A DNA stretch of 64,000 bases. It comes from Gemmatimonadota bacterium. Its GTDB lineage: Bacteria; Gemmatimonadota; Gemmatimonadetes; Gemmatimonadales; GWC2-71-9. The stretch covers positions 1 through 64,000 of the forward strand of contig QHVB01000025.1 in the NCBI GenBank assembly GCA_003222195.1, given 5' to 3'. The stretch's first letter is position 1, and every line of letters begins with the position of its first letter. This document shows positions 1 through 64,000 of the stretch, in pieces. The notes beneath the pieces were generated by a model. The model worked only from the letters and a program-made list of their open reading frames with translations. It was not told where the DNA came from and searched no databases. The translations under genes and the position numbers were made by a program.

Positions 1-33
1 TTGCCCCTGATCCGATCGTAGGGGCTTAACACG

Positions 34-76
34 CACGAGGGACAACCGGTGCGAGTCTTGCCGGTTGTCCCTTGTG
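34..76 (+). terminator. Strong hairpin upstream of first gene
   Basis: Two 16-base arms at 34-49 and 61-76 pair with only one G-U type mismatch around an 11-base loop, and a T-rich stretch follows. It most likely ends a gene lying left of the window. A smaller hairpin (arms at 3-8 and 20-25) precedes it. The outer part of the left arm (CACGAGGGAC) can also pair with 87-96, so two alternative structures are possible. Terminator versus leader element cannot be decided here. Confidence 0.45.
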
Positions 77-107
77 TTCTCCACGGTCCCTCGTGCAGAA
101 TCAACCC

Positions 108-557
108 ATGCGATTGACTGTCGCGCATCTGTTTGCTCTCGGATCGGTCTGTCTGCTGGCTGCGTGCTTCACGCAGACGCCGCTCGCGACGCCGATTCCC
201 GCTCCCGAGACGCGAATCGTGGCCGTGGTGACGGATACCGGCGTGCTCGCCATGGGCAATGCGATTGGATCGGGCGCAACCGAGGTTGAAGGCATCGTCG
301 CCGGCGCCGATGCGACGTCGTGGGACCTGCGCCTGCTCCGCGTGGACTACCGGAACGGCCAGTCGGTGGCCTGGAATCGCGAGCAGGTCCGCTTTCCCCG
401 CTCGGCGCTCAGTCAGGCAACCGAACGACGCTTCAGTAAGGGACGCAGCTGGATCATGGCGGGGCTGCTGACATCCACGGCGTTTCTGGCGGCGAGATTC
501 CTCGGTGTCTTTGGGGGGGGCGAGAATACAGAGAAACCGCCGCCTCCCCCGAACTAG
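108..557 (+). CDS. Small hypothetical lipoprotein with C-terminal membrane segment
   Basis: A 149-residue protein of unknown function. The ATG at 108 gives a short lipoprotein signal ending in a lipobox (LLAAC), so it is probably anchored in a membrane facing the periplasm. The middle is polar. A single hydrophobic stretch (IMAGLLTSTAFLAARFLGVF) near the C-terminus precedes a Pro-rich tail. A longer in-frame start at 72 would place extra residues before the signal and is less likely. The stop codon overlaps the stop of the convergent gene on the palindrome CTAG (554-557). No family is recognised. Confidence 0.6.
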   Translation: MRLTVAHLFALGSVCLLAACFTQTPLATPIPAPETRIVAVVTDTGVLAMGNAIGSGATEVEGIVAGADATSWDLRLLRVDYRNGQSVAWNREQVRFPRSALSQATERRFSKGRSWIMAGLLTSTAFLAARFLGVFGGGENTEKPPPPPN

Positions 558-1387
558 GCGGCCGGGGGGGGCCCTTCAGTGTCCTCCCCCACCTTGGTCC
601 AGATCACGATCACACCGCAGCGCGCATTGAGCAGATTCGCCGAGAATTCGGGCGGAATCTGCGAGGAACCGCTGTACACTTCGATCGCGACGACGTCTTC
701 CGGCGCGACATACTGATTGATCGACAGGTCTGCCGTCACCTGGAACGGCATGCCGTTGATGTAAAACAGCACCGGGCAATTGCGGGCGCCCGTAATGCCA
801 GTGGCGCGGTTCATACGCACCATCTCGTTTGATCCGAACGATCCCGCCGCCGGTTGCAGGATGACCCCGGGGACACGACGGAGAACGTCCGTAAAAACAC
901 GCGGTTGCATCCGCGCGATCTCGGCCTGATTGAAGAAATGCCCATTGCCGCGCGCGCGGCGGTGCTCGAAACCCTCCAGCACGGGGCGCAGCGCGGGCGA
1001 GCCCTTGATCTCGACCGCCTTGAGTGGAATCGGGGCCGCCACGAGCGTGACGTGCACGTCGAGTGTCTGCCCGGCGACCACGCTGATCAGCTGATCGAAC
1101 GCACGGTATCCGAGCAACCGCACTTCCAGCACCTGATCGCCGGCCCTGATGGCGGAAAGCGTAAAGCGGCCGTCGCGGCCCGACAGCACGAGCGGTGTGC
1201 CGCCGACGATACGGATCCGTGCTTGTGCAATCGGGATACCGCCTTCGGTGACCACCTGGCCCGTCAGCGTGCCTTGCGGCGTCTCCTTCGCCGATCGCCC
1301 CCCCTCCCCCTGGGCGCCGAGGTGCAGCGGCAGGAGCAATACTCCAAGAGCAAGGAGGTAATGGGCGCTAGGGAGTTGTGCTATCAC
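554..1387 (-). CDS. Carboxypeptidase-regulatory plus TonB-plug-like protein without a barrel
   Basis: About 277 residues: a signal peptide (hydrophobic core ALGVLLLPL, cleavage near AQG), a carboxypeptidase regulatory-like beta-sandwich (PQGTLTGQV to about residue 110), then a region like the plug domain of TonB-dependent receptors ending in EVYSGSS and CGVIVIWTK. No beta-barrel follows. A GTG at 1387 is preferred because GGAGAG lies 11 bases upstream. The longer TTG start at 1438 would run further into the upstream FKBP gene. It is a paralogue of the gene at 12044-12892. Its job is unknown; it may be a periplasmic partner of the SusC/D systems. Confidence 0.7.
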   Translation of the reverse strand: MIAQLPSAHYLLALGVLLLPLHLGAQGEGGRSAKETPQGTLTGQVVTEGGIPIAQARIRIVGGTPLVLSGRDGRFTLSAIRAGDQVLEVRLLGYRAFDQLISVVAGQTLDVHVTLVAAPIPLKAVEIKGSPALRPVLEGFEHRRARGNGHFFNQAEIARMQPRVFTDVLRRVPGVILQPAAGSFGSNEMVRMNRATGITGARNCPVLFYINGMPFQVTADLSINQYVAPEDVVAIEVYSGSSQIPPEFSANLLNARCGVIVIWTKVGEDTEGPPPAA

Positions 1388-1904
1388 ACGTGACGATCGG
1401 CTCTCCACCGATCTGGAGCAGTCGAATGTCGAAGACAACGGTGGAGTTGGCTGGGATGACGACTCGACCAGAATCGTTCTTCACTGCGTTGGCGCCGTAT
1501 CCCAGGCCGGGTGCGACGATAAGCCGGCGCGTGCCACAACTGCGCATGCCGATCACGCCCTGCTCGAACCCGTCGATCAGTGTGCCGACTCCCGGCGTGA
1601 AGATGAGCGGCCTCCCGATATCGATGGAGCTGTCGAATTTTGTGCCATCGAGCAGATACCCGGTGTAGTTGACCGCGACGGCGCGGCACCACGCCGTCCC
1701 ATTCCCGCTCCCAGTGTCACGGGGGATATAGCGTAACCCCCTCGTGGTCGTGACGGTGTCCCCACTGGTGCTGGCCACATCCCACGTCGCCGCGACGCAG
1801 TTCGGCCCCGAAAGTTTCTCGAAGCATCCTGCCGTCGCGGTCGCGGCGGCCGAGGCTGCCAGGACGACAGCCACAATCGAGCGCTCGAGGCCAGTTCTGA
1901 GCAT
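1368..1904 (-). CDS. FKBP-type peptidyl-prolyl isomerase lipoprotein
   Basis: A 178-residue secreted FKBP-like prolyl cis-trans isomerase that would help protein folding in the periplasm or at the outer membrane. The start at 1904 gives a signal peptide with a lipobox ending at Cys (ATAGC). The FKBP core is visible as VNYTGYLLDGTKFDSS, then GFEQGVIGM, and VVFDIRLLQI at the end, in the usual order. Extra Cys residues in the N-terminal extension could form disulphides. Its last bases overlap the start of the plug-like gene downstream on the same strand, so the two are probably co-transcribed. It diverges from the SusC gene at 2064 across a gene-free 159-base region that must hold both promoters. 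Confidence 0.85.
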   Translation of the reverse strand: MLRTGLERSIVAVVLAASAAATATAGCFEKLSGPNCVAATWDVASTSGDTVTTTRGLRYIPRDTGSGNGTAWCRAVAVNYTGYLLDGTKFDSSIDIGRPLIFTPGVGTLIDGFEQGVIGMRSCGTRRLIVAPGLGYGANAVKNDSGRVVIPANSTVVFDIRLLQIGGEPIVTCDSTTP

Positions 1905-2063
1905 GGGGTTGAGGCTCGCTGCCGGTCCGCAGACTGTCAAGCCGCGCCGAATTCCCTTGCGGGGCTCCCGACCAGGGTTCAGAATAGAAACATCGTCAAA
2001 GAGGCCGTCTCACACCCTGCCTGAATCGCAGTTCCACACACTTCGCGACGGAGAGGTGCAGCT

Positions 2064-5000
2064 ATGAAAGATCCATCTCGTGTATTGCAGATCTCGGCGG
2101 TCATCGCGCTCCTCGTCGGAACGGTCCCGGTCGCCGCGGCACAGCAAGGGGCGGTGGGGGGCGTGGTCACGGACCAAACCTCTGGCAATCCGATCGGCGC
2201 GGCGCGTGTGGCGGCCGTCGGCACCGCGGTCTTCGCGCAAACCAATGCGACCGGTCGCTATGTGCTCTCGGGCCTGTCGGCGGGGGAAGTGACGCTGCGG
2301 GTCAGCGCGATCGGCTACGGCGCCGTGACGCGAGTCGTCACCGTGGCAGCGGGCGAAGCGGCGACGCAGGATTTCGCGCTGACGCTCCAACCGTACTCGC
2401 TCGATGAGATCGTCGTGACCGCGACGGGGGAGCAGGCGAAGCGCGAAGTGGGGAACGTCATCAACAGCATCCGCGCGGATTCCCTCGTCCAAACCCGACC
2501 CATCGCCAACATGAACGATCTGCTCAGCGCGAAGGCGCCCGGAGTCGAGGTCCTCGCGGGGAATCTGACCGGCTCCGGTTCGCGCGTGCGGATCCGCGGA
2601 ACCAACAGCTTGTCGCTCAACAACGAGCCGCTGTACATCATTGACGGCGTCCGCATGACCGCCGACAACAACTCCTCCAGCATCGGGATCGGCGGCACCA
2701 ATCCTAGCCGGATCAACGACATCAACCCCGAGGAGATCGAGTCGATCGAGGTCGTCAAAGGTCCCTCAGCCGCGGCGCTCTACGGCACGGCAGCGTCCAC
2801 CGGCGTCATCATCATCACGACCAAGCGCGGCCGGCCGGGCCCAGCACGGTGGAGCGTGTACGCCGAACAGGGTTTCATTACGGATCAAAACACCTACCCC
2901 AATGCCTATCGGGGCTGGCGTACCACGCCGACGGCATCGACCCCCACCAACGGCGTGCAGTGCATTCTGACACAAGTGGCGGCCGGAACGTGCACGCAGG
3001 ACAGCGTGACCAGTTTCAATTTGTTCACCGACCCCCAGACGACGCCGAATGCAATGGGATACCGCAACCAGTACGGTGTCCAGGTCTCGGGCGGGTCGGA
3101 TGCGTCCAGCTACTTCGTTTCGGGTGAATACGAGAACGAGGTCAGCCAGCTCAAGATGCCGCCGTTTGCGGTGGACACGCTCCTCAAGATTCGGCAGATC
3201 AGCGAGGTCCCGTTCGAGCAGTTGCGCCCCAACGCCCGTCGCCGGGTGAGCCTGCGGGCGAATGTCGAGACGCACCCGAACTCGCGCCTCGACCTCGCGA
3301 TATCAACCGGATTTGTATCGAGCACGCAGCGGCTCCCCCAGACGGACAACAACACCACCGGGTTGCTTTCCAATGGGCTGGGCGGGCCGGGCAACAAGGA
3401 CAACGGCCGGTACGGCTATCGGGCCTTCACGCCCAACGAGTTCTTCTCCGAGACGGTGAACCAGAACATCAACCGGTTCATCGGCAGCGGCACGGCCAAC
3501 TGGCGGCCGACGAGCTGGCTCGCGTTCCGCGCCACGAGCGGGCTCGACTTCACCCAACGGCTCGACACCGATCTCTGCCGCCGCGAAGAGTGCGTGGATT
3601 TCGGCACGGTCAAGACAGGGTTCAAGACCGACAACCGCACGAATTTCTTCTCGTATACCGGGGATGCGAGCGGCACGGCTACGTTCCAACTGACTCCGAC
3701 GCTCTCCTCACGCACCACGCTCGGCATGCAGTACCTGAAGACGGTCTTCGACCGCAACGGGGCTGCCGCGGAGAACCTCTCTCCTGGGTTCACCACAGTC
3801 GATGCCGGGGCGATCCAGCGCGTGAGCGAAGTGACGGACATCGGCAAAACGTTCGGCGCATTCGTCGAAGAGCACGTCGGTTTCAAGGACCGGGTGTTCG
3901 TGACGGGCGCACTGCGCGTGGACGATAACAGCGCGTTCGGCTCGAGCTTCAAGGCCGTGTATTACCCGAAGCTCAGCGTCAGCTACGTGATCTCCGACGA
4001 GCCGTTCTTCCCGCGCTGGAGCTGGCTCAACAACATGCGGCTGCGCGCCGCCATCGGCGCATCCGGCGTGCAGCCCGGCACGACCGACGCCCTCCGCTTC
4101 TTTTCCCCGGGGATCGCCCGCATCGAGAGCGCGGACAATCCCGTCATCATCTTCTCGGCCCTGGGGAACACCAAGCTCAAGCCGGAACGGGCGCGAGAAA
4201 TCGAAATCGGCGGCGAGGCCACGTTGTTCAACAGCCGCCTCAACCTCAATCTGACCTATTACAACAAGCGCACGAGCGACGCCCTGATCGCGCGCATCCT
4301 GCCGCCGTCCGCCGGCGCCAGCGTCTCGCGGTTCGAGAACCTGGGTGCCGTCGTGAATCGCGGCGTCGAGATCCTGGCCGATGCGCGGGTGCTGGACAAA
4401 CCGAACATCGGCTGGGACCTGAGCGTCAGCGCCGGATACAACACGAACTTTATCGCCGACATGGGAGGCGTGCCGCCGATCATTGGCACCACCACCCGTC
4501 AGATCACGGGGTACCCCATCAACGGTTGGTGGCAGCGGCCGTACACCTTCTCCGACACGGATGGGAACGGCATCATCACCGCGAACGAGATAACGGTCGC
4601 CGATTCCGCCCGGTTCGTGGGCTATGCCAATCCGCGGTGGGAAATCGTCTACACGACGGGGTGGGATCTGTTCAAAAAGAAATTCCGGCTCCTTGCCCTG
4701 TTCGATCACAAGACTGGGTTCTACCAGCTCAACGGCACCGAGCGCATCCGCTGCGAGTCCCGGCTCAATTGCCGCGGCCTCGTGGATCCCAACGCGCCGC
4801 TGTCGGAGCAAGCGCGGGTCGTGGCACTCCGTGAGACGCCATCCCGCACGCAATGGGGGTTCATCGAGAAAGCGTCATTCGTGCGGCTGCGGGAGCTCTC
4901 GATGACCTACGACCTCCCGCAGCGGTGGGCCCGGATGTTCTCGGCGAGTCGGCTCAGCTTCACCGTCGCGGGCCGTAATATCTGGAAGTCGACCCCGTGG

Positions 5001-5114
5001 AGCGGCATGGACCCCGAGGCGAACTACTTCGAGGGCGCCACCGGCATCGTGAGCAACTTCCAGACGGCGCCGCCGCCGACACTCTGGACATTCCGCCTGA
5101 ACGTGGGGTTCTGA
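2064..5114 (+). CDS. SusC/RagA-family TonB-dependent outer-membrane transporter
   Basis: A 1016-residue transporter that would import a nutrient too large for porins, using TonB energy, with the SusD-like lipoprotein next to it as a lid. Order seen: signal peptide cut near AAAQQ, carboxypeptidase regulatory-like domain (about 28-115), the motif DEIVVTATG, plug domain (IRGTNSLSL, YIIDGVRM, EVVKGPSAAALYG, GVIIITTKRG), then a long Tyr/Arg-rich barrel ending in an aromatic residue (LNVGF). The ATG at 2064 has GGAGAGG upstream. SusD starts 2 bases after its stop. No glycosidase is near, so the substrate is unknown; peptides or plant polymers are possible. Confidence 0.93.
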   Translation: MKDPSRVLQISAVIALLVGTVPVAAAQQGAVGGVVTDQTSGNPIGAARVAAVGTAVFAQTNATGRYVLSGLSAGEVTLRVSAIGYGAVTRVVTVAAGEAATQDFALTLQPYSLDEIVVTATGEQAKREVGNVINSIRADSLVQTRPIANMNDLLSAKAPGVEVLAGNLTGSGSRVRIRGTNSLSLNNEPLYIIDGVRMTADNNSSSIGIGGTNPSRINDINPEEIESIEVVKGPSAAALYGTAASTGVIIITTKRGRPGPARWSVYAEQGFITDQNTYPNAYRGWRTTPTASTPTNGVQCILTQVAAGTCTQDSVTSFNLFTDPQTTPNAMGYRNQYGVQVSGGSDASSYFVSGEYENEVSQLKMPPFAVDTLLKIRQISEVPFEQLRPNARRRVSLRANVETHPNSRLDLAISTGFVSSTQRLPQTDNNTTGLLSNGLGGPGNKDNGRYGYRAFTPNEFFSETVNQNINRFIGSGTANWRPTSWLAFRATSGLDFTQRLDTDLCRREECVDFGTVKTGFKTDNRTNFFSYTGDASGTATFQLTPTLSSRTTLGMQYLKTVFDRNGAAAENLSPGFTTVDAGAIQRVSEVTDIGKTFGAFVEEHVGFKDRVFVTGALRVDDNSAFGSSFKAVYYPKLSVSYVISDEPFFPRWSWLNNMRLRAAIGASGVQPGTTDALRFFSPGIARIESADNPVIIFSALGNTKLKPERAREIEIGGEATLFNSRLNLNLTYYNKRTSDALIARILPPSAGASVSRFENLGAVVNRGVEILADARVLDKPNIGWDLSVSAGYNTNFIADMGGVPPIIGTTTRQITGYPINGWWQRPYTFSDTDGNGIITANEITVADSARFVGYANPRWEIVYTTGWDLFKKKFRLLALFDHKTGFYQLNGTERIRCESRLNCRGLVDPNAPLSEQARVVALRETPSRTQWGFIEKASFVRLRELSMTYDLPQRWARMFSASRLSFTVAGRNIWKSTPWSGMDPEANYFEGATGIVSNFQTAPPPTLWTFRLNVGF

Positions 5115-5116
5115 CC

Positions 5117-6505
5117 ATGCGCGCACACACAAACATGAGACTGCCCGTGTTGGGCGCGCTTGGCGCGCTGCTCCTGGCGGTGCAGGCCTGTACCAAAGAA
5201 CTGCTCCAGGTGAATGATCCCGACATCATCCTGGACGAGACGCTGAAAGCGAGCTCGGCCGCAGGCGCGCAGGGCCTGCACAACGGCGCCATTCTGCGGC
5301 TCGAGCAGGCCACGGCGGGCACGCAGGGGCCCGATGCGCTGTTCGTCTTCGGTGGACTACTGACCGACGAGTGGCAATCCGGAGACACCTTCATTCAGCG
5401 TAATACGATGGACCAGCGGATCTGGGATCCGCAGAACACGTTCAACGCGGGGCCGTACCGCAACTTGAACCGCGTCCGCGTGCTCTCAGAAGCGGCCATC
5501 AACGCGCTCCGACAGTACAAGCCCGTTCCGGCCACGAACATCGGTCGGATGTTCGCTTTCATTTCCTATGTCCAAGCGCTGATGGGAGAGCATTATTGCA
5601 ACGGGACTCCGCTCAGCGATCTCGAGGGGACCAACGTCGTGCCGGGCCAGCCGATTTCCAATGACTCGATGTTCGGGCTGGCGCTGGCGAACGCCGATTC
5701 GGCGGCGGCGAACCTCGGCGGCGGGGACAGCGCGAAAGTGGCCCAGCTGATCCAGGTGGTGCGGGGGCGCGCCCTGCTCGACCGTGGTCAATTCGCCGCC
5801 GCGGCGGCGGCGGTGGCGGCAGTTCCGGACAATTTCCATTACGACGTCGAGTATTCGATCGCGTCGGGCGACAATCAGAGCTGGGCGCTCAACGCCAGCG
5901 CCAGGCGCTATACGCTCGGGGATGCTGAAGGCACGAATGGGCTCAATTATCGCGCCGCTCTCGATCCTCGTATTCCCAACAGACGTGGGCCCGATCGGAT
6001 TTTTGACACGGCATTTCCAAGACCGGTCGATCGGCAAGGAATCTGGGGACGGGAAAGCAGCATCAAGATCGCATCCGGGATCGAAGCACGGCTGATCGAG
6101 GCGGAGAGTGCACTGAAGGCGGGTGATGCAACCACGTGGCTGACGAAGCTCAACCAGTTGCGTGGGGCGGCCGGGGCGGCGCTACTCCCGGTCCCGGTCG
6201 ATACGAGTTACCGGCCGGTTGCCGGTACGCTCCTGGCGGCCCTCACCGATCCGGGTGCGTCGGTCCCAGACACACTCAGAATCAAGCTCATGTTTCGCGA
6301 GCGGGCGTTCTGGATGTTCGGCACCGGCCACCGGCTGGGTGACATGCGCCGGCTCATGCGGCAGTACGGCCGCACCGAGGCTCAGGTCTACCCGATTGGG
6401 CCGTGGTTCAAAGGCGGGAACTACGGCGACGCGATTCAAATGCCCGTGCCGTTCGACGAGCAGAACAATCCGAACTTCGTGACCTGCACGGATCGTAATC
6501 CCTAA
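5117..6505 (+). CDS. SusD/RagB-family substrate-binding lipoprotein
   Basis: A 462-residue surface lipoprotein expected to cap the SusC barrel encoded just upstream. The N-terminus carries a signal peptide with a lipobox ending at Cys (AVQAC), then the alpha-helical repeats typical of SusD. The C-terminal part has the family's RERAFWMFG / HRLGDMRRL segment and ends with a PVPFDEQNNPNF-type tail. The start at 5117 is chosen over the longer frame from 4997 because the latter lies inside susC. A run of Ala codons occurs near 5800. Substrate not predictable. Confidence 0.9.
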   Translation: MRAHTNMRLPVLGALGALLLAVQACTKELLQVNDPDIILDETLKASSAAGAQGLHNGAILRLEQATAGTQGPDALFVFGGLLTDEWQSGDTFIQRNTMDQRIWDPQNTFNAGPYRNLNRVRVLSEAAINALRQYKPVPATNIGRMFAFISYVQALMGEHYCNGTPLSDLEGTNVVPGQPISNDSMFGLALANADSAAANLGGGDSAKVAQLIQVVRGRALLDRGQFAAAAAAVAAVPDNFHYDVEYSIASGDNQSWALNASARRYTLGDAEGTNGLNYRAALDPRIPNRRGPDRIFDTAFPRPVDRQGIWGRESSIKIASGIEARLIEAESALKAGDATTWLTKLNQLRGAAGAALLPVPVDTSYRPVAGTLLAALTDPGASVPDTLRIKLMFRERAFWMFGTGHRLGDMRRLMRQYGRTEAQVYPIGPWFKGGNYGDAIQMPVPFDEQNNPNFVTCTDRNP

Positions 6506-6522
6506 AGCTTGAGACTAGAGGC

Positions 6523-6589
6523 AGGGATTAGGGATTGGGGGGCCGATGGGCCCCCCTTTTCGCTTCCTGAGCTTCCCATCCCCAATCCC
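6523..6589. repeat. Inverted word repeat (GGGATT words) between convergent genes
   Basis: The left arm at 6523-6540 repeats GGGATTAGGGATTGGGG. The right arm at 6575-6589 holds its complement (CCCATCCCCAATCCC). The G-rich hairpin at 6537-6560 sits between them. It follows the general design of the other locus-specific word repeats in the window. Confidence 0.6.
6537..6560 (+). terminator. Rho-independent terminator after susD
   Basis: An 8-bp perfect GC stem (6537-6544 with 6549-6556), a 4-base loop and TTTT follow the susD stop by 31 bases. It would separate the susCD pair from the convergent plug-like gene ending at 6602. Confidence 0.75.
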
Positions 6590-6601
6590 GACGCCGAGCC
6601 C

Positions 6602-7024
6602 CTACTTTGCCCGGGTGGTGATGATGACGACGCCGCTCGCCGAGGCGCCGCCGAAATAGGTCGTCGCGTCCATCGCGTTCAGGACTTGGATCTTGAAGAT
6701 GTCGGCGGCCGCAATCTGCTGCAGCATCTGCAGGTCGCCGATCCGCACGTTGTCCAGAACCACCCGGACCTGATCGTCGAGGTAGATGCTGCTGCGCCCG
6801 CGGCGCTGGATCGCCGACGCGGTGCCGCGCGGTGTTTCTCGCAGATGAATGCTGGGTACGGTGAGTCGGAGCGCGTCCCACGCGCTCTTGGCCCCCGATG
6901 CCGCGATCTGCTCCTGGGTAATGAGCGTGCCGAGGTCGGGGGGGACGCTCGCGGCGTTCTGCGGCTGGGATCGCGGCGCGTTGCACGCTATGGCGAGCGC
7001 CACAGCGACCAGGAGGACTCGCAT
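6602..7024 (-). CDS. Small TonB-plug-like lipoprotein
   Basis: A 140-residue protein. The ATG at 7024 gives a short signal with a lipobox (AIAC). The rest resembles only the second half of a TonB receptor plug: DVWDAL-like segment (SAWDALRLTVPS), a YLDD turn matching the YIDG of plugs, and an ending TYFGGASASGVVIITTRAK that matches the plug end of SusC proteins. No barrel and no regulatory-like domain. It lies between the two SusC/D pairs on the opposite strand. Function unknown; it could bind or mimic a plug. Confidence 0.65.
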   Translation of the reverse strand: MRVLLVAVALAIACNAPRSQPQNAASVPPDLGTLITQEQIAASGAKSAWDALRLTVPSIHLRETPRGTASAIQRRGRSSIYLDDQVRVVLDNVRIGDLQMLQQIAAADIFKIQVLNAMDATTYFGGASASGVVIITTRAK

Positions 7025-7306
7025 TGGTTGAGGGTGGGCCGCGGGCGGGGGAATGTCAAGACTCGTAGGGGTTCCCTTGCGTGCTCCGAAACAGTTCATC
7101 AGTATAGGGCGAGGGCCAACCGTCACTCTGGAGGCTGCATGGATCAAATTTCCGTCCGCTGCGTTTTGCGCCGTCAGCGCAACATCATCATCCCCGGTCG
7201 ATGTAGTCGCTAGGCCGACACGTTGCGTCTTCGCGCGGGCTCCGGCCACGGGCGAACCGTACTACTCCGCACACACTTGAACCTCTCAGCGTGAGGGTAA
7301 CGGACT

Positions 7307-10300
7307 ATGCGATTTAGCATCGGTAGGGGATTTTTCGGCGCCGCCTTGGCGCTGGGCGCGCTGTCGCTCGCGCCGCCGGCTGTGGCGCAGCAAACTGCGG
7401 CCGTCCAGGGCATGATCACGGACATCGCGTCCGGCGCACCCATCGCCGACGCGCGCGTCACGATCGTCGGCACGGTGCTCCAAAGCACGACCAACGTCCT
7501 GGGCAACTATCGGATTACCGGCATTCCGGCCGGCAATGTCAGCGTCCAGGTCAGGCGCATCGGGTACAAGACGCTGACTGCGGCGGTGACGCTCGCCGAA
7601 GGTCAGGAATTCACCGGCAACTACGCGCTCAACGCGTCGGTCGTGCAGCTCGAGGAAATCGTGGTCACCGGCACGGCCGGAGACCAGCGAGCCCGTTCGC
7701 AGGCGGCGCAGGTCGCCGTCCTCGACGTGGCGGGGCTGCGGCAGGTGCAACCGACGCCCACCGTCGCGAGTGATTTGCAGTCGCGCATTCCCGGTGTTTC
7801 CGTCACCGCGGCATCCGGATCATCCGGCGCGTCGACGCAGATCCGCGTGCGGGGTGCGTCGTCGATCTCGCTCAGCAACGAGCCGCTGCTGTATGTGGAC
7901 GGGGTGCGGGTTACCGCGCAGGGCGCGCCACAGTTCTTCACCGGCGGTCAATCGTATGATCGCCTGAACGACATCGAGCCCGACGACATCGAATCGATCG
8001 AGCTGGTGAAGGGCCCGGCTGCAGCGACGCTGTACGGCGCCGATGCCTCAGCAGGTGTCATCCAGGTGATCACCAAGCGCGGCCGGCCCGGCAGCGGGAA
8101 GTTCAGCCAGAGCGTCAGCGTGGACTACAACGCGATCAATAAGAACTTCACGCCACGCACGAACTATGGGCGTTGCTCCCCGGCGCAGGTCGCGGATACC
8201 AACCGCATACTCTGTTTCAAGCAGCCCGCGGGTACACTCGTCAGCGACAATCCGTTGCTGCGCCAGGGGGCGTTCCGGACAGGCCAGACCGTCGGTCTGA
8301 ATTGGAGCGGCCGCGGTGGTGGTCAGAACTACGGCTACTACACGTCGCTGAATCGTGAGACCGAAAACGGCGTGTTGCCCAACAACGGTTTCGATCGCAG
8401 CGGCGGGCGTCTGAACTTCAACTGGATCCCGACGCCGAAGCTCACGCTGGACGCGGGCATCGGGATTACCGTCTCCCGGACGGATCTGCCCGACAATGAC
8501 AACAACATCTTCGGCTGGCTCGGCAACGCGCAGCTCGGCTCGCCATTGACGCGCACCAAGGACAGTACGGGTCCGAATGGCTGGTTTGGGATTCAGCGCG
8601 ACGTGGCGGCGATGATGGCGATCAACAATCAGCGCTACTCGCACCGCAGCATCGCGAGCTTCACGGCGAATTTCGCGCCGCGCGCCAATTTCACCCACCG
8701 GCTGACCGCGGGCCTGGACTGGGTTCGGGAAGAGGACCGCCGCTTCTTGCCCAGGAATGCGCGCGGCTCTTACCCGATCAACACCGGACAGATTTCGGAA
8801 GATCGGCGTGGCGTTGAGCGGCATACCCTCGACTACCTGGGCAATTTCCAGCACGACTTGTCCGACAAGCTGGTATCGAACCTGTCGTTCGGCTTTCAGC
8901 TCGTAGAGACGCGCGAGGAGCAGGTATTCGCGACGGGTGAAGGCCTGACCGTCAATTCGAACAACACCGTGAGTGGTGCCGCGTCGACCTCGGGTGGCCA
9001 GGATTGGGTCATGCAGCGGTCCATCGGGTTCATCGGGCAATGGCAGGTGGCATTGAATAACCGCCTGACGGGACAGGTCGGATTGCGCTACGACAATGCG
9101 TCCTCGTTCGGACAGAATACCCATTGGGTGGTCTTGCCCAAGGTGGGCGTGTCATGGGTTGCGAGTGACGAGCCGTTCTGGCACGTCGGCCCGGTGAATA
9201 CGCTGCGGTTACGCGCCGCGTGGGGTCAGACCGGCCGCATCCCGCAGGCGGGTGCGTCGCTCACGACGTTGCAGTCGCTGCCGTATCTGGACGCCAGCGG
9301 CGTTTCATCGGGCGCGGTGCCGCTCAATCCGGGAAACCCAAACCTCCGGTTCGAGCGGGGCTCTGAGTTCGAGGCAGGGTTCGACGCAGGCTTTATGAAA
9401 GACCTCATCGGCGTCGAGCTGACGTTCTTCAATAAGACAAGCAAGGACCTGTTGCTGCAGCAACCGCTCCCGCCTTCCTCCGGTTACACTCAAGGCGGCC
9501 CAGCGGCGGGCAACCCGATCGGCGGTTTCCCCTTCATCAACGTAGGGAAACTTGTCAATCGCGGCCTCGAGATCTCGGCGCACGCGGTGCCGGTGAATCG
9601 ACCCAATGTGTCGTGGGACGTTCGGGTGGGGGCCAACACGCTGCACAACGAGGTCACCGACATGGGCCACGGTGTGGACAGTATCCCGCCGTTCGGCATC
9701 CTGAACCGGGTGCAGACGGGCTGGCAGCTCGGTGCGTGGCGGACGCACAAGATCGTCAGTGTCGACACCACGACGGGCGTGGTGGTCGTGACTGAGCACA
9801 ACGTGTTCGCCGGCAACGTGCTGCCCACGTTCGAAGGCAACGTATCGACGAACCTGACCGTGATGCGGAACCTGCGGTTCTATGGGCTGATCGACACCAA
9901 GCGTGGCCACAAGGTCCGGAACTTCACCGATTTCTTCCGTGAGACGCAGCTCGTACGGAGTAACAACCGGCTTGATACGCTGCAGCTGAGCAAGGTCGAG
10001 CGGTTGCGGCGCTATGGGAATCCGAACGCCGGTCTGAGTATCCCAGCGTTCATCACTGACAGCTCCGCGAGCGGGTTGACGGTGAACGACGTCCAGGACG
10101 CCTACATCCAGGACGCCACGTTCATCCGGCTCCGCGAGCTTTCGGTGAGTTACACGCTGCCGCAGCGATGGGCCCGCATGCTCCAGGCCACCACGGCGAC
10201 GATCACGCTCGCCGGTCAGAACCTGGCGCTGTGGACCAAATTCCAGGGCTTCGATCCCGAAGTCGTCTCGAACGCGCTGGCGCTGTACAACCGCGACGAC

Positions 10301-10357
10301 TTCTTTACGCAGCCGCCCGTCCGGCGGTATGTCATTCGCATGAACGTCACATTCTGA
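7307..10357 (+). CDS. SusC/RagA-family TonB-dependent outer-membrane transporter (second copy)
   Basis: A second SusC, also 1016 residues. It has a signal peptide (cleavage near VAQQT), carboxypeptidase regulatory-like domain (about 28-112), the motif EEIVVTGTAG, plug (RGASSISLSNEPLLY, VDGVRVT, SIELVKGPAAATLYGADASAG) and a barrel ending in RMNVTF. It is clearly paralogous to the copy at 2064 but divergent through the barrel, so it probably imports a different ligand. GAGGG lies about 12 bases before the ATG. The 282 bases upstream (7025-7306) carry no gene and should hold the divergent promoters; no clear box was recognised. Confidence 0.93.
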   Translation: MRFSIGRGFFGAALALGALSLAPPAVAQQTAAVQGMITDIASGAPIADARVTIVGTVLQSTTNVLGNYRITGIPAGNVSVQVRRIGYKTLTAAVTLAEGQEFTGNYALNASVVQLEEIVVTGTAGDQRARSQAAQVAVLDVAGLRQVQPTPTVASDLQSRIPGVSVTAASGSSGASTQIRVRGASSISLSNEPLLYVDGVRVTAQGAPQFFTGGQSYDRLNDIEPDDIESIELVKGPAAATLYGADASAGVIQVITKRGRPGSGKFSQSVSVDYNAINKNFTPRTNYGRCSPAQVADTNRILCFKQPAGTLVSDNPLLRQGAFRTGQTVGLNWSGRGGGQNYGYYTSLNRETENGVLPNNGFDRSGGRLNFNWIPTPKLTLDAGIGITVSRTDLPDNDNNIFGWLGNAQLGSPLTRTKDSTGPNGWFGIQRDVAAMMAINNQRYSHRSIASFTANFAPRANFTHRLTAGLDWVREEDRRFLPRNARGSYPINTGQISEDRRGVERHTLDYLGNFQHDLSDKLVSNLSFGFQLVETREEQVFATGEGLTVNSNNTVSGAASTSGGQDWVMQRSIGFIGQWQVALNNRLTGQVGLRYDNASSFGQNTHWVVLPKVGVSWVASDEPFWHVGPVNTLRLRAAWGQTGRIPQAGASLTTLQSLPYLDASGVSSGAVPLNPGNPNLRFERGSEFEAGFDAGFMKDLIGVELTFFNKTSKDLLLQQPLPPSSGYTQGGPAAGNPIGGFPFINVGKLVNRGLEISAHAVPVNRPNVSWDVRVGANTLHNEVTDMGHGVDSIPPFGILNRVQTGWQLGAWRTHKIVSVDTTTGVVVVTEHNVFAGNVLPTFEGNVSTNLTVMRNLRFYGLIDTKRGHKVRNFTDFFRETQLVRSNNRLDTLQLSKVERLRRYGNPNAGLSIPAFITDSSASGLTVNDVQDAYIQDATFIRLRELSVSYTLPQRWARMLQATTATITLAGQNLALWTKFQGFDPEVVSNALALYNRDDFFTQPPVRRYVIRMNVTF

Positions 10358-10371
10358 AAGGAGCCTCGACG

Positions 10372-11649
10372 ATGCGCACACTCAGAAGCTGTGCCAGCTT
10401 GGCCATCGCCGCCGGGGCTCTGGTCCTCGGTGGCTGCACGGATTGGCTCGCGGTCGACAATCCAGGCGTGATCGATCAGGGCGCACTGAACCCCGTCGCG
10501 GACGCGCCGACGCTCGCGAAATCGGCGCAAGAAAACTTCGCGTCGGCGTACGGGCATCTCATCGTGTACTCGTCCTGGTTCACGGGCGAGACCGATGTGT
10601 CTGAAACCTTCCCGACGCGCAACGAGTTCGGGCGGCGGGATATCTCGGTCCAGAACGGCAGTCTCGACGTAGACGTGTGGTATCTGCTTTCGCTGTCCGT
10701 GGTATCGTCCGATATCGTGCTGAAGATTCCGCTTCCGGACACCACGCGTAATCTGAGTTACGCCCGCGCCAATTTCGTGCTCGGGTGGTCGTTCCTGTTC
10801 ATGGCCGAGCAGTTCTGCCAGGGTGCAGTAGAGAAGGGCCCGCCCTTGAACACGCAACAGATGCTGGATTCCGCCACCGCGCATTTCAGCCTGGCGAAAT
10901 CGCAGGGCGTGGGCGCAGGGTCCGACGGGCCGCAATTGGCGAACGCGTCCAAAGTGGGACTGGCGCGGGCATATCTTCAGGCCGGCAATCTCGCGCAGGC
11001 GAGCGCGTGGGCCGACTCTGTGCCCGCGGCATTCAGTTACAATCTCACTTACATCGACGATTTGAAGCAGCGCTTCCGCCTGGCGAACCGGATGTGGTTC
11101 TACGTGCGGGACCGGGGATCCATTGCGGTCGCGCCCACGTGGCGAATCGGCGCTAATCTTCCGCCGAACACCGTTCAAAACGCGGAGCCTCGTGTTCCGT
11201 GGACGATCACAAACGTGTACGCGCCGCAGGACGGAAATTACTCGACGGACCGCGGCGTCCCGTACGCGATTCAGCAGAAGTATCCCGATTACAACGCCCC
11301 CGTACGCCTCGCGTCCAAGTTGGAGGCTGATTACATCAAGGCCGAGGCGGGCGGAACGGCGACGCAGCTGGCGCAGGTCGCGGCGCGCCGTGCCGCCAAC
11401 GGACAACCCGCTTACGGTGGCGCGACGGACTCCAATTCCGTGTTGACCGAGTTCTTCACACAGCGCGGTTTCGACTTCTACCTCGAGGGCAAACGGCTCG
11501 GTGACTTCCGTCGCCATCCGGCGAATATCATCGGTATGCCGGTGCCGGGGTCGGCGTATTGGAAAGCGGGATTTGCTCCGATCGGGAACAACACCTGCTA
11601 TCCGTTGCCGATCACGGAGACAGATAACAACCCGAATTTCCACCCGTAG
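10372..11649 (+). CDS. SusD/RagB-family lipoprotein (second copy)
   Basis: A 425-residue SusD-like lid protein paired with the preceding SusC. AAGGAG sits just before the ATG at 10372, 14 bases after the susC stop. The signal ends in LGGC. The C-terminal half contains KLEADYIKAEA, FFTQRGFDFYLEGKRLGDF and a final TDNNPNF, which are SusD hallmarks. It is shorter than many Bacteroidota SusD proteins, mostly in the variable middle. Ligand unknown. Confidence 0.9.
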   Translation: MRTLRSCASLAIAAGALVLGGCTDWLAVDNPGVIDQGALNPVADAPTLAKSAQENFASAYGHLIVYSSWFTGETDVSETFPTRNEFGRRDISVQNGSLDVDVWYLLSLSVVSSDIVLKIPLPDTTRNLSYARANFVLGWSFLFMAEQFCQGAVEKGPPLNTQQMLDSATAHFSLAKSQGVGAGSDGPQLANASKVGLARAYLQAGNLAQASAWADSVPAAFSYNLTYIDDLKQRFRLANRMWFYVRDRGSIAVAPTWRIGANLPPNTVQNAEPRVPWTITNVYAPQDGNYSTDRGVPYAIQQKYPDYNAPVRLASKLEADYIKAEAGGTATQLAQVAARRAANGQPAYGGATDSNSVLTEFFTQRGFDFYLEGKRLGDFRRHPANIIGMPVPGSAYWKAGFAPIGNNTCYPLPITETDNNPNFHP

Positions 11650-11670
11650 AGCTGCCCAGCTGGAGGGAGA

Positions 11671-11704
11671 CGGGGGAAGCGCTCGCGCTTCCCCCGTTGT
11701 TTCG
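11671..11704 (+). terminator. Rho-independent terminator after second susCD pair
   Basis: An 11-bp perfect stem (11671-11681 with 11686-11696), tetraloop CTCG, then TTGTTTCGTTT. It lies 21 bases after the susD stop. Confidence 0.85.
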
Positions 11705-11705
11705 T

Positions 11706-12047
11706 TTACGGAGTGGCGATGACCGTCCCGACCATACCCGCGTGAATCGAGCAGTGATACGGAAACGTGCCGGCACTGTCGAACCGCACCTCGAACCACC
11801 AGGTTGGCGCGAGCGGATTGCTGCCCCACAGCGAGCTGTCCGATTCCACCGTGTGGTACACCTTGCCCTCATTGGTCCAGCGTACGCGTTTGCCGGCGGT
11901 CACGTAGATCGTCTCGGGAGTGAAGAAGCTGTCCCGCGCCGCGCCAAGCACGGTGCCGGGAAGAGGGCTCGTGATGTCCTTGGGTTTGCACGTAACGAGT
12001 GCCAGAGCACCGAACACGACGGCGCTGATGGTGAGCCATCGCATCAT
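11706..12047 (-). CDS. Cupredoxin (plastocyanin-like) lipoprotein
   Basis: A 113-residue blue-copper protein. The signal ends in a lipobox Cys (LVTC). A first His in YHTVES and the C-terminal cluster [11 protein letters not shown] supply the Cys, His and Met of a type 1 copper site, in the spacing of plastocyanin-like domains. It probably carries electrons in the periplasm or stores copper. Its start overlaps the stop of the upstream plug-like gene by 4 bases (ATGA), so translation is likely coupled. The link between a cupredoxin and a plug-like protein is unusual. Confidence 0.85.
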
Positions 12048-12892
12048 GGAGCCGAGGCTGCAGGCGGTGGGGGTGGGGGCGGTTGCGGAGATGGCGCGGG
12101 CTGGCGCGGCCGCTCCGCGGTGTGGGTCCAGATCGCGATCACGCCGCAGTTCGACGCGTTCCCCGACAGGAACTCGATCGGCACTCGCGAGCTGCCGCTG
12201 TACACTTCGACCGCGGCCACGTCATTGGCCGGAACCAGATTGTTGATGCCGATATCTCCGACGACGGGAACGGGTATACCGTCAATGTAATAGAGCATCG
12301 GACAGGGTCGTACTCCTGCCGTGCGGTCGGAGACCGCCAGAAAGCTATTGCCGGACGGACCGCGGATCGGGACCAGCCGGACGCCGGGCGCGCGGCGCAG
12401 CAGATCGGTGAACATGCGCGGCTGCAGCTGCTCGATGTCGGCCCGTGTCAGGAAATACCCTCCGCCATGACCTTTCCGCGTGTAAAAGCCGCGCAGCATC
12501 GCGGGCACCGGTGCCGCGCCTGTGACTTCCATTTCCGGCAACTGCACGGCAAGCTCGCCGAGCACCACCTGGACCGTCAACGTCTCGCCGGCACCGAACT
12601 CGAGGCGCGAAATGACGCTCGCGTAGCCGATGCGTTTGACCTCGACCAGATGCAGGCCCGGACGCACCCCCGCGATGGCGAACCGGCCGCCGGAATCGGT
12701 GTGCGCGACGAGCGCCGTGCCCATGAGCGCCACGGTCGCATCGGACAGCGCCGTGGAATCCACGCTGATGACGACCCCGCGCAAGTGGCTCAGCGCCTGC
12801 GCCGGGTAGCGTGAAGGCCACATCACGAGCAGCAGCGCAGCAAGCGACACGCCCGGAAAACGACAATGGGACGACGACCGGCGGCAGGTCAT
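12044..12892 (-). CDS. Carboxypeptidase-regulatory plus TonB-plug-like protein without a barrel
   Basis: Up to 282 residues: signal peptide (core LAALLLVMW), regulatory-like domain ([20 protein letters not shown]), then a plug-like region with [29 protein letters not shown] and CGVIAIWTH, and a Pro-rich tail. It is a paralogue of the gene at 554-1387; the shared C-terminal blocks are nearly identical. The ATG at 12892 gives a good charged n-region ([10 protein letters not shown]), but it sits at the edge of a terminator hairpin (12857-12905). A GTG at 12847 downstream of the hairpin is the alternative. It is coupled to the cupredoxin gene. Confidence 0.7.
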
Positions 12893-12905
12893 CGTCCCAT
12901 TGTCG
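12857..12905 (-). terminator. Terminator of the dnaE-metG-M23 run, overlapping the next start
   Basis: On the minus strand a 14-bp perfect stem (12905-12892 with 12874-12861) and a 17-base loop are followed by TTTT (12860-12857). It lies 36 bases after the M23 peptidase stop. The annotated ATG of the next gene (12892) begins exactly at the end of the first arm. Confidence 0.7.
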
Positions 12906-12940
12906 TGATCACGCTCATGTGATCCGATCCGTCCCTGCGA

Positions 12941-13882
12941 TCAATCCACGATCGCGTCCGGCAGCACGTACTTCATCGGATCGACCGGATGGCCGTTCAC
13001 CCACACCTCGTAGTGCAGATGCGGGCCTGTCGACAAGCCTGTTGAACCGACCTTCGCGATCGGCTGGCCACGCTTCACCCGCTGGCCGCGCACCACAAGA
13101 ATCTTCGAGCAGTGCGCGTAGCGGGTTTTGAGGCCATACCCATGATCGACGGTTAGCATATTGCCGTAGCCCTCGACCCAGGACACTTCCGTAACGACGC
13201 CCGCGGCCGGCGCATCGATCTCCATGCCCATCGGCGCGGAGACGTCGATGCCTTCGTGCGGCCGGGCAAGGTGCAGGATGGGATGCACGCGCTCACGTGC
13301 GAAGGCGCTCGTCAACCATCCCTTGGTCGGCATGATGGACGGCATCGCGGCGTAGCGCGAGCGCTGGCTCGACGCCGAGTCGTACGCTTCGTTGAGCGAG
13401 TGCACGAGGATGTTGGCGCGGCGGGTGAGCTGATCCATGTCGACGCGCGCCGCGAGCGCAGCCTGTCCGTTCGCCCCCGCAGCCGCGAGACTGTCGCGCT
13501 CGAACCACTGCCCAGTCGGCCCGCCGATGCCGGCCTGCTGGACGTCCCGGTCGATCGGCGAGAGCCCGGCGAGGAGCCGCAGCGCCTGCTCGCGTTCGCC
13601 GAATACGTTCAGCGTGTCACGCAGGCCGACCAGTCGCTCGCGCAGCCGCTGGATCTCGCTCGCGAGCAGCTGGTTCTCGCGCTCGAGCGTGCGGCTGCGC
13701 GTGACAGTGACACCGCGCGACAGCGCGGTGCCGCCGAGGACGAGAAACAGCAGCGCGACGACGCTGCCGATCCCGACGAGCGCCTTGACGACCGTCTGAG
13801 ACAGCTCCACGGCGCGGGACGAGCCCGAGCCGTGTGGGACCAGCATGACGGTCCAGCGACGCTCTGCCTGCTTCTTCTTCAT
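12941..13882 (-). CDS. M23 family metallopeptidase (LytM-type), membrane anchored
   Basis: A 313-residue peptidoglycan endopeptidase or its activator. A membrane segment at about 35-53 anchors it, a coiled coil follows (about 62-110), and the C-terminal LytM domain (about 185-305) has the zinc ligands H209 and D213 (HEGID), H257 (YAHCS) and the H288-L-H290 pair (GPHLHYEV). All needed residues are present, so it should be active. Such proteins act in cell separation or envelope growth. It is the last gene of the minus-strand run and is followed by a terminator. Confidence 0.9.
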   Translation of the reverse strand: MKKKQAERRWTVMLVPHGSGSSRAVELSQTVVKALVGIGSVVALLFLVLGGTALSRGVTVTRSRTLERENQLLASEIQRLRERLVGLRDTLNVFGEREQALRLLAGLSPIDRDVQQAGIGGPTGQWFERDSLAAAGANGQAALAARVDMDQLTRRANILVHSLNEAYDSASSQRSRYAAMPSIMPTKGWLTSAFARERVHPILHLARPHEGIDVSAPMGMEIDAPAAGVVTEVSWVEGYGNMLTVDHGYGLKTRYAHCSKILVVRGQRVKRGQPIAKVGSTGLSTGPHLHYEVWVNGHPVDPMKYVLPDAIVD

Positions 13883-13971
13883 ATTGGTGTGCAAACATAA
13901 GGCGCGACGTCGACTGGCGTCAAATCTGGAGATGTGCGCTCCATCACGAGTTTTCGGGCAGCCCCGGAGGC

Positions 13972-15492
13972 TTAATCCACACCGTCCTTGGGGAACAAGG
14001 GGGGCGCCTTGGAGACCGGCCAGCCGCGCACCGACAACGTCCTGACGTCGCGCAGTCGCACGTCGCCCAGGACGCGCGGCGCGCCGAGGGCGGCCCACAC
14101 CGCCGCGGCTTTTTCCGGAATGAACGGCGCGGACAACGCGGCAAGCCGCGCGACGGTGCGAACCAGATTGGCGAGCACGACGTCGAGCTCCGTGTCGCGT
14201 TTCTCCTTCGCGAGTTTCCACGGCGCGGTCTCTTCGACGTAGCGGTTTGCCCGGGACGCGAGCTCGATGATGCGCGCGGCGCCCTCCTGCAGCTCGTTCG
14301 CGTCCATCGCGCGCGTGTACGCGGCGATCGTTTCCTGGCCAGCTCGCTCGAGCGGGGAGTCCGCCAAGTCCGAGGGGACGACCCCACGACGGTAACGCTC
14401 CACCATCGACAGCGAGCGTGACACGAGATTGCCGAACGTGTCCGCGAGGTCGGCGGTGTAGCGCGCGTCGAAGCGTTCCCAGGTGAAATTCCCGTCGTTC
14501 TCGAAGCCGACTTCGCGCAGCAGGAAATACCGCAGCGCATCGGCGCCGTGGCGCTCGATCGCCGCGGCGACGCTCACCGCGGTGCCGGCGGTCTTGCTCA
14601 TCTTGGCGCCCTCCCACTGCACGTAGCCGTGCGCCCACACCAGGCGCGGGAGCTCGAGCCCGGCGGCGAGGAGCATCGCAGGCCAGATCACACAGTGGAA
14701 GCGCGTGATCCCCTTGCCGACCACGTGCAAGTCCGCGGGCCAGAGCCGCTCGTAGCCAGGGTCGGGGAACCCCGTCGCGGACAGATAATTGATCAGCGCG
14801 TCGAACCACACGTAGACGGTCTGGTCGTTGTCGCCGGGGAAGGGAATGCCCCAGGGCAGGCGCTGGCGCGAGATCGAGACGTCCTGGAGCCCGTCCTCGA
14901 GGAGCCGGACGACCTCGTTGCGCCGGATCGCCGGCTCCACGCGCAGCGCTCCGCTCGAGATCAACGTGAGCAGGCGCTGCCCGTATGCGCTGAGTCGAAA
15001 GAAGTGATTGCGCTCTTTCGTGCGGATCAGGTCGAGCGTCGGATGCTCGATGCAATGGCCGTTGACGATCTGGGCCGGCTGCTTGAACTCTTCACAGCCC
15101 GTGCAATACAGACCCTCGTAATCGGCGACGTACAGGTCGTCTGGGCGCTGCTGCTGGATGCGCTCCAACAAGGCGATGACGCCGCGCACGTGGCGCGGCT
15201 CGGTCGTCCGGATCCAGTCGTCGTTGCTGCATTCGAGCCGGCGCCAGTAGTCGGCGAAGGTCGCGGCCATGCGGTCCACCCACTCGCGCGGCCCCCCCGG
15301 GACGCCGGCGCGTGCCGCCGCCTGGATCACCGACTGGCTGTGCTCGTCCATCCCCATGAGAAAGTGCACCTGATCGCCCCGCAGCCGGTGATAGCGCGCG
15401 ATGCAATCGGCGCCGACTTTCTCCAGGGCGTGACCCAGGTGGGGATCGCCGTTGGAGTAATCGATGGCTGTGGTGAGATAGAACTTCGCCAC
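13972..15492 (-). CDS. metG: Methionyl-tRNA synthetase
   Basis: A 506-residue class I synthetase that charges tRNA-Met. The HIGH signature is H18-L-G-H21 and the KMSKS signature is KMSKT at 297-301. A CxxC knuckle (C130, C133) lies in the connecting domain. The C-terminal tRNA-binding extension found in E. coli MetRS is absent, as in many short bacterial forms. The start is GTG, and its first base is the last base of the ricT stop codon (TAGTG), so the two are translationally coupled. Confidence 0.95.
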   Translation of the reverse strand: MAKFYLTTAIDYSNGDPHLGHALEKVGADCIARYHRLRGDQVHFLMGMDEHSQSVIQAAARAGVPGGPREWVDRMAATFADYWRRLECSNDDWIRTTEPRHVRGVIALLERIQQQRPDDLYVADYEGLYCTGCEEFKQPAQIVNGHCIEHPTLDLIRTKERNHFFRLSAYGQRLLTLISSGALRVEPAIRRNEVVRLLEDGLQDVSISRQRLPWGIPFPGDNDQTVYVWFDALINYLSATGFPDPGYERLWPADLHVVGKGITRFHCVIWPAMLLAAGLELPRLVWAHGYVQWEGAKMSKTAGTAVSVAAAIERHGADALRYFLLREVGFENDGNFTWERFDARYTADLADTFGNLVSRSLSMVERYRRGVVPSDLADSPLERAGQETIAAYTRAMDANELQEGAARIIELASRANRYVEETAPWKLAKEKRDTELDVVLANLVRTVARLAALSAPFIPEKAAAVWAALGAPRVLGDVRLRDVRTLSVRGWPVSKAPPLFPKDGVD

Positions 15493-16367
15493 TACAATCG
15501 CAGCTGCTCGAGGGCGACGACGCGCGTGGCGCCGTCATCGGCTCGGAGCGTGACGCGCTCCCGGAAGATGTCGATGGAGACGACCCGCTCGTCCCCCACG
15601 GAGGTTTTGACGGTCTTGCCTTCCTTTGGGAAACGCTTGCGCTGCTGCACGTAGAAGTCGTGCTCGTAATGCAGGCAGCACAGCAGGCGGCCACACGGCC
15701 CGGAGATCTGCACGGGGTTCAACGACAGCCCCTGGGCCTTGGCGAGCGAGAGGCTGACGGGTCTTCCCTCGGGCAACCAGCTCGCAATGCACAGTTGGCG
15801 GCCGCAGCGCCCGATCCCATCGAGCCGCTTGGCCTCGTCCCGCGCGCCGATCTGGCGCAGCTCGATCCGCGTGCGAAACAGACCGGCCAGATCGCGCACC
15901 AGCGCGCGGAAGTCTACCCGCTGGTCGGCGGTGAAATAGATCGTGAGCTTGCGCCGGTCCCACTGCCACTCGGCGTCGGAGACCTTCATCGGCAGGTTGT
16001 GCTGGCGTACCCGGTCTCGCACCGTGCGGCGGACTTCATCCTCGTTGATGCGGAGCTCCGCGGCGGTCCGGCGATCGTCGGGGGTCGCGATGCGGACGAT
16101 GGACTTCCGGGGCTCGGGGCTCGGGGCTGGGGGCTCGGAACTTCCCGACTCCCGAGCGCCCAGCCCCGAGTCCCCACCGCACGCGCCGCATCGTTGGCAT
16201 TTCTTCTCGGCGATTCCACCCAACGCCGAGACGACGCCAAAGTCCTGCCCACGCTCGACCTCGACGATGACCGGGACCTCGAGGCGGAGTGGGGAGGAGT
16301 CTTCGGACGGCCAGGTGAAATATTCTCGCCGGTTCCCTTTGAACCGGACTTCGATGACAGACGTCAA
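15492..16367 (-). CDS. ricT: PSP1-domain protein (RicT/YaaT-like)
   Basis: A 291-residue PSP1-family protein. In Bacillus the RicT protein works with RicA and RicF in mRNA processing; here the role is inferred. Conserved blocks are present: VIVEVERGQDFG near the N-terminus, VRIATPDD, and the Cys pairs C188/C193 (RCGRQLC) and C225/C230/C231 (CGRLLCC). An extra CxxCxxC (C57, C60, C63) precedes an in-frame insertion at residues 65-87 encoded by an inverted word repeat. The start is TTG, one base after the accA stop. The context dnaE-accA-ricT-metG is a housekeeping run. Confidence 0.85.
   Translation of the reverse strand: MTSVIEVRFKGNRREYFTWPSEDSSPLRLEVPVIVEVERGQDFGVVSALGGIAEKKCQRCGACGGDSGLGARESGSSEPPAPSPEPRKSIVRIATPDDRRTAAELRINEDEVRRTVRDRVRQHNLPMKVSDAEWQWDRRKLTIYFTADQRVDFRALVRDLAGLFRTRIELRQIGARDEAKRLDGIGRCGRQLCIASWLPEGRPVSLSLAKAQGLSLNPVQISGPCGRLLCCLHYEHDFYVQQRKRFPKEGKTVKTSVGDERVVSIDIFRERVTLRADDGATRVVALEQLRL
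16109..16175. repeat. Inverted word repeat inserted in frame in ricT
   Basis: The arm at 16109-16138 repeats GGGGCTC words and the arm at 16144-16175 carries their complement (CCCGAGCGCC, CAGCCCCGAGTCCCC). Together they encode the low-complexity residues 65-87 of RicT, between conserved blocks. Confidence 0.75.
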
Positions 16368-16368
16368 C

Positions 16369-17325
16369 TCACTTCTCGGTTAGCGCACCCATGGAAAGGT
16401 ACTTCTCCTCGCGGCGTTTGAGGAGCTTGTCTGTCTTGTATCTGCTCAGTTGAGCGAGATGCCGCTGCAGCGCGTCGCCGAGGGCGGCGGCGGCCGCCTC
16501 GGGATCCGAGTGCGCGCCGCCGGGCGGTTCCGGGACGATCTCGTCGATCACGCCGAGCTTGAGGAGGTCCTGCGCCGTGATCTTGAGCGCCTCGGCGGCG
16601 CGCTCGCGCTGGCTCGCGTCTTTCCAGAGGATCGCGGCGCATCCCTCCGGGGAGATGACCGAGTAAACGGAGTTTTCCAGCATGAGCACGCGGTCGGCGA
16701 GCCCCACCGCGAGGGCACCGCCGGACCCGCCTTCGCCGATCACCGCCGTGATGATGGGCGTCGGGAGCGACGCCATTTCCAGTAAGCTCGTGGCGATCGC
16801 TTCGGCCTGGCCCCGCTCTTCGGCTCCCAATCCGGGATAGGCGCCCGGGGTGTCGACGAGGGTGATCACCGGCGCGCCGAACTTCGCCGCCTGGCGCATC
16901 AGCCGCATCGCCTTGCGATAGCCTTCCGGATGCGCCATGCCGAAGTTGCGGTACAGATTTTCCTTCGTATCACGGCCCTTCTGATGCCCGATGATCATGA
17001 CGCTGGTGCCGTCGAGCCGCGCCCAGCCGCCGATGATCGCCGGGTCGTCGCGGTACAGCCGATCGCCATGGAGCTCGACGAAATCGGTGAACACGGTGTT
17101 GACGTAATCGAGCGGATAGGGGCGGCGGGGATGGCGGGCGACCTGGACGCGCTGCATGGGCGTGAGATTGCGGTAGATCTCGACCCGCAGCTTGGCGAGC
17201 TGGTCTTCGAGCGGGCGCACGTTTTTCGCGAGGTCGGCGTTCTCGCCCGCCACGCGTTTCAGCTCCTCGATCTGCTTTTCCAGCTCGAGGAGCGGCTTCT
17301 CGAAATCGAGCGTATATGTGGCCAT
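16369..17325 (-). CDS. accA: Acetyl-CoA carboxylase carboxyltransferase alpha subunit
   Basis: A 318-residue subunit of the carboxyltransferase that makes malonyl-CoA for fatty-acid synthesis. An N-terminal helical coiled coil (LDFEKPLLELEKQIEELK) is followed by the crotonase-fold core with DFVELHGDR, GHQKGR, VDTPGAYPG and GEGGSGGALA. The ATG at 17325 shares its A with the dnaE stop (TGATG). The dnaE-accA neighbourhood is also known from E. coli. No accD lies in the window. Confidence 0.95.
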   Translation of the reverse strand: MATYTLDFEKPLLELEKQIEELKRVAGENADLAKNVRPLEDQLAKLRVEIYRNLTPMQRVQVARHPRRPYPLDYVNTVFTDFVELHGDRLYRDDPAIIGGWARLDGTSVMIIGHQKGRDTKENLYRNFGMAHPEGYRKAMRLMRQAAKFGAPVITLVDTPGAYPGLGAEERGQAEAIATSLLEMASLPTPIITAVIGEGGSGGALAVGLADRVLMLENSVYSVISPEGCAAILWKDASQRERAAEALKITAQDLLKLGVIDEIVPEPPGGAHSDPEAAAAALGDALQRHLAQLSRYKTDKLLKRREEKYLSMGALTEK

Positions 17326-20300
17326 CAGGCTTTGACGAGCTGCACGCCATCCACTCCCAGGATGTCTCGCAGGGCTGTCAGCAAATCGTCCGCCGCGTCG
17401 ACGCGGAAGGCCCGGCTCTTCAAGCGCACGGTTTCGTTTCCCGATCCATTGGCGCCGCTCCATTCGAGGAACACGGGCGTCGGTCCCGGATGCGCCGCGC
17501 ACAAGGCGGCGATGGCGCGTGCCGTCTCGGGGTCGGGGGCCTTGCCCGCCGCCCAGCGCAGCGCCACGCCAATGGCACCGCTCGGCTTCAGCTCATCCAG
17601 CGCTCGTGCTCCTTCGACGATGAACGGTGCCTGCTCCTCGCCCTGATCGCGCGAGATGTATCCACCCGTGATCAGGTACGCACCGTCGGCGCGGATCACA
17701 CCGTTCAGCTTGGCCCAGGCTTCCGGGAACACCAGCGCCTCCGCCGCGCCGTGAAAATCCTCGAGCGTGAGGCGCGCGTACTCCGCTCCCGACTTCTTGG
17801 AGATCTGCCGTTTCACCACCGTCACGACCACGGCGATCGTCACCTTCTGCGGGCTCCACATCCCCAGCGTCGCGGTCGTCCGCGTTCCAAAAAGCTCCAC
17901 CTCGCTACGGTACTTGGCGAGGGGGTGGCCGGAAATGAAGAACCCCAGCACCGCCTTCTCACGACTCAGGCGCTCATGCTCGCTCCAGGGCGGGACTTCG
18001 GGGAGGGGGGAGGCGGGACGGGGAACGGGTGCCTCGTCGCCGAACAGGGCGTGCTGGCCCGAAAAGCGCTCCTGCTGGCGGACCTGCGCTTCACTGAACG
18101 CATGATCGAGCGCGGCGACGAGCTGCGATCGCTCGGCGCCGAGCGAGTCGCAGGCGCCCGAGTCGATCAGCGATTCGATGACGCGCTTGTTGCAGAGCCG
18201 CAAGTCGATGCGGTCGCACAGCTCCACGAGCGAGCGGTAGGGTGCCTCGCGTCGACCCGCGATGATCGAGGCGATCGCGCCCTCGCCGACGTTCCGCACG
18301 GCGCCCAACCCAAATCGGATCCGCTGGTCCCCGACGACCGTGAACTTGTAGCCCGATTCGTTCACGTCGGGCGCCAGGACCTGCAGGTCGAGCTCGCGCG
18401 CCTCGTTGATGTATTGTACGACCCGATCGGTGTTGCCGATTTCCGACGACAGCAGCGCCGCCATGTACTCCGCGGGATAGTACGCCTTGAACCACGCCGT
18501 CTGGTAGGAGAGGATCGAGTAGGCGACGGAGTGGGACTTGTTGAAGCCGTAGCGGCCGAACGTCTCGATCTGCGCGGCGATCTCTTCGACCGTCTTCTTG
18601 GCGTGACCGCGTGCGATAGCCCGCTTCACGAAGTTGCCCAGCTCCTCCTGGATCAGCTCCTTGATCTTCTTCCCCACCGCCTTGCGCAGCACGTCGGCTT
18701 CGGCAAGCGAATAGCCGGCCAGCGCGCTCGCGATCCGCATCACCTGCTCCTGATAGACGATCACGCCGTAGGTCGGCGCGAGGATCTCTTCGAGCGCTGG
18801 ATGGGGATACCGGACCTTCTCCCGGCCGAGCTTGCGGTTGATGAAGACGAGGTACATCCCGGTGTCGAGTGGGCCGGGACGCAGCAAGGCATTCGTCGCG
18901 ACCAGATCGTCGAACCGGTCGCACTTCATGTTCCGCAGGCAGTCGGTTGCCAGCGGCGATTCAAACTGGAAGATGCCCGCGGTGCGTCCGGCCCGCAGCA
19001 GCTCGTACACCTTCGGGTCGTTCAGGTCAGGCCGTTCGAGATCGATCGTGACGCCGTGACGCTCGGCCACCATCTGCGCGGCGTCATGCAGGACGGTCAG
19101 CGTCTTCAGGCCGAGCAGATCGATCTTGAGCATGCCGACTTGCTCGAGACCGACCATGTCGTACTGCGTAATGATGGCGTCGGCGTCGGTCTTCGAGTCC
19201 GGCGCCGTGCAGACGGGCACGTAGTCGGTGAGCGGTCCGGGCGCGATCACGACGCCCGCCGCGTGCACCGAGGCGTGGCGGGCCAGGCCCTCGATACGGG
19301 AACCGAGGTCGAGCACTTTCCGGATGCGCTCATCGTGCGCCGCGGCCTGCTTCACCTCCGGAACCTTCTCGCCCGCCTCGGCCAGAGTGACGCTGAACGC
19401 CGGCCCGGACGGAATCAGCTTGGTGAGGCGTTCGACATCCCCCATCTCGACGCGGAGCGTGCGGGCGACGTCCCGGAACGCCGCGCGCGCTTTCAGCGTC
19501 CCGAACGTGATGATCTGGCCGACCGACTCCCGCCCGTAGCGCTCGCGGGCGTACTCGAGGATCTCGCCACGACGCTCGAAACAGAAATCGAGATCGATAT
19601 CCGGCATCGAGATGCGCTCAGGATTCAAAAAGCGCTCGAACAGCAAGTCGAACTTGAGGGGATCGACCGTGGTGATCCGCAACGCGTAGGCGATCAGCGA
19701 CCCCGCCGCTGAGCCACGACCCGGACCCACCGGGATGCCGCGGTCGCGCGCCGCCTTGACGAGGTCATAGACGATGAGGAAATAGCCGGCGTACCCGGTC
19801 CGCGTGATGACGTCGAGCTCGTAATCCAGCCGTCTCTCGACCTCATCCGACAGCGGATCGCCATAGCGCTCGATGGCGCCCTGGCGCGCGAGGTGGACCA
19901 GCAGGTCTTGGTCCGACGCGAACTCCGCGGGGCGCGGATACTGGGGCAGGAAATAGCGCTTCTCGAAATCGAATTCGCACAGCTCGGCGACGCGCGCCGT
20001 CTCCGCGAGCACGTCGGCGCGGTTGAACAGCGTCGACATCTCCTTCTCGGACTTGACGTAGCTCTCCTGTCCGAAGAAGCGAAACCGCTTTGGATCGTCG
20101 AGGTCTTTGCCGGTGCCGATCGCCAGCAGCACGTCGTGTGCCTCGGCGTCCTCGCGTTTCAGGTAGTGCGCGTCGTTCGTCGCGGCGATCGGGAGGCCCA
20201 GCTCCGCCGCGAGCCGGACCATCCCTTCGGTGACGGTTTTCTCTTCGGGGAGCCCGTGGTTCTGCACCTCCAGCCAGAAGCCGTTCGGCCCGAACGTGCG

Positions 20301-20801
20301 CGCGAACCATTGAGCGCTCGCTTTCGCGGCGTCGTAGTTCCCCTGCCGGAGATACAGCGCGATTTCTCCGGATAAGCAGGCCGCCAGCCCGATGATGCCG
20401 TCGTGATGCCGCTCCAGCACTTCCTTATCGATGCGGGGGCGGCGGTAATAGCCCTCGAGGAAGCCTATAGAGGAAAGCTTGATCAGGTTCTGATAGCCGA
20501 TCCGGTTCTTCGCGAGCAGGACGAGATGCGAATACGCGGCGCCGAGCGGCGCGTCAGCGGCGGGCTTTTCCCGCGCATGGCGGCTGCCGAACGCGAGGTA
20601 GGCCTCGAAGCCCAGAATCGGGCGGATCTTTCGCGCTTTGGCTTCGGCGTAAAACGACCACGCGCCGTGCAGGTTGCCGTGATCGGTGATCGCCAGCGAG
20701 TCCATGCCGAGCGCCTGCACCCGATCGAGCAGGTCGGGGATGCGGTTGGCGCCGTCGAGGAGAGAGTACTCGCTATGCGTGTGGAGATGAACGAACGGCA
20801 T
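17325..20801 (-). CDS. dnaE: DNA polymerase III alpha subunit
   Basis: An 1158-residue replicative polymerase subunit. It begins with the PHP domain (HLHTHSEYSLLDG, then ITDHGNLHGAW). The palm carries the catalytic PDIDLDF motif near residue 400. A helix-hairpin-helix region (FNKSHSVAYS upstream) and an OB-fold near the C-terminus (MWSPQKVTIAVVVTVVKRQ) complete the DnaE1 plan. The start at 20801 is the conserved MPFVHLHTHSEY. A G-rich Pro linker lies near 17996-18030. It diverges from the antiporter gene at 20838 across only 36 bases. Confidence 0.96.
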   Translation of the reverse strand: MPFVHLHTHSEYSLLDGANRIPDLLDRVQALGMDSLAITDHGNLHGAWSFYAEAKARKIRPILGFEAYLAFGSRHAREKPAADAPLGAAYSHLVLLAKNRIGYQNLIKLSSIGFLEGYYRRPRIDKEVLERHHDGIIGLAACLSGEIALYLRQGNYDAAKASAQWFARTFGPNGFWLEVQNHGLPEEKTVTEGMVRLAAELGLPIAATNDAHYLKREDAEAHDVLLAIGTGKDLDDPKRFRFFGQESYVKSEKEMSTLFNRADVLAETARVAELCEFDFEKRYFLPQYPRPAEFASDQDLLVHLARQGAIERYGDPLSDEVERRLDYELDVITRTGYAGYFLIVYDLVKAARDRGIPVGPGRGSAAGSLIAYALRITTVDPLKFDLLFERFLNPERISMPDIDLDFCFERRGEILEYARERYGRESVGQIITFGTLKARAAFRDVARTLRVEMGDVERLTKLIPSGPAFSVTLAEAGEKVPEVKQAAAHDERIRKVLDLGSRIEGLARHASVHAAGVVIAPGPLTDYVPVCTAPDSKTDADAIITQYDMVGLEQVGMLKIDLLGLKTLTVLHDAAQMVAERHGVTIDLERPDLNDPKVYELLRAGRTAGIFQFESPLATDCLRNMKCDRFDDLVATNALLRPGPLDTGMYLVFINRKLGREKVRYPHPALEEILAPTYGVIVYQEQVMRIASALAGYSLAEADVLRKAVGKKIKELIQEELGNFVKRAIARGHAKKTVEEIAAQIETFGRYGFNKSHSVAYSILSYQTAWFKAYYPAEYMAALLSSEIGNTDRVVQYINEARELDLQVLAPDVNESGYKFTVVGDQRIRFGLGAVRNVGEGAIASIIAGRREAPYRSLVELCDRIDLRLCNKRVIESLIDSGACDSLGAERSQLVAALDHAFSEAQVRQQERFSGQHALFGDEAPVPRPASPLPEVPPWSEHERLSREKAVLGFFISGHPLAKYRSEVELFGTRTTATLGMWSPQKVTIAVVVTVVKRQISKKSGAEYARLTLEDFHGAAEALVFPEAWAKLNGVIRADGAYLITGGYISRDQGEEQAPFIVEGARALDELKPSGAIGVALRWAAGKAPDPETARAIAALCAAHPGPTPVFLEWSGANGSGNETVRLKSRAFRVDAADDLLTALRDILGVDGVQLVKA

Positions 20802-20837
20802 GGTTACGTCGCTGAATCTGCCGTATTTTGCGCGCTC

Positions 20838-22202
20838 ATGCAATGGCTGCTGCTGTTCCTCACGCTGCTCGTCATGGCGTTGTTGCAGCGCTTCGCGCGC
20901 GCGTTCGGTGCTCCGCTCGAAGCGCTCGCCACACTGGCCCTCGGTTGTCTGACGCTCGCCGCGACGCTGACGGGAACAATCGCCCAGCGTCTGCGACTGC
21001 CTCGCATCGTGGGATATCTCCTCGCGGGCTTCATCGCGGGCCCCGCGTGGCTCCGCATCGTCCGTGAACCAGAGCTGCAGACATTGAACGTCGTTTCGAA
21101 CGGCGCATTGGCGTTGATCGCATTCGCCGTAGGGAGCGAGCTCACACTCGACGCCCTTCGCAGCGAGCGGCGGGCGGCCCTGCTGCGCATCGTGACCGGC
21201 GCGATGGCCGTGCCGTTCGCCGCCGTCACACTGGTCGTGCTCACCGTCAGTCCGTGGTTTCCGTTGACGGCGCACCAGCCGTTCCGCGATGCCCTGGTCG
21301 TCGCGCTCGCGCTCGGCACGATGGCTACGGTGAGCTCGCCGACGCTCACCTGGGCGGTCATCACCGAGACAGGCGCGAGCGGCTCGCTTTCCCGCTCGAC
21401 CCTCGACGTCACGGTCCTGCAAGATCTGATCGCCGTGGCGTCACTGATCGTCATTCTCGCTCTCGCGGCGCCGCTCGCGAGCGGTGGTGTGGTGACGCCC
21501 GGCGCCGCCGTGCATACGCTCACCATTGTCGGCGGATCACTGGGGTTGGGAGTCGCCTTGGCTTTTGCAGTCGCGCAATACCTGCCAGCGATTCGCGGTG
21601 CGCTGACGTGGGTGCTGGTGATCTTGGCATTCGTCATCGCACAGGCTGCGCGCCTGATCGGCGTGGACGCCGTCCTGGTCGCGCTCGCCGCGGGCTGCGC
21701 GTTACGCTATGCAGCACCAGATCACAGCGCGCGTGTGCGAGCGGAGCTCAAACGATGCGCGATACCCGTCTATGTCGTATTTTTTGCGCTCGCCGGGAGC
21801 AGCCTGCAGCTCGACGCCCTCGACGAGATGTGGCCCTGGGCACTGCTTCTCGCCGGCCTGCGTGTCACCGGGTTATGGGGTGGGCTGCGATGGGTGGGGA
21901 GTCGCGGTCCGGCGGTGAGTGCCGATTGGGTCAACTATGGATGGCTGGGCCTCGTTTCGCAGGGTGGATTGGCGGTGACGCTCGCGGCCCTGCTGCGACG
22001 GGCGTTCCCGGAGTGGAATGTCTCGCTGCAAGCGCTGCTCGTGGCGATGATTGGCGTGCATCAGCTGGCCGGGCCGATCTGCTTCCAGTGGGTGCTGCGG
22101 CGCGGCCGTGAAATCACAGAGGGAGCGCACGTTGGCGAAACGCCTGGTACGACTGAGAACGCTGGGTCTGCTGTGCTTGCTGGGGGAAGCAGCGGCGTGT
22201 AG
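20838..22202 (+). CDS. Cation:proton antiporter (CPA2-type) integral membrane protein
   Basis: A 454-residue membrane protein with about 12 hydrophobic helices along its length and a short polar C-terminus. The arrangement and the segments RLPRIVGYLLAGFIAGP and DVTVLQDLIAV resemble the sodium/hydrogen exchanger domain of the CPA2 family, which swaps protons for Na+ or K+. No TrkA-N nucleotide-binding domain follows. The ATG at 20838 fits the first helix. The last 71 bases overlap the next gene in another frame, so the two are probably co-translated. Confidence 0.8.
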   Translation: MQWLLLFLTLLVMALLQRFARAFGAPLEALATLALGCLTLAATLTGTIAQRLRLPRIVGYLLAGFIAGPAWLRIVREPELQTLNVVSNGALALIAFAVGSELTLDALRSERRAALLRIVTGAMAVPFAAVTLVVLTVSPWFPLTAHQPFRDALVVALALGTMATVSSPTLTWAVITETGASGSLSRSTLDVTVLQDLIAVASLIVILALAAPLASGGVVTPGAAVHTLTIVGGSLGLGVALAFAVAQYLPAIRGALTWVLVILAFVIAQAARLIGVDAVLVALAAGCALRYAAPDHSARVRAELKRCAIPVYVVFFALAGSSLQLDALDEMWPWALLLAGLRVTGLWGGLRWVGSRGPAVSADWVNYGWLGLVSQGGLAVTLAALLRRAFPEWNVSLQALLVAMIGVHQLAGPICFQWVLRRGREITEGAHVGETPGTTENAGSAVLAGGSSGV

Positions 22203-23829
22203 CACCGGAACCGACGTGCACATCCGTCCTTGCACGGCGGCCGACCCTGTGTTCACCCTCGCGGTGAACCAATATGTCTCGATCGATCCGGCAACCGACT
22301 CTGGCTGCGCGGTCTTTCCCGCAACGACCCTCGCCGCCCAGTACCTGGTCATGCCGCAGCTGGCGACGGGCGTCCCGGGCCAGACGGCGGCATTTCGCCT
22401 GGGTGGCGATACGATCCTCCCGGCCCCCCCGCCTTCGGCGCCCGTGTCTGAAGTCTCAGTCGAGCTGAGTCCAGCCGAGCAATTTCACCGCTTCCTCAGG
22501 CTCGGCGATGAGCGCCGCTCCTGGGGCTTTGCACCGGAGGTTGGGCCGGCGAAGTCCCCGGCGCAGTCTCAGGCCTCGGCTTCCGGCCCACCAGCAATGA
22601 ACTCGCTGCGCCAATTCATGGTCTGCGCGACGACGGACTGCTCGCGATTCGATCGCGTGAACGCGCGCGTGCGCGCGGTCAAGAGCAAGGTCGCCATCTA
22701 CGTCGACACGCTGGCCCCCGCGGGCGGTCTCGATTCGGTGGCGCTCGACAGCATCGCCAACCTCTTCGATCAGCGGCTGTACGCGATCGATACCGCGGCC
22801 TTTGGACGGGAGTCCGATATCGATTCGAACAGCGTGGTCCTCGTCCTGATGACGAATACCGTGAACAAGCTCGTGACGGTCCAGGAGTGCAATACCGGCT
22901 TCGTTGCCGGCTTCTTTTTCGGCGCGGACCTCGATCCAGCGTTCCGCAATGACTCACGCTCCAATAAAGGCGAGGTCTTCTACTCGATCGTCGCCGATCC
23001 TGCCGGCAAGTTGAGCTGCTCGCACCCCGCGACGGATGTCCAGCGGTTCGTCCCGGTGACGTTCATTCACGAATTTCAGCACATGATCAGCTTCAACCAG
23101 CATGTGCTGATGCGCGGCGGCACCGGCGAGGTGCTCTGGTTGAACGAAGGGTTTTCCCATTACGCCGAGGAGCTGGGCGGCAGGAGCTACGCGCTCAACC
23201 CCGACGGGAAGGTCGCCGACTGCGTGATCGGCACGGTCGAGTGTCGCTTTTATGGGGGTGACCTCGTGAACGCCTACAACTATCTCGATACGACGAGCAA
23301 CCATTTCCTCCTGCCGACGGCGGGCATTGGCACGCTGACGGAGCGGGGCGCGGCGTGGCTGTTCGTACGGTACGTGGTAGACAAGTACGCCGCCGGGAGC
23401 ATGCGCGCCGACTGGAACACGCTGACGCGGGCCCTGCTCGGCACGAATCAGACCGGCGCGCAAAACATCGCGACCGTCACGGGTGATCCGTTCGCCACCG
23501 TCGTGAGCCGTTGGGCGCTGACGAACTATGTCACCGACGGCGGGACGCCGCCGGAGCTCCAATACAACTCGTGGAACCTCCACGCGGTGTATTCATCCCT
23601 GCACACCCAGAGTCAGAGCACGTTCAAAAAGTTCTATCCCCTCGTCCCCATCTCCATGGCGGCACGCACGATCAATCTGATTGGGACATTGCGCGCTGGC
23701 TCGGGTCTCTATCTGCTCATCGATCAACCGGCAGGCGACCCTGGGTTCACGCTGAGCTTCACGGCGCCGAATGGCGACTTGATCAACTCAGGCGTAGTGC
23801 CGCGGCTGAATGTGATGCGGCTGCAATGA
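22132..23829 (+). CDS. HEXXH zinc metalloprotease lipoprotein
   Basis: A 565-residue secreted protease-like protein. A TTG at 22132 is preferred: GAGGGAG stands before it and it gives a signal peptide with a lipobox (AAAC). The catalytic motif is H313-E-F-Q-H317, and a downstream E339 (LNEGFSHYAEE) is a good third zinc ligand, as in gluzincins. The layout recalls peptidase M30 (hyicolysin) proteins, but the family call is tentative. The next gene starts inside its stop codon (ATGA), linking it to a putative outer-membrane barrel. Confidence 0.7.
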   Translation: MAKRLVRLRTLGLLCLLGEAAACSTGTDVHIRPCTAADPVFTLAVNQYVSIDPATDSGCAVFPATTLAAQYLVMPQLATGVPGQTAAFRLGGDTILPAPPPSAPVSEVSVELSPAEQFHRFLRLGDERRSWGFAPEVGPAKSPAQSQASASGPPAMNSLRQFMVCATTDCSRFDRVNARVRAVKSKVAIYVDTLAPAGGLDSVALDSIANLFDQRLYAIDTAAFGRESDIDSNSVVLVLMTNTVNKLVTVQECNTGFVAGFFFGADLDPAFRNDSRSNKGEVFYSIVADPAGKLSCSHPATDVQRFVPVTFIHEFQHMISFNQHVLMRGGTGEVLWLNEGFSHYAEELGGRSYALNPDGKVADCVIGTVECRFYGGDLVNAYNYLDTTSNHFLLPTAGIGTLTERGAAWLFVRYVVDKYAAGSMRADWNTLTRALLGTNQTGAQNIATVTGDPFATVVSRWALTNYVTDGGTPPELQYNSWNLHAVYSSLHTQSQSTFKKFYPLVPISMAARTINLIGTLRAGSGLYLLIDQPAGDPGFTLSFTAPNGDLINSGVVPRLNVMRLQ

Positions 23830-24752
23830 ACTGGGCGGCTGGACTAGCGCTGACGGTTCTGCTTTTCGAACCGACGAACCAGCTAACCGCCCAGACGGAA
23901 GGCTCCGTCCTCACTGTCCTTCCTGGCTCCACCCGCTCAGCCGGACTGGGCGGCGCCGGAGTCGCGCTCGTGGGCGAAGCCGGAGCGATGTTCGCCAACC
24001 CCGCCGGCATCGCGACGATTCACCATCTCAGTCTGGAAGGATCGTACGAGCCCTACCTGGCCGGGACTGCCGTGTCGGCCGCGGCCCTCGCGCTGCGCGT
24101 CAGTCGCTGGACGTGGGGCGTCGGAGCCCAGGCGCTCGACTATGGATCGGAACCGGAGATCGTGCCCGACCCCGCGACCGGCGGGCGGCGCGGCACGCCC
24201 ACGGGAGCATCGTTTCACCCCTACGAGGCGCTGGCGACGACGTCGTTCGTCTATCGTCACGGTCTCGCGGCGTTCGGGGTCACGGGGAAGTACGATCGCC
24301 AGCAGATCGGCTCCGCGGTGAGTGACGCGTGGGCCGGCGACGTCGGCGTGGCGATCGCGGTCTTCGATATCATGGCGTTCGGAGTGAGCGTCCAGAACCT
24401 GGGCGGCGATCTCGGCAACGGCGCGCTGCTACCGCGGCGGACGCGCGCGGGACTGACACTCAACTATACCGATCCACAGGGCACGTACCGGCTGCTCACC
24501 ACACTCGAGGGGCAGTGGACGCGCGATCGCCGCGTTGTGCTCGTCCAGGGGATCGAAGGCGGGATCGTCACCGGCGGCGTGGGGCTCGTCGGCCGGCTGG
24601 GATACGCCACACGCCCGGCGGTCACCGATGCGTCGCGTCTGACGTTCGGCGGCGGCGTCGTGCTGGGGCATCTGGCGATGGACTATGCGTTCCAGGCGTA
24701 TGACGCGCTGGACGGTGGGACTCATCGCGTGGGACTTCGATGGACGCCCTGA
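23826..24752 (+). CDS. Putative outer-membrane beta-barrel protein (PorV/UPF0164-like)
   Basis: A 308-residue protein with a signal peptide (cleavage near LTAQT) and then the pattern STRSAGLGGAGVAL-GEAGAMFANPAG, typical of PorV/PorQ and UPF0164 barrels. Alternating hydrophobic strands fill the rest and it ends in HRVGLRW. PorV-type proteins can help secretion, but no type 9 secretion gene is seen here, so the role is open. Coupled by ATGA to the protease gene before it. Confidence 0.65.
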   Translation: MNWAAGLALTVLLFEPTNQLTAQTEGSVLTVLPGSTRSAGLGGAGVALVGEAGAMFANPAGIATIHHLSLEGSYEPYLAGTAVSAAALALRVSRWTWGVGAQALDYGSEPEIVPDPATGGRRGTPTGASFHPYEALATTSFVYRHGLAAFGVTGKYDRQQIGSAVSDAWAGDVGVAIAVFDIMAFGVSVQNLGGDLGNGALLPRRTRAGLTLNYTDPQGTYRLLTTLEGQWTRDRRVVLVQGIEGGIVTGGVGLVGRLGYATRPAVTDASRLTFGGGVVLGHLAMDYAFQAYDALDGGTHRVGLRWTP

Positions 24753-25855
24753 CCGAGCGCGCGCGACCCCGCTGGGGACGCCTGCTGAAGCGGATCCTAC
24801 TGATCGGCGTGGGGGCGGCCGCCGCTGGCGTGGCGCTGATGCTGATCGTCAGCGCCGATGCACGCTACATCGCCCGGGCTGGAGTTGAAGAGGCCCGGCT
24901 GCTGCTCGGTCGCCGTGCGATCGATAAGCTGCTTGCCGACTCCGCGACCCCGGCGCCCCTGCGCCAGCGCCTGGCGCTCGTCCTCGCGGCCCGGGCGTAC
25001 GCGGCCGATTCGCTCGGCCTGGCGGTGGGGAAGACGTACACCACGTACGTCAACGTGGGTCGCGACACCCTCTTGCTCGTGCTGTCGGCGAGCCGGCGCG
25101 ACAAGCTCCACGAAGTCACGTGGCAGTATCCGATTGTCGGCGTGGTTCCGTACAAAGGCTTCTTCAAAGCGGCGCGCGCGCGCCGCGAAGCCGATCGGCT
25201 CGAGGCGCAGGGCCTCGATGTCTTTCTCCGGCCGTCTGGTGCGTTCTCGACATTGGGCTACCTGAGCGATCCGCTGTTTTCGACGGCGATGAGTCGCGAC
25301 ACCATGGAGCTCGTCGCGACGGTCATCCACGAGTTGGCGCACAACACCCTGTACGTGAAGAGCCAGACGCCGTTCAACGAGAGCTTCGCCAGCTTTGTCG
25401 GGTACCGCGGCGCGGAGGCGTTCTTTCGCTCGCGGCACGACACGCTGGATGCCAAGCGTGCGGCGGCGCGCTGGCGCGACGAGCGCACCCTCGACGTCTT
25501 CTACGCCGAGCTGGCGCGGCGTCTCGACTCGGCGTACGCGGAGCCGTTGGGCGGGGAGCGTCTCGAGCGAGTGCGGACGACGTTGTTCGGGTGGGCGCGC
25601 GATCAATTCCGCGGGCCGGTCGGGCAGTCGCTCGAGACCTATGATTGGCGGTGGTTCGCGCAGGCGCCGCTCAACAATGCGGTGATCATCGCCGAGCGCC
25701 TCTATCGGATGAATCTGAATCTGTTTGATGAGATCTATCTACAGAACAATGCGGACATCGCGGAAACGATTCGGGCGATTCAGATCCGCGTCTTCACGCA
25801 GCCGGGCGACCCGTACCAGGCACTGTATTCTCGACCGGGGATGAAGGTGGAATAA
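24740..25855 (+). CDS. Putative zinc aminopeptidase (Aminopep family, PF10023-like)
   Basis: A 371-residue membrane-anchored protein. A helix at about 20-38 anchors it. The zinc site is H197-E-L-A-H201 followed by E214 (FNESFASFVG), which is the hallmark of predicted aminopeptidases of this family. Substrate is unproven. The start overlaps the previous gene by 13 bases. Its stop codon TAA is followed immediately by the left arm of the four-helix-bundle element. Confidence 0.8.
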   Translation: MDALTERARPRWGRLLKRILLIGVGAAAAGVALMLIVSADARYIARAGVEEARLLLGRRAIDKLLADSATPAPLRQRLALVLAARAYAADSLGLAVGKTYTTYVNVGRDTLLLVLSASRRDKLHEVTWQYPIVGVVPYKGFFKAARARREADRLEAQGLDVFLRPSGAFSTLGYLSDPLFSTAMSRDTMELVATVIHELAHNTLYVKSQTPFNESFASFVGYRGAEAFFRSRHDTLDAKRAAARWRDERTLDVFYAELARRLDSAYAEPLGGERLERVRTTLFGWARDQFRGPVGQSLETYDWRWFAQAPLNNAVIIAERLYRMNLNLFDEIYLQNNADIAETIRAIQIRVFTQPGDPYQALYSRPGMKVE

Positions 25856-25942
25856 TCGGTGGTCAAGAAACGACTGCGGCGGTCGGGCGGTCGAACAACA
25901 GAAGCGGCGGTCGGGCGGTCAAGAAGCAAATGCGGCGGTCAA
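25856..25942. repeat. Left word-repeat arm of the four-helix-bundle element
   Basis: About three imperfect units built from GCGGCGGTC, GGGCGGTC and AAGAAGCAAAT-like words. It is the inverted partner of 26352-26467. An in-frame ATG at 25930 lies in this arm but the conserved protein starts at 26005. Confidence 0.9.
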
Positions 25943-26004
25943 ATGCGACGGCCTGCGTGAATCTGATTAGCCTCCCCCCAGGTCCCGTTCTATTTCTCTC
26001 CTTC

Positions 26005-26355
26005 ATGATGCCGTATGAGCGACTCCATGCGTGGAAGGCCTGCGATGATCTCACGGTTGCCGTCTACAAAGCGACGGAGAAATTCCCACGTCACGAATTG
26101 TATGGATTGACGTCTCAAGCGCGACGGGCGTCGTTCAGTTCTGCAGCCAACATCGTAGAAGGGTCCGCAAAACGTGGCTCTCGTGAGTTCCGAAGATATC
26201 TGGACATCAGTATAGGGTCGTTATCGGAAGTAGCATACGCTTTGCATGTGGCAAAGCGACTCGATTACTTGTCGGTGGAGGAATGGCGTGCACTCGATCA
26301 GCTGCGTTCGAACGCGAGCAAGCTCACTTGGGCCTTATGCCGGTCCCTGAGTTGA
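26005..26355 (+). CDS. Four-helix-bundle protein (S23/IVP family)
   Basis: A 116-residue protein with the family blocks YERLHAW, VYKATEKFPRHELYGLTSQ, RRASFSSAANIVEG and SIGSLSEVAYAL. Relatives are encoded in intervening sequences of 23S rRNA and related folds include the Avd accessory protein of diversity-generating retroelements; the biochemical role is unknown. My hand count over 26041-26280 gives 124 G/C of 240, against about 77% in a 60-base line of the upstream gene, which suggests transfer. The stop TGA is made by the first bases of the right arm (TTGACCGCC). Confidence 0.85.
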   Translation: MMPYERLHAWKACDDLTVAVYKATEKFPRHELYGLTSQARRASFSSAANIVEGSAKRGSREFRRYLDISIGSLSEVAYALHVAKRLDYLSVEEWRALDQLRSNASKLTWALCRSLS

Positions 26356-26467
26356 CCGCCGCATTTGCTTCTTGACCGCCTCGACCGCCGCCTTTTGTTT
26401 TTGACCGCCGCCTTTGTTTTTTGACCGCCCGACCGCCGCTGTTGTTTCTTGACCGCCAGACCGCCGA
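26352..26467. repeat. Right word-repeat arm of the four-helix-bundle element
   Basis: About four to five imperfect units of GACCGCC words separated by short T-rich spacers (TTTTGTTTTTGACCGCC type). It ends where the gdhA stop codon begins. Inverted partner of 25856-25942, longer by one or two units. Confidence 0.9.
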
Positions 26468-27745
26468 TCAGTTCCCGCGCAGTCGCTCAGCATCTGCAAC
26501 TCGCTGTAGCGCGATGCCGTAGGCGGCAGTTCTAAACGTCACCTTCTTTTCCTTGGCGAGATCCCGCACGGAGACATAGGCCTTCGTGATCGTGGCTTTC
26601 AGCTCCCGGTTCACTTGCTCGTGCGTCCACCGATACTGCTGGAGGTTCTGCGCCCACTCGTAGTAGCTGACGGTCACTCCGCCGGCGTTGGCGAGAAAAT
26701 CGGGGATCACGGCGATGCCGCGCTCCTGGAGAATGAGGTCGGCGGTAGGGGTCGTCGGTTCGTTCGCGCCTTCCACGACGACTTTGCAGTCGACGGTCTT
26801 GGCATTCGCTTCCTTCGTGATGACACCGCCCAGCGCGGCCGGCACCAGCCAATCGCAGGGAATCGTCCACAGCTCCTCATTGGTGATCCGTTTGCCGCCA
26901 CTCCATTCGGGGACCGGCTTCCCATGGGCGACGTGCGCTAGCAGTCCCGGAACGTCGAGCCCCTTGTCGTTGTAAACCCCACCCTCGACGGAGCTCACTG
27001 CGATGACCTTGGCGCCCGCCTCGCTGTCGAGCAGGCGCGCGAGGTGACTGCCCACGTTGCCGAAGCCCTGGATCACGACGCGCCCGCCCTTGACCGGAAT
27101 CCCAAAGTCGCGCGCGTATTCCTGCATGACGTACATCACGCCGCGCCCCGTCGCCTCTTCACGACCCAGCGAGCCACCCAATGCCACCGGCTTTCCCGTG
27201 ACGACGGCGGGGCTGTAGCCCTGACGGCTCGAGTACTCGTCGAGGATCCAGGCCATCACTTGTGCGTTGGTATTGACGTCCGGGGCAGGGATATCACGGT
27301 AGGGACCGAGCACGATCGCGATCCGTTGCGTGAACCGGCGCGTCAGACGCTCGAGCTCGAGCTTGGACAGCTTCTTGGGATCGACGGTCACGCCGCCCTT
27401 CGCGCCGCCGAAGGGGATATCCATCAGCGCGGTCTTCCAGGTCATGATCGCTGCCAGCCCGAGGACTTCGTCGTGATCCGCCTCTGGGTGGTACCGGATT
27501 CCGCCTTTGCACGGGCCGCGCGCGCCGTTGTGCTGAATGCGGTAGCCGGTGAACACCTCGATGCGCCCGTCGTCCATCCGCACCGGCACCTCGACCTGCA
27601 CCTCGCGGAACGGCGACATGAGGATTTTCCGCATGTACGCTTCGAGGTTGATCAGGTCGGCGGCACGATCGAACTGGCTTTGGACGATCGCCCGTCCCGA
27701 CATCGGCGCACGACTCGGGCGCGGCGACTGGTCAGGGGCAGTCAT
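26468..27745 (-). CDS. gdhA: Glutamate dehydrogenase (Glu/Leu/Phe/Val family)
   Basis: A 425-residue enzyme interconverting glutamate and 2-oxoglutarate plus ammonia. It shows GPCKGGIRYHP, the catalytic-lysine segment PFGGAKGGV, and the Rossmann motif GFGNVGSH. The length fits hexameric bacterial GDH. The ATG at 27745 lies close behind a cloverleaf-like palindromic repeat (27753-27826), and the GGAG that could act as ribosome site is at the repeat's edge. The TGA stop abuts the right arm of the four-helix-bundle element. Confidence 0.94.
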   Translation of the reverse strand: MTAPDQSPRPSRAPMSGRAIVQSQFDRAADLINLEAYMRKILMSPFREVQVEVPVRMDDGRIEVFTGYRIQHNGARGPCKGGIRYHPEADHDEVLGLAAIMTWKTALMDIPFGGAKGGVTVDPKKLSKLELERLTRRFTQRIAIVLGPYRDIPAPDVNTNAQVMAWILDEYSSRQGYSPAVVTGKPVALGGSLGREEATGRGVMYVMQEYARDFGIPVKGGRVVIQGFGNVGSHLARLLDSEAGAKVIAVSSVEGGVYNDKGLDVPGLLAHVAHGKPVPEWSGGKRITNEELWTIPCDWLVPAALGGVITKEANAKTVDCKVVVEGANEPTTPTADLILQERGIAVIPDFLANAGGVTVSYYEWAQNLQQYRWTHEQVNRELKATITKAYVSVRDLAKEKKVTFRTAAYGIALQRVADAERLRGN

Positions 27746-27752
27746 GGGACTC

Positions 27753-27826
27753 CACAGGCTAAAGCCTGTGCTCGGCCAGCACTGTCCTTAAGGACAACGT
27801 TTGCCGAGCACACCCTTCAGGGTGTG
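27753..27826. repeat. Three-armed palindromic repeat, copy 1
   Basis: In order: palindrome at 27753-27770 (CACAGGCTAAAGCCTGTG), CTCGGC at 27771-27776, palindrome GTCCTTAAGGAC at 27784-27795, GCCGAG at 27803-27808, and hairpin 27809-27826 (CACACCC/GGGTGTG). CTCGGC pairs with GCCGAG, enclosing the middle arm. Copy 2 at 31535-31608 keeps each stem through paired base changes. Confidence 0.85.
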
Positions 27827-27840
27827 AAAACGAAACGAGA

Positions 27841-28968
27841 TCATGTGGGACGCAGGCGCCGGCCGGCGAGCCGGGCGCTGGGGTTTCTGGCTTCGTTCAG
27901 GGCTTGAGCGGGATTCGGGGCGCGCTCGCGGCGCGTACCGCCATCGGTCAATACGCCTATGACGTCGCTCGTGACGGTCGCCGGCGCTTCGCTGGGGTGC
28001 TCGAGCGCGAAGACGAGCCCAATCTGCTGACTGGTCACCTTGGCGACTGTGCCGTTCCAGCCGCGATCGGCGGGGGGCGGTCGCAGGCCGACGATCAAGG
28101 GACAGACCGCGGGATCGAGCGCGACCGGCGTGACCAGTGGGGCTCCCAGCCGGTCGGCGAGGTCGGTGCCGGCCGGGAATTCCGGGCCGAGCAGGACCAC
28201 CTGGCCAAAGTGCCAGTCGCTGTTCGCCGCGACTTCCGCGAACGTCGCGACGATCGTTTCGTCACTCGGAGCGACGGGACCCGGTGTCGACGCCAACACG
28301 ATCGATCCGGTGTCGCCAAACCACCGCTCGGATGCGCTCAGGTCTTCGGGCCGGCGCGGGGCGTAGGAGCCGTAGCGTCGCGTCGTCGCGATTTCGCGCT
28401 CGGCGTCGGCCCGCTGCTCGGCGTGCTCTGCCGCCTGCGCGGCACCCTCGAAGGCCACCTCGGCGGCCTGATAGCGGCCGGCGTCGCGGAGGATCTGGCC
28501 GCGGAGCTTCAGCGTGTCGGTGTGGGGCTCCAGCGCGAACGCGCGGTCCAGCGCCAGCAATGCGCGGTTGCGGTCTCCCAGTCGATAGGCGGCATAGCCG
28601 AGCTCGTGCCAGACGATTGCCAGGTCAGGATCGGCTTCCACGGCGCGCTCGAGCTCGGCCAACGCTTCCAGATAGCGTCCCAATTCGGTCAGCGCCGCGC
28701 CCCGGAGCGTGAAGGAGAACCCTGTCTCTCCAAACGTCGCGCGCGCGCGATCGGCGAGTTGCAACGCCTCTGCGCCCCGACCACCGGCACGGAGCAGCTC
28801 GAAGTACTCGGCCCAGCCGGCTTTCAGCTCCGGCTTGGCGGCCAGCAACTCGTCGTATGCGGCCTGCGCATCTTGCACGCGTCCTTCGCGCGCGAGCCAG
28901 CGCGCCCGCGCGAGCGCCCGTTCGCTGCGGGCGTCTGGAAACAAGTCGTAAGACGCGGTCGTGCGCAT
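27841..28968 (-). CDS. TPR-repeat protein
   Basis: A 375-residue protein with at least four tetratricopeptide-like helical pairs in its first half (for example GRYLEALAELERAVEADPDLAIVW, shown here only in part as ALAELERAVEADPD, then NRALLALDRAFALEP). The second half is an unrecognised globular region. No signal peptide is seen. The ATG at 28968 is preferred to a TTG three codons upstream. Likely a scaffold or adaptor; partners unknown. Confidence 0.75.
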   Translation of the reverse strand: MRTTASYDLFPDARSERALARARWLAREGRVQDAQAAYDELLAAKPELKAGWAEYFELLRAGGRGAEALQLADRARATFGETGFSFTLRGAALTELGRYLEALAELERAVEADPDLAIVWHELGYAAYRLGDRNRALLALDRAFALEPHTDTLKLRGQILRDAGRYQAAEVAFEGAAQAAEHAEQRADAEREIATTRRYGSYAPRRPEDLSASERWFGDTGSIVLASTPGPVAPSDETIVATFAEVAANSDWHFGQVVLLGPEFPAGTDLADRLGAPLVTPVALDPAVCPLIVGLRPPPADRGWNGTVAKVTSQQIGLVFALEHPSEAPATVTSDVIGVLTDGGTRRERAPNPAQALNEARNPSARLAGRRLRPT

Positions 28969-29036
28969 GGCGCTCAAATCTACCCGAGCGCCACTCGCTG
29001 GCTAGCGGCGACCGACCTATCTACATTTCTGCCGCC

Positions 29037-30389
29037 ATGGATCGAGACCAATTGCTCCGCGAGCTGAACGAGTTTCTGCGAATTCCCTCGGTCTCAACGT
29101 TGCCCGCACACAATCAGGATTGCCGCGCCGCCGCCGAATGGGTCGCCGCCGCACTGCGACGCATCGGATGTCGCGACGTCGAATTCCTTGGCAGCCAAAC
29201 GCATCCCGTCGTCTGGGGCAAAGGGCCTGACGTGCCGGGCGCGCCGACCTTACTGATCTACGGCCACTACGACGTGCAGCCACCCGATCCGCTCGCGGAG
29301 TGGACGACGCCGCCCTTCGAGCCGACGCAGCGGGACGGCCGGATCTACGCGCGCGGTGCCGCGGACGATAAAGGGCAGGTCTTCTGCCTGCTGCAGGCGA
29401 TCGCCGCGTCCCCGCGTCCGGGCGTCAACTTCCGCTTCCTCATCGAAGGCGAAGAGGAGTACGGCTCCAAGGTCTTGTTCGATTTGCTGAAGCGCGAGCC
29501 GCAGCGCGTGCGCGCTGACGCGGTGCTGGTGGCCGACATGTCGTATGTCGCGCCCGGTTGGCCCGCGGTCTACACGACGCTGCGTGGGCTGTGTTACGCC
29601 GAGATCACGGTGCGGACGTCCAAGACGGACCTGCACTCCGGGGAATACGGCGGCGCCGCTCCGAACGCACACGAGGAATTGTGCCGGCTGCTCGGTCGTT
29701 TGAAAACCGCAGACGGCAAGATCCACATCCCGGGCCTCTATGGTCCCGTGAAGCGGCCCTCAAAGGCCGAGCTTGCCGCGTGGAAGAAATTGCCATTCAA
29801 CGAAAAGGATTTCCTCACCAAACGCGTGCAGGGGAAGGGGCTCGTCGGTCTGAAGCAGGCGTCGGTCCTCGAGCGTCTCTGGGCACTGCCGACGTTCGAG
29901 ATTCACGGCATTCTCGGCGGCTTCACGGGGGAGGGTGCGAAGACGGTTATTCCTGCCGAGGCGACCGCGAAAGTGAGCATGCGGCTCGTGCCCAACCAGA
30001 AGCTGGCGACGGTCGAGCGCCAGCTGGTGGCTGCCGTAAAGCGCTTCGCGCCGAAATATGTGACCGCGAGCGTGCGATTTCTTCACGGGGCAGATCCGGC
30101 GCAGATCAAGCTCAACAGCCCAGCGTTCAAGCTGCTGGACCAGGCTTTCAAGGACGTCACGGGGCGGGGCAGCGTCCCGGCGCGCGCCGGCGGATCGATC
30201 CCCGTCGTGCCGGCGCTGGCATCGGCCGGGGCGCCCGTGATTCTCACCGGCATCGGGTTGCCCGATGACCGGCTCCACGCGCCGAATGAGAAGCTCGAGC
30301 TGAAGCAGCTCTGGGATGGGATCGAGGTGTTCCGGCGGTTCTACGAGCTGCTCGGGAGTCAGGAGTCAGGAGTCAGGAGTCGGGGCTGA
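29037..30389 (+). CDS. M20 family dipeptidase/peptidase
   Basis: A 450-residue metallopeptidase of the carnosinase/CPG2 type. Zinc ligands and catalytic residues are visible in YGHYDVQP, RGAADDKGQ and EGEEEYGS, in the standard order, and a dimerisation domain lies in the middle (about 190-310). It probably cleaves short peptides in the cytoplasm; no signal peptide is present. The final residues (SQESGVRSRG) and the TGA stop are encoded by the GGAGTCA repeat arm starting at 30354, so the native C-terminus was probably near ELLG. Confidence 0.9.
   Translation: MDRDQLLRELNEFLRIPSVSTLPAHNQDCRAAAEWVAAALRRIGCRDVEFLGSQTHPVVWGKGPDVPGAPTLLIYGHYDVQPPDPLAEWTTPPFEPTQRDGRIYARGAADDKGQVFCLLQAIAASPRPGVNFRFLIEGEEEYGSKVLFDLLKREPQRVRADAVLVADMSYVAPGWPAVYTTLRGLCYAEITVRTSKTDLHSGEYGGAAPNAHEELCRLLGRLKTADGKIHIPGLYGPVKRPSKAELAAWKKLPFNEKDFLTKRVQGKGLVGLKQASVLERLWALPTFEIHGILGGFTGEGAKTVIPAEATAKVSMRLVPNQKLATVERQLVAAVKRFAPKYVTASVRFLHGADPAQIKLNSPAFKLLDQAFKDVTGRGSVPARAGGSIPVVPALASAGAPVILTGIGLPDDRLHAPNEKLELKQLWDGIEVFRRFYELLGSQESGVRSRG
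30354..30389. repeat. Left word-repeat arm (GGAGTCA words)
   Basis: Four GGAGTC(A) words at 7-base period, then CGGGGCTGA. It codes for the last residues of the M20 peptidase on the plus strand and for the stop of the four-helix-bundle gene on the minus strand. TGACTCCC recurs at 30395-30402. Confidence 0.9.
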
Positions 30390-30807
30390 TTTTCTGACTC
30401 CCAGGCCCGGTCTCGAGCCGCCTGCGCAGCGATCGGATCAATCCACCAAGCATCTTGGCGATGGCATTGCACGAATCCAAGAGTCGGCGCTGATCGTCGT
30501 CAGCGATGTATTCCAGCCGTCGCGCTATCAGGACCTGAGTTTCGACTTCGCCTAGCGATCCGACGGCAACTGAGAGGTGGCGCAGGTAATCTCCGGTCCT
30601 CGACCTTCCATGTCCCTCCGCAATATTCGAAGGCACCGAAACGGCTGCGCGCCGCAGCTGGTCAACCAGCGAGTAGCGCTCTTCCCTGGGAAAAGCGGCG
30701 GTAATGCGATAGATCGCTACGACAAGGTCCATCGAGTCCTGCCACACGACAAGATCGCGGTACCCACGTACGGGTCCGGATGTTCGACTGGCGGCGGTCG
30801 TGGCCAT
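30373..30807 (-). CDS. Four-helix-bundle protein (S23/IVP family), second copy
   Basis: A 144-residue protein with the family blocks YRDLVVWQ, IYRITAAFPREERYSLVDQ, RRAAVSVPSNIAEG and AVGSLGEVETQ. It is related to the protein at 26005 but clearly divergent, so it is not a recent copy. The ATG at 30807 is preferred to a TTG at 30834. The C-terminal residues and the TGA come from the left repeat arm. It sits opposite in strand to the M20 gene and converges on it. Function unknown. Confidence 0.85.
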   Translation of the reverse strand: MATTAASRTSGPVRGYRDLVVWQDSMDLVVAIYRITAAFPREERYSLVDQLRRAAVSVPSNIAEGHGRSRTGDYLRHLSVAVGSLGEVETQVLIARRLEYIADDDQRRLLDSCNAIAKMLGGLIRSLRRRLETGPGSQKISPDS

Positions 30808-30878
30808 TGCTGAACCTGAGACGCGCTCCCGCAAACCACCGCACCATTCCTACGCTGGTTGGAGCGTTTGGACGCGCC

Positions 30879-30908
30879 CTGACTCCAGACTCCTAGCTCC
30901 CGACTCCG
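30879..30908. repeat. Right word-repeat arm (GACTCC words)
   Basis: Three GACTCC words within 30 bases, inverted relative to 30354-30389. It encodes the C-terminal GVGS and the TAG stop of the oxidoreductase on the minus strand. Confidence 0.85.
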
Positions 30909-31528
30909 TGTTTCTTACTAGCGTTCCGGAACTTGTTGATCTCGTGCTGCGTCAGGCCGCGGCCGCCGTACCGCTCCTCGGTCCACGGATCGCCGTGCAT
31001 GTGATAGCCGTTTTGCTCCCAAAAGCCCGGCAGATCCTCGTCTAACAATTCGAAGCCGCGCACCCATTTTGCGCTCTTCCAGAAATAGAGGTGTGGCACG
31101 AGCAGCCGAGCCGGCCAGCCATGCTCGGGGGTGAGTGGTTCGCCGGCCCACTTCAGGGCGATCAGGTTCTCCGGTCGGTTGAGATCCGCCAGCGGCAGGT
31201 TGGTCGTGAATCCCTGCTCGGCGACAACGAGACAAAATTTGGCTTCTGGTTTCACCCCGGCGCGCTCGAGCAGCAGCGGGACTGCGACGCCTTCGAATGT
31301 GTTATCGAGCCGGCTCCAGGTCGTGACGCAATGGATGTCGCAGAGCACGGTCTTGCGCGGCAGGGCGAGCAGCTCCTCATACGTGAGCGAGAACGGCCGC
31401 TCGACGAACCCCGAAACCTTGAACGTCCATTTCGCGGTATCGACCATCGGTACGTCGCCGTAGTGCAGGACCGGCCATTTGGTGGTTTGGATTTGCCCCG
31501 GAGGGATCCGAGACCTGGTTTCGCTCAT
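30893..31528 (-). CDS. Molybdopterin-dependent oxidoreductase (sulfite-oxidase-like domain)
   Basis: A 211-residue protein made almost only of the oxidoreductase molybdopterin-binding domain, as in YuiH/MsrP-type proteins. The block CDIHCVTTWS carries the Cys expected to bind molybdenum; GFTTNLPL and HGWPARLLVPHLYFWKSAKW are also typical. No twin-arginine signal is seen, so it may be cytoplasmic. The substrate is unknown. The ATG at 31528 follows the second three-armed repeat. The C-terminus runs into the right arm of the four-helix-bundle element. Confidence 0.88.
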   Translation of the reverse strand: MSETRSRIPPGQIQTTKWPVLHYGDVPMVDTAKWTFKVSGFVERPFSLTYEELLALPRKTVLCDIHCVTTWSRLDNTFEGVAVPLLLERAGVKPEAKFCLVVAEQGFTTNLPLADLNRPENLIALKWAGEPLTPEHGWPARLLVPHLYFWKSAKWVRGFELLDEDLPGFWEQNGYHMHGDPWTEERYGGRGLTQHEINKFRNASKKHGVGS

Positions 31529-31534
31529 TGTGTT

Positions 31535-31608
31535 CCCAGGCTAAAGCCTGGGCTCGGCGTGCGCTGTCCTGAAGGACAGTGATTGCCGAGCACACTCTTT
31601 AGAGTGTG
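31535..31608. repeat. Three-armed palindromic repeat, copy 2
   Basis: CCCAGGCTAAAGCCTGGG (31535-31552), CTCGGC (31553-31558), CTGTCCTGAAGGACAG (31564-31579), GCCGAG (31585-31590) and CACACTCTTTAGAGTGTG (31591-31608). Compared with copy 1, changed positions in the outer stems change on both sides. It overlaps the 3' end of lipB. Confidence 0.85.
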
Positions 31609-32242
31609 AAACACTCACGCCGAACGCCCTTTCAAACCCTTGCAGAACCGCGTCGACACTCTCGCGCCACACCGTCTCCCGTTTCCCGTTTCGCAGCTCC
31701 CGCTCGACCGACGTCATTTGCACGCCCTGAATTCCGCACGGCACAATTCGATCGAAATGCGCGAGATCCGTCGTGACATTGAGCGCGAACCCGTGCCACG
31801 TGACCCACTGCTTCACGTGAATGCCGATGCTCGCGATCTTCCGCCGGCGCGTCCACACGCCGGTGAATCCCGGATTCCGCTCGGCGGGGATATCGAGAAG
31901 CGCGAGCGCGTAGATCAGCGCCTGCTCGAGGGTGCGGAGATACCAGTGCAGGTCTTTCTTGTAGGCGCCGAGGTCGAGGATGGGATAGCCGACGAGCTGG
32001 CCCGGCCCATGAAACGTCACGTCACCGCCGCGCTCGACTTCGAACACGTCGATGCCGTCGGGCTGCAGCAGGTGCGAGACCTGCGAGTTCCTGCCGAACG
32101 TGACGACGGGCGGATGCTCGAGCAACAGCAGGACGTCACGAGACAGCCGGCCAGCGATGCGGTCCTCGGCAAGCTGGCGCTGCCATGCGAGCGCGTCCGG
32201 ATAGGGCACCAGCCCGGCCTGAATGACGTCGAGCACGCTCAT
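31541..32242 (-). CDS. lipB: Lipoyl(octanoyl) transferase
   Basis: A 233-residue enzyme moving octanoyl groups from acyl carrier protein to lipoyl domains. Family motifs are RGGDVTFHGPGQLVGYPI, the catalytic lysine in KIASIGIHV and the catalytic Cys in VPCGI. The last two dozen residues and the stop are encoded by the three-armed repeat, so the C-terminal tail is not native LipB sequence. The ATG overlaps the stop of the membrane-protein gene upstream by 4 bases. LipA is encoded at the head of the same operon. Confidence 0.94.
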   Translation of the reverse strand: MSVLDVIQAGLVPYPDALAWQRQLAEDRIAGRLSRDVLLLLEHPPVVTFGRNSQVSHLLQPDGIDVFEVERGGDVTFHGPGQLVGYPILDLGAYKKDLHWYLRTLEQALIYALALLDIPAERNPGFTGVWTRRRKIASIGIHVKQWVTWHGFALNVTTDLAHFDRIVPCGIQGVQMTSVERELRNGKRETVWRESVDAVLQGFERAFGVSVSHSKECARQSLSFRTAHAEPRL

Positions 32243-32661
32243 GGGGCGACCGGACCCTTTCCCTGGACCGCCCACCGCGCGGCGGTCATGCCGGCAGCGA
32301 TGTCGAGGAGCACCCACGCGACCAGCCCCGGAATGCCGACCAGCCCGTAAATCGGTGCACCGAGGAAACCGGCAAGCAGAGCGCCCACTGCTCCCAGGAC
32401 GGCGATCACGCCACGTTGCCAGATGTTTTCGAGTGCCCCACTTCGGTACCACGCATACCCGCCGCCGACTCCAATCGCCAGGAACAACCCGGCAGAAAGA
32501 GCCTTGGATCCAGGGTCGGTGACGTCGTTGGGGCTCACGTAGTCACGCAGAATCGCCGTCACAACCTGTGAGGCACTCAGGCAGGCGCCGCCAAATCCGA
32601 CTCCTGCGGCGAGGGAGCCGAGGCCGAGCGCGAGCGGGTCCTTAACCGATTGCTCGCTCAG
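32239..32661 (-). CDS. Small membrane protein of the PDH/lipoylation operon, possible CTG start
   Basis: The open frame runs from the lpdA stop to the lipB start. A GTG at 32562 gives 107 residues, but the frame stays open upstream with a plausible extra membrane segment (PLALGLGSLAAGVGFGGACL). No ATG, GTG or TTG lies between 32562 and lpdA. A CTG at 32661 overlaps the lpdA stop as CTGA, the same geometry as the ATGA overlaps nearby, and would give 140 residues with about four helices. The function is unknown; it resembles no family I can name. Confidence 0.6.
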   Translation of the reverse strand: MSEQSVKDPLALGLGSLAAGVGFGGACLSASQVVTAILRDYVSPNDVTDPGSKALSAGLFLAIGVGGGYAWYRSGALENIWQRGVIAVLGAVGALLAGFLGAPIYGLVGIPGLVAWVLLDIAAGMTAARWAVQGKGPVAP

Positions 32662-34049
32662 ATATGCAACACGCGCCCGAGCGAATCGAGCGCGGCTTCT
32701 CCGATGGCTTCCGACATCGTGGGATGTGCGTGGATCGCCAGATCGATCTCCTCGACGGTGTACTCATTTTCGCGGGCGACCGCCAGCTCGTGAATCATTT
32801 CGGACGCGTGCGCGCCGACGATGTGCGCGCCGAGAATCTCGCCGTACTTCTTGTCGCGCAGGATCTTCACGAAGCCGTCCGTTTCTCCCGTGCCGCGTGC
32901 CCGGCCGTTCGCGGAGAAGGGGAACTTGCCCGCGACGTAGTCGAGCTTCTTCTCCTTACACTGATCCTCCGTCAGTCCGATACTGGCGACCTCGGGATGA
33001 CAGTACGTCACGCTCGGCACGTTGTCGTACTTGATGGGATACGGCTTTTGCCCGGCGATGAACTCGGCCACGACGGCGCCTTCACGAAAGCCCTTGTGTG
33101 CCAACATGGGGGGCCCTGCGACGTCGCCGATGGCGTAATAGCCCGGCGCGGTGGTCTGCAGGTTCTTGTCGACCTTGATGAACCCGTGATCGGTGAGCTG
33201 AATCCCGCACTCCTTGAGGCCGATGTTCTCGGTGTTCACGGCGCGGCCGGCGGCCATGAGCACGGCCGCGGCTGTCACCTGCTTCTTCTCACCGCCGGCC
33301 TCCACGTCGAGCGTGACCTTGTCCTTGCCCACGGTTGCTTTCGTGACCTTGGCGCCGGCAATGACGTCGATGCCCCGCTTGCGGTAGCTCTTGGTCAGCA
33401 CGTCCGATGCTTCCGCGTCCTCGATGGGAAGAATCCGCGGCAGGGCTTCGATGAGCGTGACCTTCACCCCGAACGCCTGGAAGATGTCGGCGAACTCCAT
33501 TCCCACGGCCCCCGCGCCGATGATGGCGAGCGAATCCGGCACGCGTTCCAGCAGCAGCGCTTCATCCGACGAGATCACCGTCGTCTTGTTGATCTCGAGG
33601 CCAATCTGCGGAATGCCTTTCACGCGAGAGCCCGTGGCGATCACGACGGCCTTCTTGGCCTCGTGCACGTCGCTGCCCACTTTGACTTTCTTGCCGGGCT
33701 GCGCCACGCCCGTGCCTTTGATGACGGTGATCTTGTGCTTCTTCATCAGGAACTCGACGCCTTTCGAGTTCTGGTCGCTCACGCGACGCGACCGTTTCAT
33801 CGCGACGCCGTAATCGGTTTTGACCCCGCTCACTTCGACGCCAAAGTCCCTCGATTCCTTCAGGAGGCTGGCGATGTAGGCGGAATGCAGCAGGGCTTTG
33901 GTCGGGATGCACCCAATGTTGACGCACACGCCGCCCAATTTTTCCTGCTCGACGACCGCCGTGCTGATGCCGAGTTGGGCGCTGCGAATCGCGCAGATGT
34001 AGCCCGCGGGGCCGCCGCCCAGGACGATGACGTCAAACGAACTGGCCAC
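32658..34049 (-). CDS. lpdA: Dihydrolipoyl dehydrogenase (E3)
   Basis: A 463-residue flavoenzyme that reoxidises dihydrolipoyl groups of PDH and the glycine cleavage system with NAD+. The FAD motif GGGPAGYICAIR, the redox disulphide in GGVCVNIGCIPTKALL, the NAD motif GAGAVGMEFA and the C-terminal active-site HAHPT(M)SE are all present. The start is GTG at 34049 with AAGGAG five bases before it; a longer frame to 34136 would be coded by a word repeat and is rejected. Confidence 0.96.
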   Translation of the reverse strand: MASSFDVIVLGGGPAGYICAIRSAQLGISTAVVEQEKLGGVCVNIGCIPTKALLHSAYIASLLKESRDFGVEVSGVKTDYGVAMKRSRRVSDQNSKGVEFLMKKHKITVIKGTGVAQPGKKVKVGSDVHEAKKAVVIATGSRVKGIPQIGLEINKTTVISSDEALLLERVPDSLAIIGAGAVGMEFADIFQAFGVKVTLIEALPRILPIEDAEASDVLTKSYRKRGIDVIAGAKVTKATVGKDKVTLDVEAGGEKKQVTAAAVLMAAGRAVNTENIGLKECGIQLTDHGFIKVDKNLQTTAPGYYAIGDVAGPPMLAHKGFREGAVVAEFIAGQKPYPIKYDNVPSVTYCHPEVASIGLTEDQCKEKKLDYVAGKFPFSANGRARGTGETDGFVKILRDKKYGEILGAHIVGAHASEMIHELAVARENEYTVEEIDLAIHAHPTMSEAIGEAALDSLGRVLHI

Positions 34050-34061
34050 AGGTGCTCCTTC

Positions 34062-34145
34062 ATTGCGGATTTCGGATTGTGGATTGCGGATTCTCACGGT
34101 GGGCTTCGCACCCAATCCGCAATCCGCAATCGACAATCCGCAATT
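34062..34145. repeat. Inverted word repeat (GCGGATT words) between pdhC and lpdA
   Basis: The arm at 34062-34093 repeats ATTGCGGATT-like words; the arm at 34112-34145 carries AATCCGC words in inverted order, with an 18-base loop. It fills the intergenic space between the pdhC stop and the lpdA ribosome site and would form a long hairpin in the operon mRNA. Confidence 0.85.
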
Positions 34146-35442
34146 ACAACAGCATCGCCAGCGGATTCTCGAGCATCTGTTTCAGCGTTTTCAGGAACAC
34201 CGCCCCGGTCGCACCGTCGATGACGCGGTGATCACAGCTCATCGTCAAGCGCAGGCGCCGCCGTACGACGACGCGATCGCCGTCGGGGATCGCCTTGGCG
34301 ACGATGCTGCCGATCGCGACGATGCCGGCTTCGGGCGGGTTGATCACCGCGGTGAATTGATCGATGTCGAACATGCCCAGGTTCGAGACGCTGAACGTGG
34401 CGCCGGTGTATTCGTCGGGCTTCAGGCGGCGATTGCGGGCCCGCCCCGCGAGCTCGCGCGACTCGGCGCCGATTTCCCGCAGGTTCTTCTGGTCTGCGTT
34501 GCGGATCACCGGGGTGATGAGCCCGTCCTCGATCGCGACGGCCATCCCGATGTGAACCTCGTTCCAGTAGCGGATGTGATCGTCCTGGAACCAAGCGTTG
34601 CAGGCGCGGTGCTGGACCAGCGCCAGCGCGACGGCTTTGATGATGATGTCGTTGAACGAAATCTTCCCGCCCGCTTCGCCGAGCTGCTGGTTGAGCGCTT
34701 CACGCGCTTCCACGGCGCGCTCCATGTCGATCTCGGTGGTGAGAAAGAAATGCGGGATCGGCCCGATCGAGGCGGCGAGCCGCTTGGCGATCGTCTTGCG
34801 GATCTGCGTGAGCGGAACGTCTTCGTAAGGCACACCGGTGCGCGGTGCGCGGTCCGCGGTGCGCGGGACCGCAGGGGCCTGAGCGGCAGATGCTGTGGCG
34901 GCAGATGCTGTGGGAGCCGCCTCAACGTCCCGCTTGATTACTCGCCCACCTGGGCCCGATCCCTGAATGAGTTTCAGGTCCACGCCGGCATCCTTCGCCA
35001 GCCGCTTGGCGAGCGGTGACGCTTTGACTCGCGTGGCGTCAGCTGGCGCGATGGGTGGTGACGGGTTCGCCGGTATCGACGGCGCGGCGCGAGGCGAGGC
35101 GGATGGCGGTGCCGGAGCAGGTTTGTCTTCCCGCGCACCGCTCACCGCGGACCGCTGACTTTTCGGCGCAGGCGCACCCGCCCCGTCCCCATCCACTTTC
35201 TCACCAGGCTTTCCGATCCACGCGACCACATTCCCGACCGGCACGGTGGTGCCCTCGGGCACCATCACCTTCAGCAGCTGCCCGTCGGCCCGGGCGACCA
35301 GCTCCATGACGGCCTTGTCGGTTTCGACCTCGGCGAGGGTGTCGCCCGACTTCACCGGGTCCCCCTCGTGCTTGGTCCACTTCACGAGGCGCCCTTCCTC
35401 CATCGTGGGCGAGAGCGCCTCCATGTGGACTTTCGTGGCCAT
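34144..35442 (-). CDS. pdhC: Pyruvate dehydrogenase E2, dihydrolipoamide acetyltransferase
   Basis: A 432-residue E2 core protein. One lipoyl domain (1-80) has the lipoyl-lysine K43 in ETDKAVMEL. A Pro/Ala linker leads to the E3-binding domain (about 138-173, RVKASPLAKRLAKD), a second linker, then the catalytic domain (about 205-432) with the active-site DHRVIDGA. Both linkers contain an arm of an inverted word repeat (residues 95-105 and 191-202). It transfers acetyl groups to CoA. The gene follows pdhB on the same strand. Confidence 0.95.
   Translation of the reverse strand: MATKVHMEALSPTMEEGRLVKWTKHEGDPVKSGDTLAEVETDKAVMELVARADGQLLKVMVPEGTTVPVGNVVAWIGKPGEKVDGDGAGAPAPKSQRSAVSGAREDKPAPAPPSASPRAAPSIPANPSPPIAPADATRVKASPLAKRLAKDAGVDLKLIQGSGPGGRVIKRDVEAAPTASAATASAAQAPAVPRTADRAPRTGVPYEDVPLTQIRKTIAKRLAASIGPIPHFFLTTEIDMERAVEAREALNQQLGEAGGKISFNDIIIKAVALALVQHRACNAWFQDDHIRYWNEVHIGMAVAIEDGLITPVIRNADQKNLREIGAESRELAGRARNRRLKPDEYTGATFSVSNLGMFDIDQFTAVINPPEAGIVAIGSIVAKAIPDGDRVVVRRRLRLTMSCDHRVIDGATGAVFLKTLKQMLENPLAMLL
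34837..34872. repeat. Word-repeat arm in second E2 linker
   Basis: GGTGCGCGGTGCGCGGTCC-type words, encoding residues 191-202 of E2. Inverted partner at 35130-35158. A separate direct repeat (GCGGCAGATGCTGTG twice) lies just downstream at about 34883-34912. Confidence 0.75.
35130..35158. repeat. Word-repeat arm in first E2 linker
   Basis: CCGCGCACCGCTCACCGCGG and ACCGCTGAC, the complement of the words at 34837-34872. It encodes residues 95-105 of E2, on the other side of the E3-binding domain. Confidence 0.75.
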
Positions 35443-35475
35443 TGCTAGGGGCTCGGGGTTCGGGGCTGGGGCCTA
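35443..35475. repeat. G-rich word repeat between pdhB and pdhC
   Basis: AGGGGCTCGGGGTTCGGGGC and TGGGGCC words fill the gap between the pdhB stop and the pdhC start. The outer five bases (CTAGG/CCTAG) pair. One TAG in the repeat is the pdhB stop. Confidence 0.7.
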
Positions 35476-36453
35476 GTCGAGGTAGAGGACGCGCCGCGCC
35501 GCGGCGACGACCTTCTCGGGCGACGCCTTGGCGGCGCGCTCGAGGAGTTTGTTGTACGGCATCGGCACGTCGGCCTGCGTGATGCGCTGCACCGGGGCAT
35601 CCAGGTCGTCGAACGCGTCGCGCTGAATGAGATCCACGATTTGCGCCCCGATCCCGGCGTGTGGCCATCCTTCCTCGACGACCACCGCCCGGTTGGTTTT
35701 CTTGACCGATTCCAGGATCGCCGCCTCGTCGAGCGGACGCAGCGACCGCAAGTCGAGCACCTCCGCCGACACGTTCTGTTCGGCCAGCTGCTCCGCAGCC
35801 TTCAGCGCGACAGTGAGGGTCTTCGAGTGGCAGACGAGGGTGACGTCTTTGCCCTCGCGCTTCAAGTCGGCCCGCCCGATCGGAACGATGTGCTCACCAT
35901 CGGGCACCTCGCCCTTGAGGTTGTAGAGCATCTCGCCTTCGAGCACGATGACCGGATTGTTGTCGCGAATGGCGGACTTGAGAAGCCCTTTGGCGTCCGC
36001 CGGGGTCGCCGGCGCGACGACCTTGAGACCGGGGATGTGGGCGAGCCAGCTTTCCCACGCTTGCGAGTGCTGCGAGGACAGCTGCAGCGCCGCGCCGTTC
36101 GGGCCGCGAAATACGATCGGCATATTGATCTGGCCGCCGGACATATACAGCATTTTGGCGGCCGAGTTCACGATCTGATCGAGCGCCAGGACCGCGAAAT
36201 TCCAGGTCATGAACTCGATGACCGGGCGCAGCCCACCCATCGCCGCGCCGACCCCGATGCCGGCGAACCCCAGCTCGGCGATCGGCGTGTCGACGATCCG
36301 TTGGGCCCCGAATTCCTCGAGCAATCCGCGACTCACCTTGTAGGCGCCCTGGTAGACGCCCACCTCTTCGCCCATGAGGAAGACGTTGGGATCGCGCTGC
36401 ATCTCTTCGCGCAGCGCCTGATTCAGCGCGTCGCGATAGGTGAGGGTGGCCAT
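35473..36453 (-). CDS. pdhB: Pyruvate dehydrogenase E1 beta subunit
   Basis: A 326-residue transketolase-fold subunit that pairs with the E1 alpha encoded just upstream to decarboxylate pyruvate with thiamine diphosphate. Typical blocks are MGEEVGVYQGAYKVS, DTPIAELGFAGIGVGAA, PNGAALQLSSQHSQ and LDLRSLRPLD. The ATG shares its A with the pdhA stop (TGATG). Length is normal for the family. Confidence 0.95.
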   Translation of the reverse strand: MATLTYRDALNQALREEMQRDPNVFLMGEEVGVYQGAYKVSRGLLEEFGAQRIVDTPIAELGFAGIGVGAAMGGLRPVIEFMTWNFAVLALDQIVNSAAKMLYMSGGQINMPIVFRGPNGAALQLSSQHSQAWESWLAHIPGLKVVAPATPADAKGLLKSAIRDNNPVIVLEGEMLYNLKGEVPDGEHIVPIGRADLKREGKDVTLVCHSKTLTVALKAAEQLAEQNVSAEVLDLRSLRPLDEAAILESVKKTNRAVVVEEGWPHAGIGAQIVDLIQRDAFDDLDAPVQRITQADVPMPYNKLLERAAKASPEKVVAAARRVLYLD

Positions 36454-37460
36454 CAGTCGACCAGCACGTCCGTGAAGAGCTCGCCCGGTTCAGGATCCGG
36501 GCTCTCGTCGGCGAACTTGACGGCCCCTTCCACTTCGGCATGGATTTCCGCGTCCAGCGCGTCGAGCGCGGCCTGATCGATGACGCCGTCCTCTTTTAGC
36601 TTGCCCGCGAGATGGGAAATGGGATCGCGGGCCTTCTGCTCTTCGACCTCATCCTTCGTCCGGTAGACGCCGTGGAGCGGGTCGGACATGGAATGTCCCA
36701 TGTACCGGTAGGTCCGCACCTCGAGCAGCGTGGGGTGGCTCTGCTTGCGGGCCCGCTCGACGGCGCGGCGCGTCGCGTCGTGGACGGTCAGCACGTTCAT
36801 GCCGTCGACGAGCTCGGCGGCCATATCGTAGCTGCACGCATGCTCCACGATGTCGGTGACGGCCGCGACCCGCTCGAACGCCGTCCCCATGCCGTACCGG
36901 TTGTTCTCGCAGAGGAAGATCACGGGCAGCTTCCACACCGACGCCATGTTCAGGGTCTCGTGGAAAGCGCCGATGTTGACGGCGGCTTCGCCGAAGAAAC
37001 AAACGGTGACCTGCTCGGTGCCCTTGTACTTGCTGGCGAACGCGAGCCCGGCACCCAGGGGAATGTGGCCCCCCACGATCCCGTGCCCGCCCATGAACCC
37101 CCGCTTGGCATCGAACAGATGCATCGAGCCGCCTTTACCCTTGGAGCAGCCCGTGGCCTTCCCGAACAGCTCGGCCATCACCGCGTTCGCGGAGATGCCC
37201 TTGATCAGCGCCTGCCCGTGCTCGCGGTATGAGCAAATCACGTAGTCGTCGTCGCGCAATGCTGCGAGCGCCCCAACCGCGACCGCTTCCTGTCCGATGT
37301 ACAGGTGGCAGAACCCGCCGATCTTGCCGAGCGCGTACGCCTCCGCGGCTTTTTCCTCGAAGCGACGGATGAGCAGCATCTGCCGCAGCATCTTGACGTG
37401 CAGGTCGGTCTGCTGGGGCGAGGGCGCGTTCTGTTTTGGGGTTCTGGCGGTCGCGGTCAT
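36453..37460 (-). CDS. pdhA: Pyruvate dehydrogenase E1 alpha subunit
   Basis: A 335-residue E1 alpha. Family blocks include RRFEEKAAEAYALGKIGGF, CSYREHG, GGSMHLFD and GHGIVGGHIPLGAGLA, and a phosphorylation-loop-like YRYMGHSMSDP. The thiamine-diphosphate/Mg motif, usually GDG, reads G157-E158-A159 with the following N162 kept. Glu could still bind the metal, but the change is worth noting. The ATG overlaps the lipA stop by 4 bases. Confidence 0.93.
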   Translation of the reverse strand: MTATARTPKQNAPSPQQTDLHVKMLRQMLLIRRFEEKAAEAYALGKIGGFCHLYIGQEAVAVGALAALRDDDYVICSYREHGQALIKGISANAVMAELFGKATGCSKGKGGSMHLFDAKRGFMGGHGIVGGHIPLGAGLAFASKYKGTEQVTVCFFGEAAVNIGAFHETLNMASVWKLPVIFLCENNRYGMGTAFERVAAVTDIVEHACSYDMAAELVDGMNVLTVHDATRRAVERARKQSHPTLLEVRTYRYMGHSMSDPLHGVYRTKDEVEEQKARDPISHLAGKLKEDGVIDQAALDALDAEIHAEVEGAVKFADESPDPEPGELFTDVLVD

Positions 37461-38365
37461 GCGGTCGCTGCCTCCACTTGCTCCCAGGCGTGATAGCTGG
37501 ACCTGACCAGCGGGCCCGATTCGACATGCCGGAATCCGAGCGACATGCCGTAGCGCTTGAGCTCGGCGAATTCGTCCGGCGTGTACCAACGCGCGATGGG
37601 CAGATGCTGATCGGACGGCCGCAGGTACTGGCCGATGGTGAGAATGTCGACGCGGGCCGCGCGCAGATCGCGCATAGCTCCGAGCAGCTCGTCCCACTCC
37701 TCTCCCAGGCCGCAGATGATGCCGGACTTCGTGAGTAGCTCGGGATTCAGGTCCTTGGCGCGATCGAGTAACTCCAAGGCGCGCGGATATCGCCCACCGG
37801 GCCGCGCGATCCGATACAGCCGGCCGATGGTCTCGAGATTGTGATTGAGGATGTCGGGTCTGGCGTCGACGATGAGGCGGAGGGCTTCAGGGTTGCCTTT
37901 GAAGTCGGGGATCAAGACTTCGACCGAGGTCTGCGGCAGCCGCAAGCGAATCTCCGTGATACACGCCGCGAACACCTCGGCCCCCCCGTTCGGCAGGTCG
38001 TCGCGATCCACGCTCGTGATGACGACATGCTTGAGGCCCATCTGCGCGACCGCGTCGGCCAGGCGCTGCGGCTCCCCGGCATCGAGCGGCGCGGGCGTCC
38101 CGTGCGCGACCGCGCAGTAGGCGCAGTTCCGCGTACAGACGTCGCCCAAGATCATGAACGTGGCGGCTTTGTGCTCCCAGCACTCGCCGATGTTGGGGCA
38201 GTGCGCCTCTTCACACACCGTATGCAGCTTGAGGTCACGCATCATGTGCTTCAGCGCGACGTAGTTGGGACCGCCCGGCGCCTTCACCTTCAACCACGAG
38301 GGTTTACGGGCTGGCTCAGCTGGCGATGCGGAGGAAGGCTGGATCTGGACTAAGGGGGCGGCCAT
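37457..38365 (-). CDS. lipA: Lipoyl synthase
   Basis: A 302-residue radical-SAM enzyme inserting two sulphurs into octanoyl groups. The auxiliary cluster motif is CEEAHCPNIGEC and the SAM cluster motif is CTRNCAYC; the C-terminal RSSYHA serine motif is present. The N-terminal 25 residues are Pro/Ser-rich. It heads the lipA-pdhA-pdhB-pdhC-lpdA-lipB operon, so lipoate is made where its main client is made. Confidence 0.96.
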   Translation of the reverse strand: MAAPLVQIQPSSASPAEPARKPSWLKVKAPGGPNYVALKHMMRDLKLHTVCEEAHCPNIGECWEHKAATFMILGDVCTRNCAYCAVAHGTPAPLDAGEPQRLADAVAQMGLKHVVITSVDRDDLPNGGAEVFAACITEIRLRLPQTSVEVLIPDFKGNPEALRLIVDARPDILNHNLETIGRLYRIARPGGRYPRALELLDRAKDLNPELLTKSGIICGLGEEWDELLGAMRDLRAARVDILTIGQYLRPSDQHLPIARWYTPDEFAELKRYGMSLGFRHVESGPLVRSSYHAWEQVEAATA

Positions 38366-38411
38366 GGACGTCGAAGATAGTCACGGCGAATGGGGTGGGG
38401 TAGCCCGTTTT

Positions 38412-39413
38412 TCAACCAGACGGTTGATCGCCACCACGGTTTTTGAGTCGCCGTAACTCTTCTTCGACCTCCGTCGACGTGCCCAACGTCCCGTCCGCGA
38501 TATCGGCAATCTCTTCCGCTTCTTTCCACTGGCGCTCCAGCTCTTCGACCTCGGCTCGCTCGTCAACCGCCATCTCGAGCGCGAGCCCCCGTTCCGGCCG
38601 CAGCGATCGCAACGTCAGCTCCCGGCGCGCAATGTCGTGCACCAGGCGATCGGCTCCGCCCATCGCGTCCACCTCGCGGGCCGCATCCTCGGCGCGCCGG
38701 CGACCGGCTCGGGCGAGGTTCAGGTACGTGAGACCCTGACGCAGCACTTGAATCGCTTCGCTCCCGGTCAGCTGGGCGCCTTCCTGGAAGCATTTGGGGC
38801 AGCTCAACACGACGGCCATGTCCGCGTGCCGATCGGGGACGATGCGCGCGTGCTGGACGTGTCGCGCGCGAAGCTGCATGAGACTGCCGCAATGCGCGCA
38901 GATGGGTGGCTCGGTCAAAGTCACTCTGCGGCGGCCCACCATGGTCAGATACACCCAGTCCGCCAGGCGATGGACGTTCCACACCATCACACCAAACCCG
39001 CCGCCCGCCGCGACGTTGGCGGCGATGCCGAGACCAATGGCCGCGACCGTGAGCGGGACCACGACCTTCATGCGCTCGCGCCGGCGGTTGCGGAGTCGCT
39101 CGCCGTAGCGCCAGGTCGCCAGCTCTACGCGCGGTGGCTTTCCCACGCGCACGAAGTCGTAGCGTTCCCACCGAATCAGCGCGACTTGCTCCGTGGAGGC
39201 GGCGATGCGGCCGTGACTCGCGGCGCGCGCAACGGCCTCGATGCGCTCGAGGCGATCGTCGAACGGGGTGAGATTCCAGCGGCTGCACCGGGGGCAGACG
39301 ACCCAGAGCCGGCCTTTCCATTCGTCGAACGCGATTCGCCGCCCGACGCCGAGCCCAGAGGGACCACCATCACCGTCAAATGAAGCGTTACAGAAGGCAC
39401 AACTGCTGAACAT
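38412..39413 (-). CDS. Hypothetical membrane protein with two zinc-ribbon-like CxxC pairs
   Basis: A 333-residue protein. An N-terminal ribbon (CAFC at 5-8 and CPRC) is followed by a membrane segment (VVPLTVAAIGLGIAANVAAG), a second ribbon (CAHC and CPKC), and a charged alpha-helical C-terminus (VEELERQWKEAEEIAD). It starts one base after the stop of the glycine oxidase gene, so it is probably co-transcribed with it. No known family is recognised; a metal-binding membrane factor is possible. Confidence 0.6.
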   Translation of the reverse strand: MFSSCAFCNASFDGDGGPSGLGVGRRIAFDEWKGRLWVVCPRCSRWNLTPFDDRLERIEAVARAASHGRIAASTEQVALIRWERYDFVRVGKPPRVELATWRYGERLRNRRRERMKVVVPLTVAAIGLGIAANVAAGGGFGVMVWNVHRLADWVYLTMVGRRRVTLTEPPICAHCGSLMQLRARHVQHARIVPDRHADMAVVLSCPKCFQEGAQLTGSEAIQVLRQGLTYLNLARAGRRRAEDAAREVDAMGGADRLVHDIARRELTLRSLRPERGLALEMAVDERAEVEELERQWKEAEEIADIADGTLGTSTEVEEELRRLKNRGGDQPSG

Positions 39414-39414
39414 C

Positions 39415-40521
39415 CTAGGAAGTAAATCGCTCCGGGGCGAGAGAAGCAATCTCCACCTCAGTGGTCCCCGTGCTCACCAGATCCCCGATGATCTCTCCCG
39501 TGAGGCCCGCGAGTAGGACGCCGTTGCGGCCGTGGCCAGTGGCGTACCACAATCCCCGCACATCGGGATCGGGGCCCACGATCGGACGCCCATCGGGGGT
39601 GATCGGGCGCAAACCTGCCCAGGTCCGTGTGGGCACGGCGGGAAGATGAGGCAGCAGCCGCTGCGCTGCCGCGACGATCTCACGCACGCCGGCATCCGTG
39701 ACCCGGCCGTCGAATCCCACATGCTCCATCGTGCTGCCGAAGATTGCTTCGCCGCTCCGCGCGAGCACATACGCATGGTCGTAGTACAAAACAATCCGTG
39801 GCATGTCGGCCGGCCACGGCGCAGCCCCCATCTGGCCGCGGACGGGCTCGACCGGCAAATGTCGTGGCAGGTGCTCGATGGTCGTCGACCAGGCGCCTGC
39901 CGCGATGACGACGTGCTCGGCCTTGATTTTACCGGCTGGGATTTCGACGCCGGTCGCGCGGCCGAGGATCGTGGTGAGACGGTTCACACGAGTGTTCAGC
40001 GTACGTGCGCCATGGCGTTTCGCGTCGGCGCGCAGCGCGCGCGCCAGCGCCGGGGCGTCGACGGCACCGTCTTCCGGTGCGAACAACGCGCCGAGGCACG
40101 GCGCCGTGGCGGGGAATCGCTCCGCCACTTCCTCCGCTTCCAGCCAGTCGCAGCGCAGTCCCGCCTGACGTTGCTCCGCCACGGCATCGCGGAGCCTCTC
40201 TGCTTCGACCGGGTCGAACGCGAGCGCGGCGATGCCGTCGCGCCACAAGCCGATGTCGATCCCGGTGGTCTCCGCCAAGGCAGGCGCGAGGCGCTCGTAG
40301 AGGTCCCGGGCGCGCAACCCCAGGGCCCGCAGGGTTGTGTCGGTGCGCTCGATTTGCGGTCCCAGGATGCCTGCCGAGGCCGCCGATGCAGCCGCGGGAT
40401 CGGGTCCGGGCTCGCACAGCAGCACCTTCATGCCGCGCAGCGCCGCTGCCCGGGCGCAGGCGGCGCCGATGATTCCGCCGCCCGCGACCAATACTTCACA
40501 GGACGAAACTTTGTGCGACAT
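39415..40521 (-). CDS. thiO: FAD-dependent glycine/D-amino-acid oxidase
   Basis: A 368-residue DAO-family flavoprotein. The FAD motif VLVAGGGIIGAACARAAALR lies at the N-terminus. ThiO-type features are AASAASAGILGPQ, the middle VIAAGAWS block, and the C-terminal TWAGLRPITPDGRPIVG and ATGHGRNGVLLAG. It should oxidise glycine or other small amino acids to the imino acid and peroxide; ThiO makes the thiazole precursor of thiamine. No thiG or thiS is near, so a general amino-acid oxidase is also possible. Confidence 0.85.
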   Translation of the reverse strand: MSHKVSSCEVLVAGGGIIGAACARAAALRGMKVLLCEPGPDPAAASAASAGILGPQIERTDTTLRALGLRARDLYERLAPALAETTGIDIGLWRDGIAALAFDPVEAERLRDAVAEQRQAGLRCDWLEAEEVAERFPATAPCLGALFAPEDGAVDAPALARALRADAKRHGARTLNTRVNRLTTILGRATGVEIPAGKIKAEHVVIAAGAWSTTIEHLPRHLPVEPVRGQMGAAPWPADMPRIVLYYDHAYVLARSGEAIFGSTMEHVGFDGRVTDAGVREIVAAAQRLLPHLPAVPTRTWAGLRPITPDGRPIVGPDPDVRGLWYATGHGRNGVLLAGLTGEIIGDLVSTGTTEVEIASLAPERFTS

Positions 40522-40564
40522 TTAGGCGTACGCTGCAAACGCACCGGACACCACGGAGGGTATC

Positions 40565-40783
40565 ATGTTCCGGAGCATCATGGGTTTCGCGATTCTCGCC
40601 GTTGTCGCCTGGCTCGCCCTGAAGTTGATCTTTGGCATCGTTGGTAGCCTGTTCGGCCTCGCGACGACGGTCCTCACGCTGGCAGTCATCGGCTTCTTCT
40701 TCTATATGGCGCTGCGCATCCTCAGCCCGTCGACGGCTGATCGCGTTCGCGACATGATCAAAGGGCGTCCTTCCGAGTCTTAA
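40565..40783 (+). CDS. Small membrane protein
   Basis: A 72-residue protein with two hydrophobic helices (about 5-28 and 33-52) and a basic C-terminal tail. GGAGG stands 5-6 bases before the ATG. The stop overlaps the stop of the convergent gene on the palindrome TTAA (40780-40783). No family recognised. Confidence 0.7.
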   Translation: MFRSIMGFAILAVVAWLALKLIFGIVGSLFGLATTVLTLAVIGFFFYMALRILSPSTADRVRDMIKGRPSES

Positions 40784-41745
40784 GGCTCTCCGGCGGTGAG
40801 TCGTGAAAGCACCGCCCACGCCAACAAGGGGAACAGGATCTCATGATGACCGGTGAGCTGAATCCCCCGCCCACCGGCCAGCGTCGGCCGTTCGACGACA
40901 TTCACACGCGGCCGATAGTGACGCTGCATGTCGCAGTCGCATGCGGTGAAGTTCTTCGGTCTCCCGCCGTTCAGATTGCGCGCGATGGTCAACGCTTTGA
41001 GGAACACCTCGGGCATCAGTACGGCGCTGCCGAGGTTGAGCACGACCCCACCGGCGTCGAGATCCGGCAGCACCCCGGCCAACCGTTTGAAATCCCGATG
41101 ACTGGTCGCGCCGATGACCGCCCCGTCGGCGGTGGGGTGCTGATGAATGATCTCCGCTCCGATCGCCGCATGCACGGTGACCGGCACTCCCAGCTCGCTG
41201 CAGGCGAGTAAGACCGAGACGTCCCGCCCGGGAAGCTCCGTGCGCGCGTGCAAATACTCGGCGAGCGCTTCGCCGGCACCCTGACTCGTCTTGGCGCCGC
41301 GTGCCAGCGCCGCATTCATCTCACGGCCGGTTTCCTCCGCCATGCCGAACGTCCCGTCGCCCAGGCCCGCGGCAACATCTTCGCTCGTTCCGCCGTACGC
41401 GGCCAGCTCGAAATCGTGAATCGCGGCGCTGCCGTTCATCGCAATGGCGGTCACAGCGCGCTGCCGCATCAGCGCGATCAGCAGCGGTCCCAGCCCCACT
41501 TTGATGACATGTCCACCCAGCATCGCGACCACCGCGCGTTTGCCTGCTGCGGCAACGATCTGATCGACCACGTACCGCAGGTCCTGCGCGGCGAGGATCG
41601 ACGGCAGCGCGTCGAGGAATGCGCTGAACGAGCGGTCCGAAGCGCGAGGTGGCTGGGCGAGGAGTGAAGCGTCGACTTTGTTGGGGCGTTTGGCGATGGG
41701 AACGGTCTTGAGGCGGGAGAAATCAGCTTCACGATACTCGGTCAT
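40780..41745 (-). CDS. Conserved deoxyhypusine-synthase-like protein
   Basis: A 321-residue protein with a Rossmann-type fold signature: MLGGHVIKVGLGPLLI, AMNGSAAIHDFELA, GDGTFGMAEETG and a C-terminal LTGHHEILFPLLAWA. Similar proteins in some bacteria are annotated as deoxyhypusine-synthase-like; true eIF5A modification is not expected in bacteria. A role with polyamines or NAD is only a guess. Its ATG overlaps the stop of the upstream glycosyltransferase fusion gene by 4 bases. Confidence 0.55.
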   Translation of the reverse strand: MTEYREADFSRLKTVPIAKRPNKVDASLLAQPPRASDRSFSAFLDALPSILAAQDLRYVVDQIVAAAGKRAVVAMLGGHVIKVGLGPLLIALMRQRAVTAIAMNGSAAIHDFELAAYGGTSEDVAAGLGDGTFGMAEETGREMNAALARGAKTSQGAGEALAEYLHARTELPGRDVSVLLACSELGVPVTVHAAIGAEIIHQHPTADGAVIGATSHRDFKRLAGVLPDLDAGGVVLNLGSAVLMPEVFLKALTIARNLNGGRPKNFTACDCDMQRHYRPRVNVVERPTLAGGRGIQLTGHHEILFPLLAWAVLSRLTAGEP

Positions 41746-43256
41746 GGCTGATTGACTCCTGGGACCACGTAGTCCTTGAGCTTCAGCGTTATCTGGCCGA
41801 ACGAGAAGTTCGACTGGATCGCGAGCACGATGCGCTGCGAATCATCGGAGAGCCAGATGCGCGTCTCGGACTTCTCGGCGAAGATCCCGCGCCCTTGGGG
41901 AATTTTGGGGCGCACGACGATCGCGCTCCACTTCTTCCCCGCGACACCGACTCGCTCGCGCCCCAACACCTCGATGATGACGGGATTCCGGTCCGGACGA
42001 AAATAGCGCGCGTATTCGTACCTCTTGCCGACCTCGAGCGGCACCGTGCGGATCCAGTACAGGAACGCGGCATCGTCCAGCGGCTCGGGGACGGTCGCGA
42101 ACGTCGTATCGAGCCCCTCTTCTCGATAGAACCCGGAATCGGGGAAGATCTCGTACCGGTGCTCGCGATGCCTGTCGCGCTCGTCCTGGACCGAGGAGAA
42201 GCGTCGGGACCGAAAATCGTAGCGGCCTACCCATGACTCGATGGTCTGATCGAGGTGATACCAGAGCGCACCTCCGGTAATGCGAAAGCGAATATGCACC
42301 GTCTCAGTGCGGTGCACGGTGTCGATGCCCATGACCTCCATCGTCGCGCTTCCGACGCTGAAAATGCCGTACCTCGCGCCGAAGGTGAGACGCTCCCCGA
42401 CAGGGAAAGGCACTGCGGGTGCCGGAGCTGACGAACCCACGATGACACCCTTGCACGACGCGGAATCCTGCGCTCTGAGTGAGCGTCCGGCCGCAAGTAC
42501 AGCGAGCAGGAGCAGTGTCGAGCCTTTGCGCGCGGCGCTGATCAGCCCGCGCGAACGCCACGCCGCGAGAAGCTGCTGCCAGGGATTGAAACGGGACGGC
42601 CGCTGTTTCAGGTCGTACCGCGCGGCGCTGGACACGAGTTCGATCCGCCTGGCATGGGCGCCGAGTCGCGCCAACAGCTCCGCGCTGGCAGTCCATCCGT
42701 CGCTCGTCAGTAACCGCGCGTCGCCGCTCTCGTTGCCTCGCGTGGCCTGGCGCAGCACGATCAGGCGCAGCGCCAGGAAGCCGGAAATGGAGTCCTTTAC
42801 CCCGCCCCCCACACGCAGCAGTCGCGGCGCCCACTGCCGGGCCCAACGCTCCGGCCAGGAGCGGGTTCCCTGTTCCCCATACTGCTCGGCGACCACGAGA
42901 TCAGCCCCTGACTCCAGCCGTTTGACCATTTCTTCCATCGTCTCCGGCGCGTGGACAAAGTCGGCATGGAGCGTGATCGCGCAGTCGCGTTTCGGCCGGT
43001 CCGTGCGCTGCAAGGCCAGCCGCAAAAGCTCCTCGAGGCTCTTGGCATATCCCTGCCGGGAGCGATGCTGGATGACGGTGAGGGGCAGGACGCGCGCGTA
43101 GGACGTCAGAACGTCGGCGGAGCCGTCGGTCGAGGCGTCATCGCACGCGATGATCTGGTATTCCCGCTCGAACGCGGTGAATACCTGGCGCACTTTCCAG
43201 AGCACGAGGCCAACTGTGCGCGCCTCGTTATGAACCGGAACGCAGACGTAAATCAT
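41742..43256 (-). CDS. Glycosyltransferase family 2 fused to DUF3108-like domain
   Basis: A 504-residue protein. Residues 1-235 are a GT-A glycosyltransferase: VCVPVHNEARTVG, CDDASTDGS at 38-46 and HADF at 97-100 for nucleotide-sugar and metal binding. A signal-like segment (about 244-263, ending RAQDS) separates it from a C-terminal domain (about 285-500) like periplasmic DUF3108 proteins. If one chain, the transferase is cytoplasmic and the DUF3108 part periplasmic. An internal CTG at residue 239 could instead start a separate secreted protein. Confidence 0.75.
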   Translation of the reverse strand: MIYVCVPVHNEARTVGLVLWKVRQVFTAFEREYQIIACDDASTDGSADVLTSYARVLPLTVIQHRSRQGYAKSLEELLRLALQRTDRPKRDCAITLHADFVHAPETMEEMVKRLESGADLVVAEQYGEQGTRSWPERWARQWAPRLLRVGGGVKDSISGFLALRLIVLRQATRGNESGDARLLTSDGWTASAELLARLGAHARRIELVSSAARYDLKQRPSRFNPWQQLLAAWRSRGLISAARKGSTLLLLAVLAAGRSLRAQDSASCKGVIVGSSAPAPAVPFPVGERLTFGARYGIFSVGSATMEVMGIDTVHRTETVHIRFRITGGALWYHLDQTIESWVGRYDFRSRRFSSVQDERDRHREHRYEIFPDSGFYREEGLDTTFATVPEPLDDAAFLYWIRTVPLEVGKRYEYARYFRPDRNPVIIEVLGRERVGVAGKKWSAIVVRPKIPQGRGIFAEKSETRIWLSDDSQRIVLAIQSNFSFGQITLKLKDYVVPGVNQP

Positions 43257-43267
43257 GGCCCTGCAAT

Positions 43268-44299
43268 CTAGAGAAGGGCCCTATAGACGTCCAAGACGCC
43301 GTGCGCCATCGCGCTTGCGGAGCAGCGCGCGGGCAGGGGTGGAGGGACCGGGTTCTCGAGCGTCTGCACGACCTTCTGTGCCAAGGGCTCGGCCGCCTCG
43401 ACCGGTACGAGGGCTTCGGAAGGGAGAATCTCGGGTATTCCGCCGGCCGCGGTGGCCACCACGGGGCGGGCCAGCGCGAGCGCGTCCAACAGCACGCTAC
43501 CCAATCCTTCGCTTTTGGACGACAGTACGAAGATAGTCGCTTCTGCGATCAGGGCATCGACGCGATCGACGTGCCCGATGAGATGCACGCGATCGCCGAG
43601 CTTCAGGCGATCGATGTCGGCGACGAGCGAGTCCCGTAATTCGCCGTCGCCGGCGATGATCCAGTGGAGATCGGGGCGCATGGCGCGGGCGTAGTGCGCC
43701 GCCCGAATCAACGTGCGGTGATCCTTTTCGCCTGTCAGGGCTGCGGCGTTGACGACGATCGGGGCAGCCGCGGGAATCGATAGTTGCCGGCGAATCTCCA
43801 GCGCGGGCGTCGCCGCGCGCCGGACGTCCTCCACGTCGATGCCGTCATACACGACGACCACGGCGTCCGGCGCAATGCCGGCGGCCACCAGCACACGCTT
43901 GACGGCTTCGGAGATCGCGATGATGCGGTCAGGGCGTCGCCACGCGCCGAAGCGGCCGATGTGAAACTCGACCCGTCGCGTCGCGACCACGGTGCGGCCC
44001 ATGGCGATGGTCGCCGCGAGCGTCAGGGCATGGCTGTCGTGGACGTGAATCACGTCGGGTTGGAAGGAAGCGATCGTCCGTCGCAATTGCCACCAGGCGC
44101 GGGGATCGAGCCCGATGTCCCACGTGGTCCCGTGCACCGGGATGCCCGCGGCTGCGACGCGCCGGGCCAGCTCGCCGTCCCGCTTCGTGACGAGCACCTG
44201 CTCGATACCGTGCTCGCGTCCCAACGCACGGCACAACAACCACACCTGACGCTGCCCACCGCGCCAGCGTCGGCCCGAGTCGACTTGCAGGACGCGCAT
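43268..44299 (-). CDS. Glycosyltransferase family 4 (GT-B)
   Basis: A 343-residue retaining glycosyltransferase. The N-terminal domain shows RRWRGGQRQVWLL and VIHVHDSHAL. The C-terminal domain has the sugar-nucleotide site SSKSEGLGSVLLDALALARP and AAGGIPEIL. Probably adds sugars to a lipid-linked glycan at the inner membrane. It lies 11 bases upstream of the GT2 fusion gene on the same strand, so they may act in one pathway. Confidence 0.88.
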   Translation of the reverse strand: MRVLQVDSGRRWRGGQRQVWLLCRALGREHGIEQVLVTKRDGELARRVAAAGIPVHGTTWDIGLDPRAWWQLRRTIASFQPDVIHVHDSHALTLAATIAMGRTVVATRRVEFHIGRFGAWRRPDRIIAISEAVKRVLVAAGIAPDAVVVVYDGIDVEDVRRAATPALEIRRQLSIPAAAPIVVNAAALTGEKDHRTLIRAAHYARAMRPDLHWIIAGDGELRDSLVADIDRLKLGDRVHLIGHVDRVDALIAEATIFVLSSKSEGLGSVLLDALALARPVVATAAGGIPEILPSEALVPVEAAEPLAQKVVQTLENPVPPPLPARCSASAMAHGVLDVYRALL

Positions 44300-44302
44300 T
44301 AC

Positions 44303-44376
44303 TGGGGCCTGGGGGCTAGGGGTTGGGGCTTGGGGATGAGAATCCCTAGGCCCCAGCCCCTAGCCCCGAGCCCCCG
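44303..44376. repeat. Inverted word repeat (GGGGCT words) between glycosyltransferase and kinase genes
   Basis: The arm at 44303-44335 repeats TGGGGCCTGGGGGCTAGGGG-like words; the arm at 44343-44376 carries the complement, with a 7-base loop. It encodes the last residues (AGARG) and the stop of the histidine kinase. Confidence 0.85.
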
Positions 44377-46354
44377 CCTTCTCCACTCCAGCGAGGACGC
44401 GGCGCAGTGCATCGAGCTTGAAGGGCTTCTGAAGGAACGGCCGGCCCAGCTCTTCGAGGAATTGCAGCGTGTCGCCGCGGACCGTGTCGCCCGTGGCAAA
44501 AATGATGCGTTCGGCGACCGCCGGATGCATCCGCGCGAGCGTCTGAAACATCTCACGGCCGCCGAGGCGCGGCATGCGCAAGTCGCAGATGATGAGATCG
44601 AAGGGCTGCATGAGCGCGCGCTTCAGAGCCTGGCTGCCGTCGCGCGCCACCACGACCTCGTGGCCCCAGCTCTCGAGCGTGGCCTGCATGTAATGGAGAA
44701 TGTGCGGCTCGTCATCGACCACGAGGACCCGGAGGTGTTCCTGCCGTTCGGCCGGGGTGGTTTGGTCCTCCGCGCCGCGGGTGAGCGGGCTGAGTTCCGC
44801 GCGGACACCGGCCGGAAGCTCGACCGTAAAGGTGGCTCCGCGGCCGCTCCCCGCGCCGCCCGGCTCCACCGAAATGTTGCCGCCGTGCTCCTTCACAATC
44901 CCGTGACAAATCGAGAGGCCGAGGCCCGTCCCCTCACCCTCGGACTTCGTGCTGAAGAACGGCTCGAACACGTGCTGCGCTACGGCCTCCGGAATTCCGG
45001 GGCCGTTGTCGCCGATACTCACCGAGATGCCGTCGGGCTCACATCTCGCGACAATCTCGATTCGCCCGCCGCCTTCCTTGTGGCGGCCGCTGGCAATCGC
45101 CTGAGCCGCATTGTTGATGATGTTCACGAAGACCTGTTTGATCTGGTTCGCGTGGACCTCCACCTCGGGCAGGCCCGGCTCGAAGGCCAACGTGAGCTCG
45201 ATGTGCGCGGCGAGCAGCTGGTTTTTCAAGAGCTGGTGCGTGGATTCGAGAATCGGCCGGATCGATTGCAAGTGGCGCTCGCCTTCCTGCCGGCGTGCGA
45301 ACGACAGGAGGTTGCGGACGATCGCCGACGCGCGCTCCGCTTCCTGCCGAATCACCGCGAGCGGCTCGGCCAGCCGTGGCGGTACATCGGCGGCTTCGCT
45401 GAGCAGGTCGCTGAAGCCCACGACGGACGCCAGCGGGTTGTTGAGGTCGTGCGCGACGCCCGCGATCAATTGGCCGATCGCCGACATCTTCTCCGACTGC
45501 AGCAGCTGCTCCTGGAGGCGGCGCTTCTCGCTTTGATCCTCGAACAACAGCACGGCGGTGCCGGGCTCGCCGGTGGGAATGGCGGTGACCAGCAACGTCC
45601 GCTCTCCGGCTCGCACCTCGACGGATGTGCCGGCGCCTTCGGGGGTCGGCGTGGGTCCGGAGTTCAGCAGCCGGGCGACGGGTTCGATCCATGCCGGCGG
45701 GAGCAGGGTAATCCACGGTCGGCCGGGGAGCGCCGTGACGGGGAGCTTGATCAAGTCGGCGAACACGCGGTTGGTGCGCCGCACGGTGCCCTGCGGATCC
45801 ACGTAGCAAATGGCCTGATTGAAGGCGTCGACCGTCTGCTCCCACTCGCGCTTGCCGCTCGAGAGCAGCTCAACAAGCCGCGCGTTTTCCAGCGCGATCC
45901 CCGCCTGCGCCAGCACGGCACGGGTGAACATCAGCGTCCCGTCGTCGAACGCGTTCTTGCGATTCCCCTCCAGCGCGACGGCGCCGATGGTGCGCGTGAC
46001 CGCGAGAATCGGCGCGCCGAGCCAGCTCGGCGGTGTTGGTCCGGTTCCCTCGAGGATGACGCCCACCTCGGCGGCGCGCGCCGCGACGTTATCGGCGAAG
46101 ACCAGCGGCCCGCGTCGGAGGGCGAGCTGCAGCAGCGGTTCATCCGTGCTCGCGGGGCGCGGGCCGTTGTGATAGGCGACCGCGAGCTGGTTCTTATCGA
46201 TATCGAGCAGCATCACGGAGAGGCGACCGGGCGCCAGCTGCTCCGTCAAGACGCGTGCTACGATCTCGACGATCGTGGTCGGCCGAAAAGCGCCGGCAAG
46301 CTCCTGCGACAGCGCGGTCAGGCGCGTCAGCACCTCGGTGACCGAACCGATCAC
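44360..46354 (-). CDS. Hybrid sensor histidine kinase with GAF, PAS and receiver domains
   Basis: A 664-residue soluble two-component protein. Order: GAF (about 15-155), PAS (about 170-275), HisKA with H302 (AGVAHDLNNP), HATPase (N box NIINNAAQA, DNGPGIP at 449-455, GTGLGLSI) and a C-terminal receiver (541-655) with D591 (ICDLRMP) and K643. No membrane segment, so the signal is internal. The receiver likely takes the phosphate from H302; the output partner is not nearby. The GTG start overlaps the upstream stop by 4 bases. Confidence 0.92.
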   Translation of the reverse strand: MIGSVTEVLTRLTALSQELAGAFRPTTIVEIVARVLTEQLAPGRLSVMLLDIDKNQLAVAYHNGPRPASTDEPLLQLALRRGPLVFADNVAARAAEVGVILEGTGPTPPSWLGAPILAVTRTIGAVALEGNRKNAFDDGTLMFTRAVLAQAGIALENARLVELLSSGKREWEQTVDAFNQAICYVDPQGTVRRTNRVFADLIKLPVTALPGRPWITLLPPAWIEPVARLLNSGPTPTPEGAGTSVEVRAGERTLLVTAIPTGEPGTAVLLFEDQSEKRRLQEQLLQSEKMSAIGQLIAGVAHDLNNPLASVVGFSDLLSEAADVPPRLAEPLAVIRQEAERASAIVRNLLSFARRQEGERHLQSIRPILESTHQLLKNQLLAAHIELTLAFEPGLPEVEVHANQIKQVFVNIINNAAQAIASGRHKEGGGRIEIVARCEPDGISVSIGDNGPGIPEAVAQHVFEPFFSTKSEGEGTGLGLSICHGIVKEHGGNISVEPGGAGSGRGATFTVELPAGVRAELSPLTRGAEDQTTPAERQEHLRVLVVDDEPHILHYMQATLESWGHEVVVARDGSQALKRALMQPFDLIICDLRMPRLGGREMFQTLARMHPAVAERIIFATGDTVRGDTLQFLEELGRPFLQKPFKLDALRRVLAGVEKAGARG

Positions 46355-46794
46355 GCGCCCGCCCCCTCGTCCAGGAAGCGCGTCGGGACCCGCGTGGCGG
46401 CGTCGACCAGCGCCTCAGCGGACTTGATGAAGCGGACCACGATCGGTAACGAGCCCTGCAGCGCGACCTTGCGTTGCATGATCCCCGCGATAGGACCCAG
46501 CTCCTTCTTGATGATCTGCTTCCAGTAGCGGTACTCGGCGGTGAGGACGAAGGCGGCTTGCTGCGCGTCCTGCCGCGCTACGAGCTTCGCGGCCCGGCAG
46601 ACGCCGCGCTCGAGGTCGAGCCAGATGCCCACATCCTCGGGAACCCCGATCCCCGGTTGCGCGGGCATGACGAGCGCGACCGACCCGTGCGTCCAATCCG
46701 TCGAAGCGCTGCGGTAGTCTTCGCTCGAGTTGATCGCCGCCTCATACGCGGCCACCCACTCCGCCGAGGGAAACGCGTGGAGTGCGGCTGTCAC
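46351..46794 (-). CDS. Hypothetical SCP2-like protein
   Basis: A 147-residue soluble protein. The pattern (FPSAEWVAAYEAAIN, then GVPEDVGIWLDLERGVCR, VLTAEYRYWKQIIKKE and MQRKVALQG) resembles bacterial sterol-carrier-like domains that bind lipids or acyl groups, though the match is by eye only. GTG start and GTGA overlaps on both sides couple it to the C26 hydrolase upstream and the kinase downstream. It may present a ligand to the kinase. Confidence 0.5.
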   Translation of the reverse strand: MTAALHAFPSAEWVAAYEAAINSSEDYRSASTDWTHGSVALVMPAQPGIGVPEDVGIWLDLERGVCRAAKLVARQDAQQAAFVLTAEYRYWKQIIKKELGPIAGIMQRKVALQGSLPIVVRFIKSAEALVDAATRVPTRFLDEGAGA

Positions 46795-47483
46795 GCAATG
46801 GCTCGCGCGAACCCATCGAATAGCGCCCGCTCCGTGAGGTCCTCAGGATGCCACTGCACCGCTACCATCCACGGCGCATTCGCGTCCACCAGCTCCGCTC
46901 CCTCGATGAGGCCGTCATCGGCCCACGCCACCGCCTTGAGCCCCGGTGCGAGATCGCGGATCGCCTGATGATGGCGGCTGTTCACCGTTGCCGCACGCAT
47001 GCCAAGGGTACGTTCGAGAAGCGACCCGGCCGCGACGCGCACTGCGTGCTGGCTCGTCTCGTCGCTGTGCGGCACGGGACCGGGCCGCTCGCTGTCGAGG
47101 TCCTGGTAGAGGGTGCCGCCGAGCGCGACGTTGAGGATCTGAATGCCGCGACAGATCGCGAGAATCGGCAGGCGGCGCGCCCGCGCCGATTCGATGAGTG
47201 CCAGCTCGGCGGCGTCCCGCACAGGATCGACGTCGCCAAGGCGAGGATGTGGGGCCGCCCCGTAGCGGTCGGGCGCGACGTCTTCACCACCGGTGAGCAC
47301 CAGTCCCCGGACGCCGGTGAGGGCGGCAGCGGCGCGATCCGCGGCCAGCATGGTCGGGACGGCGAGCGGAACGAGACCCGCGCTTTCGAGGGCGCGGACG
47401 TACGTTGTGTTCAGGGTGACGCGCTCGCGGCCATCGACTATCCGGCGCGGCGCCGTCACGGCAACCGGATGAGCCTTGGTCAC
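46791..47483 (-). CDS. Class I glutamine-amidotransferase-like gamma-glutamyl hydrolase (C26)
   Basis: A 230-residue hydrolase of the PuuD type. It has LVLTGGEDVAP, the nucleophile Cys in ILAICRGIQILN, and the catalytic His-Glu in VQWHPED. The first step would be cleavage of gamma-glutamyl bonds, for instance gamma-glutamyl-GABA. No other putrescine gene is near, so the substrate is open. The start is GTG, overlapping the lipoprotein stop by 4 bases. Confidence 0.85.
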   Translation of the reverse strand: MTKAHPVAVTAPRRIVDGRERVTLNTTYVRALESAGLVPLAVPTMLAADRAAAALTGVRGLVLTGGEDVAPDRYGAAPHPRLGDVDPVRDAAELALIESARARRLPILAICRGIQILNVALGGTLYQDLDSERPGPVPHSDETSQHAVRVAAGSLLERTLGMRAATVNSRHHQAIRDLAPGLKAVAWADDGLIEGAELVDANAPWMVAVQWHPEDLTERALFDGFARAIA

Positions 47484-47989
47484 GACGTTGGCGGCGAAGC
47501 GGAACCACCGAACAACGGACAGCGGGGATTGCTGACGCTGGCCCAGTCGACACGCACACCGTACAGATTCAGAACCGTGCTGCCGCCGATGATGGTGCCG
47601 ATCGCGGGATGGCCCGCGGGCTCCTCCTGGTCGAGGAACAGCACTCCCATCGCACGCTGCGATGTGTCGTCGACCACCAGCAAGCCGTACCCGCGTGCCG
47701 GGAAACTCGGGCCCCGGAACTGCATCGAGATCTTGCCCTCGGCATCGCGACCGACGATCACGGCGCCGTTCCCGCCGCTGCCGGCCTTCTGCTCGATCAC
47801 GCGCGCGGGCAGGGAATCGGGAATACCGCGGGGGGGATCGGTGAGTACGGCGCGTGCGTTCGCGAGCTGCGAGGTGATCAGGGAGGGACCGGCGAGCATC
47901 GCGAGGCCGCAGGTCGGCGAGCCACCGCTCCCGCGGCCGCAGGCCGCGGCCGCCAGCACCAGGAACAAAGACGAGACGGACCGTTTCAT
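47480..47989 (-). CDS. Hypothetical lipoprotein
   Basis: A 169-residue protein with a clear lipobox (AAAC) after a short hydrophobic signal. The body has Gly-rich turns and two Cys (TCGLA and NPRCPLF) that may pair. No family recognised. It heads a four-gene chain with the C26 hydrolase, SCP2-like protein and hybrid kinase, each linked by a GTGA overlap. Confidence 0.6.
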   Translation of the reverse strand: MKRSVSSLFLVLAAAACGRGSGGSPTCGLAMLAGPSLITSQLANARAVLTDPPRGIPDSLPARVIEQKAGSGGNGAVIVGRDAEGKISMQFRGPSFPARGYGLLVVDDTSQRAMGVLFLDQEEPAGHPAIGTIIGGSTVLNLYGVRVDWASVSNPRCPLFGGSASPPTS

Positions 47990-48007
47990 GAGCTGGGAAA
48001 TCTAACG

Positions 48008-50218
48008 CTAATGCGACCAGACAGCGGTCAACGTGATCGTTCGCACCGGCGCGAGGGTCTCAGGTACCAAGTTATGGATGTAATTCAAGACGTTCGTCGC
48101 CAGTAACCGCCACTCGATCGGCCCCCGTTTCCAACCGGCCCGCAGATCCAAAACCTTCACCGGAACCCGCCGGGGATCGACAAAGCCTTCCAGCTCGATG
48201 CGCTCGGGCCGGCTCGCAAACCGAAAGTCCGCGCCTACGCCAATGGGGCCGAGGGCGTAATCCGCTCCGAGCGTCACAAGGTGGCGGGGCCGGAACGCGA
48301 GCGGCCCGGAAGTGCTGTCCCCCTCCAGACGCCGGCGCGTGCTCAGGTACGTGTAGCCGAGCGTCGCGATGAGGCGGTCCGGAATCGGCGCCGCGATCAC
48401 ACTGGCGTCGAGCCCGGCGAGCCTCGCATGCACCACGTTCTGGAGCCGAATCTCCACGGTGTCGGGAGGAAGCTGGAGCAGCCGCGGCTCGATGAGATCA
48501 CGCGCCTCGGTCCAGAAGACGGCCGCATCGAGCCGCATGAAACGCAGGAGGGGCGCGCTCGTGTGACCGATCTCAAACGACCATGAGGTCTCGGGCTGCA
48601 GCGTGGGATTCGGTACGACGTCGAATCCGAGCGCCGTGGTGTGCACGAATCGCTCGGCCATCGTCGGTGAGCGAAAGCCGCGGCCGATCGATGCGCGGAG
48701 CGTGCCGCCATTCGGCCCGCGGCGGTCGGTCGGCACCGAGATCCCGATCCGTGGGCTGACGACGGCCGTGAGCGACCCGCCGTCGACGGCGAGAAAATCG
48801 AGCCGCGCCCCGCCGCTCACCCGCGCCACGCCGATGCGCTGATCGCTTTGGCCGTACGCGGCGAACTCCGACTGAGAATGGGTGCCGAAGATGTCGCTCG
48901 TGACGTCTGAGAAGGTCGCCTCCGCGCCGACGATTGCCGTTCGAGTCGAGTCCGGGTGTGCCTCGAGCCGGCCTTCGGTGCCGAAGCGGTTCCCGACGCC
49001 GAACTCCGATGTGCTGTGCCGCAGATCGGTGAAATGCGTCCGCAGCCAGGACCCGCGCGCGACCCACGCCAGCGTCGGCGACACCGTCGTCCGGACTTGC
49101 GCCGCGAGGTATCCCTTGCGCGAGTCGGTGCGCGCGCCGCGCTCTGTCGTATCCACCTTGAACGGCTGGAACACCTGTCCGAGATCGTCGCATTTACCTC
49201 GGCTGCACCAGCTCAGCGGCACGTCATACCGATCGACCGCCCAGGCGCCGGAGACATCGATTCTGGTCTTGACGGAGCTTTGCCAGCGAGCCTTCCCCGC
49301 GAAATGCAGGTGGTCATCCTGGTCCTGCTGTCGATAGCCATCGGAATGCCGATCGCCTACAGAGAACCGGCCCCCCCACTCGTCGTTCCCATAGGAGGCC
49401 GCGACGTCGCCGCTACCCAATAGTCCAGGGCTGTCGCGAAACCGCCAGACTGCGTGTGGCGGGTCGCCGTACACGCCACCGGTGAAGCGGGCGCGCGTAT
49501 GCAGCCCATTGGGAATGTCGCGCGTCGTCACGTTCACGACCCCGCCAAAGGCTGCGGAACCGTAGAGCGAGGAGCCCGCGCCCTTGAGGATCTGGACGCC
49601 CTCGATGTCATCCACCGGCAGCAGGTCCCAGCTGATCCCGCCCCGGTCTCCCTGATTCATCGGGACGCCATCGACGGTCATCAGCACACGGGAATTCAAT
49701 CCCTGCACGTAACCGGTCGAGCCGCGGAGATTGATTTGGCCGTTCACGAACTGCACGCCGGGCGCGTGATCGATGGCTTCATCGACCGTATTCACGGCGC
49801 GACGGTCCAGGTCGCGCTCGGTGAGTTGGGCGACGCTGGTCGCCGGACGGTCGCCAAAGTGCGACACTTTGTCGCTGATCACGTCGACGGGCGGGAGCGC
49901 GAGCGGCGCCAGGGACAGAATGAAGTCGACGGTCGTCGAGTCACCGCCCGTCAGCGCGACGGTTGTATCGACGAAGCCATACCCGATCGCGGCGGCGTGC
50001 ACGCGCACGGTCCCAGCCGGGACGACGGGAATGCGGTACCTGCCCTCGAGGTCGGTCTCGGTGGCGAGTGTTGTTCCCCGGACGGCGACCGCTGCGCCGC
50101 GAATCGGCGCGCCTTGCGGGTCATGCACCCATCCCCGCAGCACCCCTTGCGCCATCGCGTCGCCCGGGGCGGGGCAAAGCGCGAGCACCACGAGGAGCGC
50201 CGCTATGGCCCGGTGCAT
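48008..50218 (-). CDS. TonB-dependent receptor with N-terminal regulatory-like domain
   Basis: A 736-residue outer-membrane receptor, not of the SusC length class. Signal peptide cut near AMAQG, carboxypeptidase regulatory-like domain (about 27-105), plug (VDEAIDHAPGV, INLRGSTGYVQGLNSRVLM, VDGVPMNQG, QILKGAGSSLYGSAAFGGV) and a barrel ending in TAVWSH. It resembles siderophore or cobalamin receptors, ligand unknown. A Cys pair (WCSRGKC) lies in an extracellular-loop-like region. The upstream lipoprotein gene overlaps its start by 16 bases. Confidence 0.9.
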   Translation of the reverse strand: MHRAIAALLVVLALCPAPGDAMAQGVLRGWVHDPQGAPIRGAAVAVRGTTLATETDLEGRYRIPVVPAGTVRVHAAAIGYGFVDTTVALTGGDSTTVDFILSLAPLALPPVDVISDKVSHFGDRPATSVAQLTERDLDRRAVNTVDEAIDHAPGVQFVNGQINLRGSTGYVQGLNSRVLMTVDGVPMNQGDRGGISWDLLPVDDIEGVQILKGAGSSLYGSAAFGGVVNVTTRDIPNGLHTRARFTGGVYGDPPHAVWRFRDSPGLLGSGDVAASYGNDEWGGRFSVGDRHSDGYRQQDQDDHLHFAGKARWQSSVKTRIDVSGAWAVDRYDVPLSWCSRGKCDDLGQVFQPFKVDTTERGARTDSRKGYLAAQVRTTVSPTLAWVARGSWLRTHFTDLRHSTSEFGVGNRFGTEGRLEAHPDSTRTAIVGAEATFSDVTSDIFGTHSQSEFAAYGQSDQRIGVARVSGGARLDFLAVDGGSLTAVVSPRIGISVPTDRRGPNGGTLRASIGRGFRSPTMAERFVHTTALGFDVVPNPTLQPETSWSFEIGHTSAPLLRFMRLDAAVFWTEARDLIEPRLLQLPPDTVEIRLQNVVHARLAGLDASVIAAPIPDRLIATLGYTYLSTRRRLEGDSTSGPLAFRPRHLVTLGADYALGPIGVGADFRFASRPERIELEGFVDPRRVPVKVLDLRAGWKRGPIEWRLLATNVLNYIHNLVPETLAPVRTITLTAVWSH

Positions 50219-50700
50219 GTCACGAAGTCCGTCGCCGGCCGCAGCCGGTCGAAATCGACGACGAAGTTGACGTCGCCCGCGGACGCGCCATTCGGCACGG
50301 TCACACTGCCGGGCTGTGTCGAGTCCGCTGGGTTCCGGTAGTAACCGCCGACGCGCAGGTATTGCGTGTCGGCGGGCGTCAGAGTCAGCGTGCCGGGCTT
50401 CTTCCAGACGGCGAGGACCCATTGATAGGTCCCCGGCGATAACGGCACGCTGTACAGCGCCAGCGAGTCGGTGTAGGGCACGGAGCCGGGGATCAGCGGC
50501 TGGCGGTTGGCGATGAGATCGGTGCAGGTCTGCGGGAAGGTGAGATACGCCGCGATGAACACGTTTTCGGTGTTGGCGGGAACCGTGCCCCGGAATCGCA
50601 CGGTGCCGCACAGCCCCACCAGCGACGGCGCGCAGATCGGTTCGGGCTCGAGGCCGCCACATGCCGTCAGGAAAGCCACGAGCAGCCAGACCTTGCGCAT
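50203..50700 (-). CDS. Hypothetical lipoprotein
   Basis: A 165-residue protein with a lipobox (LTAC), Cys residues early (CAPSLVGLC) and a beta-rich body (GTYQWVLAVWKK, SVTVPNGASAGDVNFVVDF). The last segment looks like a carboxypeptidase-regulatory or Ig-like strand pattern. It overlaps the start of the TonB receptor, so it may be a surface partner of that receptor. Confidence 0.65.
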   Translation of the reverse strand: MRKVWLLVAFLTACGGLEPEPICAPSLVGLCGTVRFRGTVPANTENVFIAAYLTFPQTCTDLIANRQPLIPGSVPYTDSLALYSVPLSPGTYQWVLAVWKKPGTLTLTPADTQYLRVGGYYRNPADSTQPGSVTVPNGASAGDVNFVVDFDRLRPATDFVTCTGP

Positions 50701-50770
50701 CCCAGCAATTTGCCCCAGACCGTGGAAGCGTCAACTTGACCGTGGTTTTACGCGGGAATAACGTTTCGGC

Positions 50771-50950
50771 ATGCCACTGTACGAGTACTACTGTACGGCG
50801 TGTGAGGCGCGGTTTTCGCGCAATGAGTCGATGGCGGAGCATTCCGGCGGAGGAGCGGGACAGTCTCGTCCCACCTGTCCGCACTGTGATTCGCCCGCCG
50901 TGGTGCCCGTCTTTTCCAACTTTTTCGCCAAGACCGTCCGCAAGAGCTGA
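50771..50950 (+). CDS. FmdB-type small zinc-ribbon protein
   Basis: A 59-residue protein. It starts MPLYEYYCTACEARF, typical of the FmdB regulatory zinc ribbon, with a second CxxC (CPHC) 27 residues later. The protein probably binds one zinc. The stop TGA is followed after 3 bases by the likely start of the coiled-coil gene. The role in regulation is uncertain. Confidence 0.85.
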   Translation: MPLYEYYCTACEARFSRNESMAEHSGGGAGQSRPTCPHCDSPAVVPVFSNFFAKTVRKS

Positions 50951-50953
50951 ACT

Positions 50954-51499
50954 CTGTTCGAGCGCCTGCGGGACGCCTTCCGCGCTGCCCTCGATGCGGC
51001 GTCCGGGCCTGATCTGCGTTCGCTCGCGCGCCAGATGCGCGAGGCGGTCGTCGATGCGAAAGTCGCCGTTGCAGAAATCCAGGAAGCGATCGCGCGCACT
51101 GAGCGCGAGCTGGCGCTCGAGCGCCAGCGGCTGGCCGATGCAGAGCGGCGTGGCCGGCTGGCGGGCGAGATCCAGGACCAGGAGACCGTGGCGGTCGCCG
51201 AGCGGTTTGCGGCCAAACACCGCGAACGGCTGGGGGTGCTGGAGCGCAAGCTCGTCGCTCAGCGCGAGGAGCTCGCGCTCGCGCAACGCGAGCTGGACGA
51301 AATGCAGGCGCAGCTGAAGAGCGCCGAGCGCGAGAGGCCGATGATGGAAGCTCGGCGCTCCGCCCAGGAGGCCGGGGACGGGGCGGCGGGAGTAGATCTT
51401 CAGGACGAGCTGCTCAAGTCGGACATGGACCGCGCGGCACGCGAAGCCGCCGCGGCGCGCCAGCTCGAGGAGCTGAAAAAGAAAATGAGAAAGGACTAG
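50954..51499 (+). CDS. Coiled-coil (PspA-like) protein, possible CTG start
   Basis: A mostly alpha-helical, charged protein. The ATG at 51035 gives 154 residues, but the frame stays open back to the FmdB stop and reads LFERLRDAFRAALDAA, a PspA-like amphipathic start. No ATG, GTG or TTG lies in that part; the CTG at 50954 would be the start, with AAGAG upstream. Two heptad-rich stretches (about 30-130) follow, with QLEELKKKMRKD at the end. It may bind membranes or scaffold other proteins. Confidence 0.65.
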   Translation: MFERLRDAFRAALDAASGPDLRSLARQMREAVVDAKVAVAEIQEAIARTERELALERQRLADAERRGRLAGEIQDQETVAVAERFAAKHRERLGVLERKLVAQREELALAQRELDEMQAQLKSAERERPMMEARRSAQEAGDGAAGVDLQDELLKSDMDRAAREAAAARQLEELKKKMRKD

Positions 51500-51503
51500 A
51501 CCC

Positions 51504-52499
51504 GTGCTCTTATTTTCTCTCCTCCAGATCCTCCACCACCCTCCACAGCCTCCACCGTCAGATTTCCTTAAACGCGCTCATACCTACAGCATCGTCGCCT
51601 ACGATTCCGTCAGCGGCGACCTCGGCATCGCGGTGCAATCGAAGTTTCCCAATGTTGGTGGTCTCGTGCCGTGGGCGCGCGCCGGCGTGGGCGCAGTCGC
51701 GACGCAGGCCTTGAGCAACACCGACTATGGCGAGAAGGGATTGGAGCTGCTGGCGCGGGGCGCGACGGCGCCCGAAGCGATGCGGATCATCATGCGGAGC
51801 GATCCGCAGCCCTCGCAACGCCAGGTCGGCATGGTCGACGCGCACGGGAATGCGGCGAGCTGGACGGGCGATTCAACCTTCGATTGGGCGGGCGGAAGGA
51901 CGGGCGGAGGGCAGGTCGGCGGCAAAGGCCAGATGATCACCGGGCACGGCTACGCCGCGCAGGCGAACATCATGGTGTCCGACGCCACGGTCCGAAACAT
52001 GGCCGAGACATTCGAGCGCGCGCGGGGCTCGCTGGCGGACCGGCTGATCGCCGCGCTCGTGGCGGGACAGGCGGGCGGCGGCGACAGGCGGGGGATGCAG
52101 TCGGCGGCGCTGCTCGTCGTGCGCGCCAAAGGCGGGTACCTCGGCGGCACCGATCGCTACATCGACATCCGCGTCTATGACGCGCCGGATCCAATCAAGG
52201 AGCTGCAGCGGCTGTACGCGCTGCACAAGCTGTATTTTTTCACGAGTGATTCCGCCGATCTCATTCCCATCACACCCGCGCTCCAGAAAGAGCTGGAAGC
52301 GATCCTCCTGACGGAACCGGCGAATCAACCGCAGAAATGGCTCGCGGCACCACAGCCCTCGCTCAACCAGACCTTTCTCACGGCGCTCGCAAATTTCATG
52401 TACTGGGAGAACTACGACGTGCGCGTGCGGATGGACAGCAAGATTGATCGTGTGGCACTCGAGGATATTCGGAAGAACCGAAGGAATGTGCGGAGGTAG
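51504..52499 (+). CDS. DUF1028 family protein (Ntn-hydrolase-like)
   Basis: A 331-residue protein. The DUF1028 hallmark HTYSIVAYDSVSGDLGIAVQSKF begins near residue 25 (shown here for its first 20 residues: HTYSIVAYDSVSGDLGIAVQ), followed by GGLVPWARAGVGAVATQ and GDRRGMQSAALLVV. Members have an Ntn-hydrolase-like fold and are sometimes fused to peptidoglycan-binding domains; activity is untested. The region before the hallmark is short and encoded by a CCTCCA word repeat (51521-51556). GTG start. Confidence 0.8.
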   Translation: MLLFSLLQILHHPPQPPPSDFLKRAHTYSIVAYDSVSGDLGIAVQSKFPNVGGLVPWARAGVGAVATQALSNTDYGEKGLELLARGATAPEAMRIIMRSDPQPSQRQVGMVDAHGNAASWTGDSTFDWAGGRTGGGQVGGKGQMITGHGYAAQANIMVSDATVRNMAETFERARGSLADRLIAALVAGQAGGGDRRGMQSAALLVVRAKGGYLGGTDRYIDIRVYDAPDPIKELQRLYALHKLYFFTSDSADLIPITPALQKELEAILLTEPANQPQKWLAAPQPSLNQTFLTALANFMYWENYDVRVRMDSKIDRVALEDIRKNRRNVRR

Positions 52500-52501
52500 C
52501 C

Positions 52502-52897
52502 ATGGACGTGAAGCGAGGCCGCATGGTGTTTCTGGGATACGGCAAATACTGGCGCTCGGACCGGATTCTGGGCCTCACGCCGATCGAGCAGGGACGAGGT
52601 CCGGGGCAGCGGACTAATGTCTTTATCGAGGGACAGGTTGAGCCGATCGTCGCCTCGCGTACCGAACAGGCGATCCTCGAGGACATGGGCGCGACCGACG
52701 GCAGCTTCCAGCAGGAAGCGTTGCGCCAGGCGACTCGCGAGCTGCTCGAAGCGTTCCACGAATTCTCCCCCGTGCTGCGCCGTGCCCTGCAGAACGAGCA
52801 CCATTTCGACGTCGAGAAATGGGAGGGGCGGCTCGGCACGTTGCTGCGCCCGTCCGAGCACCTCGACACCGCATCCCAAGACGACCTGTTCGACTGA
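52502..52897 (+). CDS. RemA/DUF370-like protein (tentative)
   Basis: A 131-residue protein. The N-terminal part has MVFLGYGKYWRSDRILGLTP and VEPIVASRTEQAILEDM, which recalls the fold and motif order of RemA/DUF370 DNA-binding proteins (GYG, DRI, a conserved Arg/Thr patch). The C-terminal helical half is longer than in RemA. The match is by eye. It is coupled to the POT transporter gene by a TGATG overlap, so it may regulate it. Confidence 0.5.
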   Translation: MDVKRGRMVFLGYGKYWRSDRILGLTPIEQGRGPGQRTNVFIEGQVEPIVASRTEQAILEDMGATDGSFQQEALRQATRELLEAFHEFSPVLRRALQNEHHFDVEKWEGRLGTLLRPSEHLDTASQDDLFD

Positions 52898-54201
52898 TGA
52901 ACGACCAGCGCCAGTTCTTCGGTCACCCGCGCGGCCTCTCCACGCTGTTTTTCACCGAGATGTGGGAGCGCTTCAGCTATTACGGGATGCGGGGATTCCT
53001 CATCCTGTACATGACGAAAGCGCTCGGTTTCACCGATCAGCATGCCGGCCTCGCGTACGGCAACTACGTCTCGAGCGTCTGGCTCACGCCGATCATCGGC
53101 GGCTTCATCGCCGACCGCTGGCTGGGCCAATACCGCAGCGTGCTGATCGGCGGCATCATCATCGCGCTCGGCCACTTCACCCTCGCGTTCCATCCGTTGC
53201 CGTTTCTCTACGCCGGTCTCACGCTCATCGTGCTCGGCACGGGACTGCTGAAGCCCAACATCAGCACCATCGTCGGCTCACTGTATGAGCCCGGTGACGA
53301 GCGGCGCGATGCGGGCTTCTCGATCTTCTATATGGGGATCAATCTCGGTGCCTTCCTCGGCCCGTTGATCGCCGGGAAGCTCGCGCAGGGCGTCGACTGG
53401 CATCTGGGCTTCGCCTGTGCCGGCGTCGGCATGGTGTTCGGCCTGATCCAGTATGTGCTCGGCCGCCATCACCTGCAGCCGGGGATCGATCGGCTGGACG
53501 CGCAACGTCGCGCGCGGCTCGCCGCACAAACCAGCGGCGGGACCCCGCAAGCGCCCCTGACCCCTGAGGACTGGCGCCGGATCGGCGCGGTGGTCGTGCT
53601 GTTCGTGTTCGCGTCGTTGTTCTGGGGAGCCTACGAGCAGGCCGGATCGACGCTGAACCTGTTCGCCGACCGCTACGTGCACCTCGAGCTGCTCGGCGTC
53701 ACGCTGTATGCCTCGTGGTTCGTGTCGATCCAGGCGGCGTTCGTGATTCTCCTTTCACCGATCTTCGCCTGGCTCTGGGTGAAGCTCGGGCCGCGCCAGC
53801 CATCGAGCCCGGCCAAGTTTGCACTGGCCCTCCTATTTGTGGGGGTAGCGTTCGTACTCCTGATTCCCGCCGGCTCGCTGGCGCAGAGCGGTGTGAAAGT
53901 TTCGCCGCTGTGGCTCGTCGCCGCCTATTTCATCCAGGAGCTCGGCGAGCTGTGCCTCAGTCCGGTCGGCCTCTCGCTCGTGACCAAGCTGGCGCCGGTG
54001 CGCTTCGTCAGTCTCGTTATGGGGATCTTCTTCCTCTCGAATGCCGCGGGCAACTGGCTCGCGGGATGGTCGGCGCGATTCATCAGTACCGTCCCCCTGG
54101 TGACGCTGTTCGGCGTCACCGCGGCGGTGACCATTGGGGCAGGGGTCGTGTTGTTCCTACTGCTCCGGCCGATTCGCAATCTCATGGGCGGCGTCCGGTA
54201 G
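52897..54201 (+). CDS. Proton-dependent oligopeptide transporter (POT/PTR2)
   Basis: A 434-residue, 12- to 14-helix major facilitator. The proton-coupling E-xx-ER motif is EMWERFSYYGMR. PTR2 motifs GLLKPNISTIVG and FSIFYMGINLGAFLGPLIAG are present. It imports di- and tripeptides with protons. The gene is followed directly by a second POT gene, giving a tandem pair. Confidence 0.93.
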   Translation: MNDQRQFFGHPRGLSTLFFTEMWERFSYYGMRGFLILYMTKALGFTDQHAGLAYGNYVSSVWLTPIIGGFIADRWLGQYRSVLIGGIIIALGHFTLAFHPLPFLYAGLTLIVLGTGLLKPNISTIVGSLYEPGDERRDAGFSIFYMGINLGAFLGPLIAGKLAQGVDWHLGFACAGVGMVFGLIQYVLGRHHLQPGIDRLDAQRRARLAAQTSGGTPQAPLTPEDWRRIGAVVVLFVFASLFWGAYEQAGSTLNLFADRYVHLELLGVTLYASWFVSIQAAFVILLSPIFAWLWVKLGPRQPSSPAKFALALLFVGVAFVLLIPAGSLAQSGVKVSPLWLVAAYFIQELGELCLSPVGLSLVTKLAPVRFVSLVMGIFFLSNAAGNWLAGWSARFISTVPLVTLFGVTAAVTIGAGVVLFLLLRPIRNLMGGVR

Positions 54202-55536
54202 ATGACAGCTCCCGTCGTCCGGCAACGCGACACGGCCGGCTGGTTCGGCCATCCGCGCGGCCTGTCGACGCTGTTCTTCACCGAGATGTGGGAGCGCTTC
54301 AGCTTCTACGGTCTCAAGGCGCTGCTCATTCTCTTCATGACCGCGGCGGTCACGCAGGGCGGCCTCGGGTTCTCCAGCGAGCGCGCCGGCGGGATCCTCG
54401 GGTGGTACGGCTTCGGCGTCTACGCATCGGCCATTCTCGGCGGTGTGCTTGCCGATCGCGTCTTCGGTCAGTACCGCAGCGTTCTCCTGGGCGGCATCAT
54501 CATCGCCGCCGGCCATTTCAGCATGGCGTTTCCCACGCTCGCAACGTTCTACCTCGGCCTCTGCCTGATTGTCGTCGGCACGGGGCTGCTCAAGCCGAAC
54601 GCGAGCACGATGGTGGGGGCGCTGTACGACGAGGACGACGCGCGCCGCGATGCCGGGTTCTCGATCTTCTACGTGGGGATCAACGTCGGCGCGTTTGTCG
54701 CCCCACTCATCGTCGGCACCCTGGGACAGAAGGTCGACTGGCACGTCGGCTTTGCGTGCGCCGGCGTGGGCATGGTGCTCGGGCTGATCCAGTACGTCGC
54801 CGGGAAGTCACGACTCACGCCGGCGCTGCAGCGGCTCGGCCAGACCGACCGTCATGCCGCCCCCGCGACCGGGCCCTGGTGGCGGTTCACGCGCGACGAG
54901 TGGGGACGCGTCGCGGCGATCGCGGTGCTCTTCGTGTTCTCGTCGATCTTTTGGGGCGCGTTCGAGCAGGCGTCCTCGAGCCTAAACCTGTTCGCCGACC
55001 GCCTCACGGATAACCGCCTCTTTGGATTGCGCTTTCCGTCGACCTGGTATCAGTCGCTGAACTCGATGTTCATGATCTTCGGCCTGGCCCCGCTGATCGG
55101 CTGGCTTTGGATCCGGCTTGGCCCGCGGCAGCCTTCGAGTCCCGTGAAGTTCGCCCTCGGCCTGATTTTCGTGGGATTGGGCTTCGTACTCATCGTGCCC
55201 GCCGCCAGGATGGCGCAGGAGCGCGGGGTGTTGGTCAGTCCCTGGTGGCTCATCGGACTGTACTTCCTGCACACGATCGGTGAGCTGTGTCTCAGCCCGG
55301 TCGGCTTGTCGATTGTCACGAAACTCGCGCCGGCGCGAATCGTGGGCGCGATGATGGGGCTGTGGTTTCTCTCGATCGCGGTGGGGAACAAGTTTGCGGG
55401 CATGGCGGGAGGAATGTTCGAGACGTTGCCGTTGCCGAAGCTGTTTACGGCCGTTGCCGGGACGACGTTTGTGGCCGCGTTGATCTTGTTGGCGCTGACG
55501 CCGTGGCTGCGCAAGCTGATGGGTGGAGTCCGCTGA
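54202..55536 (+). CDS. Proton-dependent oligopeptide transporter (POT/PTR2), second copy
   Basis: A 444-residue paralogue of the preceding gene, with [24 protein letters not shown] and [16 protein letters not shown]. The most different region is the loop near the middle (about 205-240). The two probably arose by tandem duplication and may differ in peptide preference. The ATG follows the previous stop with no gap. Confidence 0.93.
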
Positions 55537-55543
55537 CGCCGTT

Positions 55544-56152
55544 CTAGGGAGCGTGCCAGGTCATGTCCCCGATCTCGGCTGCTCCCCGCACCTTCAATCC
55601 GTCCGTATCCGCGCCGACGCCCACCGAGACGATCGCCTTCGGCGCGTTGTTCCAGAGCCGGCGATAATCGCTGAACGGGTCGCGCTTCTCCACGTGCCAG
55701 GAGCCGTCCGCGTCCTCGGCCCGCTGCAACACCACCACCATGCGATTGCGCCCTGCCCAGCTCGCAAAGCTCTCGCCGCGACTCTCGCGATTTCCCCAGG
55801 TATACGCGATCGAGCGGCGGTCCTGGAACATGATGACGAGCCGAACCGGGCTATCGTCCGTGTTGCGCCGCTTCAGGTCCGCGGCACGCAGCGGCGTGCC
55901 GGCGCGCCAGCGCCATGTGAGGCTGCCCGCCTGCAACGAAGGCGGGGGCGGGATGGGACTGCGCAACCGATAGGTTGCGGTCCCCGCCTGGCCAACGGCA
56001 ATGACCTGCAATGTGTGTGACCGCGTGACGTTGAACGCGGGTGGCTCCGCGCCTTTCGTCCGGCTGAGGTTCCAGCCCGCAGGCAATCCGGAGCCCACCG
56101 GCGCGGTCAACAGATTCGTCAGCGTCTGCGCCAGCAGCAGGACCGAATTCAC
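55544..56152 (-). CDS. DUF3047 family protein
   Basis: A 202-residue protein with the core DUF3047 pattern: [50 protein letters not shown] and [17 protein letters not shown]. Members are usually exported; here the N-terminus is only moderately hydrophobic. A GTG at 56152 overlaps the stop of the ABC gene upstream (GTGA) and has GAGGAG before it. Role unknown; it is co-transcribed with the oligopeptide transporter. Confidence 0.78.
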
Positions 56153-57129
56153 ATCGGCTCCTCGGCGTAATGACACGCCGCGAGATGGCCGGGCGTTATG
56201 GGCCGGAGCGGCGGCGGCTCGGTGCGGCAGCGCTCGCTCTTCTTGGGGTGCGGGCAGCGCGGATGGAACGGGCAGCCGGGCGGCGGATGGGCGGGTGACG
56301 GCATGTCGCCGGTGAGCACGATCCGCTGCTTCGAGGCACGCGGGTTCGGCTCCGGCACCGCCGAGAGCAGCGCGGTGGTGTACGGGTGTCGCGGCTGGGC
56401 GTAGATCTCCGCGGCCGGTGCGTGCTCGACGATCTTGCCGAGGTACATCACCGCGACGTCGTCGGCGATGTGTCGCACCACGGCGAGATCGTGCGCGATG
56501 AACAAGTAGGTCAGGCGGCGCTTCGCCTGCAGATCGGCAAGGAGGTTCAGCACCTGCGCCTGCACGGACACGTCGAGCGCACTCACCGGCTCGTCGCACA
56601 CGATGAATCGGGGCTCGACCGACAGCGCGCGCGCGATTCCGACGCGTTGCCGCTGGCCGCCGGACAACTCGTGCGGATAGCGCTTCGCGAAGGCGGCGTC
56701 CAATCCCACCTCGTCCAGCAAGGCGGAGACGGCACCGTTCAGCCGGTGGATTTCGAGCGGCTCCCGCAGCGTTTCCTCGACGGTCATGCGCGGATTGAGC
56801 GAGCTGTAGGGATCCTGGAAAACGATCTGCATCTTGCGGCGCAATGCGCGCAGCCGCGCGGCGTCGAGTCCGAAAACGTCGTTCCCTTCGAACAAGACCT
56901 TCCCCGACGTCGGCTCCTGCAGCCGCAGCATCGTGCGGCCTACCGTCGTCTTTCCCGAGCCCGATTCACCGACCAAACCCAGCGTGCGGCCGGGAGCGAT
57001 CGTGAACGACACGCCGTCCACCGCGCGCACGGCCGCGCGGGGAGCGCCCAGGCCAAACCAGCTGCGCTCACCGGGATAGTGTTTCACCAGATCGCGCACC
57101 TCGACCAGCAGCGAGCCGGGCGCCGTCAT
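56149..57129 (-). CDS. oppF: Oligopeptide ABC transporter ATP-binding protein (OppF/DppF type)
   Basis: A 326-residue ATPase. Walker [11 protein letters not shown]-loop [14 protein letters not shown], signature [15 protein letters not shown] and Walker [13 protein letters not shown] are intact. The C-terminal oligopeptide-type extension has a Cys cluster ([10 protein letters not shown]) that in relatives can bind an FeS cluster. It works as the second ATPase with the OppD-type protein encoded next door. ATGA overlap with oppD. Confidence 0.94.
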
Positions 57130-58133
57130 CGTTTCGGCGCTCGCCGTTCGGGCTCGGTCACGAGCCAGCAGCGCGCGGTGTGGCCTGCTTCGTTCCGCGT
57201 CTCGAGCAGCGGCGGCTCCTGCGCGACGCACTTCTCCCATGCGTAGGGACAGCGCGGATGGAAGCGACAACCCGGCGGCCAGGCTGTAGCCGCCGGTACC
57301 TGACCCGGGATGGCGTGCAGCCGAGCCCGCGGCGCGTCGATGCGCGGCACAGCGGCGAGCAACCCTTCCGTGTACGGATGCGTCGGATGCTCGAACAAGG
57401 CTTCGGTCGTCGCCGTCTCAACGACGCGTCCGGCGTACATCACCACGACACGATCGGCGTGTCCCGCGACCACACCGAGATCGTGCGTGATCAGCAGGAC
57501 CGCCATGCCGAGCTCGTGCTGGAGGCGATCGAGGAGCTCGAGGATCTGCGCCTGGATGGTGACGTCGAGCGCGGTCGTCGGCTCGTCCGCGATGAGCACC
57601 TTGGGGTGACAGATGAGCGCCATGGCGATCATGACGCGCTGGCGCATGCCGCCCGAAAGCTGATGGGGATAGTCGTCGACGCGCTCGTCCGGGTCCGGAA
57701 TGCCCACGAGCCGCAGCATCTCGATGGCGCGCACCCGCGCCGCGCGCCGCGAGAGGTGCTGATGGATGATCGCCGCCTCGGCGATCTGATCGCCGACCGT
57801 GAACACCGGATTCAGCGAGGTCATCGGCTCCTGAAAAATCATGGCGATTTGATTGCCGCGGACGGCGCGGAGCTCGGGCGCGGAGAGCGCGAGCAGATTG
57901 CGGCCTTCGAACTCGATGAGGCTGCCGGGAAGAATGTGTCCGGGAGGCTCCGGCACGAGCCTGAGGATCGACAGCGACGTGACCGTCTTGCCGCAGCCCG
58001 ATTCGCCGACGATGCCCAGCGTCTCACCAGGATAGAGATCGAACGACACGTCGTCCACGGCCCGCGCGGTGCCCTTCCCGTGCTCGGTGACGAAATACGT
58101 CTTGAGATCGCGCACGCGCAGCAGCACGCTCAT
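57126..58133 (-). CDS. oppD: Oligopeptide ABC transporter ATP-binding protein (OppD/DppD type)
   Basis: A 335-residue ATPase with [41 protein letters not shown] and [13 protein letters not shown]. The C-terminal extension carries [14 protein letters not shown]. Together with the OppF-type ATPase it powers the OppB/OppC pore. The ATG overlaps the oppC stop by 4 bases. Confidence 0.94.
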
Positions 58134-59053
58134 GGAGCCTCGCGCGGATCGAGTGCGTCGCGGACGCCGTCGGCGGCTCCGTTCAGGGACATCACCACCA
58201 GGGAGATAGCGAGGCCCGGAAAGAATGTCGACCAGGGCGCCGTGTAGATGCTGGGCATGCCGTCGGCGATCATGTTGCCCCAGCTGGCGTCCGGCGGGGG
58301 AACGCCGATGCCGAGAAACGACAGGGCGGCTTCGAGCAGCAGCACGTTCCCGACGCCCAGCGCCGCGGACACGATGATCGGCGCGGCGGCATTCGGCAGC
58401 ACGTGACGCACGATCACGCGGCTCGAGCCGGCGCCGAGCGCGCGGGCGGCGACGACGAAATCGCGCTGCCGCAGCGAGAGCACCTCGGCCCGTACCAGCC
58501 GGCTGGTCCCGAACCAGGACGTGAGTCCGATGGCGACGACAAGCGCGGCGAACGGGAGACCATCCCACAAGGCGACCGCCATCAGCAGGACAAAGATGCG
58601 CGGCAGGGCGAGCCCCACGTCGACGCCGCGCATCAGCACGGCGTCAATCCAGCGCCGGTAGTAGCCGGCGAGGGCGCCGACCAGCGTGCCCAGGGCGACC
58701 GCCACGAGCGCTCCCAACGCGCCGATCCCGAGCGATACGCGGGTCCCGTACACGAGCCGGCTCCAGACGTCGCGGCTCAACGGATCGGTCCCCAGCAGAA
58801 AGGTCCACGAGGGTGGCCGGTTCGTGAGATGCACGATGTCGAGCTGCCGGTTCGGATCGAAGGGGGCGAGCAGCGGCGCCGCGAGGGCGACGAGGACCAG
58901 AAACGTGAGGATCCCGAGGCCCCAGGACGTCGTGCGGAGCCGGAAGAAGCGCCGCCACCGCTCTTGCCGCAAGGCGCGATGCCGCAGCGCGCGGACGACT
59001 TCCGCCGCGACGACGAGGGCGACGAGCAGCGCGAACCAGTTGCCGAGCGTCAT
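58130..59053 (-). CDS. oppC: Oligopeptide ABC transporter permease (OppC/DppC type)
   Basis: A 307-residue permease with about six helices. An N-terminal helix pair precedes the core; the EAA loop that contacts the ATPase is [37 protein letters not shown] is the family's characteristic block. The ATG overlaps the oppB stop by 4 bases. Confidence 0.93.
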
Positions 59054-60042
59054 GCGGTGACGACATCCGCATCGGCGGCGGCGTGCACGCGGAGTCGCGG
59101 ATCGGCGAAGCCCAGCAAGATGTCGGCGAGCAGGTTCCCGGCGACGACGACGGTACTCGCGATCAAGGCGCTCGCCGTGACCACGGGGTAATCGCGCGTG
59201 AGGATCGCGTCGAAGGCGAGCCGCCCCATCCCGGGCCAGGCGAAGATCGTTTCGACGAGCACGGCGCCTGTCAGCAGGAACGGAAAGGCGAGGCCAAAGC
59301 GCGTTATAAAGGAAAGCAGCGCGTTGCGCAGCTGATGCCGGAGCACGATCTGGCGTTCCGGAACCCCCTTCGCCCGTGCGGTTCGGACGTAATCCTGGCT
59401 GGCGACCTCGAGCATCGCGGCCCGTTGAAAGCGCGCCGTGCCCGCGGCGCCGACGACCCCGAGCGTCGTCGCCGGCAAGACCAGATGCCAGAGCCGGTCG
59501 GCGACGCAGTAGAGCGAATCGACCTGCGGGCAGAAGATCGGGTCGCTGGCCCCTCCGACCGGAAACCACCCAAGCTTCTCCCCAAAAACGAGCAGCAGGA
59601 TCGGCGCCAGCCAAAATGTCGGAAGCGAATAGATGAACAGCGTGGCATTTCCCAGCACCAGATCCGGGAGCCGGTTGACGCGGGCGGCTTGATAGATGCC
59701 GAGGCCCAGGCCGAGCAGGAAATCGAACACCAGCGCCGCGCCCGCGAGCTGCAGCGTGAACGGGACGGTCTCGACGAGCGCGTCCCACACGGGCCGGCGG
59801 AGCGAGAACGACATGCCCAGATTGCCATGTGCCAGCTCGACCAGGTATCGCCAGTACTGTACCGCGATGGGTTGATCGAGCCCGAATTGCCGGGTGAGCA
59901 GGGTGCAGACTCGCGGGTCCAGGTTTTCGCTGCACGGCTTTCCCGGCGCGAGATGGATCAGAATGAAGATGAAAGTGATGACCGCGAAGACGATGGCGAC
60001 GGACGCAACTAGGCGCCGCAGGAGCCACACGCCCCCGGTCAC
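59050..60042 (-). CDS. oppB: Oligopeptide ABC transporter permease (OppB/DppB type)
   Basis: A 330-residue permease with six helices. The first has the typical LLRRLVASVAIVFAVITFIF start. The EAA loop is ARAKGVPERQIVLRHQLRNA. The block RTARAKG and the C-terminal YPVVTASALIASTVVV fit the family. The GTG start follows the solute-binding protein stop with no gap (TAAGTG). Confidence 0.93.
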   Translation of the reverse strand: MTGGVWLLRRLVASVAIVFAVITFIFILIHLAPGKPCSENLDPRVCTLLTRQFGLDQPIAVQYWRYLVELAHGNLGMSFSLRRPVWDALVETVPFTLQLAGAALVFDFLLGLGLGIYQAARVNRLPDLVLGNATLFIYSLPTFWLAPILLLVFGEKLGWFPVGGASDPIFCPQVDSLYCVADRLWHLVLPATTLGVVGAAGTARFQRAAMLEVASQDYVRTARAKGVPERQIVLRHQLRNALLSFITRFGLAFPFLLTGAVLVETIFAWPGMGRLAFDAILTRDYPVVTASALIASTVVVAGNLLADILLGFADPRLRVHAAADADVVTA

Positions 60043-61716
60043 TTAGCGCTCCACGCGGTCTCGATCGATCAGCCGGTCAGGCGGGATGCGCCAGGTGCGC
60101 AGCAAGGCGGCCCAGGAGTCGGGACGGAATTGCACGTTCTCGACGCGCTTGTGTACCGCCCCGACGTTGGCGAGGGCATACAGGAAGATTCCAGGGGCGT
60201 CGGCGTTGATCGTCTCAAGGGCGTACCGCCACAGCGTGCGGGCTTGATCCCGCTTCGGGGCGGAGATGGCACGCTGCACGATGCGTTCGAACTCCGGATT
60301 GTAATAGCGGCCGAAGTTCGATCCCCCAAACCCGGCCAGCGTCCAGGACTGCGTGATGCCGGAGCCCGGCGAGGGGTCGTTGCTGCGTGACAGGATCGCC
60401 GTGTCGTAGTTCCCCGAGCCCGTGCGTTGCGCGACGACGCTGCCTTCCAATTCGTCGATCTCGGCGCGGACGCCGATGGCGCGGAACTGTTCCTGGAGCA
60501 GCCGCGCGTATTGCTTGCGCAGGCCGCTCGAGCTGGGGACGAGGATGTGAAAGGCGAGCGGCTGCCCGTCCTTATCGCGGATGCCGTCCCCATCGTGGTC
60601 GCGCCATCCGTGCAGGCTCAACAGCCGGGCGGCCTGCGCCGTGTCGTAGGGCAACTGCCGGATATCCGGAGCCCAGATGCCGACCAGCGCCGAGATCGGG
60701 CCCGGGGGCACCTGACCGAGATCGCCCAGCGTGCTTTTCACCAGACTCGCGCGATCGACGGCCATGGTGAGGGCCCGGCGCACGTCGCGGTCGCCGAACA
60801 GTGGATGCGGCTTCGAGGTGTCACCCGGCGCGCGCTGGTTGAAGCTCAGAAACGTGTACACGTTCCCGCGGAAGGGGTAGATGGCGAGCTGCTTCGCGGC
60901 CTTCGCTCGCTCGACGTTGTCGGGCGTCACCAGCTGCTCGCGGATGTCCGCCTGATCGGCGATCACCTGCTGGACGGCCACGGGAAGACTGGGGGTGAAT
61001 CGCCAGATCAACCGGCGAATCCCGGGGCGGCCGAGAAAGAACGTCGTGTCGGCGACGAGCTCGATCGACTGCGCCGCCTGCCACCGGACGAACCGATACG
61101 GCCCGTCGCCCACGGGCTGGCGGCCGAACGGCGCCGTCCGCCATTGCTCGCGTGGCACCGAGCGGAGGAGATGTGCCGGCAGGATCCGCATGTGATACAC
61201 GGCGTCATAAAACATCTCGGGATACTTCTCGCGGAACCGGAACACCGCCGTGAGGGAATCGCGTTGCGTGACCTTCTCGATCCGCTGGAGCTTCGGGCGG
61301 AACGGCGATGCCACGGCCGAGTCGTTGTAGGCGTTGAACGTGAACTCGACATCGGCCGCCGTCACCCGCTGGCCGTCCTGCCAGCGCGCCCGCGGGTCGA
61401 TGTGGAAGACGAGCGTCAGCGGCCCGTCCCATTCCCAGCGCTGTGCGAGCAGCGGCTGAAAATCCTCGTCGCCGACGGTGTTGGTCGACATGCCGACGTC
61501 GGCCAGCTTGAGAAACAGCTGCTCGGCGATGTCGCTCGCGACGATGTCTTCCGTGGAGGGCGGCAACAACGTCGGAGGCTCGACGACTGCGGCGTCGATC
61601 AACGTGCCGCACCCGGCCGTGGTGCAGCCGCCCCGGCGCTCGCAGGCGCCGAGCGTGGCGACGGTCAAAACGATGTAATAGGAAAATGCGGAGCGCCGTA
61701 GCATGGCGCTTAACAT
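60043..61716 (-). CDS. oppA: Oligopeptide ABC transporter solute-binding lipoprotein (family 5)
   Basis: A 557-residue binding protein with a lipobox at LGAC and the family 5 architecture: domain I with EPPTLLPPSTEDIVASDIAE, the WEWDGPLTLVFHIDPRARWQ segment with DGQRVTAADVEF, and domain III later (FNQRAPGDTSKPHPL). A second in-frame ATG at 61704 is an equal alternative start. A likely import specificity is peptides or nickel-type ligands. It leads the opp genes. Confidence 0.9.
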   Translation of the reverse strand: MLSAMLRRSAFSYYIVLTVATLGACERRGGCTTAGCGTLIDAAVVEPPTLLPPSTEDIVASDIAEQLFLKLADVGMSTNTVGDEDFQPLLAQRWEWDGPLTLVFHIDPRARWQDGQRVTAADVEFTFNAYNDSAVASPFRPKLQRIEKVTQRDSLTAVFRFREKYPEMFYDAVYHMRILPAHLLRSVPREQWRTAPFGRQPVGDGPYRFVRWQAAQSIELVADTTFFLGRPGIRRLIWRFTPSLPVAVQQVIADQADIREQLVTPDNVERAKAAKQLAIYPFRGNVYTFLSFNQRAPGDTSKPHPLFGDRDVRRALTMAVDRASLVKSTLGDLGQVPPGPISALVGIWAPDIRQLPYDTAQAARLLSLHGWRDHDGDGIRDKDGQPLAFHILVPSSSGLRKQYARLLQEQFRAIGVRAEIDELEGSVVAQRTGSGNYDTAILSRSNDPSPGSGITQSWTLAGFGGSNFGRYYNPEFERIVQRAISAPKRDQARTLWRYALETINADAPGIFLYALANVGAVHKRVENVQFRPDSWAALLRTWRIPPDRLIDRDRVER

Positions 61717-61717
61717 T

Positions 61718-62449
61718 TCACCGGGGGGCGAGAGATGCAACAACGTCGGACCGTCGGACTGCCTGCCCTGAGCGAAGCGAAGGGGTCGGACCGTCGGTCG
61801 GTCTAAGGCTTTCTCCCCAATTGGCGACAATTGCTGAGGTGACTTCTTCGAATCGTACAGGTCGCCCAAACACAACGGCGAGCGTGGTTTCTCCCGTACC
61901 TCCCGCCACGCGTTCCTGAGATCCATCCAACAGGATCGAACCGTGCTGCAAGAATGCGTCCCCCCGCCGCACCTGGGCCGATCCGACGAGCTTGCGGCCA
62001 TTCACGAGAATCTCGCCGCCGGCGGGTTGAGCAAAGCAGGACGCTGGACGGGCGGATGGGCGGATGGACGGATGGGCCGGAGCGAGCACCGCATCGACGC
62101 CAAGCGAGCGCAATGCTCGCGCGAGCCGTGTGTGGATCTCGCAGTAGGCCTTCCGAAGCGAACCGAAGACTGCAATGGGTGCGACGACCGCGTATGTGAC
62201 TTCGTGTTCGTGCCACACAGCCTGTCCACCTGTAGGCCGGCGAATGATCGGCATGTCCTGGAACTGGATCGGCTGATTTCGTCCCACTGACAACGTCGGA
62301 GGATCCCAGCGATAGAAGCGGAGATAGGCGCCGCCATGGCACGCTACTTCTTCCAGCAGCGTTTCATCCATCGCCATGTTGTATTCGCCAGACCGCCCCA
62401 TGGCATCGACGATCAGGTTCCAACGCGGCCCATCCGCCCATCCGCCCAT
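61718..62449 (-). CDS. lplA: Lipoate-protein ligase A family protein
   Basis: A 243-residue BPL/LplA ligase that attaches lipoate or octanoate to lipoyl domains. The substrate-binding RRPTGGQAVWH and the catalytic K153 in NGRKLVGSAQ are intact. Residues 124-135 (APAHPSIRPSARP) are encoded by an inverted word-repeat arm just before the conserved CF-GEI block, and the last residues by another repeat (61745-61803). Its ATG is part of a repeat word. The gene follows gcvP by 7 bases, so it may lipoylate GcvH. Confidence 0.85.
   Translation of the reverse strand: MGGWADGPRWNLIVDAMGRSGEYNMAMDETLLEEVACHGGAYLRFYRWDPPTLSVGRNQPIQFQDMPIIRRPTGGQAVWHEHEVTYAVVAPIAVFGSLRKAYCEIHTRLARALRSLGVDAVLAPAHPSIRPSARPASCFAQPAGGEILVNGRKLVGSAQVRRGDAFLQHGSILLDGSQERVAGGTGETTLAVVFGRPVRFEEVTSAIVANWGESLRPTDGPTPSLRSGQAVRRSDVVASLAPR
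61745..61803. repeat. Word repeat with CCCTGAGCGAAGCGAAGGG core
   Basis: GTCGGACCGTCGGAC words flank the core at 61766-61784, which is an imperfect palindrome seen widely in environmental bacteria. The words GGACCGTCGG recur after the core. It overlaps the 3' end of lplA. Confidence 0.7.
62047..62080. repeat. Word-repeat arm inside lplA
   Basis: Repeats GGGCGGATG words and forms an almost perfect inverted match to 62425-62459. Distance between arms is about 345 bases. Confidence 0.85.
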
Positions 62450-62459
62450 CCGCCCGTCA
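62425..62459. repeat. Word-repeat arm at the gcvP/lplA junction
   Basis: CCCATCCGCCCATCCGCCC words. On the minus strand it holds the gcvP stop (TGACGGGCGG) and the lplA start ATG. Confidence 0.85.
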
Positions 62460-64000
62460 GACCTCAGCGTACGCCTCCACTGGAGGGCAGGTGCACACCA
62501 GGTTGCGGTCCCCGAACGCGGCGTCGATCCGGCCGACCGGCGGCCAGATCTTGTGCTCGCGGGTCGCGGCCGTCGGGAAACCCGCGCGCTCCCGGGCATA
62601 CGGACGGTCCCAGGTATCCGCCAGCAGGTCGGCGAGCGGATGCGGCGCGTTTTTCAGCAGGTTGTTGTCGCGATCCGCTTCGCCAGTCTCGATCTCGCGA
62701 ATTTCCCCGCGAATCGCGATCAACGCGTCGACGAAGCGATCAAGCTCGACCTTCGGTTCGCTCTCCGTCGGCTCCACCATCAGTGTGCCGGCGACGGGGA
62801 ACGAGACCGTCGGCGGATGGAAACCGTAATCGATGAGCCGCTTCGCGATGTCCTCCACATCGACCCCGGCAGAGCTCTTGAAGGGGCGGGTGTCGATGAT
62901 GCACTCGTGTGCGACGAGGCCGTGCTGCCCGGCGTACAGCAATTCGTAGTGACCGCCTTCCTGCAGCCGCTTCGCGATGTAGTTCGCGTTGAGGATCGCG
63001 ACCTTCGTCGCGAGCGTCAGACCATCCCGGCCCATCATGACGATGTAGGCCCACGAGATCGGCAGGATGGACGGACTCCCCCATGGTCCCGCCGACACGG
63101 TGCCCGCGCTCTCGGCCAGCGGAACGCCGACGTCGATAACCGGATGCGTGGGGAGATGCGGTGCCAGATGCTCGGCGACCGCGATGGGTCCCATGCCGGG
63201 GCCGCCGCCGCCGTGCGGAATACAGAACGTCTTGTGAAGATTGAGATGGCAGACGTCGGCGCCGATGTCGCCGGGCCGGCAGAGCCCGACCTGCGCGTTC
63301 ATGTTGGCGCCGTCCATGTAGACCTGGCCGCCGTGCTGATGGACGATCTTGCAGATCTTCCTGATGGAGGCTTCGAACACACCGTGTGTGGAGGGATACG
63401 TCACCATCAACGCGCCGAGCGTGGCGCTGTACTCCTTGGCCTTGGCCTCGAGATCCGCGACGTCGATGTTGCCCTGCGCATCGGTCTTCACCACGACGAC
63501 CTGCATGCCCGCCATGACCGCGCTGGCCGGATTCGTGCCGTGCGCCGACTGCGGAATGAGGCAGGTGGTGCGATGCACCTCTCCACGATGCTTGTGATAC
63601 GCGCGAATGACGAGGAGCCCGGCAAACTCACCTTGTGAGCCGGCATTCGGTTGCAGCGAGACCTTCGCGAACCCCGTGATTTCGGCGAGCCACTCCTCGA
63701 GCTGGCGGAACAGCCTGGCGTAACCCTGCGCCTGCGAGCGGGGCGCAAAGGGATGCAGGCGGTTGAAGCCGGCCCAGGTGATCGGAATCATCTCGGTCGT
63801 GGCGTTGAGCTTCATCGTACACGAGCCCAGCGGGATCATCGCCGATGTCAGCGAGAGGTCGCGATCTTCGAGCTTCTTGAGATAGCGCAGCATCTCCGTC
63901 TCGGAGTGATGCGTGTTGAAGACCGGATGCGTGCAGAACGGCGTGGTGCGGGACAGACCCTCCGGGATCGCCGCCGGGGCCTCCCGCGCGGCGCCGGCAC
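62457..64000 (-). CDS. gcvP: Glycine dehydrogenase (decarboxylating), C-terminal half, partial
   Basis: The last 514 residues of the glycine cleavage P-protein; the gene continues beyond the right edge. The frame is open before the ATG at 63893 and encodes [20 protein letters not shown], so that ATG is internal. The PLP lysine lies in [17 protein letters not shown], and the C-terminal domain ends [11 protein letters not shown]. It decarboxylates glycine and passes the aminomethyl group to GcvH. It is followed by lplA. Whether gcvP is one chain or split as gcvPA/gcvPB cannot be seen. Confidence 0.94.

Follow-up and report, generated by a model that had tools for sequence, protein, structure and literature searches.

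An S23 gene between inverted arms of short tandem words in a Gemmatimonadota genome: a candidate mobile element with gene-less satellites

The gap between a convergent aminopeptidase and gdhA gene pair in the window (the whole 64,000-nucleotide stretch of DNA analysed here) is occupied by a gene of the S23 (23S rRNA IVP) family lying between two inverted arms that are built from copies of the same short word. The features of the locus are:

24740-25855, + strand: flanking aminopeptidase gene (PF10023), with its TAA stop directly ahead of the element
25858-25943, + strand: left arm, made of GGCGGTC words with an 8-nt unit GGCGGTCG and longer linkers, the G-rich strand reading inwards
25914-25942, + strand: left copy of the inner 29-bp perfect inverted repeat
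26005-26355, + strand: S23 four-helix-bundle gene, starting at 26005 or 26008, with a PF05635 match at 26017-26325
26352-26380, - strand: right copy of the inner 29-bp perfect inverted repeat
26352-26466, - strand: right arm, GACCGCC words
26468-27745, - strand: flanking gdhA gene (ELFV dehydrogenase)

Because the convergent stop codons lie at 25853-25855 (aminopeptidase) and 26468-26470 (gdhA, minus strand), the element fills the whole gap from 25856 to 26467, and the S23 open reading frame terminates with the TGA of the first word of the right arm (TTGACCGCC, 26352-26360). The exact fit between the stops, the stop codon provided by the arm and the 29-bp inner repeat had all been claimed in the original prediction and are borne out by the coordinates. 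The same holds for its description of arms made of the same words around an S23 gene of low G+C content. The arms are inverted copies of each other over 67 nt (87 % identity), including the 29 nt at 100 %, though the spacing of the words is mixed and there is no clean 8-nt period. The gene has a G+C content of 53.8 % versus 65.5 % for the window and matches the PF05635 profile with an E value of 2e-27 (95.7 bits versus a curated cut-off of 33.8), and its protein matches TIGR02436 ('four helix bundle protein') at 95.5 bits (cut-off 24). The listed start of the open reading frame, at 25930, falls within the left arm; the family match and the sequences of relatives point to one of the ATG codons at 26005 and 26008. 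The solved structure nearest in sequence is 2GSC (XCC0516 of Xanthomonas, E 1.3e-20), described as five four-helix bundles in a title cited in PMC3936711. No match for the S23 gene was found among the PADLOC anti-phage defence profiles.

Inverted arms were scored by reverse-complementing the right flank of a gene and aligning it to the left flank, and a score of 14 was taken as the threshold. The locus scores 40, and scores of at least 14 were found at 0.4 % of 3000 random positions in the same genome; the inverted arms are not due to chance. A profile search found 12 PF05635 matches in the genome, most of them between inverted arms. Among 68 distinct genes from this genome and 60 relatives, the median arm score was 20, versus 9 when flanks were paired across loci and 9 in the direct orientation, with 61 of the 68 genes outscoring 95 % of mismatched flank pairs and 58 reaching a score of at least 14. 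The same was true of 59 out of 76 genes found using one query protein of the genome, nearly all of them in other phyla (by record title Gallionellales, Thiobacillus, Planctomycetes, Acidobacteria, Chloroflexi, Cyanobacteria, Verrucomicrobia, Firmicutes and others, with a few Gemmatimonadetes included). In 131/136 elements both arms have their G-rich strand reading inwards, and the distances between arms and gene vary little across nearly all loci and phyla.

The word differs from one S23 locus to another (GGAGTCA, GGTGTCT, GGGGCCT, GACGCACC, GGGGACG, GGCGGTTA, GGCGGTC, GCGGCGTG and CCAATGAT). The words had been called locus-specific in the original prediction, but they are specific to an element lineage and the system is far wider than the single locus for which it was proposed. 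The window itself includes a second element:

30352-30377, + strand: left arm of the second element, 7-nt word GGAGTCA
30445-30759, - strand: second S23 gene (PF05635 match, E 8e-38)
30878-30903, - strand: right arm of the second element

An M20 dipeptidase is lengthened at its C-terminus (..GSQESGVRSRG) by one arm of this second element (30352-30903). Unusual arms were also seen in a Pirellulales genome (G062). At locus L298 (G062:C440) the array changes from (GGATAGT)n to (CCACTGA)n within the one locus, forming a long composite palindrome, and the S23 genes or gene fragments at L278 and L265 have arms resembling (TCAGTTA)n, which is complementary to the TAACTGA heptad of the Beggiatoaceae.

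The original prediction proposed that the gap be compared in related genomes, where an empty site with joined stops would reveal an insertion. The aminopeptidase-gdhA gap (site H) is empty in six congeners (G009, G008, G007, G002, G006 and G003), in most of which the stops of the convergent genes overlap in CTAG (GACTAG), and insertion or loss of the element at this site is therefore real. Elsewhere the site is filled (G005), contains a decayed copy (G004), carries the orthologous S23 gene inverted between the same words (G024) or holds a gene-less pair of arms made of a different word, GCGGATT (G034). As the nearest relative at site H, G009 (93 % identity in the right flank, 84 % in the left), is empty, alleles have probably also been moved by local recombination. 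Filled and empty states were found at four further sites, namely site I (the second element in the window, absent from G003, G005 and G006), E, D and B. TA or CTA is present at both ends of the filled sites H (in G005) and E (in the present genome, G000), versus GACTAG in empty sites, and is not found at site B. This hints at a short target duplication, of the sort that is constant in classical insertion sequences and MITEs.

At site C, the flanks of L027/L108 (G005:C8) and L003 (G000:C12) are 100 % identical, and other loci of these two species are approximately 80 % alike. Either the region was transferred recently or binning has assigned a contig to the wrong genome.

The words are not confined to the S23 genes. 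Several gene-less arrays and palindromes lie in the window:

16104-16185: compact gene-less palindrome, word GGGGCTC
34061-34145: gene-less palindrome, 7-nt word GCGGATT, resembling the gene-less pair in the G034 gap
34833-34870: array of the word GCGGTGC, whose inverted counterpart lies approximately 300 nt away, at about 35129
44302-44375: gene-less palindrome that matches the arms at S23 locus L003 of the same genome, 7-nt word GGGGCCT/GGGGCTA

In addition, two inverted 8-nt arrays (GGCGGATG) at 62042-62082 and 62421-62465, approximately 340 nt apart, surround the initial portion of an open reading frame that probably encodes a lipoate ligase; one is in frame inside this gene and the other is located at the end of a neighbouring gene that reads like gcvP. 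Across 464 kb of the genome, 30 more word arrays were counted beyond the S23 loci of the window. Several are palindromic, and the arrays are closer to the S23 words of their own genome than to those of other genera (p 0.005). Elsewhere the dispersal is also specific to a genome: allowing one mismatch, the S23 word GGATTCA has 100 hits at approximately 30 places in the Gallionella genome G061 versus 0-12 in nine other genomes, and GGATAGT has 121 hits in G062 and at most one in other genomes. The locus word GGCGGTC was not commoner in genomes with the site H gene, and counts of GGGGACG and GGGGAAG follow the site E arms only roughly. G061 has only two S23 genes, and five of its gene-less palindromes share a 27-nt core in either orientation, as would be expected of copies of a mobile unit. 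Some of the G061 palindromes are in frame in genes that read, by eye, like dnaE, aroA and lpd. Insertion had been suggested to be tolerated only after stop codons, and this is incorrect. As word arrays occur in frame inside genes, selection in a compact genome better accounts for the position next to stops.

Gene and arms differ in how they evolve. Purifying selection on the S23 gene is strong (pN/pS 0.04-0.33, with pS mostly saturated), and the word sequence is replaced quickly. Below approximately 70 % protein identity the arms lose their resemblance to one another, whether the same or different sites are compared, and after such turnover both arms of one element carry the new word. The arms within one element are more alike than the same arm of orthologues, for example L004 versus L100. 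That the word is set by the host at insertion was suggested by site D in G008, where GGAATGA contains the host stop codon, but this is not general. Since word similarity falls with protein identity in much the same way at the same and at different sites, turnover in place is sufficient. The period is more stable than the word. At site A, two arm types (GACGCACC and GACGCCGA) accompany orthologous genes, and the period is 8 in both type I and type II although their words differ. In a well-supported protein clade (clade 1), 18/19 arms have a 7-nt unit, as do 69/74 arms of clade 1 relatives in other phyla, and in the sister clade 2 the unit is 8 nt in 16/31 arms and 7 nt in 1/31. The word period depends on the protein clade. 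As the counts are over related sequences, they do not translate directly into significance.

We are inclined, on balance, to assign the locus to a widely distributed family of mobile (or long mobile) elements, with an S23 ring protein that binds palindromes of tandem words and with non-autonomous satellites. The layout of the element, its distribution over phyla, the presence or absence of the whole unit at orthologous sites, the selection on the gene, the joint turnover of the arms, the link of period to clade and the dispersal specific to a genome were all observed; both the binding of the words by S23 and the movement of the element are inferred. If S23 forms a ring of five four-helix bundles, as in its nearest solved relative 2GSC, the ring may bind its own element's G-rich tandem words, recognizing their spacing more than their sequence, and the spacing of its subunits would then set the word period. 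An analogy is the trp RNA-binding attenuation protein TRAP, an 11-mer ring that reads regularly spaced short repeats in an RNA leader. It is an analogy only, as the TRAP fold is unrelated to that of S23, the ring has eleven subunits and the target is a leader RNA. The word palindromes, probably as single-stranded DNA hairpins at replication, would be copied or inserted by host enzymes and would spread by host replication and recombination with S23 acting in trans, and gene-less palindromes of the same word would be its satellites. An exchange of sequence between the arms, by gene conversion or inversion, would keep them matched and sometimes flip the gene. We know of no catalytic domain in S23. 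No transposition event was seen among the genomes compared, no two S23 genes within this genome are closely related, and the orthologous insertions are old.

It could instead be argued that S23 has no part in the word palindromes, which would arise and multiply through replication slippage and template switching, the gene being a passenger sheltered within them. Gene-less arrays and palindromes do far outnumber S23 genes, and polymerase slippage has been proposed for bacterial 7-nt repeats (discussed in PMC4692102 and PMC4679880). However, a passenger gene does not sit well with a word period that tracks the protein clade, with arms whose distances from the gene are alike at almost every locus and in almost every phylum, or with an S23-arm word that is scattered through its own genome but almost missing from others, and we consider this explanation unlikely.

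S23 genes have been reported in rRNA intervening sequences (PMC4990558), and the 23S rRNA intervening sequences of Leptospira and Coxiella resemble the element in having an S23-family gene within inverted arms, a patchy presence and a G+C content below that of the host. An IVS-like layout at an intergenic site, as originally predicted, is thus supported by an S23 gene lying between inverted arms. The elements described here differ in being intergenic rather than within the 23S rRNA gene, in having arms of tandem words that vary by locus instead of one unique stem, and in being present many times per genome with gene-less satellites. The arms might pair in a transcript to be cut by RNase III, with the S23 protein acting on RNA, and a Coxiella intervening sequence with a 28-bp stem is cut by RNase III in vitro (PMC4990558). 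The gene family and the layout would fit such an RNA element, but the site lies between protein genes and a search of the window against Rfam returned no match. Moreover, on the sense strand A.C mismatches between the arms (225) are not exceeded by G.U mismatches (167), and no sign of selection for an RNA stem was found in them. The predicted excision from RNA is accordingly unsupported, and an RNA element of this kind appears improbable.

Very improbable, too, is a domesticated element, such as a terminator or regulator between convergent genes, kept because it benefits the host. The strong purifying selection would suit such a role, as would site A, which is filled in 9/10 genomes of the genus, but the other sites are empty in most congeners with no visible damage to the flanking genes, and the words and their orientation change freely. 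Finally, PF05635 and Avd, the accessory protein of diversity-generating retroelements, are homologous (PMC10053308), but a remnant of such a retroelement can be set aside almost entirely, as the genome, at 99.8 % completeness, has no reverse transcriptase (PF00078) and the element is therefore not a retroelement of a known kind.

The preferred reading, a mobile element whose S23 protein binds tandem-word palindromes, resembles the REPIN/RAYT system. RAYT is a low-copy, vertically kept gene flanked by inverted repeats that are common to many gene-less palindromes, and its paralogues within a genome are distinct (PMC3116915). Here, too, dispersed gene-less inverted pairs have the same arms as a protein gene, and they may stand to S23 as REPINs do to RAYT. 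However, the arms are 7- or 8-nt tandem words and not REPs, and the gene belongs to PF05635. Gallionella G061 has S23 genes and satellites but no Y1 (HUH) transposase (PF01797), and so this is not a RAYT/REPIN system; the two PF01797 matches in G000 are located elsewhere. We have therefore filed the element as an S23-encoding, IVS-like element that behaves like REPIN/RAYT, while holding open a class of its own.

The words also recall the heptad repeats reported in Nostoc (GGGGA(C/T)T) and Xanthomonas (GGGAATC; PMC4692102), the Beggiatoaceae (TAACTGA; PMC4679880) and Geobacter (GGGACCG; PMC2700814). Those repeats, the cyanobacterial STRRs among others, are likewise 7 nt long, mostly G-rich, tandem and intergenic or sometimes within genes, convergent pairs have been reported in Xanthomonas, and similar words form S23 arms here (GGGGATG in Chloroflexi and (TCAGTTA)n in L278). 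Those reports, in contrast, draw no connection to S23 genes, and literature searches in the open text of PMC turned up no paper that links S23 genes to arms of tandem words.

S23/IVP genes ('four helix bundle protein') occur widely but, to our knowledge, have no known function, and bacterial heptad repeats, reported since the cyanobacterial STRRs, have no agreed maker. MacGregor (PMC4679880) asked for a repeat-binding protein, and S23 is a concrete candidate for it. With the repeats as arms of S23 genes and a period that follows the protein clade, each of the two puzzles gains a testable partner in the other. The finding would also add a REPIN/RAYT-like system based on a ring protein that has no known catalytic domain. 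Going further, we tentatively raise the possibility of a new class of mobile element lacking a known transposase, in which the ring may recognize a spacing of 7 or 8 nt rather than a sequence, the words would be free to change quickly in both arms, and much of the scattered heptad-repeat DNA of bacteria would be its satellites.
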